Assembly (NCBI GenBank): GCA_003134785.1
Contig: PLCN01000016.1
Coordinates: 1 to 55,439 of the forward strand
Length of the DNA stretch: 55,439 bases
Source of the DNA: Spartobacteria bacterium
Lineage (GTDB): Bacteria > Verrucomicrobiota > Verrucomicrobiia > Chthoniobacterales > UBA10450
Direction of reading: 5' to 3'
Part shown: positions 1 through 55,439 of the stretch, piece after piece
Numbering within the stretch: the stretch's first letter is position 1
Layout: each line of letters starts with the position of its first letter
Made by a program: the position numbers and the translations under genes
The notes under the pieces: model-generated
What the model was told of the DNA's origin: nothing
The model's database searches: none
The model's input: the letters and a program-made list of their open reading frames with translations, nothing else

Positions 1-1527
1 TCCAATCGCATAACCACTCGCGTCGAGCGGAAGATTGACGCTGCCTCCCGCCGCTTGCACGCCCGGCACCGCTTCCAGCCGTTCATTCAGTTGCCGGAAA
101 AATTCCACGAACTGCTGATCTTTGTATTTCGCACCCGGCAACGACAGGTTGGCGGTCAGGACGTTGTGCGCATTGAAGCCGGGCCGAACCTCCTGGAGAC
201 GGAGGAAGCTCTTGATGAGCAATCCAGCGCCAACCAGCAGCATCAGCGAGAGGGCGACCTCACCAATCAACAGGAGGCTGCGCGCGCTGGTGCGCCGATG
301 ACCTTCGCCGCTTCGTCCGCCTTCTTTCAATGCGCTGGTGACGTCGAGCTTCGAGGCTTGGAGCGCGGGGACGATGCCGAAGAGAATGCCGGTAAGCGCC
401 GAGACGCCGAGAGCGAACGTCAGGACGCGATAATCAATCCCGATTTGTTCGAGCCGCGGTGCGCCTTCGGGCAACATCGACATCAGCAGATCGGTTAACC
501 AAATACTGAGGACGAGTCCCGCAACCCCGCCGATCGCCGAGAGCAGAACGCTCTCGGTCAGCATCTGCCGCAGAACGCGCGTGCGGCTCGCGCCCATCGC
601 GGCCCGGATCGCAATTTCCTTTTGCCGCGCGGCGCTGCGGGCGAGGAGGAGATTGGCTACGTTCGCACAGGCAATGAGGAGCACGAATCCGACGGCGCCG
701 AGGAGCGCGAGGAGGGACGGTTTTACCTCGCGAACGAGCCGTTCGTGGAGCGTCGAAAGATTCACGTCCCAGCCTTTGTTCGTCTCGTGAAACTGCTTGT
801 CGAGCTGCGCATTGATGGCGCTCAGACGAGTCTGCGCCTGCTTCAGATCGATGCCGGTATTCAGACGCGTGATCGCCGACCACACGCGATTATCGCGCGG
901 TTCGTCCGAGAGATTGACCGCGCTCGTCACCCAAACCTGGGTTTGCTCCGGGTATTCAAACCCCGGCGGCATCACGCCGATGATCGTGAGGGGGCTTGCG
1001 CTGATCTGGACCTGTTTCCCGACGATGGCCGGATCAGATCCGAAGCGGCGCTTCCATAAGCCGTGGCTGATGATCGCGACGCTTTGCGGCCACCCTTTGT
1101 CGTCTTCGGGAACGAACGTTCGCCCGAGAACAGGCTGGACCCCGAGCACGGAGAAGAACCCGGTCGTCACACCGGCGCGCGGCACGCGTTCCGGCTCCGC
1201 CCCATCCGCACCAAAGTTGGCGGTACCGGTCCAGTAGGCGGCGGTGCTCGCGAAGAGATCGGTTTGTTGCGACCAATCAGTAAAGTCGAGAAACGAGATG
1301 TTGCTCTCGGTAATGCCCGCCGCCGCAGGATTTTTTCCTTCGATGTAGATGATGCGTTCGGCGTCCGGAAACGGCAGCGGCCGGAGGAGAACGCCGTTCA
1401 CCAGGCTGAAGATCGCGGTGTTCGCGCCGATGCCGAGAGCGAGCGCGAGGACGGCAATAGCGGTAAAGCTTTTGTTCTTGAGCAGCATACGAAAGCCGTA
1501 ACGGAGGTCTTGAAGGAGAGTGTTCAT
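1..1527 (-). CDS. ADOP-type ABC transporter permease, C-terminus cut by window edge
   Basis: The minus strand is open from ATG 1527 to the left edge (509 codons seen of a usual ~800). The product starts [20 protein letters not shown], the typical entry of MacB-like permeases of the 'acidobacterial duplicated orphan permease' group: a first membrane helix near residues 20-40, a MacB-type periplasmic core to about residue 240, then an FtsX-type membrane block with [19 protein letters not shown], and the start of the second half ([20 protein letters not shown]). The missing part would hold the second periplasmic core and last three helices. It is the third and most distal permease downstream of the ATPase at 6662-7405, 100 bp after the 817-residue permease. 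Substrate is unknown; the family is thought to couple cytoplasmic ATP hydrolysis to periplasmic export. Family call is firm, function is inference. Confidence 0.9.
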
Positions 1528-1627
1528 GTGCGCGAAAAGTTAGTTGGATCGACGCGCCGGGATGGAGCAGGCAGAAGAGAGAAGAAAGCGAGAAGAAGCG
1601 GATCGAAAGACAGGTTGTGGTTGGGTT

Positions 1628-4081
1628 TCATCCGTGACCCAGGGCGATCATTGGATCTGCGCGCGTTGCACGCAGAGCAGGAAGGTAGCTCGCCAGCAAC
1701 GCGACCAGGGCGAGGGCGACGGTCACACCGGCGAAACTCGTTAGGTCGAACACGCCGACACGATAAAGCATCGCGCTCAGCGCGCGGGTGGAAATAAGTG
1801 CCCCGAGCAAGCCGATCGCGCTGCCAATCAAAACGAGCTTCATCCCATGACCTACAACAAGGCGAAGGACATCGGCACGTTGCGCGCCTAAAGCCATGCG
1901 CACACCGATCTCGTGCGTGCGTTGAACTACGAGGAACGACATCACACCGTAAATGCCGACGGATGCCAGAACGAGCGCGACCGCGGCGAAGACGCTGATG
2001 AGAACGACCGAGAGCCGGCGTGGTGCGATCGAATCGGAGGCAACATCTTCGAGGGTGCGGACGTTGGCCGCTGGTATTTCGGGATCGAGCTGGCGGATCT
2101 CACGCCGGATCGATTCGGCCAGAGAGCGAGGATCCTGCTTGCTGCGCACCGCCAGAATCATCCCGCGATAAGGGTTCTGTGGATGCGGCAGATAATATTC
2201 GGGCTTTGCTTCGACCTCGAGACCCTGATGGCGAATGTCGCCGACCGAACCGACAATCGTCACCCATTTAGGGTCCGGTTTTCGCGGATCGTCGAAGGTG
2301 ATTTTCTTTCCGATCGCGTCCTGATTTGGGAACCATTTCCTGGCGAAGGCCTGATTGATGATGACGACCGGCGGCGTGTCCGCGTTGTCCCGCTCATCAA
2401 AGAAACGGCCCTGCACCAGCGGCACTTTCAAGACCTTGAAATAACTGTCGGTCACGCTACGGATCTCTTCGTCGGGGAACACCTTCTCCTGCACTGGGTC
2501 GCGGCCCTCGATGGCAAAAGAGTTATCGCTATTCGTTCCGCTCAGCGGAAGAATCGAGGTGAGGGAAGCCGCTTCCACACCGGGCAACGCCTGCACCCGC
2601 CGGATCATTTCCGCATAAAAATCAGTGACCGGTTTGCCGCGCGCATACTTCGCCACCGGCAACGAGATTTCCATCGTAAGAACGTTCCGCGGCTCGAATC
2701 CCGGATCGACATTTTGCAAGCGGGCGAAACTCTTGAGCAGAAGACTCGCACCGACTAGCAGGACAACGGCGAGCGCGACTTCAGAAATAACGAGAGCATT
2801 GCGGACGCGGTTGCGCCGGGCGCCGGTAGTAGAGCCGCGGCCGCCTTCTTTGAGCGCTTCAGTCAGCTCGGGTTTTGCGCTGGCGAGCGCGGGAACCAGA
2901 CCGAAAAGAATGCCGGTAACAACGGAGGCAACCAGCGTCACCAAAAGCACGCGCAGATCGAGATTGGCTTCAGCGATTCGCGGGACGGTGTGCGAGCCGA
3001 TGCTACGAAGTAAGTCCAAGCCCCAAATGGCAAGAAGCGCGCCGGCCGTTCCGCCGATGAGCGCCAGCAAAACACTTTCGGTGAGCATCTGGCGCAGCAA
3101 ACGCGCTGGCCCGGCACCAAGCGCGACGCGAATGGCGAACTCGCGTTCACGCGCACCAGCACGCGCGAGCAGCATCGTAGTCAGATTCGCGCAGGCGATC
3201 AGGAGCACGAGCGCGACCGCGCCGAGCAGAATAACCAAGGCCGTCTGCATTCCGCCGACGACCTGCTCGTGGAACTTGTAAAGCGTCCCGCCGAATCGGG
3301 TCGCGGGGTCGTAGCTATCCGGAAATCGTGCGAACCAAGCGGCGATGATCGTATCGAGTTCCGCCTGCGCCTGCGAGAGCGAAACACCAGGCTTGAGCCG
3401 GCCGACGATGCCGTAGCTGCGCGAACCGCGCGACTCCAGTTCGTTCTTGGTAAAAGCGATCGGCTTCCAAATGTCGACCTGCTGGCCAAAGGTGCCGCCC
3501 TGCACATTGAAGAGCGGCAGCGGGAACTGGAATTTCGCTGACATGATTCCAATGACGGTGAAGCTGCGTCCATTGAGTGAGAGCTGCTTTCCGACAAATT
3601 CCGGATCGGAGTTGAACCGCCGCTTCCAAAGCCGCTCGCTGATTACGACCACGTTGTCGTTGCCCTCGCCGAATTCATTCCGCGTGAAGGTGCGGCCGCG
3701 AATGGGTTCGACGCCCAGCACGGGAAACAAACTCGGGGTCACGACGGCGCCGGCGATCCGTTCGGGCATTTCGCCAGCGGTAAGATTGAGATCCGTATAA
3801 TCAAAGCCGGCGATCTCCAGGCTCTTGATCTCCTTTTCGTAATCGAAATATTCCGGCGCCGAGACTGGGATCCGATCGAGACCCTGCGCGGAAAATTTCT
3901 CCCACAAAAGAACGAGCTTTTGTGGGTTCTTGTAAGGCAGTGGGCGAATCAGGAGCGCGTTGACCAGGCTGAAGACGGTAGTGTTCGCGCCGATCGCGAG
4001 CGCTACAGTGACGATGGCGACAAAAGTAAAACCCGGCGTCTTAATCAGGCCCCGGAAAGCCAGACGAAGATCTTGAATCAT
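1628..4081 (-). CDS. ADOP-type ABC transporter permease (MacB/FtsX-like)
   Basis: 817 residues, full family length. An N-terminal helix (about 18-40) is followed by a MacB-like periplasmic core, an FtsX block around residues 285-420 with LLIACANLTTMLLARAGAR, a second core with the usual entry NRVRNALVISEVALAVVLLV (about 425-445), and a C-terminal FtsX block ending SYLPALRATRADPMIALGHG. Both halves are present, so this looks like a working duplicated permease with its ATPase encoded separately. Start ATG 4081 gives the conserved MIQDLRLAFRGLIKTPGF opening. It lies between two paralogues (1-1527 and 4188-6605); the three are clearly diverged from one another, suggesting different cargo or hetero-dimers. 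A palindromic repeat (4091-4178) separates it from the upstream permease. Substrate not predictable from sequence. Confidence 0.93.
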   Translation of the reverse strand: MIQDLRLAFRGLIKTPGFTFVAIVTVALAIGANTTVFSLVNALLIRPLPYKNPQKLVLLWEKFSAQGLDRIPVSAPEYFDYEKEIKSLEIAGFDYTDLNLTAGEMPERIAGAVVTPSLFPVLGVEPIRGRTFTRNEFGEGNDNVVVISERLWKRRFNSDPEFVGKQLSLNGRSFTVIGIMSAKFQFPLPLFNVQGGTFGQQVDIWKPIAFTKNELESRGSRSYGIVGRLKPGVSLSQAQAELDTIIAAWFARFPDSYDPATRFGGTLYKFHEQVVGGMQTALVILLGAVALVLLIACANLTTMLLARAGAREREFAIRVALGAGPARLLRQMLTESVLLALIGGTAGALLAIWGLDLLRSIGSHTVPRIAEANLDLRVLLVTLVASVVTGILFGLVPALASAKPELTEALKEGGRGSTTGARRNRVRNALVISEVALAVVLLVGASLLLKSFARLQNVDPGFEPRNVLTMEISLPVAKYARGKPVTDFYAEMIRRVQALPGVEAASLTSILPLSGTNSDNSFAIEGRDPVQEKVFPDEEIRSVTDSYFKVLKVPLVQGRFFDERDNADTPPVVIINQAFARKWFPNQDAIGKKITFDDPRKPDPKWVTIVGSVGDIRHQGLEVEAKPEYYLPHPQNPYRGMILAVRSKQDPRSLAESIRREIRQLDPEIPAANVRTLEDVASDSIAPRRLSVVLISVFAAVALVLASVGIYGVMSFLVVQRTHEIGVRMALGAQRADVLRLVVGHGMKLVLIGSAIGLLGALISTRALSAMLYRVGVFDLTSFAGVTVALALVALLASYLPALRATRADPMIALGHG

Positions 4082-4090
4082 ATCTCAGTT

Positions 4091-4178
4091 GGTAGGGACG
4101 GCGCACGGCACCGTCCGCCCTGTTGTCATGGCCTTGTCTTGTTTCGATGGACGGACGGCGCGGCGCGCTGTCCCTACC
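4091..4178. repeat. Palindromic intergenic element (long hairpin)
   Basis: The ends ggtagggac (4091-4099) and gtccctacc (4170-4178) are perfect inverted repeats, with more G+C-rich self-complementary sequence inside. It fills almost the whole gap between two permease genes of one orientation, so RNA made through the operon would fold here. It may act as a processing or attenuation point, or be a REP-type element. Other hairpins in this window belong to different sequence families. Confidence 0.75.
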
Positions 4179-4187
4179 AGAAGAGAC

Positions 4188-6605
4188 TTATTCATACCTA
4201 AGGGCTTCCATTGGATCCAAACGCATGGCGGCTCGCGCCGGCAGATAGCAAGCCGCCAAGCCGACTACGAATAGGATCAGCGGCACCAGGGCGAAGCTCG
4301 GGGGATCGTGCGCCGAAATTCCATGCAGGCTTCCAGCCAGCAGCTTCGTCAGGAAATATGCGCTGATGAATCCGATCGCGAGACCGAGCAAAATAAGTCG
4401 AAGACCTTGACCGGTGACGAGCCGTAGGACATCGCTCGTCTGCGCGCCAAGAGCCATCCGCACGCCAATTTCCTGCGTGCGCTGCCGCACCGAATACGAC
4501 ATCACGCCATAGAGACCAAGCGAAGCAAGGAAGAGAGCGAGACCGGCAAAGACGGTGAAGAGTGTGCCGAAAAACCTCCGATCCCAGAACGATTGAGCGA
4601 CCACCTCATCCATCGTGAAAACGCGGTAAATCGGCAGGTCCTTATTCACCGATAGGACTGTATTGCGCGCGAGGTTTGCGAACTTACTGGGATCTGTCTT
4701 GGTGCGAACCATGACCGAGAGGAAGCGATCCGAGATTTGATCCTGCGCAAAATAAACCGCGGGCATCGGACGCCGGTGGCTCAACTGATCGTAGATGACC
4801 GGCCTAACGATTCCTACGATCGTCGCCCACTTCGGGGGCTCGCCCGGTTTGTCCAAGGCGCGCAACTGACGACCGATGGGATCCTGATTCGGGAACCACG
4901 CTCGCGCACCGTCCTCATCGATCAATGCCACACGAGGCGCATCTTTGCTGTCAGACATCGTAAAGTCCCGGCCTCGCAACAGGGGGATACGCGCGGTCTT
5001 GAGATAACCGGGCGTAATGGTCAACTGGCGGACTTGGCGCGCGTCCTGGAGCTGCTTGGGTTCCGGTTCGCCTTCAAGCATAAAGGCGCTGGTACCGATA
5101 TTTCCCGACGCTGGTAATGAAGTTGTCGCGCCGGCCGATTCTACGCCCGGTAGACTCGCCAGTTTCGGTATAAGCTGCTCGAAGAAACGGGCGGGGGTTT
5201 CTTTGAGGGGAAATTGCGCTTCGGGCAAACCAACCCGGAAGGTTAGCGTGCGTGAGGGGTCTATCCCGATGTCTGTCTTCTGAAGCTTCATGAAGCTTCG
5301 CATCATGAGCCCTGCACCGATCAACAAAACCAGAGCAAGGGCCACCTCCGCGACCACGAGTGAGTTCCGGATGCGTTGACCTTTCGCGCCGCCACCACCA
5401 GTGCGGCCGCCTTCCTTGAGAGCGTCCACCAAACGGGGATGCGAGGCCTGGAGCGATGGCAATAGTCCAACGAGAACACTGGAAACTGCTCCTATTCCAA
5501 GTGCGAAGGAGAAAACCCTCCAGTCAAAGTCAAAGTGAATCCAGTAGGGCACTTCATTCGGAAGCGCGGTCAGCATCAGGTCCACACCCCATACGGCAAA
5601 GAGCAATCCAAGCGCGCTGCCTACCATGCCGAGGACAAGGCTTTCGGAAAGGAGTTGCCGGACGATCTGGCCCCGGCTCGCGCCCAACGCGAGGCGAATC
5701 CCAATCTCCTTGGCCCGGGTGGCGCCTCGCGCCAGCAAAAGATTCGCGACGTTAGCACAAGCGATAAGATGCACGAAAAGCACCGCGCCCATGACGAGCA
5801 GCGTAAGCGTCTTGAAGTTCCTTACTATCTCTTCGCGAAAGGGTGTTACGTGCACACTCGTGCCGCTGTTCGTTTCAGGATGTTGCACTGCGATGCGCGC
5901 GGTGATCGCTTCCAATTCGGCGCGCGCCTGCTCGACCGAAACGCCTTTCTTTACCTTGCCGATGCAATCGAGGAAAAAATTGCCGCGAGGATGATCTTTC
6001 TCATCCATTTGCAATGGCATCCAGAGATCGCAAACCTCGGGGAAGCGCCAGCCCTTGGGCATCACGCCTACGATCGTGACTTGCTTGCCGTTTATCGGAA
6101 TGATTTTGCCGACGACGGCGCGATCGCCAGCGAAATGGTTTTGCCAGATGTCGTAGCCGATCAGGGCAACGGGCGCGGCGTTCAGCTGATCTTCCTCAGG
6201 ACGAAATTGCCGGCCGAGGATTGGCTGCACGCCGAGAAAGGAAAACGCATCGGCTGAAATTTCCCCGCCAAGGTAACGCTCCGGCTTGTCGCCTCCGGAC
6301 ACGATGACGGTCGCCTCCTCGATTGCGGCGATTCCATCCAGCGTGGTAACATTCTTTTTCCACTCGAGGAAATCCGGGAACGCGGTGCCGGCATTTTGAT
6401 CGGCGTTCTTCAGGAAATATTGCGAGACCGCGACGAGGCGATCCTGGTCCTGGATGAGAGGCATCGGCCGCAGGAGAAGCGCGTTGATCGACGAGAACAT
6501 CGTCGTCGACGCGCCAATCCCGAGCGCAATGGCCAGGACCGAAATGATCGTAAACCCAGGAGTCTTTACGAGCATCCGACAAGCGTATCTAAGATCTCGT
6601 AACAT
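4188..6605 (-). CDS. ADOP-type ABC transporter permease (MacB/FtsX-like)
   Basis: 805 residues, full length. Opening MLRDLRYACRMLVKTPGF and first helix about 15-40; periplasmic MacB-like core to ~250; FtsX block with [19 protein letters not shown]; second half entry RIRNSLVVAEVALALVLLIG; C-terminal helices ending ACYLPARAAMRLDPMEALRYE, the consensus C-terminus of the family. It is the first permease after the ATPase gene (gap 56 bp), so it is the most likely direct partner of that ATPase. ATG 6603-6605 is used; no clear Shine-Dalgarno sequence is visible, as for several genes here. Role in export of lipid, peptide or toxic compound is inferred from MacB/LolCE relatives only. Confidence 0.93.
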   Translation of the reverse strand: MLRDLRYACRMLVKTPGFTIISVLAIALGIGASTTMFSSINALLLRPMPLIQDQDRLVAVSQYFLKNADQNAGTAFPDFLEWKKNVTTLDGIAAIEEATVIVSGGDKPERYLGGEISADAFSFLGVQPILGRQFRPEEDQLNAAPVALIGYDIWQNHFAGDRAVVGKIIPINGKQVTIVGVMPKGWRFPEVCDLWMPLQMDEKDHPRGNFFLDCIGKVKKGVSVEQARAELEAITARIAVQHPETNSGTSVHVTPFREEIVRNFKTLTLLVMGAVLFVHLIACANVANLLLARGATRAKEIGIRLALGASRGQIVRQLLSESLVLGMVGSALGLLFAVWGVDLMLTALPNEVPYWIHFDFDWRVFSFALGIGAVSSVLVGLLPSLQASHPRLVDALKEGGRTGGGGAKGQRIRNSLVVAEVALALVLLIGAGLMMRSFMKLQKTDIGIDPSRTLTFRVGLPEAQFPLKETPARFFEQLIPKLASLPGVESAGATTSLPASGNIGTSAFMLEGEPEPKQLQDARQVRQLTITPGYLKTARIPLLRGRDFTMSDSKDAPRVALIDEDGARAWFPNQDPIGRQLRALDKPGEPPKWATIVGIVRPVIYDQLSHRRPMPAVYFAQDQISDRFLSVMVRTKTDPSKFANLARNTVLSVNKDLPIYRVFTMDEVVAQSFWDRRFFGTLFTVFAGLALFLASLGLYGVMSYSVRQRTQEIGVRMALGAQTSDVLRLVTGQGLRLILLGLAIGFISAYFLTKLLAGSLHGISAHDPPSFALVPLILFVVGLAACYLPARAAMRLDPMEALRYE

Positions 6606-6661
6606 AATATGACTCCTGGCTTACGTTTACATGTCTAGGAAATAACTAACTGTTGCTCTCG

Positions 6662-7405
6662 TTAGGCAGCCATCCGGTCTTCGACTACGCGGCCGTCGAA
6701 GAGATGGATGGTGCGATCGGCATGCTCGGCAAAACGGGTGTCGTGCGTAACCATGCAAATCGTGGCTCCGCCGGCGTGCAACTCTTTTAAGAGCGCCATG
6801 ACGGCGTCGCCATTGCGGGAGTCGAGGTTGCCCGTCGGTTCGTCCGCGAGGAGGATCGCCGGTTTGCCCGCGAGAGCGCGCGCCACGGCAACACGCTGCT
6901 GCTGGCCGCCGGAGAGTTGGCTCGGCAGATGTTTCGCGCGATGGCCCATGCCGACACGTTCCAGCGCCTCGAGCACGAAACCTTTGCGGTCGCTCGCGCC
7001 CATGCCGCGATAGGTCAAAGGCAGTTCCACATTCTCAAACACGGTCAGGTCGCCGATGAGATTGAAGCTTTGGAAGATGAATCCGATCTCGCGGTTGCGG
7101 ATGCGCGCGCGATCCGGAAAAGAGAGGTTCGCCACTTCGGTGCCCTTGAGCGAGTAACTACCGCCCGAAGGAGTGTCGAGCAGGCCGAGAATCGAGAGTA
7201 GGGTCGATTTTCCGCAACCGGACGGTCCGGCGATCGAGACGTATTCGCCCGTGCGGATATCGAGATGAATGCCGGAGAGCGCGTGCGTTTCCACTTCGTC
7301 GGTCAGGAACACTTTCGTGACGCCGTCGAGATGAATCAGGGTGTTATTTCCGTTCGCGCCAGGGGCGCGGGCGGGTTGTTCGTTGATGGTTTCGGTTGAG
7401 GCCAT
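6662..7405 (-). CDS. ABC transporter ATP-binding protein, MacB/LolD type
   Basis: 247 residues. Walker A GPSGCGKST at about 60-68, Q-loop in FIFQSFNLIGDLTVFENVELP (about 109-128), signature LSGGQQQR at 164-171, Walker B AILLADEP at 183-190 followed by TGNLDS, and switch histidine in VTHD near 218. These are the standard features of the MacB/LolD/FtsE family that pairs with MacB/FtsX-like permeases. The extra ~25 N-terminal residues are low complexity. It sits between the adaptor gene (7442-8770, gap 36 bp) and three permeases, so one ATPase probably serves all of them. The stop codon lies inside a TCGTTAGG octamer, a sequence unusually frequent in this window. Family call is firm. Confidence 0.95.
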   Translation of the reverse strand: MASTETINEQPARAPGANGNNTLIHLDGVTKVFLTDEVETHALSGIHLDIRTGEYVSIAGPSGCGKSTLLSILGLLDTPSGGSYSLKGTEVANLSFPDRARIRNREIGFIFQSFNLIGDLTVFENVELPLTYRGMGASDRKGFVLEALERVGMGHRAKHLPSQLSGGQQQRVAVARALAGKPAILLADEPTGNLDSRNGDAVMALLKELHAGGATICMVTHDTRFAEHADRTIHLFDGRVVEDRMAA

Positions 7406-7441
7406 GTTAGTTGGATTAGGGTATCGTGTGTTAGTTATGTC

Positions 7442-8770
7442 TTAGTTAAGGCGGATGCGTTCGTGAGCGTCCATGGAGCTGGTGTCGGAAAGAATGACCT
7501 GATCTCCGGGCTCGAGTCCGCTTAGGATCTCGATCGTATTAACGGAGCTGCGGCCGAGCTTGACCGGCGTGCGAACCGCTTCGGAAGTGCCGGCGACCAG
7601 TTTGAAAATGCCGACCGTGTTATTTTCCTGACCGAAGGCAGGACGGCCGACGTAGATGACGTTGTCGAGCCGTTCGAGTTCGATGGTTCCATCGACGCTC
7701 AGGTCGGGTCGCGCGCCCTTCGGCAATTCGCCTTCGAGTTCCACATCCACCGTCACGGTCCCCTGCTCCACCGCGGGGTCCACCCGGACAACGTGGCCGG
7801 GCACTACTCCGTTACGAGTGTCGATCGACGCGACTTGATTGATCTGAATATCCTTGGCCTGCGTTTCCGCGATCTTGACTTGCGCCTTGAGCTTGGTCGG
7901 GTCCGCGACGCGCGCCAGGTTCGCACCCGGAATCACGCGCTGACCTACTTCGAGCGGAAGCTGCTGCAAGACACCAGTGAAACCGGCCCGGACGTGAAGC
8001 GCCTCCACTTGATTTAACTTCAATTGCGCCAGCGCCTTCGCCTGATCCACTGCGGCCTGCTTCGAAGCCAGCTGGGGCTCGATTGAATCGCGAGCGAAGA
8101 CATAGCGTTTTTGCTCGATCGCATCGCGAATGAGGAGATCTTCGGCCTTAACCTTCGATGTCTTATATATTAGTTCGGCAACCAGGCCGTTCTTTTTCAA
8201 ATTCTCGTTCGTCTCGTTCTCCATCTTCGCCTGCTGATATTCCGAGTGGACTCTCGCGGCGCTCGATTCTTGCTCGAGAAGCTGACGCTGCAAAGTGGCG
8301 CGCAAGGTCGTCAGTTCCGCTTCCGCAGCTTTGTATTGCAACTCCGCGTCGCGCGCCGCCTGCTCGAGTTCGGGGCTGGTCAATTCGAGAATAATTGTGT
8401 CCGGCTCGACGTGCGCGCCGGGACGAATAAGGATCTTTTCCACTCGGCCTTCTGTGTTCGCGGCGATCCAGCGAATTTCCTGGGGGACCAGCGTGCCGAG
8501 GCCGCGGACCTGGCGGACCATCGGGCCGCGTTTAACCGTGTCGATCCAAACCGTCGAGCGATCCACACTCGGCACGGCCGGCTTGAGCCGCGAGAGCAGG
8601 AACGTCACGAGGATCAGTCCGAGGATCGAGCCGGCGATAATGATGATCCGGCGTTTGCGTTTCTGTTTGGCGATGTGCGGGCGCGGAACATCCATGGCTG
8701 AGGCGGTCGAAGTAAAGCCGGTCGGCCGCACGATAGTAGTATCCAGTTTGGCTTCCGAGCTTTTTGACAT
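7442..8770 (-). CDS. Periplasmic adaptor protein (MacA/HlyD-like membrane fusion protein)
   Basis: 442 residues. A cytoplasmic basic tail ending KRKRR is followed by one membrane anchor (IIIIAGSILGLILVTFLLS, about 42-60), a barrel-sandwich half (GRVEKILIRPGAHVEPDTII), a long alpha hairpin rich in Ala, Gln and Glu (about 130-260), the second lipoyl half (VRAGFTGVLQQLPLEVGQRV), a beta-barrel and a membrane-proximal domain ending GLEPGDQVILSDTSSMDAH. This order is that of MacA-type adaptors of tripartite efflux pumps, which link inner-membrane ABC permeases to an outer-membrane channel. No TolC-like channel gene is in the window. Position directly before the ATPase and permeases supports a Mac-like exporter. 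Anchor helix in place of a signal peptide is normal for MacA. Confidence 0.92.
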   Translation of the reverse strand: MSKSSEAKLDTTIVRPTGFTSTASAMDVPRPHIAKQKRKRRIIIIAGSILGLILVTFLLSRLKPAVPSVDRSTVWIDTVKRGPMVRQVRGLGTLVPQEIRWIAANTEGRVEKILIRPGAHVEPDTIILELTSPELEQAARDAELQYKAAEAELTTLRATLQRQLLEQESSAARVHSEYQQAKMENETNENLKKNGLVAELIYKTSKVKAEDLLIRDAIEQKRYVFARDSIEPQLASKQAAVDQAKALAQLKLNQVEALHVRAGFTGVLQQLPLEVGQRVIPGANLARVADPTKLKAQVKIAETQAKDIQINQVASIDTRNGVVPGHVVRVDPAVEQGTVTVDVELEGELPKGARPDLSVDGTIELERLDNVIYVGRPAFGQENNTVGIFKLVAGTSEAVRTPVKLGRSSVNTIEILSGLEPGDQVILSDTSSMDAHERIRLN

Positions 8771-8781
8771 CGCCGTAGTTC

Positions 8782-9096
8782 TTAGAGGGCTCCGAACGAA
8801 CGGACCAGATGAAGCAGCGCGCTGACGCTATTGATGATGGGAACTGCGGCCGTCATCACGATCACGACGAACAATGCAGCCTCACCGGCGTAGCTTTGGC
8901 GCGCCTCATATTTAAAATAATTCTGGCTGATCGAACGGAACGACGGCCGGCGCGAACCGAAGCAGCGGCCGCCTCTGTTGGCGAGCGACGAGCCTTGATA
9001 GTTGTAGTCGGTTTGGAGGAGAGCGGAGCCTCGGCGGGAATCGCGACCGCTAAGATCGAGATAACTCTTTTCGTTGAACTGGGTGTTTGGTTTCAT
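8782..9096 (-). CDS. Small single-TM protein, first gene of the sigma-54 operon
   Basis: 104 residues from ATG 9096. I chose this start because AGGAAAG lies 9-15 nt upstream; the reading frame stays open a further 16 codons, into the 5' leader. The first ~70 residues are polar, rich in Ser, Arg, Asn and Tyr, with no recognisable motif; a single hydrophobic segment follows (AGEAALFVVIVMTAAVPI, about 70-95), then a short tail. I do not recognise the family. It is the first gene after the sigma-54 promoter at 9170-9185 and ends 11 bp before the adaptor gene, so it is almost certainly co-transcribed with the exporter. It could be an export accessory subunit or a membrane sensor of cargo; both are guesses. 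Confidence 0.7.
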   Translation of the reverse strand: MKPNTQFNEKSYLDLSGRDSRRGSALLQTDYNYQGSSLANRGGRCFGSRRPSFRSISQNYFKYEARQSYAGEAALFVVIVMTAAVPIINSVSALLHLVRSFGAL

Positions 9097-9169
9097 ATTC
9101 TTATCTTTCCTGTGAGATGCGTTGCGCAGCTCAATTGGATTCAAAATCTTTGTTGGCGGGCGAAGCTAT

Positions 9170-9185
9170 TGCAATGCCCGTGCCA
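9170..9185 (-). promoter_or_regulatory. Sigma-54 (RpoN) promoter, -24/-12 elements
   Basis: On the minus strand the sequence reads TGGCACGGGCATTGCA, which matches the sigma-54 consensus TGGCACG-N4-TTGCA at every defined position. GG (-24) and GC (-12) have the required spacing. Transcription would start near 9160, giving a leader of about 64 nt before ATG 9096. The promoter lies between the histidine kinase gene and the 104-residue gene, pointing into the efflux operon. A sigma-54 activator is encoded 1.6 kb upstream on the same strand. Confidence 0.88.
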
Positions 9186-9284
9186 CGGGTCTGTGCAAAG
9201 TCATAACGCTCTACCGATTAACAACTTGAATTGGTCGTCGAAAAACCGATGCCTTCCGAAAAGCTTCGGTTGTGGGATTCCGCT

Positions 9285-9300
9285 GTCCCGCTTGTGGGAC
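9285..9300. promoter_or_regulatory. Candidate upstream activator site (dyad GTCCC-N6-GGGAC)
   Basis: A perfect 5-bp dyad, gtccc (9285-9289) and gggac (9296-9300), lies about 100-115 bp upstream of the -24 element, in the usual distance range for sigma-54 activator binding. A second dyad, ccgaaaagcttcgg, lies at 9256-9269. Either could bind the NtrC-like regulator. This is position plus symmetry only, so confidence is low. Confidence 0.35.
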
Positions 9301-9302
9301 GG

Positions 9303-9370
9303 AATGTGTGAGGGCCTTAGTGCCCCGATTCCCTGCTGAAAAATCGGGGCACCAAGGCCCCTCCCACATT
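9303..9370. repeat. Palindromic intergenic element / possible terminator
   Basis: The ends aatgtg (9303-9308) and cacatt (9365-9370) pair, and the interior continues the stem with agggcctt...aaggccc and tgccccgatt...aatcggggca around a short central loop. It overlaps the stop codon of the histidine kinase gene. It probably ends or processes the regulator-kinase transcript before the sigma-54 promoter region. Confidence 0.75.
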
Positions 9371-10700
9371 ATTTCGGCAACCGCAAAAGCGCTTCGCAAC
9401 CCGGTCCGCTGCGATTAGCCAGAGTCAACGATCCGCCGTGGGCTTCCGCAATTTGCCGGCTCAACGCCAAACCGATTCCCGAACCGCCGGGTTTGGTCGT
9501 GAAAAATGGAACAAACAAATTTGTGGGATTCATGATGCCGGGCCCGGTGTCTCGCACAAATACTTCCACACAGTCGGCCAGATCGCGCCAGCCCGTTGTC
9601 ACCGTCCCGGCGTTTTCGAGCGAGGCTTCCGCGGCGTTATGCATGATGTTGATGAGCAATTGCTCTAACTGCGCGGCGTCCCCCTGAATGGATACGTCCT
9701 GTCCGGGAACGACCCGCACTGCAATCCGCGTCTCCAAATTTGCCACGCGCCTAACGAGTTCTCCGAGATCGATGGTTTCCTTTTGCGGAGGAGGCAGGCG
9801 CGCCAACCGAGCGTAGGCCTGCATGAAACGGCTGAGCGATTCGGCGCGGGTCGCGATGATGTTCAATCCGCTGCGAGCATCATCGCGCCAATCCGCCGGT
9901 GGCGGATCGCGGCGGATCAATGTCTCCAGACTGCCGGCGATCGATTTGATCGGCGCGAGAGAATTATTCATTTCGTGGCCGATCACGCGGACGAGGCGCT
10001 GCCAGGCGTTGCGTTCCTCCTCGCGCAACGTGCGGCTCAGGTCCGTCAGCACCAGCAATTCATGGGGCAGGCCCCGCTCGCGAAAAGAACTTCGGCGCAC
10101 GCCCCATCTGCCAGAGCCGCCCGGAAATGCCAGGGTAAGCGGTGCGTCCTCGTTCGCGTCCAAACAAACCTCGAGCCCAATATCCCTGGCGCGACGGCCG
10201 AGCACTTTGTCCATTGGTTGCCCGAGCAGATCTTCGCCGGCGCGGTTGACCAGCCGCAAACGCCGGTCGGGATCGAAGGTGAAAACCGCGACGTCGATTT
10301 CCGCCATGATCGTCCGGAGAAGCGCCGTCGCTTCGAACGCGCCGAGGCGCTGGAGCCGAAGCGTTTCGCCGAGGGCATTGATTTCCAGCATCGCCTCGCC
10401 GAGAGCGTCGTCGACGCGGGCGCCGCGGGCGCGAATGGAATAATCGCCTTCGCGCAAAGCCGCCAGCAGGTTCGTCATCGTTTGCAGCGGGCGGACGACG
10501 TGTTCTCGCGCGCTCAAGATGAAGCCGAGGGCAAAGCCAGCGATCAGGAGCGTCAGGGTCCACTGGACTTTGGGCGTGTGATCGCCAAACCAAAGAAACG
10601 CCAAGGCGACAACGAAGGCCGGAGCCGCGGCGAAAAGCGTTAGCCAGGTCAGCCGACCTTCGTGCGTGATGCGCTGCCGCAGTTTCTTGAGGGACTTCAT
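9369..10700 (-). CDS. Sensor histidine kinase, NtrY-like (2 TM, HAMP, PAS, HisKA, HATPase)
   Basis: 443 residues. Two membrane helices (about 18-38 and 45-63) with almost no periplasmic loop, a HAMP-like linker (about 64-115), a PAS domain (about 120-220), the dimerisation/phosphoacceptor helix with VRVIGHEMNNSLAPIKS (His at about 242), and a catalytic domain with N-box NIMHNAAEAS, G1 DTGPGI, the ATP lid and G2 GGSGIGLALS. Without a periplasmic domain it likely senses a membrane or cytoplasmic signal through PAS. It lies 57 bp downstream of the response regulator on the same strand and is surely its partner. All kinase residues are present. NtrY/AtoS-like naming is by architecture, not a claim that nitrogen is the signal. 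Confidence 0.93.
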   Translation of the reverse strand: MKSLKKLRQRITHEGRLTWLTLFAAAPAFVVALAFLWFGDHTPKVQWTLTLLIAGFALGFILSAREHVVRPLQTMTNLLAALREGDYSIRARGARVDDALGEAMLEINALGETLRLQRLGAFEATALLRTIMAEIDVAVFTFDPDRRLRLVNRAGEDLLGQPMDKVLGRRARDIGLEVCLDANEDAPLTLAFPGGSGRWGVRRSSFRERGLPHELLVLTDLSRTLREEERNAWQRLVRVIGHEMNNSLAPIKSIAGSLETLIRRDPPPADWRDDARSGLNIIATRAESLSRFMQAYARLARLPPPQKETIDLGELVRRVANLETRIAVRVVPGQDVSIQGDAAQLEQLLINIMHNAAEASLENAGTVTTGWRDLADCVEVFVRDTGPGIMNPTNLFVPFFTTKPGGSGIGLALSRQIAEAHGGSLTLANRSGPGCEALLRLPK

Positions 10701-10757
10701 TCACGCACGCCGCGACGCCCCATCAAAACGAGTGCTCGTGTGTCCGCTGCGCGGTCG

Positions 10758-12104
10758 CTAGAGCCCATACTGCTGCAACCGGCGGTAGAACGCGCTTCGG
10801 CTCAGTCCCAAAGCCTCGGCGGCCTTCCGCGCATTTCCGTCGAAGCGCGAGAGCGCCTTCTTGATCAGGAACGATTCCACTTCCTCGAGACTCATGTCTT
10901 CCAGCCGCGGCGAATCTTCTCTTCCACTCGTTAGGCCAAGATCGTTTGCCTTCACTTGCTGTCCCTGCGTCATCAGGACCGCCCGTTCTACCACATGATC
11001 CAACTCACGAACATTTCCGGGATATTGGTGCTGCATCAGAATATCGCGCGCCGCTTCCTCGAATCCGGTCAGAGTCTTCCGGTATCGCTTCGCATGTTGG
11101 CGGAGAAAACTATTCGCCAGGAGCATGATGTCTTCGCGCCGCTCGCGCAGAGGCGGCAACGCGATCTCGATCGTGTTCAGCCGAAAAAGAAGGTCCTGCC
11201 GGAAACGGCCCGCAGCCACTTCCTCATGCGGATTCGCATTGGTGGCCGAAACGATTCGCACATTCGCGTGCGATGTTTTCGATGAGCCCACGCGCTCGAA
11301 CTCGCCTGTCTCAATCATGCGCAACAATTTCGCCTGCTGATTCATCGGAACATTCGCGATTTCGTCCATGAAAAGCGTGCTCTCGTCTGCCAGCTCGAAG
11401 CGGCCGGCGCGATCCGTTTTCGCATCGGTGAATGCGCCCTTCACATGGCCGAACAATTCACTCTCGAAGATGCCCTCCGAGAGTCCTCCCATGTTCACCG
11501 TAATCATGCTATGCGAGGCACGCGGTGACAGCGCATGAAGAGCCTGCGCCACCAGACCTTTCCCGGTGCCGTTTTCTCCGGTGATGAGAACATTCGCGTC
11601 CGACGGCGCGACCCGCGAGATCAACTCGAGCACCGGACGCATGCGCGGCGACTCCGCGATGAGATTCGGCGCGTTGCCGCGCAACAATTGATTCGCAGCT
11701 TCCAGCCGCCGGCCTTTTCGCAACGCACCCGCCAGTTCGATTTGCGTGCGCACGATCGCGAGAAGCCGGTCGTTGTCCCACGGCTTCGGAATAAAATCGC
11801 GCGCACCGCGCTTCATCGCTTCCACCGCGAGATCGATCGTCGCCCACGCGGTCATGACCACGATGGGCAGCGTGTTGTCGAGCGCCTGAATGCGCGGAAT
11901 CACCTCGAGACCTTCCTGACCGGAAGTCGTGTCGCGCGTGTAATTCAGGTCCATGATGAGCAGCGCATAATCACGTTTCTCGAGCGCTTGAAATATTCCG
12001 GCGAGCGAAGTCACCGCGTCGGTTTGGTGTCCTTCGCCCTTAAGCAAAATGCGCAACGCCTCCAGCACATCATGCTGGTCGTCTGCGATCAGGATCCTGC
12101 TCAT
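10758..12104 (-). CDS. Sigma-54-dependent response regulator (REC-AAA+-Fis HTH)
   Basis: 448 residues. Receiver domain 1-120 with acidic pair DD at 8-9, phosphoacceptor Asp in LLIMDLNY (about 52) and Lys in IPKPW (about 107). AAA+ domain about 145-370 with Walker A GENGTGK (176-182), Walker B TLFMDEIA (243-250) and arginine-finger region FRQDLLFRLNTIEIALPPLRER. C-terminal Fis-type HTH with ALGLSRSAFYRRLQQYGL. The sigma-54-contacting L1 loop reads GAFTDA (223-228) instead of GAFTGA. The gene precedes its kinase and lies upstream of a consensus sigma-54 promoter, so control of the efflux operon is the natural inference. An unusually good -35-like TTGACA lies just upstream, but no -10 fits, so I do not call a promoter. 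Confidence 0.95.
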   Translation of the reverse strand: MSRILIADDQHDVLEALRILLKGEGHQTDAVTSLAGIFQALEKRDYALLIMDLNYTRDTTSGQEGLEVIPRIQALDNTLPIVVMTAWATIDLAVEAMKRGARDFIPKPWDNDRLLAIVRTQIELAGALRKGRRLEAANQLLRGNAPNLIAESPRMRPVLELISRVAPSDANVLITGENGTGKGLVAQALHALSPRASHSMITVNMGGLSEGIFESELFGHVKGAFTDAKTDRAGRFELADESTLFMDEIANVPMNQQAKLLRMIETGEFERVGSSKTSHANVRIVSATNANPHEEVAAGRFRQDLLFRLNTIEIALPPLRERREDIMLLANSFLRQHAKRYRKTLTGFEEAARDILMQHQYPGNVRELDHVVERAVLMTQGQQVKANDLGLTSGREDSPRLEDMSLEEVESFLIKKALSRFDGNARKAAEALGLSRSAFYRRLQQYGL

Positions 12105-12221
12105 CAGCTAACGATGAACCGCGTTTCACCCGCGCTGTCAATCAGCCAACATTGCGGCGAAGAAATTTGATGCCAAAAAAATGCTGAGGATTTTGCGCGC
12201 CTGGCTGACTTCAAAATCCAC

Positions 12222-13739
12222 TCAATCAGGAGTTAGTTTCGTGAAGAGACAGGCAAAGATTTCAATTCCGTCCCAAAGGTTTTGCAGTCGAATGTTCTCG
12301 TCGGCCGCGTGCTGATTGTCGTCGTGATTCGCGATCGGCAACCCGATCACTGGCGTGTCGTTAGGCTGCTGGAACAGATACATAGGGATGCTGCCTCCCA
12401 TAGTGGGGAGACGGACCGGATCGTGTCCGGCTGCGGTCATGATCGTGGCCAGCTCGATCGAGAGCGGAAGATCCAGCGCAGTTCGGGCCGGCGGGTAACC
12501 GGCGCCCCATACGACTTGAACGATCTTGTTATATGCGAGGCGGACCGAGGCACCCGGTTTTTCGCGGACAATCTTGTAACCTAACGACTCAATATGACGT
12601 TCCACCAGGGCCTTGACCGATTCCGGTGTTTCGGGCGGGACCAGGCGAAAATCGATTGAGGCACGCGCTTCGGTCTGGATGGTGTTCGATGCGTCTGCTC
12701 CGACATGGCCCGACTCGATCCCGCGCACATTCAGCGCCGGAAGCATTAGCAATTCGTTCAGCGGCTTGGCGTCGCCTTCCGTCGAAGCAATCTGGAATTC
12801 GCGGCGAAGGGCTGGCTCCACGTCTGGAATTTTCGCGAGCGCATTCCGTTCCGATTCCGTCGGCGCCTTCAACCCATCGTAGAATCCAGCGATCAGGATC
12901 TTGCCGTTCTCATCCCGCATCGAGTCGATCAGATGCGTTAGCCTAACGATCGGATTTGGAACCCAATTCCCGTAGTGACCGTCATGCAAGCCTTTAACTG
13001 GACCGAAGGTCGTTAGGTCGAGTCCCACTGTGCCTCGCGCGCCAAAATACAGTTCCATACTCCCGCTCTGATGCACTGGCCCATCGCAAAGAATCCACGC
13101 CGCGGGACGGAGAACATCCGGGTATTTGGCCAGGTATGCGGCAAGGTGCGGCGATCCGGCTTCTTCTTCGCCTTCAAACACGAAGCGAAGATTGACTGAC
13201 GGTTTCATCCCGGCGGCGCGCAACGCATCGAGCGCGGCCAGCATTCCGATAATCGGCGTCTTATCATCGCCGGCCGCGCGTGCATAAAATCGCCATTCCG
13301 GATCGATCGATTTGGCGGAGCGCCAATCGACTTCCTTCGCCTTGCCATTCCGCATAACCGGCTTCCACGGATCGCTCGTCCATCGTGATGCATCGACCGG
13401 CTGCCCATCGTAGTGCGCGTAAAACGCGATGGTCCGATGCGACTCCGGCACTCGGATATCAGCGACCACGATCGGTGACGCACCGTCGATGGTTAGCACC
13501 TGCGTTTTGAGTCCACGCTTTTCCAACATCGCTCGAATCGCTTTCACATTTCGGTCGATGTTCGGCTGATCGCCGGCGATGTTTGGAATCGCCAGGACTT
13601 CCGTAAACTCTGCGAGGATTTCGCGCTCGTGCTGCGCACGCCACGAGCTCGTTTGCTTGGCCACAATGCCTGGATCGGCCGCGTCGAGCGCCGACGCTCC
13701 AAGAAGAAGAATAACTGCGGCGAAAACGAGCTTGCTCAT
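12222..13739 (-). CDS. M20 family metallopeptidase (dipeptidase-like), secreted
   Basis: 505 residues with a signal peptide (about 1-21, cleavage after ALDAA). Metal and catalytic motifs of M20 are in order: HYDGQPVD (first His and Asp), the bridging Asp in DDKTPIIGML, catalytic Glu pair in FEGEEEAGSP, further Asp/His in the C-terminal catalytic half, and last His in NHDDNQHAADENIR. The dimerisation domain lies between. Substrate is probably small peptides or acylated amino acids in the periplasm. ATG 13739 overlaps the stop codon of the upstream cyclophilin gene (ATGA), so translation is coupled. The gene ends the comM-ppi-M20 operon. Confidence 0.92.
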   Translation of the reverse strand: MSKLVFAAVILLLGASALDAADPGIVAKQTSSWRAQHEREILAEFTEVLAIPNIAGDQPNIDRNVKAIRAMLEKRGLKTQVLTIDGASPIVVADIRVPESHRTIAFYAHYDGQPVDASRWTSDPWKPVMRNGKAKEVDWRSAKSIDPEWRFYARAAGDDKTPIIGMLAALDALRAAGMKPSVNLRFVFEGEEEAGSPHLAAYLAKYPDVLRPAAWILCDGPVHQSGSMELYFGARGTVGLDLTTFGPVKGLHDGHYGNWVPNPIVRLTHLIDSMRDENGKILIAGFYDGLKAPTESERNALAKIPDVEPALRREFQIASTEGDAKPLNELLMLPALNVRGIESGHVGADASNTIQTEARASIDFRLVPPETPESVKALVERHIESLGYKIVREKPGASVRLAYNKIVQVVWGAGYPPARTALDLPLSIELATIMTAAGHDPVRLPTMGGSIPMYLFQQPNDTPVIGLPIANHDDNQHAADENIRLQNLWDGIEIFACLFTKLTPD

Positions 13740-14389
13740 TTCGTCCAGATGACAGCTTTTAAAATCTTGTCCAACTTCGGAAACTCACGATCGAGGTAGC
13801 GGTTGCCCTCGGCGAAAAGTTTTTCCTGCTTTCCACCTCTCATTCCACCACCCGCCTCTTCGCCATATCCGGCGTAGAGCTGATCAACTTTCTCCATTCC
13901 CTCGATGACCCGCCCGATTGGCGCGAACCCTTCGCGGTCCAAGCGCGAGTTGTCGGCGAGGTTGATAAAGAGCTGCGTCGTGCGCGCACCCGGACCTGTC
14001 ATCGCATAGGTGACAAAGCCGCGTGTATTGCTTTCGCGCACCGGATCGTCCGCGATGGTTTTCTCTTTCCAACGAGTAGCGACCACGGGATCGCTCGCGA
14101 TGCCAAATTGAACGATAAATCCGGCGCGAACGCGAAAGAAGCGCGAATCATCGAAGAAGCCAACCCGGACAAGGCTGAAAAAACGATCGACTCCGCGCGG
14201 AGCCCAATCTCGATGCGCTTCAATGATGAATTCACCTTTGCTGGTTTGAAACTTTACTTGAAAAACTTCCGGCGCTGTCTCGTTCTCCGCGGCCCCGCCA
14301 TTCGCCGAACTGGCAGTGATCAAGACGGCAAAACATAAAAACCCTGATTGAAGTATCCGCAGGAATGGAAAAATCGAAATCGTGTTCAC
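13736..14389 (-). CDS. Cyclophilin-type peptidyl-prolyl cis-trans isomerase, exported
   Basis: 217 residues if started at GTG 14389. I prefer it over the upstream TTG at 14395 because it overlaps the comM stop codon as GTGA, matching the ATGA overlap at the other end of the gene. A hydrophobic N-terminus ([20 protein letters not shown]) is a signal peptide or anchor. The cyclophilin core follows: [38 protein letters not shown], and [20 protein letters not shown] in place of the usual MANxGpnTngSQFFI strand. The active-site Arg and Gln-equivalents are partly altered, as in divergent bacterial PPIases. It likely assists folding of periplasmic proteins. Coupled on both sides, so it belongs to the operon. 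Confidence 0.9.
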
Positions 14390-15921
14390 ACCCAAAGCGT
14401 GCGGTCGAAGGTACGATACTGGATCGCTTCGCTCACATGCTCGGTCGTAATCTCATCGCTCGACTCCAAATCGGCAACGGTGCGCGACACTTTCAGAATC
14501 CGGTCGTAGGCGCGCGCGCTGAGATTCAGCTCCGTCATCGCCACCCGAATCAGTTCCTGTGATTCGTCGCTGAGTTGGCAATGCTGCTTGATCTGGCGCG
14601 GACCCATCCGCGCGTTGCAGTTGATTTTCTTGTCGGAGCGAAAGCGGACCTGCTGGCGTTCACGCGCACGTCCCACGCGATCGCGAATCGCCGCGGAATT
14701 TTCTTCCGCTTTGGTGCTCGCGATATCGCGATATTCCACCGCGGGGACTTCGATGTGGAGATCGATGCGATCCAGAAGCGGTCCGGAAATTCGCTGACGA
14801 TAGCGCTGGACCTGAAGCGGACCGCATCGACACTCGCGTTTCAAATCGCCGAAGTACCCGCACGGACATGGGTTCATCGCCGCCACGAGCATGAACTCGG
14901 AAGGAAACGTCACGCTGCCGGCTGCGCGCGAGATGGTGACTTTGCCGTCTTCAAGCGGCTGGCGCATAACTTCGAGGGTCGAGCGTTTGAACTCCGGCAG
15001 CTCATCCAGAAAAAGCACGCCGTGGTGAGCGAGGCTCACTTCACCCGGTGCGGGAATGGTGGAACCGCCGAGCAAACCGACATCGGAGATGGTGTGGTGC
15101 GGCGAGCGGAAGGGCCGCGTCGAGACGAACGCCTGTTCGCCGCTGAGCATGCCGGAAATGCTGTGGATCTTGGTGCTCTCGATCGCTTCTTCCAGTGACA
15201 TCGGCGGGATGATCGTGGGAATGCGTTTCGATAACATCGACTTCCCGGAACCGGGCGGCCCGATCATGAGTAGGTTGTGTCCGCCCGCCACGGCCACTTC
15301 GATCGCCCGCTTCACGTGGCCCTGCCCTTTCACGTCGCTGAAATCGACTTCGTAAATTTGGTGCGTTTCGAAAAATGAAGTCAGATCGCCGGGCGTCGGC
15401 TCCATCGTCGTCTCTCCGCGGATGAAATCGAAAGTCTCCCGCAGATTGTCGACGCCGTAGACATCGATGCCTTTTACCATGGCGGCTTCGTGCGCGTTTG
15501 CTTTCGGAACAAAGATCGCCTGCTTGCCGCGACGTCGCGCCTCCAAGGCGACGGGCAACACACCCTTCACGGCGCGGACCGCGCCGGTCAGAGCCAACTC
15601 GCCGACGAAGCTGTATTTCTCGAAGTCGGCGCTATCCAGTTCCTCGCTGACCGCGATCATTCCCAGCGCGATCGGCAGGTCGAAACTCGGCCCTTCTTTC
15701 TTGATGTCCGCCGGCGCGAGATTGATCGTCGTCCGCCCGCGCGGCCAATAATAGCCGCTGTTGCTGATCGCCGTCGTGACACGGTCGCGGCTTTCTTTGA
15801 CCGCTGCATCGGGCAATCCGACGATGATAATGTGCGGGTCACCGCCCGCGCCGTTGACCTCGATTTCGACTTCATAGGCATCGACGCCATAGACCGCGGC
15901 GGAGTAAATCTTGGCCAGCAT
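14386..15921 (-). CDS. comM: YifB/ComM family magnesium-chelatase-like AAA+ ATPase
   Basis: 511 residues from ATG 15921 ([20 protein letters not shown], the conserved family start; the frame extends 19 codons further but that part is not conserved). N-terminal Lon-substrate-like ChlI domain (about 1-170), Walker [38 protein letters not shown], Walker [12 protein letters not shown], zinc-like cysteine cluster [10 protein letters not shown]...CRCG, and sensor/arginine region [20 protein letters not shown]. ComM is a hexameric helicase that promotes branch migration during natural transformation; YifB homologues occur widely. First gene of a three-gene operon with a cyclophilin and an M20 peptidase, with no evident functional link. 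Family call is firm. Confidence 0.95.
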
Positions 15922-16041
15922 GAACAGGGGGGAATCTGCTGAAAGCGTGGCAGGGAAACGCGCCCGCGAAAAGAGCAAACAGGAGGACGAGCGCAGTATC
16001 TTCCCGACTCTATCGAAGAATTTACCGCCGAAACGAGCCTG

Positions 16042-17484
16042 TTAGTTGCCTGTTTTGGGAGGGAGGGACGACCTTTTACTCGGCGTGGGGCTTGGCTTGA
16101 GAGTGGCGAGCAATTGATGGCTGAGGTTAATATCTTTGCCCGGGTAGGAGGGGTTTCCCGCGGAGCCACCGGTGTTGTGACACATGAAACAATTCGCCAT
16201 CGGGTTCTTGTTGAAGTTGTGTTCCGGGCCCTGAAAATAAGTCTCCAGCGTCGCGTTCGCGAGATTCACCGAGCCGACTGCCTGCTTTTCCAATTGGGCC
16301 ACGTCGGGCTTGAGCGTGTTCGGCTGGATCCATGTCGTCCCAATAAGTTTGTAATTGGCCCAGACCGCTTCCTTCGGATATTGCGGCATTTGGGCCAGGG
16401 CGCCTTGAGCCTGAATCGTGGTATTAACGATTTCCTGAGTCCCTTCCGCATTCTCGCCGCCGGTGGCGTACTGCCGGAAGACATTCGTCATCGGAGTGGC
16501 CGACACCGTCTGCTTCACGCGATCGGTGACCTTTAGCGTGGTGGTGCTTGGGTCGGGGTTGCAAGCGTTGGCCGGTGTGTTCGCCGCATAGAAGGTGAAG
16601 CTTTTGTTGCTCACCGAGGCCGGCGAGTTGTAGCCATTCGGGTCGGCGAGATCGGGCGCATTCTGGAGATGCTCGAACGTGGCCCAAAGAAATTCCGGGT
16701 GGTTGTCCGTGACGCCGACCACGTGAAGACCGACCAGGGCCACGGTGACGGGGCGCGTTTTCCCGCTCGGGTCAATCATGATGCCGCCTTTGGGATTGTT
16801 TACGAGAAGCGGGATGGTCGTCTTTTGCCAATAGATTCCCGTCGGGGGTGTACCGTCGGGCACCACTTGCCAGGCCGCCTTGAACACAGCCGAACCAACT
16901 GGAAACGTGGCGGTCGCGGCAGCCTTGTTGTAGTTGGTCATGCCCGCATACTGCTGCACGACCTTGGCGTAGACGTCGTTCATGTGCACGGAGTACCAGA
17001 CGATCTGCCCGTTTTGATCAACGACCAGACCGCCGCCTGCTTGTTTATCCCCTTTTGCTGGGGGCGCGCCCGCCGGCTTCAAAGTCCGGGGCTTGAGCGC
17101 GAGCGGGTTGGGCCCTTCCTTTGCGGTCGGTTTGCTGAGGCTTTCCAACGTGGCGAGACTCAGGAAGCGAGGCTGGCCGCCATTGGTGTTTATGGCCGTC
17201 GCCCAGACAAATGCCTCCCACGCCCATTGGTGGAAGGCGCAATCGGTCTGGGGATTATTTGCCGTGTCGGAAACCGGGAACTGCGCCGTGGGCCCGACAT
17301 GGTAAACGAGGCCTTCCGACCAGCCCGCGAGAGGACACTGCGGGGACGGCGTAAGGGTTGGAGCCACGCTCGCTGGTTGGATCGCAGTTGCAGGTTCCGC
17401 GGGTGTTTGAGCGCACACGCTCGGGAGAAAGACAAGCGCGGCCAAACAACCGAGCAATGAGAGAAACGGGGATGGGGTTTTCAT
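16042..17484 (-). CDS. Secreted mono-heme c-type cytochrome-like protein
   Basis: 480 residues. Signal peptide about 1-25 (FLSLLGCLAALVFLPSVCAQ). The body is rich in Thr, Pro, Asn and has no domain I can name. One heme-binding motif CFMCH lies near residue 437 within NPMANCFMCHNTGG, with Met residues nearby that could be the sixth ligand. Two other cysteines (CPLAGW and NPQTDCAFH) lie near the N-terminus. Proteins of this kind are annotated as cytochrome c family or hypothetical; an electron-transfer role is inferred from the single CxxCH. The start is supported by AAGGA seven bases before ATG 17484. Divergent from the sigma factor gene across a 333-bp gap. Confidence 0.8.
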   Translation of the reverse strand: MKTPSPFLSLLGCLAALVFLPSVCAQTPAEPATAIQPASVAPTLTPSPQCPLAGWSEGLVYHVGPTAQFPVSDTANNPQTDCAFHQWAWEAFVWATAINTNGGQPRFLSLATLESLSKPTAKEGPNPLALKPRTLKPAGAPPAKGDKQAGGGLVVDQNGQIVWYSVHMNDVYAKVVQQYAGMTNYNKAAATATFPVGSAVFKAAWQVVPDGTPPTGIYWQKTTIPLLVNNPKGGIMIDPSGKTRPVTVALVGLHVVGVTDNHPEFLWATFEHLQNAPDLADPNGYNSPASVSNKSFTFYAANTPANACNPDPSTTTLKVTDRVKQTVSATPMTNVFRQYATGGENAEGTQEIVNTTIQAQGALAQMPQYPKEAVWANYKLIGTTWIQPNTLKPDVAQLEKQAVGSVNLANATLETYFQGPEHNFNKNPMANCFMCHNTGGSAGNPSYPGKDINLSHQLLATLKPSPTPSKRSSLPPKTGN

Positions 17485-17817
17485 AGGAGGTTCCTTCGCG
17501 ATAACTCCCTGACGCCCTCAGTTATCTCGCGTCATGTTTCCGGAAAACTTTCGGAATGTGAAGGAAAATCGTCCGCCAGCATGAAGCAATTTCTGCCGGC
17601 CAATCCGAGCTGACGCCGATCCCGTAAGGGCTAGAACGGGAGGACCAAAAGCTCTATTTCACAAATATTGAACAAGACCCGTCCAAACTCTGTCAGAACT
17701 GCGATATTTAACGTTGTTAACTACTTTGTAGGATGCTAAAACAAGGAGTCTGCAAGCGCCCGCGAAACACAACAACGGGAAACTTGTTGGCCCGCCCCCG
17801 TCCTTTCTACCCTTTTC
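17485..17817. other. 333-bp divergent intergenic region
   Basis: This gap separates the minus-strand CxxCH gene from the plus-strand sigma factor gene, so promoters for both must lie here or close by. I see a small hairpin cccgt-N10-acggg near 17627-17640 and an AT-rich dyad ttaac-gtt-gttaa at 17708-17720 that could be an operator. A -35-like ttgaac (17668-17673) has no convincing -10 at proper spacing. I find no ORF with coding character and no RNA gene. Confidence 0.5.
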
Positions 17818-18684
17818 ATGAAAAGTTATATGGCTGCTGAAGATAGCGATACTGGAATTAAAATTTACCTGCGAGAGATCGGGCAGATTCCGCTGCTCAC
17901 TCCTGATCAGGAGATCGAGCTTGCCGCGAAGATCAAGAAGGGCGACCGCGAAGCGCGCGCCCTCATGATTCGTTCGAATCTGCGCCTCGTGGTCAAGATC
18001 GCGCACGATTACGCGAATCTCGGCCTCCCGCTGCTGGATCTGATTTCCGAGGGTAACATCGGATTGATGAAGGCGGTGGAACGGTTCGATCCGGCGAAGG
18101 GCGGAAAGCTCAGCACCTACGCCGCGTGGTGGATCAAACAATCGATTAAGCGTGCGCTGGCGAACCAGAGCAAAACGATCCGTCTGCCCGTGCACCTCGT
18201 CGATAAGATTTCCAAGATGCGCCGCGTCTCGCTCCAGATGAGCGAGGAACTCGGCCGGGAACCGACCGATGACGAGCTCGGCGAAGAGATCGGCATCGCG
18301 AGCGGAAAAGTCTCGCAGCTCAAGACCGTCTCGATTCGGCCGGCGTCGCTCGATGCGCCGATCAGCGATGACGATTCCACGGAGTTCGGCGAGATCGTCG
18401 GCGACGAAGAGGCGCAGACGCCGTTCGAATTGCTCCGCGACAAGAATCTTCGGAATGAAGTGGGCGGTTTGCTCGATGTCCTGGACGACCGGGAACGGAA
18501 GATCATCTTCTCGCGCTTCGGTCTCGATGGCGGCAAGCCCAAGACGCTCGAGGAAGTCGGCAAAAAATTCGGCGTCACCCGCGAACGGATCCGGCAGTTG
18601 CAGAACATCGCGCTCTCGAAGTTGCGCCGCGCGCTCAGCAAGAAGGAGCGTCCGGTGGACGTGGAATTGCCGGTAGAAGTTTAA
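17818..18684 (+). CDS. RNA polymerase sigma factor, RpoD/SigA family (regions 1.2-4)
   Basis: 288 residues. Region 1.2 DTGIKIYLREIGQIPLLTPDQE, region 2 with NLRLVVKIAHDYANLGLPL, LISEGNIGLMKAVERFDP and STYAAWWIKQSIKRAL (2.3/2.4), region 3, and region 4 with DDRERKIIFSRFGLDGG and VGKKFGVTRERIRQLQNIAL (HTH contacting -35). Region 1.1 is absent and the non-conserved insert is minimal, so it is a short primary-type or group 2 sigma factor; whether it is the main housekeeping factor cannot be told from this window. Start could be ATG 17818 or ATG 17830 (MAAEDS); neither has a strong Shine-Dalgarno sequence. Followed by a hairpin shared with the convergent pyruvate kinase gene. Confidence 0.95.
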   Translation: MKSYMAAEDSDTGIKIYLREIGQIPLLTPDQEIELAAKIKKGDREARALMIRSNLRLVVKIAHDYANLGLPLLDLISEGNIGLMKAVERFDPAKGGKLSTYAAWWIKQSIKRALANQSKTIRLPVHLVDKISKMRRVSLQMSEELGREPTDDELGEEIGIASGKVSQLKTVSIRPASLDAPISDDDSTEFGEIVGDEEAQTPFELLRDKNLRNEVGGLLDVLDDRERKIIFSRFGLDGGKPKTLEEVGKKFGVTRERIRQLQNIALSKLRRALSKKERPVDVELPVEV

Positions 18685-18702
18685 GGCCGGCTATTGCTTT
18701 AC

Positions 18703-18736
18703 GAAACGCGCGGATGGGAAACCTTCCGCGCGTTTC
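18703..18736. terminator. Bidirectional hairpin terminator between sigma factor and pyruvate kinase genes
   Basis: Perfect 12-bp stem gaaacgcgcgga (18703-18714) with tccgcgcgtttc (18725-18736), loop 10 nt, followed by ttattt on the plus strand. It fills most of the 52-bp space between two convergent genes and probably stops transcription from both sides. Confidence 0.85.
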
Positions 18737-20140
18737 TTATTTCGCCTGTCGCAACTGAACGGAATCGACCTTCAGCCCGCTCGCAACCATGTCAGTGAGA
18801 ATAACCAGATTATCTTTCGGTTCGGTCAACTTCGCGTCCCGCAAATACTTTAACGCCGCCTCGACGGTTTGCTTTGGATCATCCGTGAAATCGATCAAGA
18901 TCGGATGCGTCCCCCAGGAGAGGACGATCTGGCGGTAGACCCGCTCACTCGAAGTAAAGGCAAAGATAGGCGCGTGTTCCGGCCGCATATTGGAGACATA
19001 TCGTGCCATCGTCCCGTGATGGGTGAAGACAACGATCTTCGCGCGGTCCAATGAATTCGCGAGAACCACGGCGGACGCCACCATCTTCTGCCGGTTATCT
19101 TCCAGGATCGCGTCCACACCATATCCGGCGCCGCCGCTGCGTTCGATGCGGCGCGCAACGCGGTCGAAAACTTTGACGCATTCCACCGGATAGCGGCCAA
19201 CGGTGGTTTCGCCGCTCAGCATGATGGCGTCGGCCTGCTCGAAAACGGCATTGGCCACATCCGTGATTTCGGCCCGGGTCGGCACCGGGTTTTCGATCAT
19301 CGATTCGAGCATATGCGTAGCCACGATGACCGGCTTGCCGATCCGCAGACAGCGCTTCACGATTCGCCGCTGGATGATCGGCAGTTCTTCCATCGGGCAC
19401 TCGATCCCGAGATCGCCCCGCGCGATCATGACCGCGTCGGCCGCGTCAATCATATCGTCGATCTGTCGCACTGCGGATTGATCCTCGATCTTCGCGATAA
19501 TCTGGGCCGGGCTGCCGAGTTTTTTCACGACGCCCCGGAGCTCATCGAGATCGCTTTTCTGCCGCGCGAAACTAAGCGCAACGAAATCCATCCCGATTTC
19601 CGCGCCGAGGGCAACATCCTCGAGATCCTTTTTCGTGAGCGGAGGCAGATTCACACGAACACCGGGCAGATTGATGTGGCGGCGCGACCCGAGCGTGCCC
19701 GGCGTAAGCACTTTGCACCGAATCCGGTTACGCTTCTTTTCCAAAACCAGAAGACGCATGACGCCGTTGTCGACCAGAACGATGTCGCCGACCGAGATGT
19801 CGTTGATCAATCCGTCGTAATTTACGTCGACGGAATACTTCTCTTCACTCTTGGCACCGCGGACGGTGAACTCGAGAATGTCACCGGGTTTCAATTGCAA
19901 ATCCGTCTTGAGCTCTCCGGTCCGGATCGCGGGCCCCTGAGTATCGAGCAGGATCGCCACCGGCCGTGGAATTTCGGTGGCGATTTTACGAATGCGCGGA
20001 ACGATCTCGCGCACCCACGCGTGTTCCGCGTGACTCATGTTCAACCGAAAGACGTCGGTGCCTTCGCGCATCATTTGCCGCAGCGTCTCGGTTTTCTCCG
20101 TCGCCGGTCCGAGAGTGCAGATGATTTTCGTCTTGCGCAC
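18737..20140 (-). CDS. pyk: Pyruvate kinase
   Basis: 467 residues. The start MRKTKIICTLGPATEKTETL is typical. The TIM barrel holds VFRLNMSHAEH, the signature AQIIAKIEDQSAV with the catalytic Lys, and MIARGDLGIECPMEELP; the B domain lies about 70-170; the C-terminal allosteric domain has VVFTHHGTMARYVSNMRPEHAPIFAFT (about 355-380). It catalyses the final ATP-forming step of glycolysis, PEP + ADP to pyruvate + ATP. Metal and substrate residues appear intact and length is normal. It is transcribed alone, convergent with the sigma factor gene and divergent from a methyltransferase gene. Confidence 0.96.
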   Translation of the reverse strand: MRKTKIICTLGPATEKTETLRQMMREGTDVFRLNMSHAEHAWVREIVPRIRKIATEIPRPVAILLDTQGPAIRTGELKTDLQLKPGDILEFTVRGAKSEEKYSVDVNYDGLINDISVGDIVLVDNGVMRLLVLEKKRNRIRCKVLTPGTLGSRRHINLPGVRVNLPPLTKKDLEDVALGAEIGMDFVALSFARQKSDLDELRGVVKKLGSPAQIIAKIEDQSAVRQIDDMIDAADAVMIARGDLGIECPMEELPIIQRRIVKRCLRIGKPVIVATHMLESMIENPVPTRAEITDVANAVFEQADAIMLSGETTVGRYPVECVKVFDRVARRIERSGGAGYGVDAILEDNRQKMVASAVVLANSLDRAKIVVFTHHGTMARYVSNMRPEHAPIFAFTSSERVYRQIVLSWGTHPILIDFTDDPKQTVEAALKYLRDAKLTEPKDNLVILTDMVASGLKVDSVQLRQAK

Positions 20141-20244
20141 GCTCGCCAGAATTAAGTCTGCCTCGCCAAAAGCAAGGATGCTTTTCGACGGCGAGCCGCG
20201 ACAAGAGTTGCGAAAAACCGGCGCGCGCGTTTCACTGCGAGCTG

Positions 20245-20778
20245 ATGCACCAAAGTTCGTTCGATAAAATGACGGCGTTCCGGCGCAACCATCTCGAAGC
20301 GCGGCGGGAGGAACCGCTCTTGATCGTTGATCTGGGGAGCCAGGACATAAACGGTTCCTACCGCCCGCTCTTTGCTCTGCCGCCGTGGCAATATCTCGGA
20401 GTCGATCTCGCCCCGGGCAATAATGTCGATCTCGTGCTAGCCGATCCTTACGACTGGCTGGAGCTGTCCCCGGCCAGCGCGGACGTAATCATCGCTGGCC
20501 AGACCTTCGAGCACACGGAATTTTTCTGGGTAACGATGCGCCAGATCGCACGGACCCTGAAACCGAATGGCATTTGCTGCCTCATCGTCCCATCAAGCGG
20601 ACCGGAGCATCGCTTTCCCGTCGATTGCTGGCGCATGTATCCCGACGGCTTGCGCGCGCTCGCCCGTTACGCGGGTCTCGACGTGGTCGAAGCCAGCACG
20701 CAATGGGAAGACCTGCCGGAGTACGACAACGAAAGCAACAAATGGCACGACTCGGTTCTCATCGCGCGGAAAACGTAA
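20245..20778 (+). CDS. Class I SAM-dependent methyltransferase (Methyltransf_11-like)
   Basis: 177 residues. SAM-binding motif I is IVDLGSQDINGSYRPL (about 27-42), the acidic loop is LGVDLAPGNNVDLVL, motif II/III are ASADVIIAGQTFEHTEFFW and IARTLKPNGICCLIVPSSG. This is the standard small methyltransferase fold found in polysaccharide and glycan gene clusters. C-terminus ends NKWHDSVLIARKT. It opens the accessory glycan region of the window. Methyl acceptor unknown. Start ATG 20245 precedes MTAFRRN at 20269, which is also possible. Confidence 0.85.
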   Translation: MHQSSFDKMTAFRRNHLEARREEPLLIVDLGSQDINGSYRPLFALPPWQYLGVDLAPGNNVDLVLADPYDWLELSPASADVIIAGQTFEHTEFFWVTMRQIARTLKPNGICCLIVPSSGPEHRFPVDCWRMYPDGLRALARYAGLDVVEASTQWEDLPEYDNESNKWHDSVLIARKT

Positions 20779-20875
20779 CGGCCTCCCCAATCGCGCCTGA
20801 GCCTTCGCCGCTACCTGCGGCACTGCCGGCGCCGGTCGCTCCGGCAATTGCGAGACACCCGATCTGACACAGCCC

Positions 20876-21703
20876 TCAAACTTTTCTAAGGATAACTATG
20901 TCCTGAAACTTCGTTTCTACGTATTCCAGCACTTCGAAGTATCTAGCCCAGTTTGTCGTGATGTAATCAAGGGTATGATACGCTTCCTGATAGTATTCAG
21001 GATGAGAAAACTCCGACAACCAATCCGAATAATACGGGACAAACGCCGCGAAGCCCTTTTCGGCAAACTCGTTTGCGAGCGAAGCAGGCATATTCGTCGC
21101 TCTGAGCTTTTCGCCCATCACTGACAAAGCAACAATTGCATTTGGACGCGCGATTCTCTTGAGCTCTCGCAGCCAGAGCATTTGTGTGTTCTCATCGAGA
21201 TGAGTCATCACTGAAATACCGTAGATGACGTCGAAACTACAGTTCGGATAATGCGTCGGCGGATAAGGATCGATCGCCGTGAAGCTCGGACCAGGAAGGT
21301 ATTGCTTATCCCATGCAATCGCCGCCGTATCGATGTCACATCCATGGAGCCTTTCGGGAGAAATAAACTTCATGAGTTGGGCGAGAACTCTTCCGCATCC
21401 GCAGCCCCAATCCAGAATATTGCCGGACTCGAAAATCGGTTTGTATTTTCCGACACATGTCATGACCAGGGTGGCAATTTGCACTGCCGTGTGGATGTAG
21501 TCCTTGCTCCCCCCAATCCTCTCTTGAAGATGCACGGGCGGCTGCGGTGCATTGTTAAGTTCGTCCTGGTGAGCGAAAAAATACGTCCGGAAAGGACCCA
21601 ATCGCAAGTCATTCGGTGCGTATGGTGTAATCCCCACGACAGTATTGGAATCGACTTCGACTCCCCCTGGGACTGGCGCTGTGACCTTCTGGAGCAGCCT
21701 CAA
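20876..21703 (-). CDS. Class I SAM-dependent methyltransferase, 5' end abuts IS remnant
   Basis: 275 residues in the longest frame, but the first codon is TTG at 21703 and lies inside IS3-type transposase debris. The methyltransferase core is intact: ILDWGCGCGRVLAQLM (motif I, about 102-117), HGCDIDTAAIAWDKQ, SFDVIYGISVMTHLDENTQ and LKRIARPNAIVALSVMG. An in-frame GTG in NTVVGITPY is another possible start. The natural N-terminus may have been replaced by the insertion. Neighbours suggest a role in glycan modification. Core family call is firm; the N-terminus and whether the gene is expressed are uncertain. Confidence 0.8.
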   Translation of the reverse strand: MRLLQKVTAPVPGGVEVDSNTVVGITPYAPNDLRLGPFRTYFFAHQDELNNAPQPPVHLQERIGGSKDYIHTAVQIATLVMTCVGKYKPIFESGNILDWGCGCGRVLAQLMKFISPERLHGCDIDTAAIAWDKQYLPGPSFTAIDPYPPTHYPNCSFDVIYGISVMTHLDENTQMLWLRELKRIARPNAIVALSVMGEKLRATNMPASLANEFAEKGFAAFVPYYSDWLSEFSHPEYYQEAYHTLDYITTNWARYFEVLEYVETKFQDIVILRKV

Positions 21704-21898
21704 ACGAACTCGTCTATCATCACCGCTTCTCCACCCGAGCCGAAGCTCGCACCGCGATCTTCGACTACATCGAGACCTTCTATAACCGCACCAGACTGCA
21801 TTCCAGTCTTGCCTATCTCACCCCAATCCACTTTGAATCCCAACTGAACTAAATTACCCCTCACTCACTGTCCGACAAATCGATGCAATCCCACAATG
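21684..21898 (+). mobile_element. Remnant of an IS3-type element (transposase OrfB C-terminus and right end)
   Basis: Reading TCA AAC GAA from 21700 gives NELVYHHRFSTRAEARTAIF...ETFYNRTRLHSSLAYLTP and a stop at 21850-21852. This is the C-terminus of IS3-family rve integrases, including the last catalytic Glu region and the YNRxRxHSSLxYxTP signature. Just upstream, a second frame reads TFWSSLK, so the two parts are out of register by a small deletion around 21703. Sequence after the stop (tgtccgacaaatcgatgcaatccca, about 21872-21898) looks like an IS3 inverted end. The 5' part of the element is missing, so it is dead. Confidence 0.85.
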
Positions 21899-22037
21899 AC
21901 CCCATCTCGTTCGGACTCCCAATGCATAACGGCCGTTACCGCTGATGGTTTTCGTTGAGGTAATCGCGGGGCTTCCCGGCAGCAGCGCCCTGGTCAGAAC
22001 ACAGGGATACCTCCGAACTGCGAACGATAGGGAGATT

Positions 22038-23651
22038 TTACGGATTGTACACATTGTCGGAGGGCTGGCAGCCGTCGAACTCGACCGCGTTTAATTGATT
22101 TGTGCCAAAAACATTGCGGATGTAACGAGCGGAAAAATTTTCGCTGCCAGCCGGAATCTGAATGTAATTGTTAAAGGAATTTCTGACATAGACACCAAAG
22201 CCGGCATTTGGCAAAGGCACTCCATTGGTCGTGCTTGGCGCGTCGAGTAATTGCACACCGGGTCGACCTGGAGACACATTGTAAGGCACGGGGGAAGAAC
22301 TGGCACTAAGCCCAATCCAATTGCCAAAAAGCCCGTTCGACAGCTTCACAGTTTGTCCGTTCCTCGTCGCTGTCGTTTGGCCGACTTCGGCCAACACAAT
22401 GCCATGATTAGAATGTCCACCGGTCACGTTACGATTGATGATCGTTTCGCTTCCGCACTCGCTGGTTATTCCGCTTACCTGATTCCCAATAACTTTTAGC
22501 CCAGTAACATCCGTGCCCACTAGGTTAGACTCGACGTAGATGCGCGTGCAGGGAGCCGGAAATTCCTTGGTTCCGATCGCGATGCCGCCGAGCTTGTTCC
22601 CGGAGATGATATTGCCGCCGGAGGGTCCGCCGATGTCGTTGTAATCGCCTCCGTTGGCGATCAACACACCTAACTCACCGTTTCCCAAGGCGTCGGTGCC
22701 GGCGCGGTTCACCCCAATCATATTGGCGACTATGATATTGCCGTAGTTAGAGGGATGAAGAAGTTCTACGCCCGAGGACGCCATACCCGACAGGACGTTA
22801 CCGGGGCCGATAAAGTTCTCGCTTGCACCTGCGCCAAGAAAAATGCCGTCCGAATCGTTGCCGATGACCAGACTGCCGGTCGGGTCGGTGCCGATATTGT
22901 TGTTCTCAAACGCGTTGGTGAAGTATTTGGTACCGGACCAACCGCCTTCAATTGCTTCCCCGACTACGATTCCGTTGCTTACTCCAGCGACCGTATTTCC
23001 CCGAATAGTATTAAAGCTAGACTGAATACCGATTCCACGGCTACCTGGATGAGCGATTGTATTATGAATGTAGCCATTTGCGCTCTGCTGAAATCCCATC
23101 CAATTGTTCTGAATAAAATTGCCCTGTGACTCTTTGAAGATGGAAATCGCATTTGAGCTATAGTTATAGATCTGGAAACCGGCGATCGTCGTGCCTGCTG
23201 TCGCCGCACTGACTCCATGGACACCGGGGTTCCCTCCGCTAGTAGCAACCGATCCGTCGCTGTAGGGCGGGATGTTCGCTACGTCGCCAACTAGGGCGAA
23301 TGCGCTGTCGAAGCCATTAGCATTAACCTTGATCAGCGGCTGCCCCGCATAACCAGGCTGCGAAGTGGCGTCAAGAATCATGAGCCGCGCAATATAAAGC
23401 TGTTCGCTCAGGACAATCTCCGATTGTGGCGAGAGGTTTGGGATATCGAAGCGTATATAATTGACGTCAGCCCCATAATAATTCGCCTGAAAAACCGCCC
23501 AATTTAGCGTTCCGGGGGTCGTGCGGGAGGAGGCGGAGGAGGTGACGATAAAGGTTGCTGTTGTTTTGTAAGGATTGGCTGAAGCAATCGCAGCAATAAA
23601 GAAAGGAAGCAGAAACGTCCGCCAAGGATTTAGAACCACCATAATTTCCAT
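22038..23651 (-). CDS. Secreted right-handed parallel beta-helix protein
   Basis: 537 residues. Signal peptide about 1-25 (PWRTFLLPFFIAAIASAN). The body is a run of short Asn- and Gly-rich coils of the NosD/pectate-lyase-like type: NTIRGNTVAGVSNGI, NNIGTDPTGSLVIGNDSDGI, NFIGPGNVLSGM, NDIGGPSGGNIISGNKLGGI, VGTDVTGLKVIGNQVSGI. Repeats are at protein level, not exact DNA repeats. Such proteins are often cell-surface polysaccharide binding or degrading, but I see no clear catalytic residues. Start may be ATG 23651 or the in-frame ATG 23642, which has GGAA seven bases upstream. It sits between a methyltransferase gene and a broken glycosyltransferase gene. Confidence 0.82.
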   Translation of the reverse strand: MEIMVVLNPWRTFLLPFFIAAIASANPYKTTATFIVTSSASSRTTPGTLNWAVFQANYYGADVNYIRFDIPNLSPQSEIVLSEQLYIARLMILDATSQPGYAGQPLIKVNANGFDSAFALVGDVANIPPYSDGSVATSGGNPGVHGVSAATAGTTIAGFQIYNYSSNAISIFKESQGNFIQNNWMGFQQSANGYIHNTIAHPGSRGIGIQSSFNTIRGNTVAGVSNGIVVGEAIEGGWSGTKYFTNAFENNNIGTDPTGSLVIGNDSDGIFLGAGASENFIGPGNVLSGMASSGVELLHPSNYGNIIVANMIGVNRAGTDALGNGELGVLIANGGDYNDIGGPSGGNIISGNKLGGIAIGTKEFPAPCTRIYVESNLVGTDVTGLKVIGNQVSGITSECGSETIINRNVTGGHSNHGIVLAEVGQTTATRNGQTVKLSNGLFGNWIGLSASSSPVPYNVSPGRPGVQLLDAPSTTNGVPLPNAGFGVYVRNSFNNYIQIPAGSENFSARYIRNVFGTNQLNAVEFDGCQPSDNVYNP

Positions 23652-24350
23652 ACAGCACGAACCGAGCCAAGTATCTCGAGACCGTGGGCCGGGGGCTGTT
23701 GCTCGACCTCGTCCGTCCGATTGCGCTTCGCTCCCTTATCGCTTCGACTGCGGGATTGTTGAGGATGGGAATCAGAATAATGCCAACGCTCCGGGCTAGT
23801 GCCGCCATCGCCAAAAACGCGCTGGCCGTTGCGAGCCACCCTACCTTCAACCTCGGTACCAGCCCCCAGACGGCAGCGGCCAATCCCGCAGTGGCCAGAA
23901 AGATCAGAAAGCAATCGGTCATCACGATGTGCTCGAGGTAAAGGAGATCCCCTGAGAGAAATATTACTCCGGCAGGTAGGCAGGCAACCCAGGACCTTAC
24001 CTCCAAACGGCGCACGACCATAAAGATCATCAAACCGACGCTCAGTCCCATGACGTGTTGCACAGCGATGGTAAACCAAAGTTGATGAGAAATTGCGTGG
24101 AGGAGTCGCAGCAACATCGGATATCCCGCAGGCATCCAAAAGTCGCCGAACATCGGCATCGAATGCGCGCATATCGGGGGGAATCGTACGACATCATGAC
24201 TGCTGGAAAATAGGCAATCATGAGAATCACCTGCAGAAAAACCCCGGCGGCAAAAAGCAGTAACAATGGCGGGTAGTTGAAGTTCCGACGTGCCCATCGC
24301 GCCATGGAAGAAATAATTCCGGCGGGGGCGTGATTGATTGTCTCGTTCAT
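23640..24350 (-). pseudogene. Broken membrane glycosyltransferase (GT39/ArnT-like), frameshifted and truncated
   Basis: From ATG 24350 the frame encodes one membrane helix and MMSYDSPRYARI (to about 24161), typical of the first loop (Asp, Tyr) of polyprenyl-phosphate-dependent glycosyltransferases. Homology then continues in the -1 frame with MPMFGDFWMPAGYPMLLRLL, several helices and LSGDLLYLEHIVMTDCFLIF, the next conserved part of the family. A one-base loss near 24155-24165 explains this. The second frame runs out of family-like sequence at about 23750 and then overlaps the start of the beta-helix gene, so most of the protein (normally 450-600 residues) is gone. Confidence 0.8.
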
Positions 24351-24491
24351 CGAATCAGATGGGATTTGGTCGGCGCGATGAAGGAATGGCTGCCGAACAC
24401 GCTTGACGCAGTCCGGGATTCTATCCGCGTTAGAGAGACCACGCTACTGCCGCGCGCTTGCTTCCGCATTTGCTTCTCTTACGCTCCCCAA

Positions 24492-25322
24492 ATGTCCCCA
24501 CCGAAGATAAGCGCGCGCGTAAAAGACATTCTGGTTTGTCCCGAGTGTCGTGGTTCGCTTGGCGAGAAAGGCGATACGCTTGGTTGTCAAGGCTGTGCCC
24601 GCTCTTTCGCGATCAGCAATGCCGTTCCCGTTTTTCTGTCCCAACCACTCCAATTGGTCGCTCCGGACCACAGCAGCAATCCGATCGGACCTGAATACGA
24701 AGCCGTCTTGCGCGCCGGCAATGATTTCGTCTTGAATATTGGCGCGGGCGGGACCGCGCAGCGGTATCCGAATTGCATCGAGTTCGAGCACAAGATTTTC
24801 CGGCACACTGATGTCGTGGGCGACGCGCACCACCTTCCATTTCGCGAGGGGACGTTCGACCGTGTTTTTGCCTTCAATGTTTTCGAGCACCTGGCCGATC
24901 CCATGACCGCCGCGCAGGAAATTCACCGCGTCTTGAAGCCGGGCGGCGCGGTCGTCATTCACACCGCTTTTCTGCAGGCTCTACACGAGGAACCTCATCA
25001 CTTTTATAACGCGACTGAGTATGGCGTCCGCCGATGGTTCGCTCCTTTTGAAATCGAAGACTGCCGGGTCAGCGGCAATTTCGGTCCGGGCGTGATGCTG
25101 GCCTTCCTGATGTCAAACGTGCTGGAGACGGCGCGCTTGAGTGAAATGCCGTCGAAGCAGCGGGATCTCCTCAAGGCATCGAAGATCGGCGATTGGGCGG
25201 AGTTTTGGGGCAAGTGGGGCGAAACGCCTCCCGGCTTTGACGCTTTGCAATCGCTTCCCCAACCGATGCAAAAGCGAATCGCAGCCGGATTCGAGCTTAT
25301 CGCAAAAAAGTCCGGCGCGTAG
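24492..25322 (+). CDS. SAM-dependent methyltransferase with N-terminal Trm112-like zinc ribbon
   Basis: 276 residues from ATG 24492 (MSPPKISARVKDILVCPECR). I chose this start because the zinc ribbon begins at once; the frame is open further upstream without conserved sequence. Ribbon: CPEC and CQGC (about residues 15-37). Methyltransferase core: VLNIGAGGTAQRYPN (motif I), VGDAHHLPFREGTFDRVFAFNVFEHLADP (motifs II/III), ILHRVLKPGG-type sequence EIHRVLKPGGAVVIHTAF. The ribbon-plus-Methyltransf_11 order is common in glycan and lipid clusters. First of three same-strand genes ending with a GT fusion; 55 bp to the next. Acceptor unknown. Confidence 0.88.
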   Translation: MSPPKISARVKDILVCPECRGSLGEKGDTLGCQGCARSFAISNAVPVFLSQPLQLVAPDHSSNPIGPEYEAVLRAGNDFVLNIGAGGTAQRYPNCIEFEHKIFRHTDVVGDAHHLPFREGTFDRVFAFNVFEHLADPMTAAQEIHRVLKPGGAVVIHTAFLQALHEEPHHFYNATEYGVRRWFAPFEIEDCRVSGNFGPGVMLAFLMSNVLETARLSEMPSKQRDLLKASKIGDWAEFWGKWGETPPGFDALQSLPQPMQKRIAAGFELIAKKSGA

Positions 25323-25377
25323 AAGGCGACCATGGCGAAGCTTTGCCGCGGGCCGGGAAGCGGATAAGACTGGGTCT

Positions 25378-26586
25378 ATGCAGTCCGTCGGCGAATCGAA
25401 ACCATCTCCGCCCCCGCGAAACGCGCAGTTCTCGAAGAAATTTCATTTCTGGCTGGACGAACCGACGGATTGGAGCCAAAGCGTGCGCCACCTTCGGCTC
25501 TCGGGCTGGTGCGTGGCAAAGAGCGGCCCGCCGCTTACCGGAATTCGCGCGCGCCTGCGCGGCCGCACCTTTGAGGGGCAATTCGATCGAGAGCGGCTCG
25601 AGGTCGCGGCCTATACCGGAGTGCCGGATGCCCCGCGCTGGTGTGGATTTACCATTGACGTCGAGGTGCCGTTTGGAAAGGGCCGGCTCGAATTACAAGT
25701 AGCCTCTCCACACGGCCCCTGGCAAAAAATATTCGCCGCCGACGTGCGCGGGCCGCTCTTCCTGGAAGCGGAGGAACATAAGCGTTACCTGGAGAGGGTT
25801 CTCGCGGAGGCGCCGGGCCGCTATCATTTTTGGTTCGACCGTCCTGCCCATTGGGAGGAACCAACCTCCATCCTTTACATTATCGGGTGGTGCGTCGACC
25901 GGCGCGGCGAATGGATCCATGGAATTCGCGCACGCATCGGGTCGCAAAAATTCGAGGGCAAATTTGGTATCCCGCGGACGGATATTCCGGAAATGCATCC
26001 GGAGTTGCCGGCTGCCGCCCGCAGCGGTTTCGCCCTGGCCATTCCGCTCCCAAGAGGGAGCTCGAAAATTTTTCTCGAATTGAAAAGCGCGGACCGAAAA
26101 TGGCATCCTTTCTTCAGCCACCCCGTCGTAGGCGAGAAAGAGACGGACCACGGCGAATCCATTCCCGCGGGAGAAGAAGATCATTTTCTGTCCACGTCGC
26201 GTCCCGCACCGTTTGCGTTTTGGTGCGACCAACCTTTGGATTGGGAAAAGCCGGCCCACCATCTCCACATCTCGGGGTGGTGCGTGACCACGTACGGCGA
26301 GCCCATTATGGAATTACGTGCGCGCCTTGGGCGGCATATTTTCCCCGTAAGATACGGCATCCCGCGCCCAGAAATCGCTTTGGCGTTCGAAGGTCAACTG
26401 AGTGCCTTGCGGAGCGGATTTTCTGCGGAGGTGACGGTGCCGCGGTGCGGCGGCAAGTTTGTTCTGGAAGGCCGGAGTCGAAATGGTGTCTGGAAACAAA
26501 TTTTCTCGAGGCGCCTCGGAAACCGGATCTTTGCCCGGAAACGCGCTGGGACTTTGGCGCCGATCAGCCACTGCCATGAATTGTAG
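25378..26586 (+). CDS. Protein made of three copies of an unrecognised ~125-residue domain
   Basis: 402 residues from ATG 25378; no signal peptide and no catalytic motif I can name. Three repeats begin at about residues 22, 149 and 279. Each opens with an aromatic F/Y-x-F-W-x-D-x-P-x-x-W segment (FHFWLDEPTDW, YHFWFDRPAHW, FAFWCDQPLDW), and in each the motif GWCV starts exactly 21 residues later (43, 170, 300). Next come IRARxG and a central R-x-x-I/V segment, then SGF/CGF, and a closing W-K/H-x-F/I. The pattern suggests a beta-sandwich binding module. A fourth copy opens the next gene, 6 bp downstream, whose other domains are glycosyltransferases, so a glycan-binding or enzyme-docking role is inferred. 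No family name is offered. Confidence 0.85.
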   Translation: MQSVGESKPSPPPRNAQFSKKFHFWLDEPTDWSQSVRHLRLSGWCVAKSGPPLTGIRARLRGRTFEGQFDRERLEVAAYTGVPDAPRWCGFTIDVEVPFGKGRLELQVASPHGPWQKIFAADVRGPLFLEAEEHKRYLERVLAEAPGRYHFWFDRPAHWEEPTSILYIIGWCVDRRGEWIHGIRARIGSQKFEGKFGIPRTDIPEMHPELPAAARSGFALAIPLPRGSSKIFLELKSADRKWHPFFSHPVVGEKETDHGESIPAGEEDHFLSTSRPAPFAFWCDQPLDWEKPAHHLHISGWCVTTYGEPIMELRARLGRHIFPVRYGIPRPEIALAFEGQLSALRSGFSAEVTVPRCGGKFVLEGRSRNGVWKQIFSRRLGNRIFARKRAGTLAPISHCHEL

Positions 26587-26592
26587 CCAGCC

Positions 26593-29283
26593 GTGAAAAG
26601 CAATCTGATGGGAACCGCCGACGCGCCTCTCAATTCATCAAATCCGATGCCTGATTCCGCCGAAGAGTACATCTTTCGTTTCGACTCTCCTTTCGAGCCT
26701 GTGGTTTTTGGCGGTGACGTAGCGCTCCACGGCTGGCTTCTTCATCGCGAAGGAAAACCGACTCACGGAATCCGCGCGATCGTGAAACGACGGTTCCGCA
26801 AACGCCAGGAATTCCGTGCGCGCCGCAAACGGAATCGGCCCGAAATCGCCGCCGCTTTTCCGGAAATACCGGGGGCGATGACCAGCGGATTTCTCCTCGA
26901 ATTCCCGTTGGGGTTCGGCCGGAGCGATATCACTCTCGATGTTCTCGATCATGAACGGGTTTGGCGGACATTTCATTCCGCCAGCGCTCTGGCCTTCCCG
27001 CTCTCGTTCGCGACACGCCTTGGTCTTTCGAATCTCCGGCTCTTCCTTCTCTTTTATCTGAAACATGTTGTAACGCGCCTGGCCCCGCACCTGATCATCT
27101 CGCCAGCCGCGTGCCCCGTCCCCGCTCCTGTTTTGAATCAGTCTCAACTTGCGGTGGCGTCCCCCTCCCCGCTTCGGACGCGACATGTAAATCTCTTTGC
27201 CACGTCCAAATCCAATCTCTTCATTGTCGAAATTGGTGAATTGGTCGCGGCAGGATTCCGGGAAATGGGTTGCACCGCCGAGCTTCACCTCGATCAAGTC
27301 CCGGAAGAGACGCCAGCGAATGACACCCTTCAGATTATCGTTACGCCGCACGAGTACTATAATCTTTTCCTGAACGAAGTGTTTGACCGCCGCCGCGCCC
27401 GCCGGCTAACGCGGAATGCAATTCTCCTCTGTACCGAACAGCCTGAAACCCATTGGTTCGAGAGCAATTTATATTGGGGCAGCCATGCGCGTAGCGTTGC
27501 CGACATAAACACGCTGGGTGTTTTGGCTTACCGGAACCGCGGATTGCGCTGCGAGCTTTTGCATCTCGGTTATCACCCCATCCTCGCTCATCGCGAAAAT
27601 ACGCTTCACGGGGCGCGAAACATCGATCTCACTTTCCTCGGATCGCTCACTCCGCGGCGGGATCAGTTCTTCGCCGAAAACGCCGGCTTCTTTTCGCAAC
27701 ACCGCTGTCATCTTCGGCTGGTTCCACTCGGTTTCGCCAAGACCAAGCTGACCAAAAGCTACCTCAGCATCGAGCGACGGAACGAGCTGCTCAGCCAGAC
27801 AAAGATTCTGCTCAACGTCCACTACTCAGAGCAGAAGTACTTCGAATGGCATCGAATGCTGGTCGGCTTGGCCAACGGCTGCTGCATCATCACCGAGACT
27901 TGCAAGGGTTACGGCGCACTCGAGCCCGGCAAACATTTTATCATGGTGGAGCCGGAGTATCTCATCCCGTGCTGCGAGTATTACCTCGCTCATCCCGAAG
28001 AATGCGAGAAGATCGCCCGGCAGGGCCTTGAGTTTGTGCAGACAGAACTGCGTCAAGGCCAGGCCTGCCGCGCCTTCTTGCAGCAGGTCGACGCGAAGGC
28101 CGCTCCCGAACCGGAGCGCCTTGATCGAGTTAACAATGTGATGCCTACCGTTCTGCTGGACGATTCTCCGTCCCATCCCTTGCCTGCGGAATTGACGCGC
28201 CGGCTCTCCCAGCATACCGGCCGCTTGCTGGGTCGCGCGGCTGTCGGCGATTTACGAAATGTCTGGCAACGCCTTCGTAATTCGTTTGGACGCACCCGCG
28301 AGAAACCGGAGGCCAAATCGTTGTCCGAGAAAGAAGTCCGGCACGCCGTGATTGGAAAACGAAAGGAGTTTCACTCGCGATGGCTGAAGCAGGAACAAGC
28401 GCGAGAGAAAGGAGAATCGTTTTTCGAGGTGCATGAGAACGACGCTTTCGCGCGCTGCCACGAACCGAAACTCTCCGTCATTATCACTCTTTACAACTAC
28501 GCACGCTTCATCGAGGGCTGCGTGGCCAGCGTCAGCGATGCAGGACTGAAGTTTGCCGAAGCCCTCGAAGTTCTCATCGTCAATGATGCCTCCACCGACC
28601 ACTCCCTTGCGCAGGCCGTTCGCTGTACGAAAAAATTCAATCTTCCGATTCGCATCGTCGACAAGAAATGGAACACCGGCCTGGCGGACGCGCGAAATGT
28701 TGGCGTGCGCATGGCGCGGGCGCCGTATGTTTTTATCCTCGACGCCGACAACCTGGTTTATCCCGACGCATTCAGACAGCTTTTCGAGGTCATTTCGCAG
28801 GGAAATTATTCGGCCGCCTTTAGCCTGCTCTGCCGTTTTCGGGAAACGCCCGCGAATCCTGTCGGCCTACTTTCCTACTTCGACTGGGACCCGCAAATTC
28901 TGGTGCAGTATCCCTACATTGATGCGATGGCGATGTTCCGCCGCGAACCATTACTGGCGGGGCCTGGATACGACAATGAGCTAAATCAGATTGGGTGGTT
29001 CGGCTGGGAAGACTATGAAATGTGGCTCCGCTTCGCGCAGAATCATCACAAGGTTGCCTTCGTTCCAAATATCCTTTGTCTCTACCGGCATCACAGCACG
29101 TCGATGATCAACACGACCAATCTTTTCGAACTCGAGTTGGTCCACCACCTCATGGGCAAGTACGGTGATCTAGTCGAACGTTTTGAACCTCGCGAGCGTC
29201 TGTTCGGAGTCGAGCGCAGCAAGATTTTTCCGGCAAAGGAAGAACTTGCGACTGGCGCATTTCGGGACGGAAACGCGAGGTAG
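26593..29283 (+). CDS. Bifunctional glycosyltransferase (repeat domain - GT4-like - GT2)
   Basis: 896 residues from GTG 26593; ATG 26608 or 26647 are alternatives. Residues 26-150 are a fourth, more diverged copy of the domain repeated in the upstream gene (YIFRFDSP, GW 21 residues later, GIRAIV, TSGF). Residues about 205-515 form a GT-B-like domain with IDLTFLGSLTPRRDQF, EWHRMLVGLANGCCIITE and FIMVEPEYLIPCCEYYL, similar to CgeB/GT4-like spore or glycan transferases. Residues 626-860 are a GT2 domain: LSVIITLYNYARFIEG, VLIVNDASTDHS, ILDADN (DxD), WEDYEMWLRF. It likely adds two sugars to a cell-surface glycan. Six bases separate it from the repeat protein, so they are coupled. Confidence 0.9.
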   Translation: MKSNLMGTADAPLNSSNPMPDSAEEYIFRFDSPFEPVVFGGDVALHGWLLHREGKPTHGIRAIVKRRFRKRQEFRARRKRNRPEIAAAFPEIPGAMTSGFLLEFPLGFGRSDITLDVLDHERVWRTFHSASALAFPLSFATRLGLSNLRLFLLFYLKHVVTRLAPHLIISPAACPVPAPVLNQSQLAVASPSPLRTRHVNLFATSKSNLFIVEIGELVAAGFREMGCTAELHLDQVPEETPANDTLQIIVTPHEYYNLFLNEVFDRRRARRLTRNAILLCTEQPETHWFESNLYWGSHARSVADINTLGVLAYRNRGLRCELLHLGYHPILAHRENTLHGARNIDLTFLGSLTPRRDQFFAENAGFFSQHRCHLRLVPLGFAKTKLTKSYLSIERRNELLSQTKILLNVHYSEQKYFEWHRMLVGLANGCCIITETCKGYGALEPGKHFIMVEPEYLIPCCEYYLAHPEECEKIARQGLEFVQTELRQGQACRAFLQQVDAKAAPEPERLDRVNNVMPTVLLDDSPSHPLPAELTRRLSQHTGRLLGRAAVGDLRNVWQRLRNSFGRTREKPEAKSLSEKEVRHAVIGKRKEFHSRWLKQEQAREKGESFFEVHENDAFARCHEPKLSVIITLYNYARFIEGCVASVSDAGLKFAEALEVLIVNDASTDHSLAQAVRCTKKFNLPIRIVDKKWNTGLADARNVGVRMARAPYVFILDADNLVYPDAFRQLFEVISQGNYSAAFSLLCRFRETPANPVGLLSYFDWDPQILVQYPYIDAMAMFRREPLLAGPGYDNELNQIGWFGWEDYEMWLRFAQNHHKVAFVPNILCLYRHHSTSMINTTNLFELELVHHLMGKYGDLVERFEPRERLFGVERSKIFPAKEELATGAFRDGNAR

Positions 29284-29370
29284 GAGACCGGTCGGCCCCC
29301 GTCGAAACTTACCTCGCAAAGAGGAACCGTTCGCAATTGGGAAACCGGCAACTCTTGCCTATAAGAGCTC

Positions 29371-32265
29371 TCATCCGGCGAAGACCAATTCAGCCTCTTC
29401 TTCAACGAGCGCGAACCCATTCCTCTCACGCTCCGCAAACTCCGCCAGCCGCGGCGGAACGGCGAGATCGAAGCCGGGCAGGTTGAGAGATAAATTGGGG
29501 TTATAGAAAGGATCACGCAGAAGATCGATGCCCCATTTGCGTTGCATGAACGTAGCCTCGCGCACGAACTGCGCTTGCTCGTCAGGCGTCGCCTGATGCC
29601 CGCGGGAAGCAGATTCGTGATGAATCAGATTAGCGTACGGCGTCCAAATATTCTGCAAACCGGCGGCCCGCAGCCGCAAACAAAAGTCCACGTCGTTGAA
29701 ACTAATCGCGAGATTCCTTTCATCGAACCCGCCGGCGTCTTCGAAAACTTTCTTGCGCACGAGCAGGCACGCGCCCGTTACCGCCGAGCAATTTTGCTGC
29801 AAAAACGCGCGGTTGAAATAACCCGGATGCCCGCGCGGCACTCGAGGAAAGGCATGCCCCGCGACTCCACCCAAGCCAAGAATCACTCCGCCGTGCTGAA
29901 GCGTTCCGTCCGGATACCAAAGTCGTGCTCCGACTGCCCCGACTTCAGCGCGCACAACATGACTTACCATTTCGCGCAGCCAGCCACGCTCGTTCGCTTC
30001 GACATCGTTGTTGAGGAACGCGAGCACGTCCCCCCTGGCAGCAGCCACGCCGTGATTGATCAACCGGCTGAAGTTGAAGGCCCCGTTCTCACGCAGGATG
30101 CGCATCCCCGCTATCTGCTCGAGTTCGCCTAGAAATTTCAGCGCGGCCGGCTCGGTCGAGCCGTTATCGACGACGACGAATTCAATCGAAGGATAATCAG
30201 TCTGTCCACGAACGCTCGCGATGCACTGCTCGAGCAATTCGACGCGGTCGCGCATTGGAATGACGATGGAAACCAGAGGCGGAGAATCTGGAAGCTGGTA
30301 GATCACGCGGTGGGACTCGACATTTTCAGGACATGGTTCCACCCGCGCACGAAGGCCACGCCGTCGTAGATGATCGGCGATCGCGCGCCGCGCGGCTTCT
30401 TTTGCGTATGGCTTAGCGTCAACCACCGCGGCGAGGCTTCCGGCCACTGTGCGCCAGTGGTAAAGAATGCGCGGAATGTGCCTGATCTGCCCGGGCGCCA
30501 GCCGTTCAATGCAACGCAAAACCAAGTCGTAATCCTGTGATCCCTCGAACCCTTCTCGGAATCCGCCAATTTCGCGCAGAAGACTCGTGCGATAAACTCC
30601 AAGATGATTGATGTAGTTTTGCCCGAGAAAAAGTTCCGGGTTCCAATCGGTCTTGAGGAATGGGGTGGAACGTGCGCCGCTGGCGTCGATTTTGTCTTCG
30701 TCGGAATAGATAAGGCCCGCGTCGGGATGCTGCTCGATCTCGAGCGCGACAAAAGCGAGCGCCTTCGGCGAGACAACATCGTCCTGGTCAAGCAGGGCAC
30801 ACCATTCGCCGGTCGCGAGTTGGAGTGCCGAGTTGCTGCATGCGGAAATGTGGCCATTCTTCGCGCGGAAGGTCAGCTTGATCCGGGGATCCTCGCGCGC
30901 TTTCTCCTCTAGGAATGGCCGAACTGCCGGATCCGTCGAAGCGTCATCCGCGAGGCAAAGCTCCCATCGTTTGTAGAGCTGGCTCTGGATCGATTCAATC
31001 GCTGCACCGAGCAGGTCCAGATCCGGATCATAAACAGGCACCAAAACGGAGATTAATGGCTGCCTCCGCAGGTGACGAAGATCACGCTGAAGCGCGAAGG
31101 CATCGACAGTGTCAAATGGCATCATCCAGTCGCGATAACCGGTCGCAATGCTCCAATCGCGCACCTGTCGCCTCGGCGCGGCTTCCATGAGTAAACGTCC
31201 AAAATGCGCTGCGAATTTCTCGAGAGTGAAGTGGCGCTCGAAAGTTCGCCGTGCGCCCGCACCGAGTTGCGCGATGAGATGGTGGTCGGTGATGCAGCGC
31301 TCGATAGAGTGCGCCAGAGCTTCGGGGTTCTCTCGAGGCACGAGAAGGCCATTCATTTCGTCTCGCACCCATTCCGCTATTCCACCGACATCGGCGCTGA
31401 TGATGACTTTGCCGAGACTCATCGCCTCCAAAATCGTGATCGGCATCGTCTCGTCACGAGAAGGACAAATCAACGAATCCGACGCAGCCAGGAGTTCGAG
31501 AGATTGCGCATGATTGCGTTCGCCAGTGAACTCGACATTGCTTAATCCGGCCGCGCTCTCCTTCACCTTGTCAACGAAGGGGCGATTGAGGTGGCGGCCC
31601 ACCACTTTGAAACTGGCGGCCTCTCGCATTGCCGCCGGAAGTTTTTTGATCGCGGCCACGAGAATGTCCTGACCTTTGCGTGGCTCGACGCTCCCTGCTG
31701 TGAGGAAACTTACCCGCGCATCAACAGCATCCCGCCCGGCAGCCTGCACGGCAGGGATCCCGTAAGGCACTACTTCAATGGGTGTATGGGTGACGCCTTC
31801 GAGAATGCGCGCCGTCTGTCGCGTGGGAGTCACGATAAGAGTCGCCAGCTCCAGCGTCGGCCGAATCTCAGGAATCTGCCGAATCAACCGGACCGCCACG
31901 AGCGTTTCGTGCAGATACCAAATCACTCGCTTTCCCTCCAAATGTGCTGCGCGCACCGCTGCCCAACTAACAATTGTATTGGCAACTACGACGTCGTATT
32001 GCGCCGCCAGTTCGCGCAGCTTTGCGTGCCCTGGCTCTTGCAGGAGGCCGGGATGAATGACGAGCGGGACCCCGTCACCTGCGAGCAAATCTGAAATCGG
32101 TCCGCGCTCCGGCGTGGCGACCAGAAGTTTCCATCCTTCCTCTTGCAACCACTTCACGAGATGAAGCAGTTGAATTGGCGCACCGGTCAGCGTCGTTTCA
32201 TGGGAAACAAACAAAACCTTCGGTCGCGCCGCCGTTGATTCCGTTATGTTTAGCGTGGTCGCCAC
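29371..32265 (-). CDS. Trifunctional glycosyltransferase fusion (GT4-GT2-GT2)
   Basis: 964 residues from GTG 32265, four bases after the stop of the 1345-residue gene, so coupled. GT4 domain about 14-360: LFVSHETTLTGAPIQLL, SVEPRKGQDIL, SRDETMPITILEAMSLGK (E-x7-E type). GT2-A about 402-640: ISVLVPVYDPDLDLL, ADDASTDP, LLDQDD, YSDEDKID, GSQDYDLVLR, LYHWR. GT2-B about 660-950: SIVIPMRDRVELLEQCI, VVDNGSTEP, FLNNDVE (DxD-like), GGFDERNLAISFNDVDFCL, HHES. Such GT2-GT2 modules are typical of O-antigen and rhamnan-type polymer synthesis. Domain order is the reverse of that in the neighbouring fusion. Cytoplasmic; no membrane helices seen. Confidence 0.92.
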   Translation of the reverse strand: MATTLNITESTAARPKVLFVSHETTLTGAPIQLLHLVKWLQEEGWKLLVATPERGPISDLLAGDGVPLVIHPGLLQEPGHAKLRELAAQYDVVVANTIVSWAAVRAAHLEGKRVIWYLHETLVAVRLIRQIPEIRPTLELATLIVTPTRQTARILEGVTHTPIEVVPYGIPAVQAAGRDAVDARVSFLTAGSVEPRKGQDILVAAIKKLPAAMREAASFKVVGRHLNRPFVDKVKESAAGLSNVEFTGERNHAQSLELLAASDSLICPSRDETMPITILEAMSLGKVIISADVGGIAEWVRDEMNGLLVPRENPEALAHSIERCITDHHLIAQLGAGARRTFERHFTLEKFAAHFGRLLMEAAPRRQVRDWSIATGYRDWMMPFDTVDAFALQRDLRHLRRQPLISVLVPVYDPDLDLLGAAIESIQSQLYKRWELCLADDASTDPAVRPFLEEKAREDPRIKLTFRAKNGHISACSNSALQLATGEWCALLDQDDVVSPKALAFVALEIEQHPDAGLIYSDEDKIDASGARSTPFLKTDWNPELFLGQNYINHLGVYRTSLLREIGGFREGFEGSQDYDLVLRCIERLAPGQIRHIPRILYHWRTVAGSLAAVVDAKPYAKEAARRAIADHLRRRGLRARVEPCPENVESHRVIYQLPDSPPLVSIVIPMRDRVELLEQCIASVRGQTDYPSIEFVVVDNGSTEPAALKFLGELEQIAGMRILRENGAFNFSRLINHGVAAARGDVLAFLNNDVEANERGWLREMVSHVVRAEVGAVGARLWYPDGTLQHGGVILGLGGVAGHAFPRVPRGHPGYFNRAFLQQNCSAVTGACLLVRKKVFEDAGGFDERNLAISFNDVDFCLRLRAAGLQNIWTPYANLIHHESASRGHQATPDEQAQFVREATFMQRKWGIDLLRDPFYNPNLSLNLPGFDLAVPPRLAEFAERERNGFALVEEEAELVFAG

Positions 32266-32269
32266 AGGC

Positions 32270-35200
32270 TCAAGAGTTGCGCTGCGGTCGGGTGGAAGCG
32301 CGAATCTCCATGACTTCGTCGATTAACGCGCGAAACTCGGCGCCAAAGCGCTCGATTGTGAACTGCTTTTCGTAGGTCTCGCGGGCCTTTGCTCCAAGCT
32401 CCCACACCAGCGCCGGATCATCAATCAAGCGGCGAACAGCCGCTGCGAGAGCGTCGGGTGCTTCCGGCCTAACGAGCAGAGCATTTTGGCCATCCACCAA
32501 AACCTCATCCGCGCCGCCCACCGTCGTGGCGATGAGCGCTTTGCCGAGACTCATTGCTTCCAGGATCGTAACAGTCGGCATGGCTTCGTCGCGCGAAGCG
32601 GAAACAACCACATCAGCTTCTCTCATCAATTCGATTGCTCCGGCGTGATTGAGACCGCCCCAAAACGAAAAGTTCTTCAGCGTTGCCGCGACGGCTCCCA
32701 CCTTCTCCCAAAAATCCGGGTCAAGAACTCGTCCGCCTATTTCAAATCGCGCGGCCTCCTGGACATCGCGCGGGAGCAACGCCAGCGCCTGCACGAAAAT
32801 ATCCTGGCCTTTCCGTCGCTCGATGCCGCCGAGAAGAAGAAAGCGGAGAGGGCGGCGCTGTCCGGCCTCATCTTGATTCCGTTTCCAGCCAAGATCCGGG
32901 ATCGCATTCCTCAAGCACTTAACCGGACGATCGGTGAAGGGTCGATAGGCTGCGGCGGTCTGCTCTGATGGAGCAATAAACATGTCCGGGAGCGGGAAGG
33001 CGGCCCGCAGTCTCGGGTATACCCTGAGACAATGTTCGCCAGAAGACTTGGGCTCATGCAGCCACCAGGCAATCGGCACGTTCTCCTTTTGCATCGCGTG
33101 CACTACTTCCGCGCTCAAAATTGTATTCGCCACGATACAATCGAAATCCCGCGCGAATCTGGCGAACGATTCATCTTCCGTTTCAATCAGAGGGTCGATG
33201 ATGAGCGGAATTCCTTCGACGTTCAGTTTCTCGCTCAGCGGTCCATTTCTTGGCGCCATGACGAGCACGAAAATGCCGTTGTTCCGACACCAACGGGCGG
33301 CGTGAAATAGCATCATCGGCGCGCCCGACAGGGAAAGGTCGTGCGAAACGAAAAGCAGATCGGGCGCGGATCCAACCGCAGCCGGCTGATCGCGCGCGAT
33401 CATCCGGATCGGTGCGGGTGAATCAGAATAGAGCCAGTCACGCATGTTATCCGGGAAGTACGGATCGTGTGTGGCGTAGCGCGCCCAGCGTTTGAGCAAG
33501 TAGATCGATGCCTTATCCCGGCGCCGCGCGATTTCTTTTTCTTCCTCCACCGCGATCGAAACGTGACCGGCATGATTCAATGTCGCGTATGGCGTGTAGA
33601 CGCACCGCAGCCCCGCCTCGCGGATCTTGAAACAGAGATCAAGATCGGAGTGCGCGATCGGCGTGTTCACCGCATCGAATCCGCCGAGACGAAAGAAATC
33701 GTCACGTCGCATCGCGAGACAGGCAGCGGAGAGAGCGGCTACGTCGCGCAAAGATTGCGCCAGGTTAAAATGCTCGGTCGAATCCGCCGCGCGTTCGTGG
33801 AAGGCAGTTCCGGCCAGTCCCCGCACGCCCATGACCAGACCGGCGTGTTGGATTTTTCCGGTCTCATAAACGAGCTTCGAAGAGACCGCGCCCACCTCTG
33901 GGTTCTCAAGCGGCTCGATCACATTCTGGATCCAATCGGGCTGCGCTGGCTCCACGTCGTCATTGAAAAAAATCAGTCGCTCACCCGTCGCAGACTCCGC
34001 GCCCAGATTGCATTTGTCGGAGAAGTTGAACGGCTTGTCGTAAGGAACGAACCGCACGGTCGCGTTCTCCACCTCGAGACTCTTGAGCGATTCGATCAAC
34101 TGACTGTTCGTGACGATAACGATTTCCAAGTCGGGGTAATGCGTGTTGCGCGGCAAATCGCGCAGGCAGATCTGTGCGCGAGTGGGTGAGTCCGTGGGCA
34201 CGATCACCGAAACGCGCGGCCACGGCAAAACCAGGAGGCGCGCGCGATTTGCCGTCGGGTACTCGATGACCTCCGCTGGCAGATTGCGCCGGCGCATCGC
34301 GTCCGCCAGCGCGGCGAGATTTGATTTGCGCGCGTCCGGCTTGCCTCCCACCGAACTAGAGGCGGGATGTTCGCGCCAGTGATAAAGGACGTGCGGGATA
34401 TGATGAACGCGCCGCGCTCGCTCCGTGGCGCGCAGAGCGAAATCATAGTCTTGCGATAAATCGAACTCTTTCCGAAAACCCCCAATTTCATCGACGAGCG
34501 AACGCCGGTACGCCGTCAGGTGACCCATGTACATAAAAGAACAGAGGAGCTCCGGGCTCCATTCGGGCTTGAAAAAGGGCGCTCGCCGTTCGCCTTTCTC
34601 ACTCAGTCGATCTTCATCGCTGTAGAGAATATCCGCCTCCGGAAAGTCGCCGGTCGCGCGAGCCAGCTCGAAAAAGGCAAACGGAGCCAGCAGATCGTCG
34701 TGATCGGCCAGCGCGATGAAATCACCGGTTGCGAGTTGCAGGGCGCGGTTGGTGTTTTCCGCAATCCCGAGATTCGTTTCGAGCCGCGTCAGGCGGATTC
34801 TCGGTTCGCGCAAAATCCAATCTTGCAGCGTCGCCAAGGTTTCGGGTTGATCGGAGCCGCCATCGACCGCGCAAAGCTCCCAATTATCGTAGGTCTGCGC
34901 GCTGACCGAGGCGAACATCTCGCCCAGGAAGTGCGCGGGCGTGTTGAAAACGGGAACGAGCAAACTGATTTTCGGCCGAGCCTCGAGTTGTGATGAGGTG
35001 CGTCGCTGCTCTTCCAGCGCGGCCGCATTCCATTCGTGTTCGCTGATCCAGGTTGCATACCGGCTCGGTGGCTCGTTCGGGTTGACTGCCGGCGGTGGCT
35101 CCTCAGGCGGCGGAGCCTGCTTTGGCGCCCGGGAAATTCCGAGATTGCGCGGCAGACGCCGGATCTCGCGCAAGATCCTTTCGCCGAACGATCGGCGTAC

Positions 35201-36307
35201 TTTCGGACCGTTCGGAGCTTGGAAACATGCGCCGCCTTTCCGGCACGCCTTTTTCGCCGCATTCAAGATGCTCTTCTGCTCCTTGATCTGCGCTTTCAGT
35301 TGTGCCATCGCCGCTTTCTGCTTTTCGGCCTCAGCGGCCCATTGATTGAGCTGTTCATGCTGGCTGTCCATGACGAGCTGCGCTTTCGTGCGATCAGCCA
35401 GGAGCGCCTCGAATCGTTGTTGAAGATCGGCAATCACGCGCGCTTGATGGTCCATGATCTCCTGGACTTTCCAACGATCGGCCAGAAGCGAATCGAGCCA
35501 GACTTGCCGCGCTTCGAGCGCTGCTTGCGCGCGCACTGCTTCATCGAGCCGCGCTTGCGCCTCGATTCGTTTCGCGGCCAACCGGTACGCCACCACCAGT
35601 TCTTCAAGATCCTTCTTCCTCTCGAACAACTGCTTGAGTAACCCGGGAGCTCGTCGGGTTTCCCCCAGCGAGGTAATCCCCAGTCCGATTCCATCCGGGA
35701 ATTCCACCGCCGGTCGCGCACCGCTCCATTCCAGCCATGCGGCCTTCGGATTGTCCGCGCGCTCCAGGGTCGTGCCATGCACCAGGAGTAACCCGTTCGG
35801 GGAGAGTTTTGACTCCCAGATCGACAAGTCGGATCGAATCGCAGACCCGGCATCGCAGTCATCGAGCAAAAGCAGATCGACGCTGCTGTCGGCAAACTCC
35901 TTCGCGGCCTCCGCTGGTGATCCATCAAAAAAGCGGATCAGGTCGCCATAAAATTCCTGCCCGTACTCTTTGCCCTTGTGCCACGCTAAATCGTCCGCCT
36001 CTTTCTCACCGGCATGTTCCCGGCGGACGGCGGCGCAATGGCAGTCGATCTCCTGTTCGCGCGCAGTCTGGCAAAAGGTAAAACAAGCCTGACCGTCCCC
36101 AAAACCGAGCGTCACGATTGACTTCGGTTTCTGGCCAATCGCGAGGTCATGGAGCAAGGCCAGGTGAAAACGCGAGGGACCGCCGGTAAAAAATTTCGGC
36201 TGGAAACCAAGCAGGCTCGGAATTTTCTCTAACATCAAAAGCGCGTCGAAGCGGAACAAGAAGTTGAAAGGCGGCCATCGGCGATATCCGCGCTTGCGCG
36301 CTGACAT
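32270..36307 (-). CDS. Five-module fusion: methyltransferase-like, coiled coil, GT2, GT2, GT4
   Basis: 1345 residues. Residues about 40-225 form a class I methyltransferase-like (CmcI/Methyltransf_24 type) fold with IVTLGFGDGQACFTFCQ and VDLLLLDDCDAGSAIRSDL. About 225-350 is Ala/Gln/Glu/Leu-rich and predicted coiled coil (KDLEELVVAYRLAAKRIEAQ), then a Pro-rich linker (QAPPPEEPPPAVNPNEPP). GT2-A about 446-690: ISLLVPVFNTPAHFL, ADHDDL, YSDEDRLS, LSQDYDFALR. GT2-B about 697-950: VSVIVPTDSPTRAQ, FFNDDVEP, NTPIAHSDLDLCFKI. GT4 about 980-1335: LLFVSHDLSLSGAPMMLF, ERRKGQDIFVQAL, SRDEAMPTVTILEAMSLGK. The coiled coil may set polymer length or oligomerise it, by analogy with WbdD-WbdA; that is inference. 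Start ATG 36307. Confidence 0.9.
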   Translation of the reverse strand: MSARKRGYRRWPPFNFLFRFDALLMLEKIPSLLGFQPKFFTGGPSRFHLALLHDLAIGQKPKSIVTLGFGDGQACFTFCQTAREQEIDCHCAAVRREHAGEKEADDLAWHKGKEYGQEFYGDLIRFFDGSPAEAAKEFADSSVDLLLLDDCDAGSAIRSDLSIWESKLSPNGLLLVHGTTLERADNPKAAWLEWSGARPAVEFPDGIGLGITSLGETRRAPGLLKQLFERKKDLEELVVAYRLAAKRIEAQARLDEAVRAQAALEARQVWLDSLLADRWKVQEIMDHQARVIADLQQRFEALLADRTKAQLVMDSQHEQLNQWAAEAEKQKAAMAQLKAQIKEQKSILNAAKKACRKGGACFQAPNGPKVRRSFGERILREIRRLPRNLGISRAPKQAPPPEEPPPAVNPNEPPSRYATWISEHEWNAAALEEQRRTSSQLEARPKISLLVPVFNTPAHFLGEMFASVSAQTYDNWELCAVDGGSDQPETLATLQDWILREPRIRLTRLETNLGIAENTNRALQLATGDFIALADHDDLLAPFAFFELARATGDFPEADILYSDEDRLSEKGERRAPFFKPEWSPELLCSFMYMGHLTAYRRSLVDEIGGFRKEFDLSQDYDFALRATERARRVHHIPHVLYHWREHPASSSVGGKPDARKSNLAALADAMRRRNLPAEVIEYPTANRARLLVLPWPRVSVIVPTDSPTRAQICLRDLPRNTHYPDLEIVIVTNSQLIESLKSLEVENATVRFVPYDKPFNFSDKCNLGAESATGERLIFFNDDVEPAQPDWIQNVIEPLENPEVGAVSSKLVYETGKIQHAGLVMGVRGLAGTAFHERAADSTEHFNLAQSLRDVAALSAACLAMRRDDFFRLGGFDAVNTPIAHSDLDLCFKIREAGLRCVYTPYATLNHAGHVSIAVEEEKEIARRRDKASIYLLKRWARYATHDPYFPDNMRDWLYSDSPAPIRMIARDQPAAVGSAPDLLFVSHDLSLSGAPMMLFHAARWCRNNGIFVLVMAPRNGPLSEKLNVEGIPLIIDPLIETEDESFARFARDFDCIVANTILSAEVVHAMQKENVPIAWWLHEPKSSGEHCLRVYPRLRAAFPLPDMFIAPSEQTAAAYRPFTDRPVKCLRNAIPDLGWKRNQDEAGQRRPLRFLLLGGIERRKGQDIFVQALALLPRDVQEAARFEIGGRVLDPDFWEKVGAVAATLKNFSFWGGLNHAGAIELMREADVVVSASRDEAMPTVTILEAMSLGKALIATTVGGADEVLVDGQNALLVRPEAPDALAAAVRRLIDDPALVWELGAKARETYEKQFTIERFGAEFRALIDEVMEIRASTRPQRNS

Positions 36308-36337
36308 CTTTCCCGCGGCGGGCTAATCTGCCCTCGC

Positions 36338-37501
36338 ATGGGAGCGGAAATTATCCACACGGAATTGCCGTCGCGCCACTTCGAACCGCGCATTTACGAC
36401 GTGGGGGCGTGGACTAGCCATCTGCATTTTGCCTACGATCTCGTGGCCGTGCTGAAACCGAGTGTGCTGGTAGAGCTGGGCGTCGATCGCGGGGAAAGCT
36501 ATTTTGCCTTTTGCCAATCGGCCGCGGAAAACAAGACGGGCACCCGATGTTTCGGCGTGGATTCGTGGCAGGGCGATCAACATGCGGGTGGATATGACGA
36601 AACGACGTTTGCACAGGTTTCCGCGCACAATCGAGCCAATTACGAGGCGTTCTCCACTCTGATCAGGTCGAACTTCGGTGCCGTGCTGGCGACGTTCGAG
36701 TCAGAAAGCATCGATGTTCTGCACCTTGACGGTTTGCATACCGAGGCGGCGGTCCGTCATGATATCGAAACTTGGCTGCCGAAAGTCCGACCGGGAGGAA
36801 TCGTCCTTCTCCACGACGTAGATGTGCGGATGCGCGACTTTGGCGCCTGGAAAATCTGGGCTGAGCTGCAGGCGCGAAACAGGTCCTGGACGTTTCACGA
36901 TGGTCCCGGGCTCGGTGTTTGGCAGAAGCCGTCTGCGCAGAAATTGCCTGGATTTCTCGAAGAACTCCTGGCGCCGCCTAACGAGTGGAACGATGCCCTC
37001 GCGAAATACTACGGCGAGCGCGCCGGCGAAATGCAGCACAAGATTGGCGAGCATTGGCGCGATGGCACGATTCGCGAAACACCTTTCGCGCAGCAAACCG
37101 TCATCCAGATTTTCTACACGAAGGATGGCGCCCATCGTGAAGAAGATTCGGTTTATGCCCGAGTCGGACACGAAGGATGGAAGGAGGTCGCGATCGATTT
37201 GCCCTGTGGCGCGGAAGCCTCTCCATTGCGAATCGATTTCGTCAGCGCTCTCACCACCATCGAGATCGAGTCGATTCGAGTGACGAAAGGTGGAAGGGAT
37301 TGTTTCTCCAGCGCAGACGAAAGCGGGTTCAGTACGATTCGACTCGGTGGAGATCTAGAGTGCCTGCCGCACTCGAGTGCCCTGAAACTAAAAATAACCG
37401 GAGTCGATCCTCAATTGTACCTGCCTGTGATCGATCTTCCTGCGGGGGAAGGGACGCTGGCGATCCAGATGCGCCTTCGGGTTTCCCCGAGCCAGCAGTA
37501 A
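36338..37501 (+). CDS. Class I methyltransferase (Methyltransf_24-like) with C-terminal beta-domain
   Basis: 387 residues. Core about 1-215: LVELGVDRGESYFAFCQSA (motif I), CFGVDSWQGDQHAGGYDE, IDVLHLDGLHTEAAVRHDIE and VRPGGIVLLHDVDVRMRDF, the pattern of CmcI/RhlE-like methyltransferases common in glycan clusters. Residues about 235-387 form a second domain (VIQIFYTKDGAHREEDSVYA, IEIESIRVTKG) of a kind seen as an accessory beta-sandwich in large glycosyltransferases. It is divergent from the five-module fusion, whose N-terminal module it resembles, 30 bp apart, so a shared promoter region is likely. Followed by a palindromic element and a terminator. Confidence 0.88.
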   Translation: MGAEIIHTELPSRHFEPRIYDVGAWTSHLHFAYDLVAVLKPSVLVELGVDRGESYFAFCQSAAENKTGTRCFGVDSWQGDQHAGGYDETTFAQVSAHNRANYEAFSTLIRSNFGAVLATFESESIDVLHLDGLHTEAAVRHDIETWLPKVRPGGIVLLHDVDVRMRDFGAWKIWAELQARNRSWTFHDGPGLGVWQKPSAQKLPGFLEELLAPPNEWNDALAKYYGERAGEMQHKIGEHWRDGTIRETPFAQQTVIQIFYTKDGAHREEDSVYARVGHEGWKEVAIDLPCGAEASPLRIDFVSALTTIEIESIRVTKGGRDCFSSADESGFSTIRLGGDLECLPHSSALKLKITGVDPQLYLPVIDLPAGEGTLAIQMRLRVSPSQQ

Positions 37502-37530
37502 GCGGCGCTTGCCTTTCCAGAGGAAAGGCC

Positions 37531-37557
37531 GGCGGTTTGTAAACCGCCGCTCCTTGG
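37531..37557. repeat. Palindromic repeat, family 1 (copy 1)
   Basis: The core ggcggtttgtaaaccgcc (37531-37548) is a near-perfect hairpin. The following gctccttgg extends a 27-bp block that recurs exactly at 47030-47056, and the core recurs in reverse complement at 53048-53065. All copies lie just after a gene's 3' end. Confidence 0.85.
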
Positions 37558-37565
37558 AAAAGAAA

Positions 37566-37596
37566 AACGCGGCGGATCGCTCGGACCCGCCGCGTT
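37566..37596 (-). terminator. Rho-independent terminator of the DUF4142 gene
   Basis: Stem aacgcggcgg (37566-37575) pairs with ccgccgcgtt (37587-37596) around an 11-nt loop. On the minus strand the stem is followed by TTTCTTTTCC, a T-rich tract. It lies 17 bp beyond the stop codon of the minus-strand DUF4142 gene. Confidence 0.85.
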
Positions 37597-37613
37597 CATT
37601 GAGAGATTTGGGC

Positions 37614-38194
37614 TTACTTCATTTTAGTCTGCGCGGCCTTCACCATCGCGAGGTGTTTCTTGATCATTTCTGAGGTCTTGGCCGCAAACGCTTTTACTTC
37701 CGCGTCGCTGCCGTTCTTGGCTTCGCCTTGGAAAGCGGTCAGGTCCTCTTCGTGGTCCTTCACCATCGCATCGACGTATTCCTTGTCGAAATTGGCGTCA
37801 TTCAGCTTTTTCATCTTCGGATTTTCTTTCGACAAATCGACGCCCTTTTTTTGGCGATCCCCATCAGCTCGTTGTTCGCTTTGGTGTGATCGGCGATCAT
37901 GCGCGCGCCGATCTTCTTCACGTCGGCACTTTTGCCTTGTTTCGTCGCCATCTGGCCCATCTCGACTTCCATCTTTCCGCCTTTCGCGGCCTCTTTCATG
38001 AAGGCCTTGTCCTTGTCGCCTAGCTTTGCTGCAGCCGGCGAAGTCTTCGATTTGGATTTGCTCGTATCTGCCTTTTTGGAAGCATCGGGTGCAAGTGTGG
38101 TAGTCGCGGCCAGTGCGGAAGGGGCGAGACAAAGCCCGCCGCAGGCGATGGCCACCACCGCGAAACGGGAGATTGATTTGATTTGGTTCGTCAT
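37614..38194 (-). pseudogene. DUF4142 family secreted protein, interrupted by a -1 shift at an A7 run
   Basis: From ATG 38194 the frame gives a signal peptide (FAVVAIACGGLCLAPSALAA), a Lys/Ser linker and the first half of a DUF4142 domain (GDKDKAFMKEAAKGGKMEVE, KIGARMIADHTKANNELMGI). At the run of seven A (plus strand t7, 37846-37852) the conserved sequence continues in the -1 frame: KGVDLSKENPKMKKLNDANF, YVDAMVKDHEEDLTAFQGEA, ending MVKAAQTKMK at 37614. One extra A, or a -1 slip, restores a single 193-residue protein. It may be a real mutation, a base-calling error in a homopolymer, or slippage. DUF4142 proteins are periplasmic ferritin-like helical bundles of unclear role. Confidence 0.85.
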
Positions 38195-38318
38195 AGTAAG
38201 GAATTTTTCTTGTAGGGTATTTGTTGTTCTTTGCCGGTGCTCCGGCACCTAGACTTCGCACCCTCGGCTCGTCTTGGACGTGACCTTTCGACGTGACCCA
38301 AGGAATTTTTGACCTAAC

Positions 38319-39734
38319 CTAACGATCCGGCGCTTGCCGTTCGTAGGAACTTTCCACTCGCGCGGCTACATCCCGACATCCGTAATCGGCCTCGTAGATT
38401 TGCTTCATGGCTGCGATCGACTTCTCTCCGTCGCCCATCAGTTCGTAGACCTTCCCAAGATTGTAGACAATTTCTTTCTTCATCGCGTCCATCGAGGTGA
38501 TTTCTTTCGCTGCTTCCTCCAACTGCTTCGCGGCCAGATCAAGCATGCCCAGCTCGCGATAACAGCGGCCGAGCAGGTTCATCGATCTCAAACGCGCGTT
38601 CGGGTTCTGGCGCGCGCGCTGCAACTCCGGCAGCGCCTCGCGAAATCGGCCGGCATTCAGGAGATGTTCGCCCAGTTCGAAGCGCAATTGCAGATCGGTG
38701 GGATTGCGCTCGGAACGCCGGCGCGCGTCGTCGATCAGAAGCTCCGCGCGTTTTTTCTTCGCGAGCAGGAGATCTTCGGACCTTTTCGCGTAGTCTTCAT
38801 CCTGCGGTCCGTGCGCTTTGAGAAATTCTTCGTGTCCGGCGATCTCGCGCTCCGACCGCTTTGTCTGCAAATCGGAAACTTTCCGGACAATCCCTGCATC
38901 GCTTCCACTCGTTAGGTCCGCGACGTATTGGAACCACGCGATTGCGTTCTCGATGTCTTCCTTTTGCTCGTACAACCCACCCAGGCTCCGCGCGAAGTCG
39001 ACATTCTGCGGCTCGACCTGATGACGCGCGTAGGTCTCCTCGATTTGCTGGTCCAGCGATTCACCGCTCAGGGCCATCCGGCTTTGCTGTTCGAGTGAAA
39101 CCGCCGCTTCCTTGTCCTTGATCAGGTCGCGATAGCTTTCCGCCTGTGTCCAGCCGCCCGTCTTCATAGAAGCGCGGGCGGAAGCATCCTTTCCGAGCCG
39201 CGCAGCCTCGGCGTCGATGGGATCGATCTCGGTGATCCGGTTGTAAATCTCGACCTCCTTGTCGCTGTCGCCCAAATCGTGATAGAGCCGCCCCAGTTCA
39301 TGGAGAATTTTTGTGTCGCGCGCTTTCTCTTCCAGCACCGTCTGGAGGGCGAAGACGCCGATCTCCGGCCAGCCTGCCGCCACCGCCGCCTGTTTCAAAA
39401 CCAGATTGGCCTGGCGATTGTAGGGCTCGTTCTCCAAAACTTTCTCGATCATTTCCACGGCGCGTTTCGGGTCCTTCTTCAATTCCCGTTGCGCCTTCAT
39501 GATGGAAATGGCGGAGGTCGACACGTTGAAGAACGCCCTCTTCTCCGCCTTCTGTTTGGTGACTTCCGCGCGCCGCAAGAGTTGGCGGCCCGTGAGAAAT
39601 TCCGGTTCCTGTTTCAGGATCCCCTGCAAGAGCGAAATCGCGTAACCGAAATTGCGCAGCTCGATCGCGGCCACGGCTTTGAGCCAATGACTGCGCAACT
39701 GTTCACTCAATTCCTTTTCGGTTTTAGCCGGCAT
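38319..39734 (-). CDS. Tetratricopeptide repeat protein
   Basis: 471 residues, almost all helical. TPR-like units are visible throughout: AIELRNFGYAISLLQGILKQ, AVEMIEKVLENEPYNRQANL, EVEIYNRITEIDPIDAEAAR, AIAWFQYVADLTSG, LGEHLLNAGRFREALPELQR, LLGRCYRELGMLDLAAKQLE. No signal peptide; charged middle section (SLEQQSRMALSGESLDQQIE) could be a coiled coil. TPR proteins act as scaffolds; no partner can be named. The start ATG 39734 lies 4 bp after the mutS stop codon, so it is co-transcribed with mutS, but functional linkage to mismatch repair is not implied. The stop codon falls in a TCGTTAGG octamer (38318-38325). Confidence 0.88.
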   Translation of the reverse strand: MPAKTEKELSEQLRSHWLKAVAAIELRNFGYAISLLQGILKQEPEFLTGRQLLRRAEVTKQKAEKRAFFNVSTSAISIMKAQRELKKDPKRAVEMIEKVLENEPYNRQANLVLKQAAVAAGWPEIGVFALQTVLEEKARDTKILHELGRLYHDLGDSDKEVEIYNRITEIDPIDAEAARLGKDASARASMKTGGWTQAESYRDLIKDKEAAVSLEQQSRMALSGESLDQQIEETYARHQVEPQNVDFARSLGGLYEQKEDIENAIAWFQYVADLTSGSDAGIVRKVSDLQTKRSEREIAGHEEFLKAHGPQDEDYAKRSEDLLLAKKKRAELLIDDARRRSERNPTDLQLRFELGEHLLNAGRFREALPELQRARQNPNARLRSMNLLGRCYRELGMLDLAAKQLEEAAKEITSMDAMKKEIVYNLGKVYELMGDGEKSIAAMKQIYEADYGCRDVAARVESSYERQAPDR

Positions 39735-39738
39735 GCGC

Positions 39739-42252
39739 TCAGAACAAATCCATCTGCGGCTTCTCCGGCGCGCTGACTACCTTCTTGCTTCGCCGGCCTT
39801 TTGCAGGTTTCTGCATTTCCACGGCGCCATTCGGCTTCTCGAGATGCGAGAGAATGTCTTTGGCGCGGTCCAGAATTTCCTTCGGTACTCCGGCCAACCG
39901 CGCCACGTGGATGCCGTAGCTCTTGTCCGCGCCGCCGGGAATAATCTTGCGCAGGAAAATGATCTGCTCGTTCCATTCGCGCACGGCGACGTTGAAATTC
40001 GCCACTCCTTTGCGCTCTTCCGCCAGTTTCGTCAGCTCATGATAATGGGTCGCGAAAAGCGTGCGCGCCTTGATCTTGTCGTGCAAAAATTCCGCGACGC
40101 TCCAGGCAATGGACAGTCCATCGAAAGTCGAAGTCCCGCGGCCGATCTCATCGAGAATCACCAGGCTGCGCCCGGTTGCGTTATTTACGATGTTCGCCGT
40201 TTCGTTCATCTCGACCATGAAGGTCGATTGTCCGCGCGATAGATCGTCGTTCGCGCCGACGCGCGTGAAAATGCGATCCACCAGCCCAATCTCCGCGCTC
40301 GAAGCCGGGACAAAACTTCCGATCTGCGCCATCAAAACGATTAGCGCCACCTGGCGAATGTAGGTCGACTTGCCCGCCATGTTCGGCCCCGTGATGATGG
40401 CCAGCCGCATCTGGTCGCCGTCCAGATCAGTGTCGTTAGGCACAAATTTTTCTTCCGCGAGATTTTGATCGAGGACGGGGTGTCTTCCATCGCGAATGAC
40501 CAGCCTCAGTGTCGTATCAAGAGCCGGGCGCGAGTATCCAAAGAGCCGGGCCGTCTCGGCAAGCGCGCAGATCACGTCGAGGATCCCCAGCGCATTCGCC
40601 GTTTGCTGAATCGGCGCCAGTTCCCGCAGCGTTTCCTCGCGCAAGGTTTGGAAAAACTGGTACTCGAGCTGACGCGCGCGCTCATCAGCGCCGAGAATCT
40701 TTGCCTCCATCTCCTTCAGCTCCGGCGTGATGAAGCGTTCTCCGCCAACCGTCGTTTGCTTGCGGACGTAACGCTCCGGCACATTCGCGAGATTCGATTT
40801 CGTGATCTCGATGAAATAACCGAACACGGAATTGAACCGCACCTTGAGCGATTTGATTCCGCTCTCGGCGATCTCGCGTTCCTGCAACTCGGTGATCCAA
40901 GTCTTGCCGTCGCGAGAAGCCTGTCGCAACTCATCCAGGTCGGTGTGGAAGCCATCGCGGAAAATCCCGCCTTCTTTCAGGACCATCGGCGGATCGTCCA
41001 CCAGCGCGTGATTCAATTTCTGCGCGAGCTCCGGCATTTCCTGGAGCTGATTCTGCAAAGCTTGCGCCAGCGATTCCGGCCGCCCCGTTTCCCCGACGCG
41101 GTTGGTCCCAAAGGCGAGCCGATCCAGCAGAGTTTGCAGCGCCCGCTTCAACTCGGGGATTTGTTGCAAAGACGTTTTCAAGGCGACGAGGTCTCGCGCG
41201 TTGCCGGAAGCCTGGCTCAGCCGTCCGGACGCGCGTTCCAAATCCCGGATCGATTTCAGCGAATGGCGCAGGGCGGCGATTAAGTCGGATTCGTGCAACA
41301 AATCCGCGATCATTTGCTGACGCCGTTCCAGTTCGCCGAGATCGCGCAAAGGCTGCAAGATCCAGGTCCGCAACTTTCTTCCGCCCATGGGAGTGACGGT
41401 CCGGTCGAGCGCGGCCAGCAGGCTCGTGTTCCGCGCCCCGCGCGATTCGACCAGCTCGAGATTCACCTGGGTCGCGGCATCGAGCAGGACGTAATCGTCA
41501 CGCGCGTCACAACGCAGCGAAGTGAGATGATCAACTTTCCGCCGCAGCTGTTGCTTCAGGTAATGAATGATCGCGCCTGCAGCGCCGATCGCGGCCGGCA
41601 TGTCGGTGCAGCCGAAGCCGTCGAGCGATTTGACTGCGAAGTGCTCGCACAAAGTGAAGCGCGCATGTTCCGCCAGGAAGGCGAAATCGTCGTAAACCAG
41701 CGCACCTTCGATTTCTCCGAACTGCGCGTTCTGCCGCTCGCTCACCAATAATTCCGCCGGAGAAATCCGCGCGAGATCGTCCATCAGCGTGCTCGTGTTG
41801 CTCGACTGCGTGACGCGAAATTCGCCGGTGCTCAGCTCCGCGTAAGCGAAGCCAAAAACGCCATCCTGAAAATAAACGGCGCCGAGATAATTCGGCCGGT
41901 TGGACTTGAGCAGATCCATCTCGCTCACGGTGCCGGCCGTGATGATCTGCGTGATCTCGCGCGTCACGATTTTCCCCGGCTGCGGTTCGCTCGTCTGATC
42001 GCAAATCGCGACGCGCCGTCCCGTCTTGATCAGCTTCGCGATGTAACCTGGCGCTGCGTGATACGGCATGCCGCACATCGGCACGCTGTTGCGGTGGGTC
42101 AGCGCAAGGTTGAGCAAGCCGGAAGCTTCCTTGGCGTCCTCAAAAAAAAGCTCATAGAAATCACCGAGCCGAAAGAGCAGCAGCGTATCCGCGGGCACGC
42201 TGGCGCGGAGCCGCTGGTACTGCTGCATCATCGGTGTGAGCGCATCCGCCAT
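39739..42252 (-). CDS. mutS: DNA mismatch repair protein MutS
   Basis: 837 residues, normal length. N-terminal mismatch-recognition domain with LFRLGDFYELFFEDAKEAS (Phe-x-Glu motif that stacks on the mispair), connector, core and clamp domains (MGGRKLRTWILQPLRDLGEL), and ATPase with Walker A ITGPNMAGKSTYIRQ, Walker B LVILDEIGRGTSTFDG and FATHYHELTKLAE. It ends with a clamp/tetramer tail KPQMDLF. The protein binds mispairs and recruits MutL. Start MADALTPMMQQYQRLR is conserved. Upstream lies a perfect 24-bp inverted repeat; downstream the TPR gene follows after 4 bp. Confidence 0.97.
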   Translation of the reverse strand: MADALTPMMQQYQRLRASVPADTLLLFRLGDFYELFFEDAKEASGLLNLALTHRNSVPMCGMPYHAAPGYIAKLIKTGRRVAICDQTSEPQPGKIVTREITQIITAGTVSEMDLLKSNRPNYLGAVYFQDGVFGFAYAELSTGEFRVTQSSNTSTLMDDLARISPAELLVSERQNAQFGEIEGALVYDDFAFLAEHARFTLCEHFAVKSLDGFGCTDMPAAIGAAGAIIHYLKQQLRRKVDHLTSLRCDARDDYVLLDAATQVNLELVESRGARNTSLLAALDRTVTPMGGRKLRTWILQPLRDLGELERRQQMIADLLHESDLIAALRHSLKSIRDLERASGRLSQASGNARDLVALKTSLQQIPELKRALQTLLDRLAFGTNRVGETGRPESLAQALQNQLQEMPELAQKLNHALVDDPPMVLKEGGIFRDGFHTDLDELRQASRDGKTWITELQEREIAESGIKSLKVRFNSVFGYFIEITKSNLANVPERYVRKQTTVGGERFITPELKEMEAKILGADERARQLEYQFFQTLREETLRELAPIQQTANALGILDVICALAETARLFGYSRPALDTTLRLVIRDGRHPVLDQNLAEEKFVPNDTDLDGDQMRLAIITGPNMAGKSTYIRQVALIVLMAQIGSFVPASSAEIGLVDRIFTRVGANDDLSRGQSTFMVEMNETANIVNNATGRSLVILDEIGRGTSTFDGLSIAWSVAEFLHDKIKARTLFATHYHELTKLAEERKGVANFNVAVREWNEQIIFLRKIIPGGADKSYGIHVARLAGVPKEILDRAKDILSHLEKPNGAVEMQKPAKGRRSKKVVSAPEKPQMDLF

Positions 42253-42309
42253 CGTTTGAAGATGAAATCACCGACACCCGATTGCGAGCTGGAAGTCGAA
42301 GAGACTTTC

Positions 42310-42384
42310 CTGTAGCGGCGGTCTATGACCGCCGAACGCGCGTCTGTTAGCAACCTGGTCGGCGGTCATAGACCGCCGCTACAG
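42310..42384. repeat. Perfect 24-bp inverted repeat (palindromic element, family 2)
   Basis: Arms 42310-42333 and 42361-42384 are exact reverse complements over 24 bp, with a 27-nt loop. The arms contain gcggcggtctatgaccgcc, itself partly self-complementary. It lies between the 3' end of the class IV aminotransferase gene and the start of mutS, both minus strand, and could terminate one transcript or be a REP-type mobile unit. Confidence 0.9.
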
Positions 42385-42392
42385 AAGAAAGC

Positions 42393-43295
42393 TCACGCGA
42401 CGACGACAGCGCCTTCCTTTGCGGTCCGCTCTGAGAAAAGTGCACTTAATCGGCGGGTCATCGGTCCGACTTCACCGTTTCCAATGACTCGGCCATCCAC
42501 TTTGATCACACCGGCCAATTCGCCCATCGTGCCGGTGCAGAACGTTTCGTCAGCGCGATAAACATCGTCGAGCTTCAAATCCGTTTCGGCGTGTGGAATC
42601 GCGTTTGACTCGCAAATCTCCAGAACGGTCGCGCGGGTGATTCCTTCAGGACAGGCAAGGACGTGACCCGTCGCGACCTCGCCATTGCGCACGAGAAAAA
42701 CGTGCGTGGCATTCGTCTCGGCGACGAAGCCGCGGGTATCGAACATGAGTGCATCATCCGCACCCGCTTTGTTTGCTTCGATCTTGGCCAGAATCGAGTT
42801 CAGCAAATTGGCGTGATGGATTCGCGGATCGAGGATTTCCGGTGGCGGGCGACGAATGTTGCTCGTGATCAAAGTCAGCCCGGTTCTGGCGTAGACCGGC
42901 GACTTGTGCTCGGCGAGGACGATCAACGTCGGACCAGATTGATTCAGGCGCGGGTCCATGCCGGAGGTAGTCTTGACGCCGCGGGTCAGCGTCAGGCGAA
43001 TATGAACGCCGTCGCGCATACCATTCGCGGTCAGCGTTCGCTTGATTTCGTCGACAATTTTTTCGTCGGGCGGAATCTCGGCAAAGGCGAGCGCCTCGGC
43101 GGAACGACGGAGCCGGGCGAGGTGTTCGTGCAGTTTGAAAATGCGGCCGTTATAAAGCCGCAATCCTTCCCAGACCGCGTCCCCGCCCTGGACTGCGGAA
43201 TCAAACGGGCTGACTCCGGCTATGTCCCGATGCACTAGTTGGCCGTTGATGTTCACCAACAGATTCCGGTTCTTCTCGTTGAATTGCTGGAGCAT
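42393..43295 (-). CDS. Class IV aminotransferase homologue, PLP lysine apparently replaced by His
   Basis: 300 residues of the IlvE/PabC/D-alanine aminotransferase fold: VSPFDSAVQGGDAVWEGLRLYNGRIF, HLARLRRSAEALAF, FVAETNATHVFLVRNGEV and GITRATVLEI are all in place. The segment that normally reads K-S-L-N-Y-L-N, with the Schiff-base lysine, reads HHANLLNSILAKIEA, so His160 stands where Lys is expected; I checked the codons (ATC CAT CAC GCC). The nearby Lys171 is the usual non-catalytic one. Standard transaminase activity is therefore doubtful. A P-loop sulfotransferase-like gene lies directly upstream on the same strand. Branched-chain or D-amino acid specificity cannot be assigned. Confidence 0.88.
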   Translation of the reverse strand: MLQQFNEKNRNLLVNINGQLVHRDIAGVSPFDSAVQGGDAVWEGLRLYNGRIFKLHEHLARLRRSAEALAFAEIPPDEKIVDEIKRTLTANGMRDGVHIRLTLTRGVKTTSGMDPRLNQSGPTLIVLAEHKSPVYARTGLTLITSNIRRPPPEILDPRIHHANLLNSILAKIEANKAGADDALMFDTRGFVAETNATHVFLVRNGEVATGHVLACPEGITRATVLEICESNAIPHAETDLKLDDVYRADETFCTGTMGELAGVIKVDGRVIGNGEVGPMTRRLSALFSERTAKEGAVVVA

Positions 43296-43314
43296 TTATT
43301 TCGGAAGATTTTTT

Positions 43315-43419
43315 ACCGCGGATTACGCGGATGGCACGGAGGGGGGAAAGAAAAACGAGAAGATCGTGGGCGGGAGAACGTCCAAATTCTTCATCCGTGC
43401 CATCCGCGTAATCCGCGGT
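43315..43419. repeat. Perfect 26-bp inverted repeat (palindromic element, family 3)
   Basis: Arms 43315-43340 and 43394-43419 are exact reverse complements over 26 bp, starting accgcggattacgcgg, with a 53-nt spacer. It occupies nearly all of the 133-bp gap between the sulfotransferase-like and aminotransferase genes. Sequence is unrelated to the other hairpins in the window. Confidence 0.9.
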
Positions 43420-43428
43420 TGAATTCTT

Positions 43429-44169
43429 TCAGTGCAAGCGGTGCCGGTAAAGACACTCATAAGCCTTTTGAGATTGTTCATAAACCGCGCGCAAGCGTTC
43501 CGGAACTTCCCGCGATTTTCGCGGCGGAGGGGGACGAAAAGAGGTCGAGGTCGCGACTTCGCCATACCAATGCTTCGCCCAAATTCCATCCGTTTCGCGC
43601 AAACCCGGCGGCCAGGAAAGCATCGCGTCGCTGAATTCGACGCCGACCGATTGGCATAACAATTCCAGGATTTTTCTCGGATCCTCGAGGACGTCGCGCG
43701 CATGAATGATGGCGGGGATCGCGCCGGTGTGTGCACGCACCCAATCGAAAATCTCCGCCTGCTGCACGAAACCGATATCTTCGATCGTCGGATCGTCGTT
43801 CTTCTTCATATAAGAGACGATGACCTCGCTGGGATCGCGGATCAGAAAACAATTCGTGACGTCGCCGAACCAGACGCGATCGATCTGGGGCAGCAAGTGG
43901 TGCGTCATCTGCTTCTGATAGAAGATGTGTTTTCCTTGGGGAACATCGCCGGTCAGTCGCTGGACGACACTTCGCCAGTCCGTTTCGCCGTCGGCAATTA
44001 CTTCAGCGGCCCCGGGGTGTTGGCGGCCGGTCGCTTGCAGATAATGCGCGTAGAACGGCTCGTCGCACACAAATGTGTCCGGACGATTTCCCCAAGATCG
44101 CATCATCGCGGTGGAGATGTTACGCGGTCCCGACCACATCGCGATACGGACAGGTTTATCCCTGGGCAT
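43429..44169 (-). CDS. Sulfotransferase-like P-loop protein
   Basis: 246 residues from ATG 44169 (MPRDKPVRIAMWSGPRNIST); a further ATG five codons upstream is possible. The phosphosulfate-binding-loop-like segment IAMWSGPRNISTAMM opens the protein, and NCFLIRDPSEVIVSYMKK matches the 3'-phosphate-binding Arg/Ser strand of PAPS sulfotransferases. The middle has HIFYQKQMTHHLLP and the C-terminus RAVYEQSQKAYECLYRHRLH. The fold call is good; whether it transfers sulfate is unknown. It is transcribed before the class IV aminotransferase homologue, separated by a palindromic element. I recall plant proteins in which a similar P-loop domain is fused ahead of a class IV aminotransferase domain, in the same order. 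Confidence 0.8.
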   Translation of the reverse strand: MPRDKPVRIAMWSGPRNISTAMMRSWGNRPDTFVCDEPFYAHYLQATGRQHPGAAEVIADGETDWRSVVQRLTGDVPQGKHIFYQKQMTHHLLPQIDRVWFGDVTNCFLIRDPSEVIVSYMKKNDDPTIEDIGFVQQAEIFDWVRAHTGAIPAIIHARDVLEDPRKILELLCQSVGVEFSDAMLSWPPGLRETDGIWAKHWYGEVATSTSFRPPPPRKSREVPERLRAVYEQSQKAYECLYRHRLH

Positions 44170-44339
44170 GGGCGAACCTTTCAACGCAAACGCGAGAATG
44201 ACGAGATGGAATTCGATTTATTGAGGACCAACTGCCCGTCCAGTTTCGAATCTCAGAGGAAGACTACTCCAGGCGGCTTTTCCCCGCAGGACTTAGTCAG
44301 AGCGATCGGGATCGCCGCCAGGGAATCGCGGAACCAAAA

Positions 44340-44909
44340 ATGAAACGATTCGTCATAGCTATTGGATTGGTCCTGTTCCTGGGACCTGACGCCTTTGCCC
44401 GCGAGCAATCATTGCTCGCACGGGTCACGGTTTATTGGGCGAGCGGAGGCGGCGGTTCCGATCGCTGGTCGCGGCGCCACATCTGCGCGACCGGCGCGCG
44501 ATTACAAACCGGACATTGCGCGGTCGATCCGCGCCGGATTCCCTATGGCAGCAAAGTGACGCTTCCCGATGTCACGCTGCTCGCGGTCGATACCGGGTCC
44601 GCGGTGGTCAGCCGCAAAGCCGCGCGGCGTTCGGGCCGAACGGCGCTCGAACGAAATGCGCTGGTCATCGATCGATTTTTTGAGACGAAGCAGCAGGCCC
44701 TGAGCTGGGCGAACCGGAATCCCTATTTCATGCTCGTGCGAGTTTCTCCGCCGGATTTCCGGCAGTCAGCGATTCTGCGGACGCGGAGTATCACTCAGGT
44801 GATTCCAACAGATCTCCGGCCGCAAGCGATTCCTTCCCCGCAACAACCCGTGCGAGTTCCTCGGCGAGATCTGAGCGATCGGCCAAAATCGTCGAGCTAC
44901 GCGCATTAG
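44340..44909 (+). CDS. Secreted 3D-domain protein (double-psi beta-barrel)
   Basis: 189 residues. Signal peptide about 1-20 (FVIAIGLVLFLGPDAFA). The 3D domain covers about 28-110: VTVYWASGGGG, HICATGARLQTGHCAVDPRR, IPYGSKVTLP, VDTGSAVVSRKAAR. The three conserved Asp of the 3D motif correspond to the Asp in CAVDP, VDTG and VIDRFF. This fold is found in MltA, RlpA-like and Rpf-associated cell-wall proteins, so a peptidoglycan-related role is likely. The C-terminal tail is Pro/Arg-rich and probably disordered. Plus strand, 75 bp before the S9 peptidase gene. Confidence 0.82.
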   Translation: MKRFVIAIGLVLFLGPDAFAREQSLLARVTVYWASGGGGSDRWSRRHICATGARLQTGHCAVDPRRIPYGSKVTLPDVTLLAVDTGSAVVSRKAARRSGRTALERNALVIDRFFETKQQALSWANRNPYFMLVRVSPPDFRQSAILRTRSITQVIPTDLRPQAIPSPQQPVRVPRRDLSDRPKSSSYAH

Positions 44910-44983
44910 CATTTTCGGTCGCGGAGATCGGTCGCTTTTTTGCTTCGATCCGGGTGCGGGATGTGAAAACATCCGCGTCGCTT

Positions 44984-46984
44984 ATGAACCGGATCGTCCT
45001 GTGGGTTTTCTTTTTTCTCTCATCGCTTAGTGCGCCCGCGGCCGATCCGCCATCAAAACCCCCGCTCACTCCGGCCGACAATCTTGTCGTCGACAGTATC
45101 CCGCCAATCCCGGGCGATCTGCCCGAGCAGGTTGGCCGCTACACCGAGTCGCGCGCGGCCGGATTCCAGGATTGGCACCCCACGCGCCCCGAGATGCTGA
45201 TCACGACCCGCTTCGGCGATACGAATCAGATTCATCGCGTTACGCAGCCGGGCGGTGCGCGCGCGCAACTCACGTTTTTCCCCGACCGCGTCAATGGCGG
45301 ATCGTTCGAGCCCACCAAAGGCGATTACTTCGTTTTCACGAAAGGCGCAGGCGGCAATGAATTCGATCAGAATTACCGTTACAATTTCTCGGACGGCGAG
45401 ATCACTCTGCTCACGGATGGCAAGTCGCGAAACTCCGCGCCCGTCTGGAGCAATCGCGGCGAACGCGTGGCTTACACCTCTACTCGCCGCAACGGCGCCG
45501 ACACAGACATTTACATTGAGTCCCCCGCCGATCCGAAGAGCGATCGCATGCTCGCGGAAGTAAAGGGCGGTGGTTGGGACCCCGTCGATTGGTCGCCCGA
45601 CGACAAGAAGCTCCTGGTGCTGGAAGAAATTTCGGCCAACGAAAGTTACCTCTGGTTGTTCGACGCTCAGACCGGAGAGAAAAAAGAAATCACGCCGCGT
45701 CCCGCGGAGGGCGCGGAAAAGGTGGCCTATTCGGCGGCGGTTTTCGCGAAGGATGGCAAAGGCGTTTTCGTCACGACGGATCGCGAATCGGAATTCCAGC
45801 GGCTGGCGTACATCGATCTAGCCACCGGCAAGCACACTTACCTTTTGCCGAACGTGAAGTGGGACGTGGATAATTGGGATCTGAGTCACGACGGCAAACT
45901 GATCGCCTACACCTTGAACGAGAACGGCGTCAGCACGCTGCACCTGATCGAGGTCGCGCCGGGAAATGGCACCGTGACGGCGCGGCCGCAGAAAGATCCG
46001 ACGTTTAGCCCTCCGCTGCCCGCCGTCGTCATCACGGGATTGCGCTGGCATCGCGACCCGAAGCAAGGCCTGCTGGCCTTCAATGTCGCGGGGGCGCACT
46101 CGCCGTCGGACGTTTACACCTGGTCCATCGCTGGCGGCAAGAACACGACGGCGCGCTGGACGGCGAGCGAGACGGGCGGCATTCCCGCGACGCGGTTTGT
46201 TGAGCCGGAGCTCGTGCGTTGGAAATCTTTTGATGGCAAAGAGATCACCGGATTCCTCTACCTGCCGGACACGGCGAAATTCCCCGGGCCGCGTCCGGTC
46301 ATCATCAATATCCACGGCGGCCCCGAAGCACAGTACCGTCCTGGCTTTCTCGGACGGAACAATTACTTCATCAACGAACTCGGCTGCGCGATTATTTTTC
46401 CGAATGTCCGGGGATCGAACGGCTACGGAAAAACTTTCCTGAAACTCGACAACGGTTTTAAGCGGGAAGATTCCTACAAGGATATCTCGGCTTTGCTGGA
46501 CTGGATCCCCAAGCGACGGGGCCTCGATGCCGAACGGGTCATGGTCACCGGCGGTTCCTATGGCGGATTCATGACGCTGGCCGTGGCGTCGAATTACGCC
46601 GATCGAATTCGTTGCGCGCTGGATGTGGTCGGTCCATCGAACTTCGTCACTTTTCTCAAGAACACAGAGAGTTATCGGCGTGACCTTCGCCGCGTGGAGT
46701 ACGGCGACGAGCGCGATCCGAAAATGGCCGAATTCCTCGAGCGCATCGCTCCTTTGAATAACGCGCAGAAAATCACCAAGCCGCTGTTCGTGGTGCAAGG
46801 CGCGAATGATCCGCGGGTGCCGAAGACGGAGGCGGAACAAATCGTGGCGACGTTAAAGAAACAGGGAACGCCGGTGTGGTTTCTCATGGCGAAAGATGAA
46901 GGCCACGGCTTCGCCAAAAAGAAAAATGCGGACTTCCAGTTTTACAGCACGGTCCAATTCATCCGGGAAAATTTGTTGAAGTAA
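44984..46984 (+). CDS. S9 family peptidase (prolyl oligopeptidase / acylaminoacyl peptidase type)
   Basis: 666 residues from ATG 44984 (MNRIVLWVFFFLSSLSAPAA, a clean signal peptide); the frame is open 10 codons upstream but that start would spoil the signal peptide. N-terminal beta-propeller with TolB/WD40-like blades (NSAPVWSNRGERVAYTS, DPVDWSPDDKKLLVLEE). C-terminal alpha/beta hydrolase: oxyanion region INIHGGPEAQYRP, nucleophile GGSYGGFMTL, Asp in VQGANDPRVP and His in DEGHGFAKK. It should cleave short peptides in the periplasm. Followed by a palindromic repeat shared with two other gene ends in the window. Confidence 0.94.
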   Translation: MNRIVLWVFFFLSSLSAPAADPPSKPPLTPADNLVVDSIPPIPGDLPEQVGRYTESRAAGFQDWHPTRPEMLITTRFGDTNQIHRVTQPGGARAQLTFFPDRVNGGSFEPTKGDYFVFTKGAGGNEFDQNYRYNFSDGEITLLTDGKSRNSAPVWSNRGERVAYTSTRRNGADTDIYIESPADPKSDRMLAEVKGGGWDPVDWSPDDKKLLVLEEISANESYLWLFDAQTGEKKEITPRPAEGAEKVAYSAAVFAKDGKGVFVTTDRESEFQRLAYIDLATGKHTYLLPNVKWDVDNWDLSHDGKLIAYTLNENGVSTLHLIEVAPGNGTVTARPQKDPTFSPPLPAVVITGLRWHRDPKQGLLAFNVAGAHSPSDVYTWSIAGGKNTTARWTASETGGIPATRFVEPELVRWKSFDGKEITGFLYLPDTAKFPGPRPVIINIHGGPEAQYRPGFLGRNNYFINELGCAIIFPNVRGSNGYGKTFLKLDNGFKREDSYKDISALLDWIPKRRGLDAERVMVTGGSYGGFMTLAVASNYADRIRCALDVVGPSNFVTFLKNTESYRRDLRRVEYGDERDPKMAEFLERIAPLNNAQKITKPLFVVQGANDPRVPKTEAEQIVATLKKQGTPVWFLMAKDEGHGFAKKKNADFQFYSTVQFIRENLLK

Positions 46985-46992
46985 CCTTCACG

Positions 46993-47056
46993 AGGAGCGG
47001 CGGTCTGCAATCCGCTGACTAAAACCAACGGCGGTTTGTAAACCGCCGCTCCTTGG
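46993..47056. repeat. Palindromic repeat, family 1 (copy 2, nested hairpin)
   Basis: Outer arms aggagcggcggt (46993-47004) and accgccgctcct (47042-47053) pair; inside lies ggcggtttgtaaaccgcc (47030-47047). The 27-bp block 47030-47056 is identical to 37531-37557. It directly follows the S9 peptidase gene. Confidence 0.85.
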
Positions 47057-47066
47057 GAAGAGCCGA

Positions 47067-47528
47067 ATGCGTCACGCCATGTTGTCAATGAATATTCGAA
47101 CCATAGTCGCAGCTCTTCTGATCGCGTTTTGTCTCGCGGCGAATGTTCGCGCCGACGAAGGAACGTTGCCGGACCCGAAGCTCACCCCAGGCAAGGTGGC
47201 GCGGAAGGACAACGAACGGAACGGCGTCACCGAAGAAATGGAGCGAAAGGTATTCGACCGCTATCGAATTCCCTGGCGGAGGCGGCTGGAATTCAAGGTC
47301 GATCACCTCATTCCGCTCGAGCTGGGCGGCGCGGACACGATCGATAATTTGTGGCCGCAAAGTCTCTACACCAAGCCTTACAATGCGCAGCGTAAGGAAC
47401 TGCTGACGCACCGCCTGCTGGCCCGCATCGCGTCCGGCCAGATGACGCTCGCGCAGGCGCAAGACGAAATCCGAGCGGATTGGATTTCGTGCTTTATCGA
47501 CCGACTCGGGATGATCTACCTGCGATAA
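47067..47528 (+). CDS. Secreted small HNH-like protein
   Basis: Up to 153 residues; ATG 47067, 47079 and 47088 are all possible. A signal peptide follows (TIVAALLIAFCLAANVRA). The body has a conserved VDHLIPLELGGADTIDNLWPQ-like segment: Asp-His, then a Gly-Gly loop and Asn-Leu-Trp-Pro-Gln, the core of HNH nucleases of the type annotated HNH endonuclease in Proteobacteria. A typical C-terminal third His is not obvious; TKPYNAQRKELLTHRLL carries a candidate His. An exported nuclease or a metal-binding non-nuclease are both possible. Single gene convergent with the secreted amidase-like gene. Confidence 0.72.
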   Translation: MRHAMLSMNIRTIVAALLIAFCLAANVRADEGTLPDPKLTPGKVARKDNERNGVTEEMERKVFDRYRIPWRRRLEFKVDHLIPLELGGADTIDNLWPQSLYTKPYNAQRKELLTHRLLARIASGQMTLAQAQDEIRADWISCFIDRLGMIYLR

Positions 47529-47561
47529 CGCTCGCTCTTCGAAAAGGGCGGCGATCGCTTT

Positions 47562-48116
47562 CTAGGAAGAGAATTTTCCGTAGACCGCGACCAACGGATA
47601 TTTGCAGCGGTTCTTCGTCCAGTAATCGCTGACGAAACCAGTCTTGGTCCGAATCACGACATGGCCTTCGCTTCCGTGACCGAAGACCAGCACCGAACCA
47701 ATGGGGGCCGCAAATTGATCGCGCACCGGCATTCGTTTGAAACCAAAATCGCGCACCAGCTCTTCACCCGCCTGGGAGGCATAATTGGTTTTCGGCAAAT
47801 GACTGATCACGCCGGAAGCGACCAGCGCCTCTTTCACATAATGCCAACAGCGAGCTTTCGAGCGCGCATTGGCGCGTTCCTGGGCGATAGTGGCTGCGCG
47901 CCGGAGTCGCGGGTCGAGGCGTGAATCGACTTGCGCATCAGGATGGCCTTCCGGCACCCAGTAATGGCGAATGATGCGGGCGGAGCTCGTCGACCCCCAC
48001 GAGTCCTGATAATAGAAGCGATTCCGGGAGGCAGCGAGGCCTTCGGATCGGACTTCTTTCATCGAGAGCGCCAGCGCGGAACCGCAAAGAAACACCAAGA
48101 GAGTAAAACGTAGCAC
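47562..48116 (-). CDS. Secreted cysteine-amidase-like protein (CHAP/NlpC-P60-like), paralogue A
   Basis: 184 residues if started at GTG 48116, which gives a signal peptide (LRFTLLVFLCGSALALS); the longer frame to 48275 lacks one. The body has RSKARCWHYVKEALVASGV (candidate catalytic Cys in CWHYV), GEELVRDFGFKRMPVRD, PIGSVLVFGHGSEGHVVIRT (candidate His) and FVSDYWTKNRC. Cys-helix followed by GSVLV and GHVxI is the layout of CHAP and NlpC/P60 papain-like amidases, which cut peptidoglycan peptides. A clear paralogue is encoded at 51620-52177. I infer a cell-wall role; the fold assignment needs a profile search. Confidence 0.75.
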   Translation of the reverse strand: MLRFTLLVFLCGSALALSMKEVRSEGLAASRNRFYYQDSWGSTSSARIIRHYWVPEGHPDAQVDSRLDPRLRRAATIAQERANARSKARCWHYVKEALVASGVISHLPKTNYASQAGEELVRDFGFKRMPVRDQFAAPIGSVLVFGHGSEGHVVIRTKTGFVSDYWTKNRCKYPLVAVYGKFSS

Positions 48117-48359
48117 GCAGTGTTTGTATGCAAGGCTCGTACCACCCTGACAAGCGTTTTCGGCCAGGTTTGAGAAACTTTTTTTGCTGTTACAGCAGTT
48201 CGACAAAAATAACTCTGAATTATGAGAAAATAGAGTACTTGCTGTAGTTAAAATACCTTCCACGCTTCCTTCCACCGTTGCTCATAACGCTCCATTGCTT
48301 TACTGGATTTCGGCTGCTTGGCGGCGCGCCGATCAAATAAGGACCTCCAATTCAAAGCC

Positions 48360-49331
48360 ATGATAGCTCAGTTCTCTGAAGAACAATTAAAGTCGGGTGA
48401 GTTCAAACGCCAGAAAGACGCGTTTCGTGATTGGGTGAAACGCGATGGTTCGTCGCCTTACAAACCGGAACGCGGCCGCTATCATCTTTACGTTTCGCTA
48501 GCGTGCCCGTGGGCGCATCGCACGATCATTCTCCGCAAGCTCAAAGGCCTCGAGGAGGCCATCGGCATGACCGTGGTCGATCCCGTGCGCGATGAACGAG
48601 GCTGGGCCTTTCGCAACGGTCCTGGCCACTCGGAAGATTCGATCAACGGCTTCAAATTTTTGAGCGAAGCCTATCGCGCGACAGACCCCAATTACCACGG
48701 GCGCGTCACCGTACCAGTCCTCTGGGACAAGAAGACGAAACGTATTGTCTCGAATTCCGACGACGACCTGCTGCGCATGCTCAACAGCGAGTTCAGCGAT
48801 TTCGCCACGAACAATTATGATTTTTATCCGCCCGATCTCCGCGATGAAATCAAATCCATCAACCAGCTCGTCTACGAGCGCGTGAATAACGGTGTCTACC
48901 GCGCCGGTTTCGCCACGCAACAGCGGCCGTACGAACGCGCCGCGAAAAGATTATTCGAAACGCTCGACCAGCTCGACGCGCAGCTCGCGGCGCGGCGCTA
49001 CTTGTTAGGCCAGCGCATGACCGAGGCTGACTGGCGCCTCTTCCCCACGCTCATCCGCTTCGACGCCGTCTATCACGGCCACTTCAAGTGCAATCTCCGA
49101 CGCATTATCGATTACCCAAATCTCTGGCCTTATCTGCGCGATCTCTACCAGCACGACGGCGTCGCCGAGACGGTGAACTTCGATCACATCAAGCGCCATT
49201 ACTACATGACGCACCATGAGATAAATCCCACCCGCATCGTCCCTATCGGTCCTCTGCTCGATCTCACCGCTCCGCACGCGCGCGAGAAATTGGAACCCGC
49301 GCACGCTCGCGCCGGGGACACGGCGCCGTAG
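48360..49331 (+). CDS. Glutathionyl-hydroquinone reductase / Xi-class GST (YqjG/ECM4 family)
   Basis: 323 residues from ATG 48360; an in-frame TTG at 48318 is less likely. The active site is YVSLACPWAHRTIILRKLKG with CPWA, followed by VVDPVRDERGWAF and TVPVLWDKKTKRIVSNSDDD, all hallmarks of the family. The helical C-terminal domain has LLGQRMTEADWRLFPTLIRFD and YPNLWPYLRDLYQ. These enzymes reduce glutathionyl-hydroquinones in quinone detoxification. In this organism the thiol donor may not be glutathione; that cannot be told here. Monocistronic between two unrelated genes. Confidence 0.93.
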   Translation: MIAQFSEEQLKSGEFKRQKDAFRDWVKRDGSSPYKPERGRYHLYVSLACPWAHRTIILRKLKGLEEAIGMTVVDPVRDERGWAFRNGPGHSEDSINGFKFLSEAYRATDPNYHGRVTVPVLWDKKTKRIVSNSDDDLLRMLNSEFSDFATNNYDFYPPDLRDEIKSINQLVYERVNNGVYRAGFATQQRPYERAAKRLFETLDQLDAQLAARRYLLGQRMTEADWRLFPTLIRFDAVYHGHFKCNLRRIIDYPNLWPYLRDLYQHDGVAETVNFDHIKRHYYMTHHEINPTRIVPIGPLLDLTAPHAREKLEPAHARAGDTAP

Positions 49332-49467
49332 CCTTTCGTGACGGCCTGAGGGCACGCCGTCTCCATCTCCGACCACCTAAGGAGTAGCGGCAATTTGTTT
49401 ATTCACCTGGGCATGCTATTGGCTCATCAGCAAGAATGCCTCCCGGCTGGTTGCTAATCCTGAATCA

Positions 49468-51582
49468 TTGGAATTTCCTCCAAGCGCGCGGCGCCGAGGG
49501 AGTTTCGCTGAGGAGTTGAAACCACAAGAAACAACTCGAATCGCGCAGGGCACATCGCTCGTCACGAGCGGCCTAGCGATCGCAATCGCTCTGGCGGTTT
49601 TGATCGGATGGATCTTTCACTTCGAAGTGTTAAAGCGATTCATCCCGGGCTCGATCGCGATGAATCCAGTAACGGCGTTTTGCCTGGTTGCCGCCGGTAT
49701 TTCCCTGCTCCTGCTGCGAGGGCGGGACACCGGCCAGACGCAAAAGCTGATTGGGCAGGCGGCCGCGGGGCTGGTCTTGCTCGCCGGCGCGCTCAGGTTG
49801 ATCTCAATTTTTTCCGGAGGGAATCTCGGGATGGAAAGGTGGCTCGTCTCCGACTCTTCCGGCGATGGAACGGGACCCACCGACCAACTTGTGCTGAGGA
49901 CAGTGCTCAGCTTTCTGATTACCGGCGCCTCACTCCTGCTGCTCGACGTGCAAACTCGCCGCGGCCGGCGGCCGGCAGAAATCTTGAGCGCTGTCACCGC
50001 AGTCATCGCGATTCTCGCCTTGGTGGGCTACTCCTACGGGCTCATTGGTTATTACACGACGCCGAACTACGTGCCGATGTCGCTGCCGGGCGCGATCGGT
50101 TTTTTGCTGCTGGCCACCGGGATTCTTCACGCCCGTGCCCGGGGAGGAATCATGGGCATCATCGTCAGCGACACGGCCGGCGGGATGCTGGCGCGCCGAC
50201 TCATTCCGCTCGCCATTCTTCTGCCGATTTTTCTGGGTGCGTTGCGGCTCGCCGGGGAAAAGGCGGGATGGTACGAAACGAAGTTCGGCGCCGCGCATGC
50301 CGCGACGGCATTTATCGTCTTGTTCCTGGCGGCGGTTTGGTGGACCGCGCGGATCTTATTCCGGGTCGACACCGAGCGAAAGATTGCCGAGGAACGCGCG
50401 CGCCGCCTCAACGCGGAACTCGAACAGCGCGTGGCCGACCGGACCGCCGAATTGGATTCTCTCAACAAGGATTTGCAGCAGGCGAGCAGAGCCAAAGATC
50501 ATTTCCTGGCTGCGCTTTCGCACGAACTTCGGACTCCACTCACACCCGTGCTCATGTGTGCCGCTTCGCTCGAGCGGGAGACAGCGCTCCAACCTGAATT
50601 TCGCGAGCAGCTCGGCATGATGCGGCGCAACGTGGAATTGGAAGCTCGGCTCATCGACGACCTGCTCGATCTCACCCGCATTTCTCGTGGCAAGCTCGAA
50701 CTCCAGTTGGATACGACCGACGTCCACTCACTCCTGGCCCACACCGAACAGATTTTCCGGAGCGATGCGCGCGAAAAAGGTATCGCTCTCCGCCTCGAGC
50801 TGGACGCTCGTGAGCACGCCGTCGCGGGCGATGCCGCACGCCTTCATCAAGTGTTTTGGAACATGGTGAAAAACGCGATCAAATTCACATCTGCCGGTGG
50901 ACAAGTAATCGTGCGCACGAAAAACGCATCAGGCCGGATTCGCATCGAAGTTCAGGATGACGGCATCGGCATCGATCCCAAAATCCTGCCCTCTGTTTTT
51001 GGCGCCTTCATTCAGGGAGACGCGGAAACGGGGCATACTGCCGGAGGCTTGGGGCTCGGCATGTCGATCTCGAAAACGATCGTCGAAATGCACGGTGGCA
51101 ACATTCGAGCGGAGAGCGCTGGAACCGGAGCGGGCGCCACCTTCACCGTCGAGTTGGACACGGTCAGCTCTTCGGCAACCGGGAGCGTGGCGGCAACCGC
51201 GGCTCCATCTCCATCGCGTAGCGCTTATCGCCTCCTTGTCGTCGAGGATCATCAGCCCACGCTGGATGTCCTGGCCCGGTTACTTCGCAAACAGGGCCAT
51301 GACGTTGTCACTGCGGGAACGGTCGAAGCAGCCTTGCGGTGTGCCGCTCAGGGGCGCTTTGATCTCGTCATCAGCGATATCGGTTTGCCCGATGGCAACG
51401 GAGTGGATCTCATGGTCCAGCTTACGAGAGAGTACGGTTTGCGAGGCATCGCTCTGAGCGGCTACGGCATGGAAGCCGACTTCGCTCGGACAAAGGACGC
51501 CGGGTTCCTCGCCCATCTGATCAAGCCAGTCGATTTCGAGCGGTTGAATCGCGTTCTCGAACAAGCTGCGCGTGCCGCGTAG
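49468..51582 (+). CDS. Hybrid sensor histidine kinase with multi-TM sensor and C-terminal receiver
   Basis: 704 residues from TTG 49468; there is no in-frame ATG before residue 63, so the true start is uncertain. About 7-8 membrane helices fill residues 30-295, with no large soluble sensor domain. A linker coiled coil (RIAEERARRLNAELEQRVAD-like) leads to HisKA FLAALSHELRTPLTPVLMC, and HATPase with NMVKNAIKFTSAGG, DDGIGID and GGLGLGMSISKTIVEMHGG. The C-terminal receiver (about 585-700) has VVEDHQPTLDVL, phospho-Asp in LVISDIGLPDGNG and Lys in LIKPVDF. It likely senses a membrane signal and passes phosphate to its own receiver. No output domain, so a partner regulator lies elsewhere. Confidence 0.93.
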   Translation: MEFPPSARRRGSFAEELKPQETTRIAQGTSLVTSGLAIAIALAVLIGWIFHFEVLKRFIPGSIAMNPVTAFCLVAAGISLLLLRGRDTGQTQKLIGQAAAGLVLLAGALRLISIFSGGNLGMERWLVSDSSGDGTGPTDQLVLRTVLSFLITGASLLLLDVQTRRGRRPAEILSAVTAVIAILALVGYSYGLIGYYTTPNYVPMSLPGAIGFLLLATGILHARARGGIMGIIVSDTAGGMLARRLIPLAILLPIFLGALRLAGEKAGWYETKFGAAHAATAFIVLFLAAVWWTARILFRVDTERKIAEERARRLNAELEQRVADRTAELDSLNKDLQQASRAKDHFLAALSHELRTPLTPVLMCAASLERETALQPEFREQLGMMRRNVELEARLIDDLLDLTRISRGKLELQLDTTDVHSLLAHTEQIFRSDAREKGIALRLELDAREHAVAGDAARLHQVFWNMVKNAIKFTSAGGQVIVRTKNASGRIRIEVQDDGIGIDPKILPSVFGAFIQGDAETGHTAGGLGLGMSISKTIVEMHGGNIRAESAGTGAGATFTVELDTVSSSATGSVAATAAPSPSRSAYRLLVVEDHQPTLDVLARLLRKQGHDVVTAGTVEAALRCAAQGRFDLVISDIGLPDGNGVDLMVQLTREYGLRGIALSGYGMEADFARTKDAGFLAHLIKPVDFERLNRVLEQAARAA

Positions 51583-51619
51583 CTCGCGGGGCCAGATCGA
51601 TCCACCGCAGTTTCGCGGA

Positions 51620-52177
51620 TTACCCCTTGGCGTAAACGCCGAGGAGCGCGGAATGGCACGCGCTTTTCGAACGGAAATCGCTGACGAAACCTGTCCTCGT
51701 TCGGATCTCCACGTGTCCCGGTTGGTTGCGGCCCTTGAAATAAACGAGCACGGAACCGATTGGGGCCTTGTATGGATCGCGGATCGGGAGCTTCTTGAAT
51801 CCGAAATCGCGGACCAACTCATCGCCGGCTTGCTTGGCCAAAGACGACGTCGGACGGGAAGTGACGACGCCGGACGCGACGAGCGCTTCCTTGACGTAAT
51901 GCCAGCAGCGCGATTTCGAGTGGGCGTGTGCGCGCTCATCCGCAATGGTGGCGGCGCGAGCAAGCTTCGGATCCAAGCGTGGATCGACCTTCGCCAGCGG
52001 ATAAACAATTCGCTTCGTCTGGTATTGATCGACTACCGGCGCCGAGACGGTCTTGCCGTTACGGTCTTTGAAGACGAACTGCGGTTTGAAAGTGAGGCTT
52101 TCGGTTCTGGCCGCAGACGCTGAAAGAGCAAAGGCACCGCCGCAAACAATAGCTATTAGGAGAATGAATTTTCGCAC
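51620..52177 (-). CDS. Secreted cysteine-amidase-like protein, paralogue B
   Basis: 185 residues from GTG 52177, chosen because AGGGGG lies about 9 nt upstream and a signal peptide follows at once (ILLIAIVCGGAFALSASAA). The body parallels 47562-48116 closely: VDPRLDPKLARAATIADERA, SKSRCWHYVKEALVASGV, GDELVRDFGFKKLPIRDPYK, PIGSVLVYFKG, GHVEIRTRTGFVSDF. The same Cys and His are kept, so both copies may be active CHAP/NlpC-P60-like amidases. The two copies flank the quinone reductase and hybrid kinase genes in the same orientation, so dispersed duplication rather than tandem. Confidence 0.75.
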   Translation of the reverse strand: MRKFILLIAIVCGGAFALSASAARTESLTFKPQFVFKDRNGKTVSAPVVDQYQTKRIVYPLAKVDPRLDPKLARAATIADERAHAHSKSRCWHYVKEALVASGVVTSRPTSSLAKQAGDELVRDFGFKKLPIRDPYKAPIGSVLVYFKGRNQPGHVEIRTRTGFVSDFRSKSACHSALLGVYAKG

Positions 52178-52353
52178 AGGAGCGCCCCCTATCCACTCTG
52201 TGGGGTCCATGCGCAAGTTGTTTTTTGCGATTTTTTCTCGAAAACAGTAACTGCTGGCCGGGCGTGAAATTGCCTCGATGATTCCATCCCCTTCTACTCA
52301 GGAGTTGTGGTTCCTCTTCGTTGAAAACATTCGGTTCTCGGCGAACTATCTGG

Positions 52354-53034
52354 ATGAAAAATCGCTCCGGTTCGATCGAGAGTCCGGCGCGCGCGATTTT
52401 GCGATTCACTTCCGCCGCTCTCACCTTCCTTTGCGCCGCCGGATGTGCCGGACCGATCAGATCGCTCTACCCGCCTCGGGCCGGAGAAACGCCGCGATCC
52501 GTCTATGTGATCAACCACGGCGCACTCCACACGGGCCTGGCGGTGAAGCGATCGGACATCCCACGCGGTATCTGGCCCGCTCAAAAGGATTATGCGAACT
52601 CCAAGTATCTCGAAGTCGGCTGGGGCGATGACGACGGCTACCGCAAACAGCTCACCGTGGGCATCGCGGCCAAGGCGTTGGCTGGGTCCGGGCGAACGGT
52701 GCTGCTCTCCGACGGATTCGACAACCTCCGGACGAAAATCAATGAGCCGCGCTTCACGGTCATCCAAGTCGATCTTTCCGCTCCTGGGTTCGCCCGCTTA
52801 TGTCGCAACGTCGAGCGAACCTACGCGCTTAACGAATCCGGCCGGCCCATTCGGCTGGGCCAGGGCTGGTATCGCGCTCGGGGCAGCTACTCCGCCTTCC
52901 GCACCTGCAACACGTGGGTGGCGGACGGACTTCGCCAAGCCGGCTGCCCGATTACTCCCGCGTACTGTCTCACCCCTGGTCCCCTGCTTTCCCAAACGCG
53001 AAAGTTTGGCCGCGTCCTTTCGCGAGTCCCTTAA
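52354..53034 (+). CDS. DUF2459 family lipoprotein
   Basis: 226 residues from ATG 52354; an in-frame TTG at 52321 is possible. N-terminal hydrophobic stretch ends in a lipobox-like LCAAGCAGP, so it is probably a lipoprotein. Domain segments HGALHTGLAVKRSDI, YLEVGWGDDDGYR, YSAFRTCNTWVADGLRQAGC and the terminal VLSRVP are those of DUF2459, a family first noted near urease genes and otherwise uncharacterised. Conserved His, Cys-Asn-Thr-Trp and Gly residues resemble NlpC/P60-type or permuted papain folds, making it the third possible amidase-like protein in 6 kb. No urease genes here. Confidence 0.82.
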   Translation: MKNRSGSIESPARAILRFTSAALTFLCAAGCAGPIRSLYPPRAGETPRSVYVINHGALHTGLAVKRSDIPRGIWPAQKDYANSKYLEVGWGDDDGYRKQLTVGIAAKALAGSGRTVLLSDGFDNLRTKINEPRFTVIQVDLSAPGFARLCRNVERTYALNESGRPIRLGQGWYRARGSYSAFRTCNTWVADGLRQAGCPITPAYCLTPGPLLSQTRKFGRVLSRVP

Positions 53035-53047
53035 AAAAACAAGGAAC

Positions 53048-53065
53048 GGCGGTTTACAAACCGCC
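53048..53065. repeat. Palindromic repeat, family 1 (copy 3, inverted)
   Basis: ggcggtttacaaaccgcc is the reverse complement of the family 1 core at 37531 and 47030, here preceded by aaggaac. It follows the DUF2459 gene by 13 bp. Confidence 0.8.
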
Positions 53066-53155
53066 GAACGAAAACCGGAGGACGCTTTGGAAACCACTTC
53101 GTTTCTGTGTTCGGCATACGTCCGACCGATCACGTCGCCGCCCCCACGCGCCTGA

Positions 53156-53338
53156 TCGATCGCCGCGTTTTTCCTCTCGAAATTCCTGAGCACGATCCTA
53201 TTCGGCATCACCGCTCACGATCCGCTGACTTTCTTCGCTGTGCCCGCCTGCCTGATTGCGATCGCCCTCCTAGCTGGCTATCTGCCCGCCCGACGCGCGA
53301 CCCGCGTCGACCCGGTGACGTCACTGCGATATGAGTAG
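53156..53338 (+). pseudogene. C-terminal remnant of an ADOP/MacB-type permease
   Basis: Frame from 53156 to TAG 53336-53338 reads FFLSKFLSTILFGITAHDPL, then two hydrophobic stretches and GYLPARRATRVDPVTSLRYE at the stop. This is the last ~60 residues of an ADOP permease like those at 1-6605. A stop codon at 53153 closes the frame upstream and no permease body is found, so it is a fragment. It is on the opposite strand to the intact permeases. Confidence 0.88.
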
Positions 53339-53478
53339 CGTGTCGCATCGGATCGTCAAAACGCTTGACGTCTTGGGTCGATTAACCGATTAATCAGATA
53401 CGCCTACGGGCCAAGACCTTAAGGGGGCCTCTTGATTATTCGCCAGCTTCGGCTGGTCAGTCAATGTCCCCACCATTT
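53339..53478. other. Gap between permease remnant and HEPN-like gene
   Basis: No coding sequence seen. A -35-like ttgacg (53365-53370) has only a poor -10 (gattaa) at 17 bp. The AT-rich palindrome gattaatc lies at 53388-53395. A strong terminator begins at 53479. Confidence 0.4.
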
Positions 53479-53512
53479 GGCGGTGCACGAAAGTGCACCG
53501 CCGTTTTTCTTT
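53479..53512 (+). terminator. Strong Rho-independent terminator
   Basis: Perfect 10-bp stem ggcggtgcac (53479-53488) with gtgcaccgcc (53493-53502), a stable GAAA tetraloop, then gtttttcttt. It points along the plus strand and lies 77-110 bp before the first good start codon of the next gene, so transcription arriving from the left should stop here. Confidence 0.93.
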
Positions 53513-53588
53513 ATGCAGTTACCCAGACCCCAAGGTACTCGCGAACGCTTCAGAGAGCACAGCGTTCCTCATTTTGGCGTGGCAGGAA

Positions 53589-55268
53589 ATGTTCGATCCG
53601 TATGTGCCAGATACGTTTCAACCGCGCCTCTTGAACCTTCCCTTGCTGATTCGCGAGCTCGAGTCGGTCGCCAGCAAGGCGGCAATTTCAGCTCGGTGGC
53701 AGCCCCACGTCAAAGCTATCCAATCTGAGATCGCCCGCGTCTTGGCCTCTGAGCGGCCGTTCCTCACGGGCATCCCGTACCTCCTTTGGGCAGCCGAGGC
53801 AGTTTGCAAGAAAACACTGCCGGAGGAAATAAAAGAGATCGCGAAGACGCTCACCGTGCACGAAAGACGTTTCCAACAATTGGCGCAAAGTGAGTTACAG
53901 GTGGCGGTGGCGGGCCTGCCACAACGCAAAGAAGCAGCGCTGCGTGCTTTGCGACGACTGGCTACGATGGCCGTTAATGCCGGTTTTCGAGAAGATGACT
54001 TCCTTGACCTCTGTGAAGACGGCAATTTCACTCGACCAGCCCTTGATTGGGTCAACGATCTAATTGGCAGGACCGATTCGTCTCGAAAGCAAAATGAACG
54101 CGATTACCGCTGTACCTTCGCGATCAACGCCGACGCCAAGTTGCTCGCGACGCTTGCACATAAGCTCCGGTTCCAAATGGAGAAGCCTGAATCTGTCCCC
54201 TCAGCGCTTACCGATTTGGCGCCGACAGCTAGTTATGTGTCGATCCAGGTTCGCGCGAAGACGCCTTCCGAGGCTCTTCAATTGGCGACTCGAACGGTGC
54301 GGCCGGCGTTGGATATTTTTAATTTTTACAGCCGCAGTTACTCGTTGACGATGTGTGCCGATGCGTTAGTCACTCCGACTGGAACGACACCGTTGTTGCT
54401 GAAGGTTGGCGCACAGTCCCTTCGGAAGCTGCCGACAAGAAGAAGTGCGCCGCGACTCGCCGCTCGCGCCGTTGAGGAAATCATGCCGCGGCTTCTCACC
54501 GGCCAAATCCTGAACGCTCTCGAACACTACACGCTTGCCCAAACAAGTTCGGCTTATCGAGTCAAACTCGTGAATCTCTGGGGTGCCATGGAGTGCCTGG
54601 CGATTACTCCAAAGGGCGGGACGGTGATGGATCGCGTGCAAGCCACAACGATTCCTATCGTGACATGGCGTCGTGTCGACAAGATCACTCGATATGTCGC
54701 AACGACTCTAACTGATTGGCGCACGAAAGGGTTTGCCACACCACTCGGACCCGGATTTGTAGCCGAAGGCGTTGTCTCAGCCGAAGAAGTCTTGCTAGCG
54801 CTATGCCGACCCGACAACCACCCAGACATTGATTCACTTCTTCGAGCGGTAGCGCCCAATCCTGCTTTGCGCAATCGAATCTTCAGTTTGTGGAAAATCT
54901 TCTCGGATCCCGATGCCCTCCTAAACGACACGCTGACCTCCCAGCAACGAACATCCTGGCAATTATTGCGTATCTACCGGGCGCGCAACCTCATCGTCCA
55001 TTACGGAGAAGAAGTATCCAACGTCCCTCACCTGCTGGACCACCTACAATACTATTTCTCCCTCACGCTTTCTCGAATTCTCGACAGCTTATCTTCTCAC
55101 GAACAATGGACTGTCGCAGATGCGGTCGCGCATTGGACACTCCGTGAAGGATATCTGCTCCATCAACTCAAACACGAGCCATCGACTCTCAGGGTGCGTG
55201 ACTTCTTCCCAAGACCCATTCGCCGGTTGGATGAAGTCTTGTGGCCACAAGTGGCGGCTAGTGGCTGA
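53589..55268 (+). CDS. Uncharacterised protein with C-terminal HEPN-like R-x4-H motif
   Basis: 559 residues from ATG 53589; the frame is open back to GTG 53493, but that codon is inside the terminator stem, and a TTG at 53574 is another option. No family recognised for the first ~400 residues, which are helical (HVKAIQSEIARVLASERPFL, RKEAALRALRRLATMAVNAG). The C-terminal third resembles HEPN/Apea-type domains: VKLVNLWGAMECLAITPKGG, then WQLLRIYRARNLIVHYGEEV with R-N-L-I-V-H, the R-x4-6-H active site of HEPN RNases, and DHLQYYFSLTLSRILDSL. HEPN proteins are common in abortive infection and toxin systems. Flanked on both sides by gene fragments. RNase function is inference. Confidence 0.75.
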   Translation: MFDPYVPDTFQPRLLNLPLLIRELESVASKAAISARWQPHVKAIQSEIARVLASERPFLTGIPYLLWAAEAVCKKTLPEEIKEIAKTLTVHERRFQQLAQSELQVAVAGLPQRKEAALRALRRLATMAVNAGFREDDFLDLCEDGNFTRPALDWVNDLIGRTDSSRKQNERDYRCTFAINADAKLLATLAHKLRFQMEKPESVPSALTDLAPTASYVSIQVRAKTPSEALQLATRTVRPALDIFNFYSRSYSLTMCADALVTPTGTTPLLLKVGAQSLRKLPTRRSAPRLAARAVEEIMPRLLTGQILNALEHYTLAQTSSAYRVKLVNLWGAMECLAITPKGGTVMDRVQATTIPIVTWRRVDKITRYVATTLTDWRTKGFATPLGPGFVAEGVVSAEEVLLALCRPDNHPDIDSLLRAVAPNPALRNRIFSLWKIFSDPDALLNDTLTSQQRTSWQLLRIYRARNLIVHYGEEVSNVPHLLDHLQYYFSLTLSRILDSLSSHEQWTVADAVAHWTLREGYLLHQLKHEPSTLRVRDFFPRPIRRLDEVLWPQVAASG

Positions 55269-55438
55269 TGCCTGGGGTGAAGCGTTTCTTCCTCCGCAGC
55301 AGGAACGACGGCGCCAAACTTCTTTACGAGCTCCTCGAGCTTCGCCACGTGGTAATCGATATTTTCGTCGCGGTTCTGCGGATCGAACGCTGAAGCGAGC
55401 TTCGCGTTTTCATACGCGGCTGGCCTGACCCCAATTGC
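55163..55438 (-). other. Unrecognised partial reading frame at right edge
   Basis: On the minus strand a frame enters from the right edge (55438) and reads YENAKLASAFDPQNRDENID, then YHVAKLEELVKKFGAVVPAA, which looks like real coding sequence, ending at a stop at 55163. The last ~35 codons overlap the HEPN-like gene antisense and look non-native. It is probably the 3' part of a gene outside the window, cut or extended by the insertion of the HEPN-like gene. I cannot name it. Confidence 0.35.
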
Positions 55439-55439
55439 T

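Follow-up and report, generated by a model that had tools for sequence, protein, structure and literature searches.

The window, by which we mean the whole analysed stretch of 55,439 nucleotides (contig PLCN01000016.1 of the Spartobacteria bacterium assembly GCA_003134785.1), contains two adjacent, co-oriented genes that share a repeated domain (Table 1). Gene B begins with a GTG start codon immediately behind the short spacer that follows the stop codon of gene A.

Table 1 Features of the locus. The HMM E-values of copies 1 to 4 are strong by construction, because all four copies are members of the model.
Feature	Position	Strand	Evidence
Class I SAM-dependent methyltransferase (MT), upstream of gene A	24330..25322	+	Pfam Methyltransf_11, E 1e-15
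Gene A, 402 aa: three domain copies, without catalytic module	25378..26586	+	
Domain copy 1	25441..25752	+	HMM E 9.2e-47
Domain copy 2	25822..26133	+	HMM E 5.0e-50; structure model of 25822-26151, pLDDT 94.2
Domain copy 3	26212..26520	+	HMM E 1.6e-48
Putative deletion junction: ~20-codon tail, stop, 6 bases, gene B start	26521..26592	+	DNA and translation comparison
Gene B, 896 aa: one domain copy, GT4-like (Glyco_trans_1_2) and GT2	26593..29283	+	PF13524, E 4.6e-10; PF00535, E 2.6e-25
Domain copy 4, N-terminus of gene B	26668..26991	+	HMM E 3.1e-43
Convergent gene, 964 aa: GT4 and double GT2, without domain copy	29371..32265	-	

A previous reading of the sequence alone (the sequence-only reading) had proposed that three homologous copies span the 402-aa protein and that a fourth begins the 896-aa glycosyltransferase. 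Translation and pairwise alignments bear this out: the six alignments among the four copies gave z values of 10 to 34, and the score was reached by 0 of 2000 shuffles in each case. The spacing of 21 residues between an aromatic residue and the Gly of a GW motif, which the same reading had called invariant, is exact in all four copies, with GW at residues 43, 170 and 300 of the 402-aa protein and 47 of the 896-aa protein, preceded at that distance by F22, Y149, F279 and Y26, respectively. Since this spacing is constant in alignment A3 (39/39 copies from the window and from Chthoniobacterales/Verrucomicrobia records, the first 23 columns being gap-free) and off by one to a few residues in the more distant copies of alignment A5, we regard it as an ordinary consequence of homology. 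Other details held in part only. The copies are real, but the fold comprises about 105-110 residues, the proposed ~125 including linkers; the motifs FW-D-P-W and GWCV are confined to copies 1-3, with FRFDSP and GWLL in their place in copy 4; copies 1-2 alone have IRAR exactly, the counterparts being LRAR in copy 3 and IRAI in copy 4; and the 402-aa protein, described as nothing but three copies, contains in addition 21 aa ahead of copy 1, linkers, and about 20 aa behind copy 3.

In agreement with the proposal that the domain belongs to no named family, there was no fitting Pfam family. An NCBIfam search with the 402-aa protein returned no family, and a search of plasmid and phage collections with the same protein returned no match. 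Thyroglobulin_1 (PF00086) scored 25.1 bits on the whole 402-aa protein, above its curated cut-off of 20.6; we rejected this identity, as the similarity is a short GWCV-like stretch, the best one covering 18 of 67 model positions, with no single stretch passing the cut-off and with E-values for single copies of 0.27 (copy 2) and 0.22 (copy 3) and no match for copies 1 and 4. The bacterial Ig domain Big_7 (PF17957) was matched weakly and not significantly by 1 of 25 members (E 0.13), the other 24 and the window proteins having no match at E<=1; its curated score was not reached. By title or abstract opening, no paper describing the domain was found in a literature search in which subscription journals were mostly outside coverage.

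The suggestion of a beta-sandwich is in line with a confident AlphaFold model of copy 2, which is all-beta with eight strands, and with its fold neighbours, the nearest solved structures being Ig/fibronectin-III-like sandwiches. Seven of 1000 chains matched at Z>=8 (best 8.8), where a Z near 8 is moderate and common among such sandwiches. Among them, the C-terminal domain of sulfite dehydrogenase/oxidase and the FnIII-like modules of CbhA share the sandwich topology (Z 8.8 over 94 residues and Z 8.6 over 87, respectively), but at 10-12% sequence identity and with unrelated function; a common fold does not reveal what the domain does. In a full-length model of gene B, copy 4 has the same strand order; the domain blocks reach pLDDT values of about 68-89, and the placement of domains relative to each other is unreliable (pTM 0.46). 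As modelled, the domain is predicted to be a two-sheet sandwich of the Ig/FnIII-like class with about 100 residues.

The domain was found in at least 37 of 197 genomes of the order and at least 28 of 288 genomes of the phylum Verrucomicrobiota, which are lower bounds because only the best 16 to 24 candidates per genome were scored. It usually lies ahead of the catalytic part, in one to three copies per enzyme. The expected co-occurrence with GT2/GT4 genes was confirmed in the frames scanned: 28 of 30 distinct domain-bearing frames carry a glycan-enzyme family (GT2, GT4, methyltransferase or nucleotidyltransferase), the two others being the 402-aa protein of the window and a broken copy in genome G021. 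In the phylum survey, all 10 frames scanned (of 17 loci; one frame was counted in the earlier scan too) were GT2, and some relatives have 7 to 9 domain genes per cluster of about 37-47 kb. None of twelve genomes from other groups, chosen by transferase similarity, had the domain, using an alignment that did give matches in the order and phylum surveys. In 299 genomes of the phylum of Caballeronia (Pseudomonadota), at least four weak matches were obtained, three of which are on proteins read as one methyltransferase and two membrane sugar-transferases and one of which is not on an enzyme. One weak relative outside the phylum resembles a lipoprotein, as read from its sequence. This resemblance and the beta-sandwich fold would suit a secreted carbohydrate-binding module working outside the cell, a reading that we consider very improbable, as the 402-aa protein has no signal-like or transmembrane stretch (highest 19-residue hydropathy 0.84) and the enzymes to which the domain is fused draw on nucleotide sugars or SAM in the cytoplasm.

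The orthologs of gene A are enzymes. In 13 of the 15 genomes of the same bacterial family where the multi-copy gene was seen, two or three copies are followed by a GT2-GT2 module. Gene B, with one copy, GT4 and GT2, comes directly behind this gene or is fused to it in 10 of these 13 genomes; in the remaining three, the contig ends inside the GT2-GT2 module. Copies 1, 2 and 3 of the window each best match the same-numbered copy in four relatives (12/12 comparisons). In 9 further genomes an MT ortholog immediately precedes the multi-copy gene; in G021 it also lies upstream, at a distance of about 2 kb, and in G140, G166 and G181 none was found upstream. Since the window gene lacks the module that follows the copies elsewhere, the 402-aa protein is, by this orthology, identified as a deletion derivative of a three-copy double-GT2 enzyme which appears to have lost its catalytic half. 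Comparison of DNA and translation revealed no GT2-GT2 remnant at the junction, and tblastn of three orthologous modules (one partial) against 26400-26700 gave a best E of 1.3. In principle, the module could be present in the organism and lost in the assembly, which consists of 25 contigs and is 97% complete; in the related MAG G021 (listed coverage 1.5), the two frames that contain the triple copies are not followed by GT2-GT2, and GT2-GT2 plus gene B are located on another contig. We judge such an artefact improbable: the junction lies well within the 55-kb contig and, at E<=1e-20, only paralogs of the module were found in the genome, the best at 54%.

The sequence-only reading had taken the 402-aa protein, built only of this module, for a dedicated non-catalytic scaffold or docking protein. 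Its multivalency and co-orientation with a transferase bearing one more copy favour this, as does a 242-aa protein of G335 (763-kb contig), coiled-coil-like plus domain and without transferase, beside a domain-bearing GT. The catalytic orthologs, however, make a dedicated scaffold gene unlikely, and the G335 protein may itself be a trimmed GT, since in L113, a GT from a different genome, the domain is preceded by Pfam matches of coiled-coil type. Two other candidates for domain-only proteins were discarded: G344 (295 aa) has an in-frame stop with the GT part still downstream, and in G065 (162 aa from the start) the next frame is methyltransferase-like, so that a frameshift is probable.

Our preferred reading, to which we assign a probability of roughly 60%, is that the domain is an Ig/FnIII-like accessory domain of cytoplasmic glycan-assembly enzymes that binds a partner shared within the pathway, and that the 402-aa protein of the window arose by loss of the catalytic half. 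It builds on the homology of the copies, their fold class, association with enzymes and clustering, and on the orthology to the three-copy double-GT2 enzyme, with the caveat that many relatives are fragmented MAGs. Docking or glycan binding is a possible activity of this putative accessory domain. Fused to GT2, GT4, methyltransferase and nucleotidyltransferase modules, it would most probably serve to keep a pathway's enzymes on a common glycan acceptor or on each other; what it binds would be common to them, i.e. the lipid-linked growing glycan or one another, and such binding would direct them all to the same chain. The triple copy of the window, being free of catalysis, would persist at most in the role of a multivalent partner that binds the gene B enzyme, and the double-GT2 step would either be lacking or be carried out by a paralog, for example the 964-aa neighbour. 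A more elaborate proposal, which we regard as doubtful, takes the domain for a shared docking tag through which a glycan cluster's many enzymes would come together in a cytoplasmic assembly line; in this lineage the trimmed enzyme would then be a three-valent non-catalytic adaptor recruiting the gene B transferase and a paralogous double-GT2 protein.

The 402-aa protein may still act as a non-catalytic adaptor, or may be a young remnant, i.e. gene A was inactivated by the deletion and its 402 codons have just not decayed yet. We hold the remnant to be a serious contender, if the less probable one: the catalytic half is gone, the tail is arbitrary, no further clean domain-only ortholog of gene A was found, and the gene looks dispensable because, of the 8 genomes of the window's own genus, only 2 showed the A/B locus and 6 did not (G001, G002 and G004 were not fetched). 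Against this, the 402 codons contain no stop and no frameshift, the tight spacing to gene B is retained, and the triple region has an end branch of 0.47, similar to the 0.48 obtained for gene B and inside the span of 0.08 to 0.95 covered by the other rows. The intact frame and the lack of visible acceleration would also suit an adaptor.

Comparable architectures have been described. In the TarS study (PLoS Pathog 2016, PMC5156392), a role in polymer binding and in processivity is suggested for the C-terminal tandem Ig-like (CBM-like) trimerization domains of a polymer glycosyltransferase, and kcat/Km is similar when they are removed. The likeness lies in the tandem arrangement of Ig-like sandwiches on such an enzyme; by the same account, however, they are C-terminal and belong to one enzyme, whereas here the domain is usually N-terminal and found on many enzymes of a cluster. 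TarS had no row in the PDB sequence searches or among the 50 fold matches listed, where a missing row excludes nothing. POMGNT2 (PMC13411425) likewise has an FnIII-like module on a glycosyltransferase, which helps to form the acceptor site in the dimeric enzyme, but is eukaryotic, luminal, C-terminal and single-copy, with no sequence relation shown. As a domain without fitting Pfam entry that marks a set of Verrucomicrobiota polysaccharide enzymes, with up to 9 genes per cluster, it would, once named, make such clusters easier to detect and to delimit; knowledge of its ligand would tell in what way glycans are assembled by many separate transferases. The deletion form in the window is a natural experiment that sets the binding part apart from the catalytic part.

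Within the window genome, the nearest relative of the module lost from gene A is the GT2-GT2 part of the 964-aa neighbour, with 53% identity to the G019 module. In trees, the four closest genome matches to the module fall outside the gene A clade. The neighbour groups with its own G003 ortholog (100/100), and we rejected a transfer of the missing module into the neighbour on the basis of this pairing. For another GT2-GT2 gene, C24, the match to the G003 module is 46%; it falls into a separate clade (100/100) whose other genes come from G019, G021 and G195. The weakest match, C4 (31%, partial), was left out of the tree. The G003 ortholog of the 964-aa neighbour has the longer branch, 0.9 versus 0.27, a difference that, as one case, would be compatible with the window paralog having assumed the step that was lost.

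The sequence-only reading had proposed four copies of one domain with an exact spacing, three making up the product of gene A and the fourth opening the glycosyltransferase encoded by gene B. Both points held: all pairs of copies reached z values of 10 to 34 against 2000 shuffles, and the GW motif lies 21 residues past F22, Y149 and F279 of the first protein and Y26 of the second. This distance is kept in 39/39 copies of A3, an alignment of the window's copies with those of Chthoniobacterales and Verrucomicrobia records, and more distant copies deviate from it by one or a few residues; its constancy follows from the homology of the copies.

Features of the window at and around the two-gene locus
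Feature	Position	Strand	Remarks
537-aa protein	22038-23651	-	No Pfam match at E ≤ 0.001
Methyltransferase	24330-25322		Directly upstream of gene A in 9 of 13 genomes
Gene A, 402 residues	25378-26586	+	Translation
Gene B, 896 residues	26593-29283		Translation; GTG start, 6 bases past gene A stop
964-aa gene	29371-32265	-	Ortholog in G003 at locus L044, 1342-4200
1345-aa protein	32270-36307	-	N-terminal stretch, then double GT2, then GT4

No Pfam family was found to describe the domain, the 402-residue protein had no NCBIfam match at E ≤ 1, and sequence searches of the PDB gave nothing credible (one empty, the other with a best E of 0.32). Within Pfam and NCBIfam, the earlier statement that the domain has no named family thus stands. 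Thyroglobulin_1, the only formal hit of the 402-residue protein as a whole, was rejected as its identity: the match comes down to a GWCV-like stretch of 18 residues, and none of its stretches passes by itself. The whole protein scores 25.1 bits, above the curated Pfam cut-off of 20.6, and this score, built from weak GWCV-like stretches, is a likely source of false annotation. In an AlphaFold model computed with the 39 aligned copies, copy 2 has a mean pLDDT of 94.2 and eight strands. Among the solved structures closest to it are the sulfite dehydrogenase C-terminal domain (Z 8.8 over 94 residues), an S-layer domain and the FnIII-like modules of CbhA (both Z 8.6). Since Z values near 8 are moderate, we claim a fold class and derive no function from the fold. 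The domain is a new family of a known kind, the Ig-like accessory domains of glycosyltransferases; unusual is its spread over many enzymes of one cluster.

A model built from the four copies, the check suggested earlier, recovered three more copies in the window's genome, on two other glycosyltransferases, and matched 20/39 genomes of the relatives set. With a wider alignment, matches were found in at least 37/197 genomes of the order and at least 28/288 of the phylum (the genome of the window is counted in all three of these results), and in 0/12 genomes from other groups. A still wider alignment gave weak matches in at least 4/299 genomes from the phylum to which a Caballeronia genome belongs; three of these four relatives sit on proteins read as a methyltransferase and two membrane sugar-transferases, and the fourth on a lipoprotein-like protein. 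The surveys of the order and of the two phyla scored a limited number of candidates in each genome. The nearest named kin are MAGs of Chthoniobacterales, Spartobacteria and other Verrucomicrobia, mostly of soil origin judging by their titles.

Among 30 distinct domain-bearing frames scanned with Pfam, chosen by hand and not at random, 28 match GT2, GT4, methyltransferase or NTP_transf_5 families; the other two are the window's 402-residue protein and a broken relative in genome G021. GT2 was present in all ten frames scanned, out of 17 loci, in the less selected phylum survey (one best locus per genome; one gene shared with the earlier scan). After joining of frames split at a boundary, single clusters hold nine domain-bearing genes in about 37 kb (G464, L119-L120; four Pfam-scanned) and seven in about 41 kb (G347, L121-L123; five scanned), most with tandem pairs; G360 has seven within about 47 kb and G236 five within about 13 kb. 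A 242-residue protein of G335 (L145, 3830-4555, minus strand) consists of a coiled-coil-like part and the domain, lacks a transferase and is flanked by a domain-bearing glycosyltransferase and a methyltransferase-like frame; it is a possible second non-catalytic case.

The recurrence of a sandwich module across many enzymes of a single cytoplasmic glycan pathway is most likely explained by a shared binding task, which might be holding the lipid-linked growing chain or keeping the enzymes together. There are two precedents: for the tandem Ig-like domains of TarS, binding of the teichoic acid polymer and a contribution to processivity were suggested, with a similar kcat/Km in their absence (PMC5156392), and the FnIII domain of POMGNT2 forms part of the acceptor site (PMC13411425).

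In 13 genomes of the family that includes the window's genome (G003, G008, G010, G015, G019, G022, G140, G166, G168, G178, G181, G184 and G195, each counted once; loci L039-L045, L049, L057, L062, L063, L065, L090, L091 and L094; family genomes with single matches covered in part), two or three tandem copies continue into GT2-GT2, a module about 570 residues long. The contig ends inside this module in G015, G140 and G195, and in G003 copies 1-2 lie on a separate contig. Gene B (one copy, GT4 and GT2) comes directly after gene A in the remaining ten, fused to it in G022, as two frames in G168 and cut by a contig end in G166. The upstream methyltransferase was not found in G140, G166 and G181, and the G008 contig ends there. 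In G019, G003 and G195, the locus has a homolog of the 537-residue protein upstream. Two genomes, the window's and G021, lack the module behind the copies; in G021, a MAG of low coverage, GT2-GT2 and gene B are on another contig, and the methyltransferase lies about 2 kb upstream of the copies. Copies 1, 2 and 3 of the window each matched the same-numbered copy best in 12/12 comparisons with four relatives, and gene A is therefore an ortholog of the enzymes with copies plus GT2-GT2. For this reason, the idea of a purpose-built scaffold is not supported.

In the stretch that separates copy 3 from gene B, no GT2-GT2 remnant was detected (lowest tblastn E, 1.3). The best match of the module elsewhere in the genome is the convergent 964-residue gene (54%), which trees place with its own G003 ortholog (100/100); the next (46%), a further GT2-GT2 gene, C24, groups apart from it, together with genes of G019, G021 and G195. 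Relocation of the module into the 964-residue gene was rejected by tree. With no remnant at the junction and only paralogs elsewhere, the sequences indicate loss of the catalytic half of gene A and not its relocation, unless it is encoded in a portion of the genome missing from the assembly. The 402 codons contain no stop or frameshift, and the terminal branch for the three-copy region is 0.47 vs 0.48 for gene B (other rows 0.08 to 0.95); this fits a functional adaptor and a young remnant alike. No signal-like or membrane-spanning stretch was seen in the protein. The trimmed product could still bind the acceptor or the product of gene B, and the double-GT2 step would then be missing or performed by a paralog.

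For GT2-GT2, the branch of the G003 ortholog of the 964-residue gene is far longer (0.9 vs 0.27), and gene A of G003 keeps its own GT2-GT2. In G344, a single-contig assembly, a two-copy glycosyltransferase gene (L147, 5020-7542) has an in-frame stop behind the copies. The N-terminal stretch of the 1345-residue protein is related to the neighbouring Methyltransf_24 gene, and L062 carries a GT2-GT2 related to that of this protein (tree 100/100), with its GT4 in two frames.
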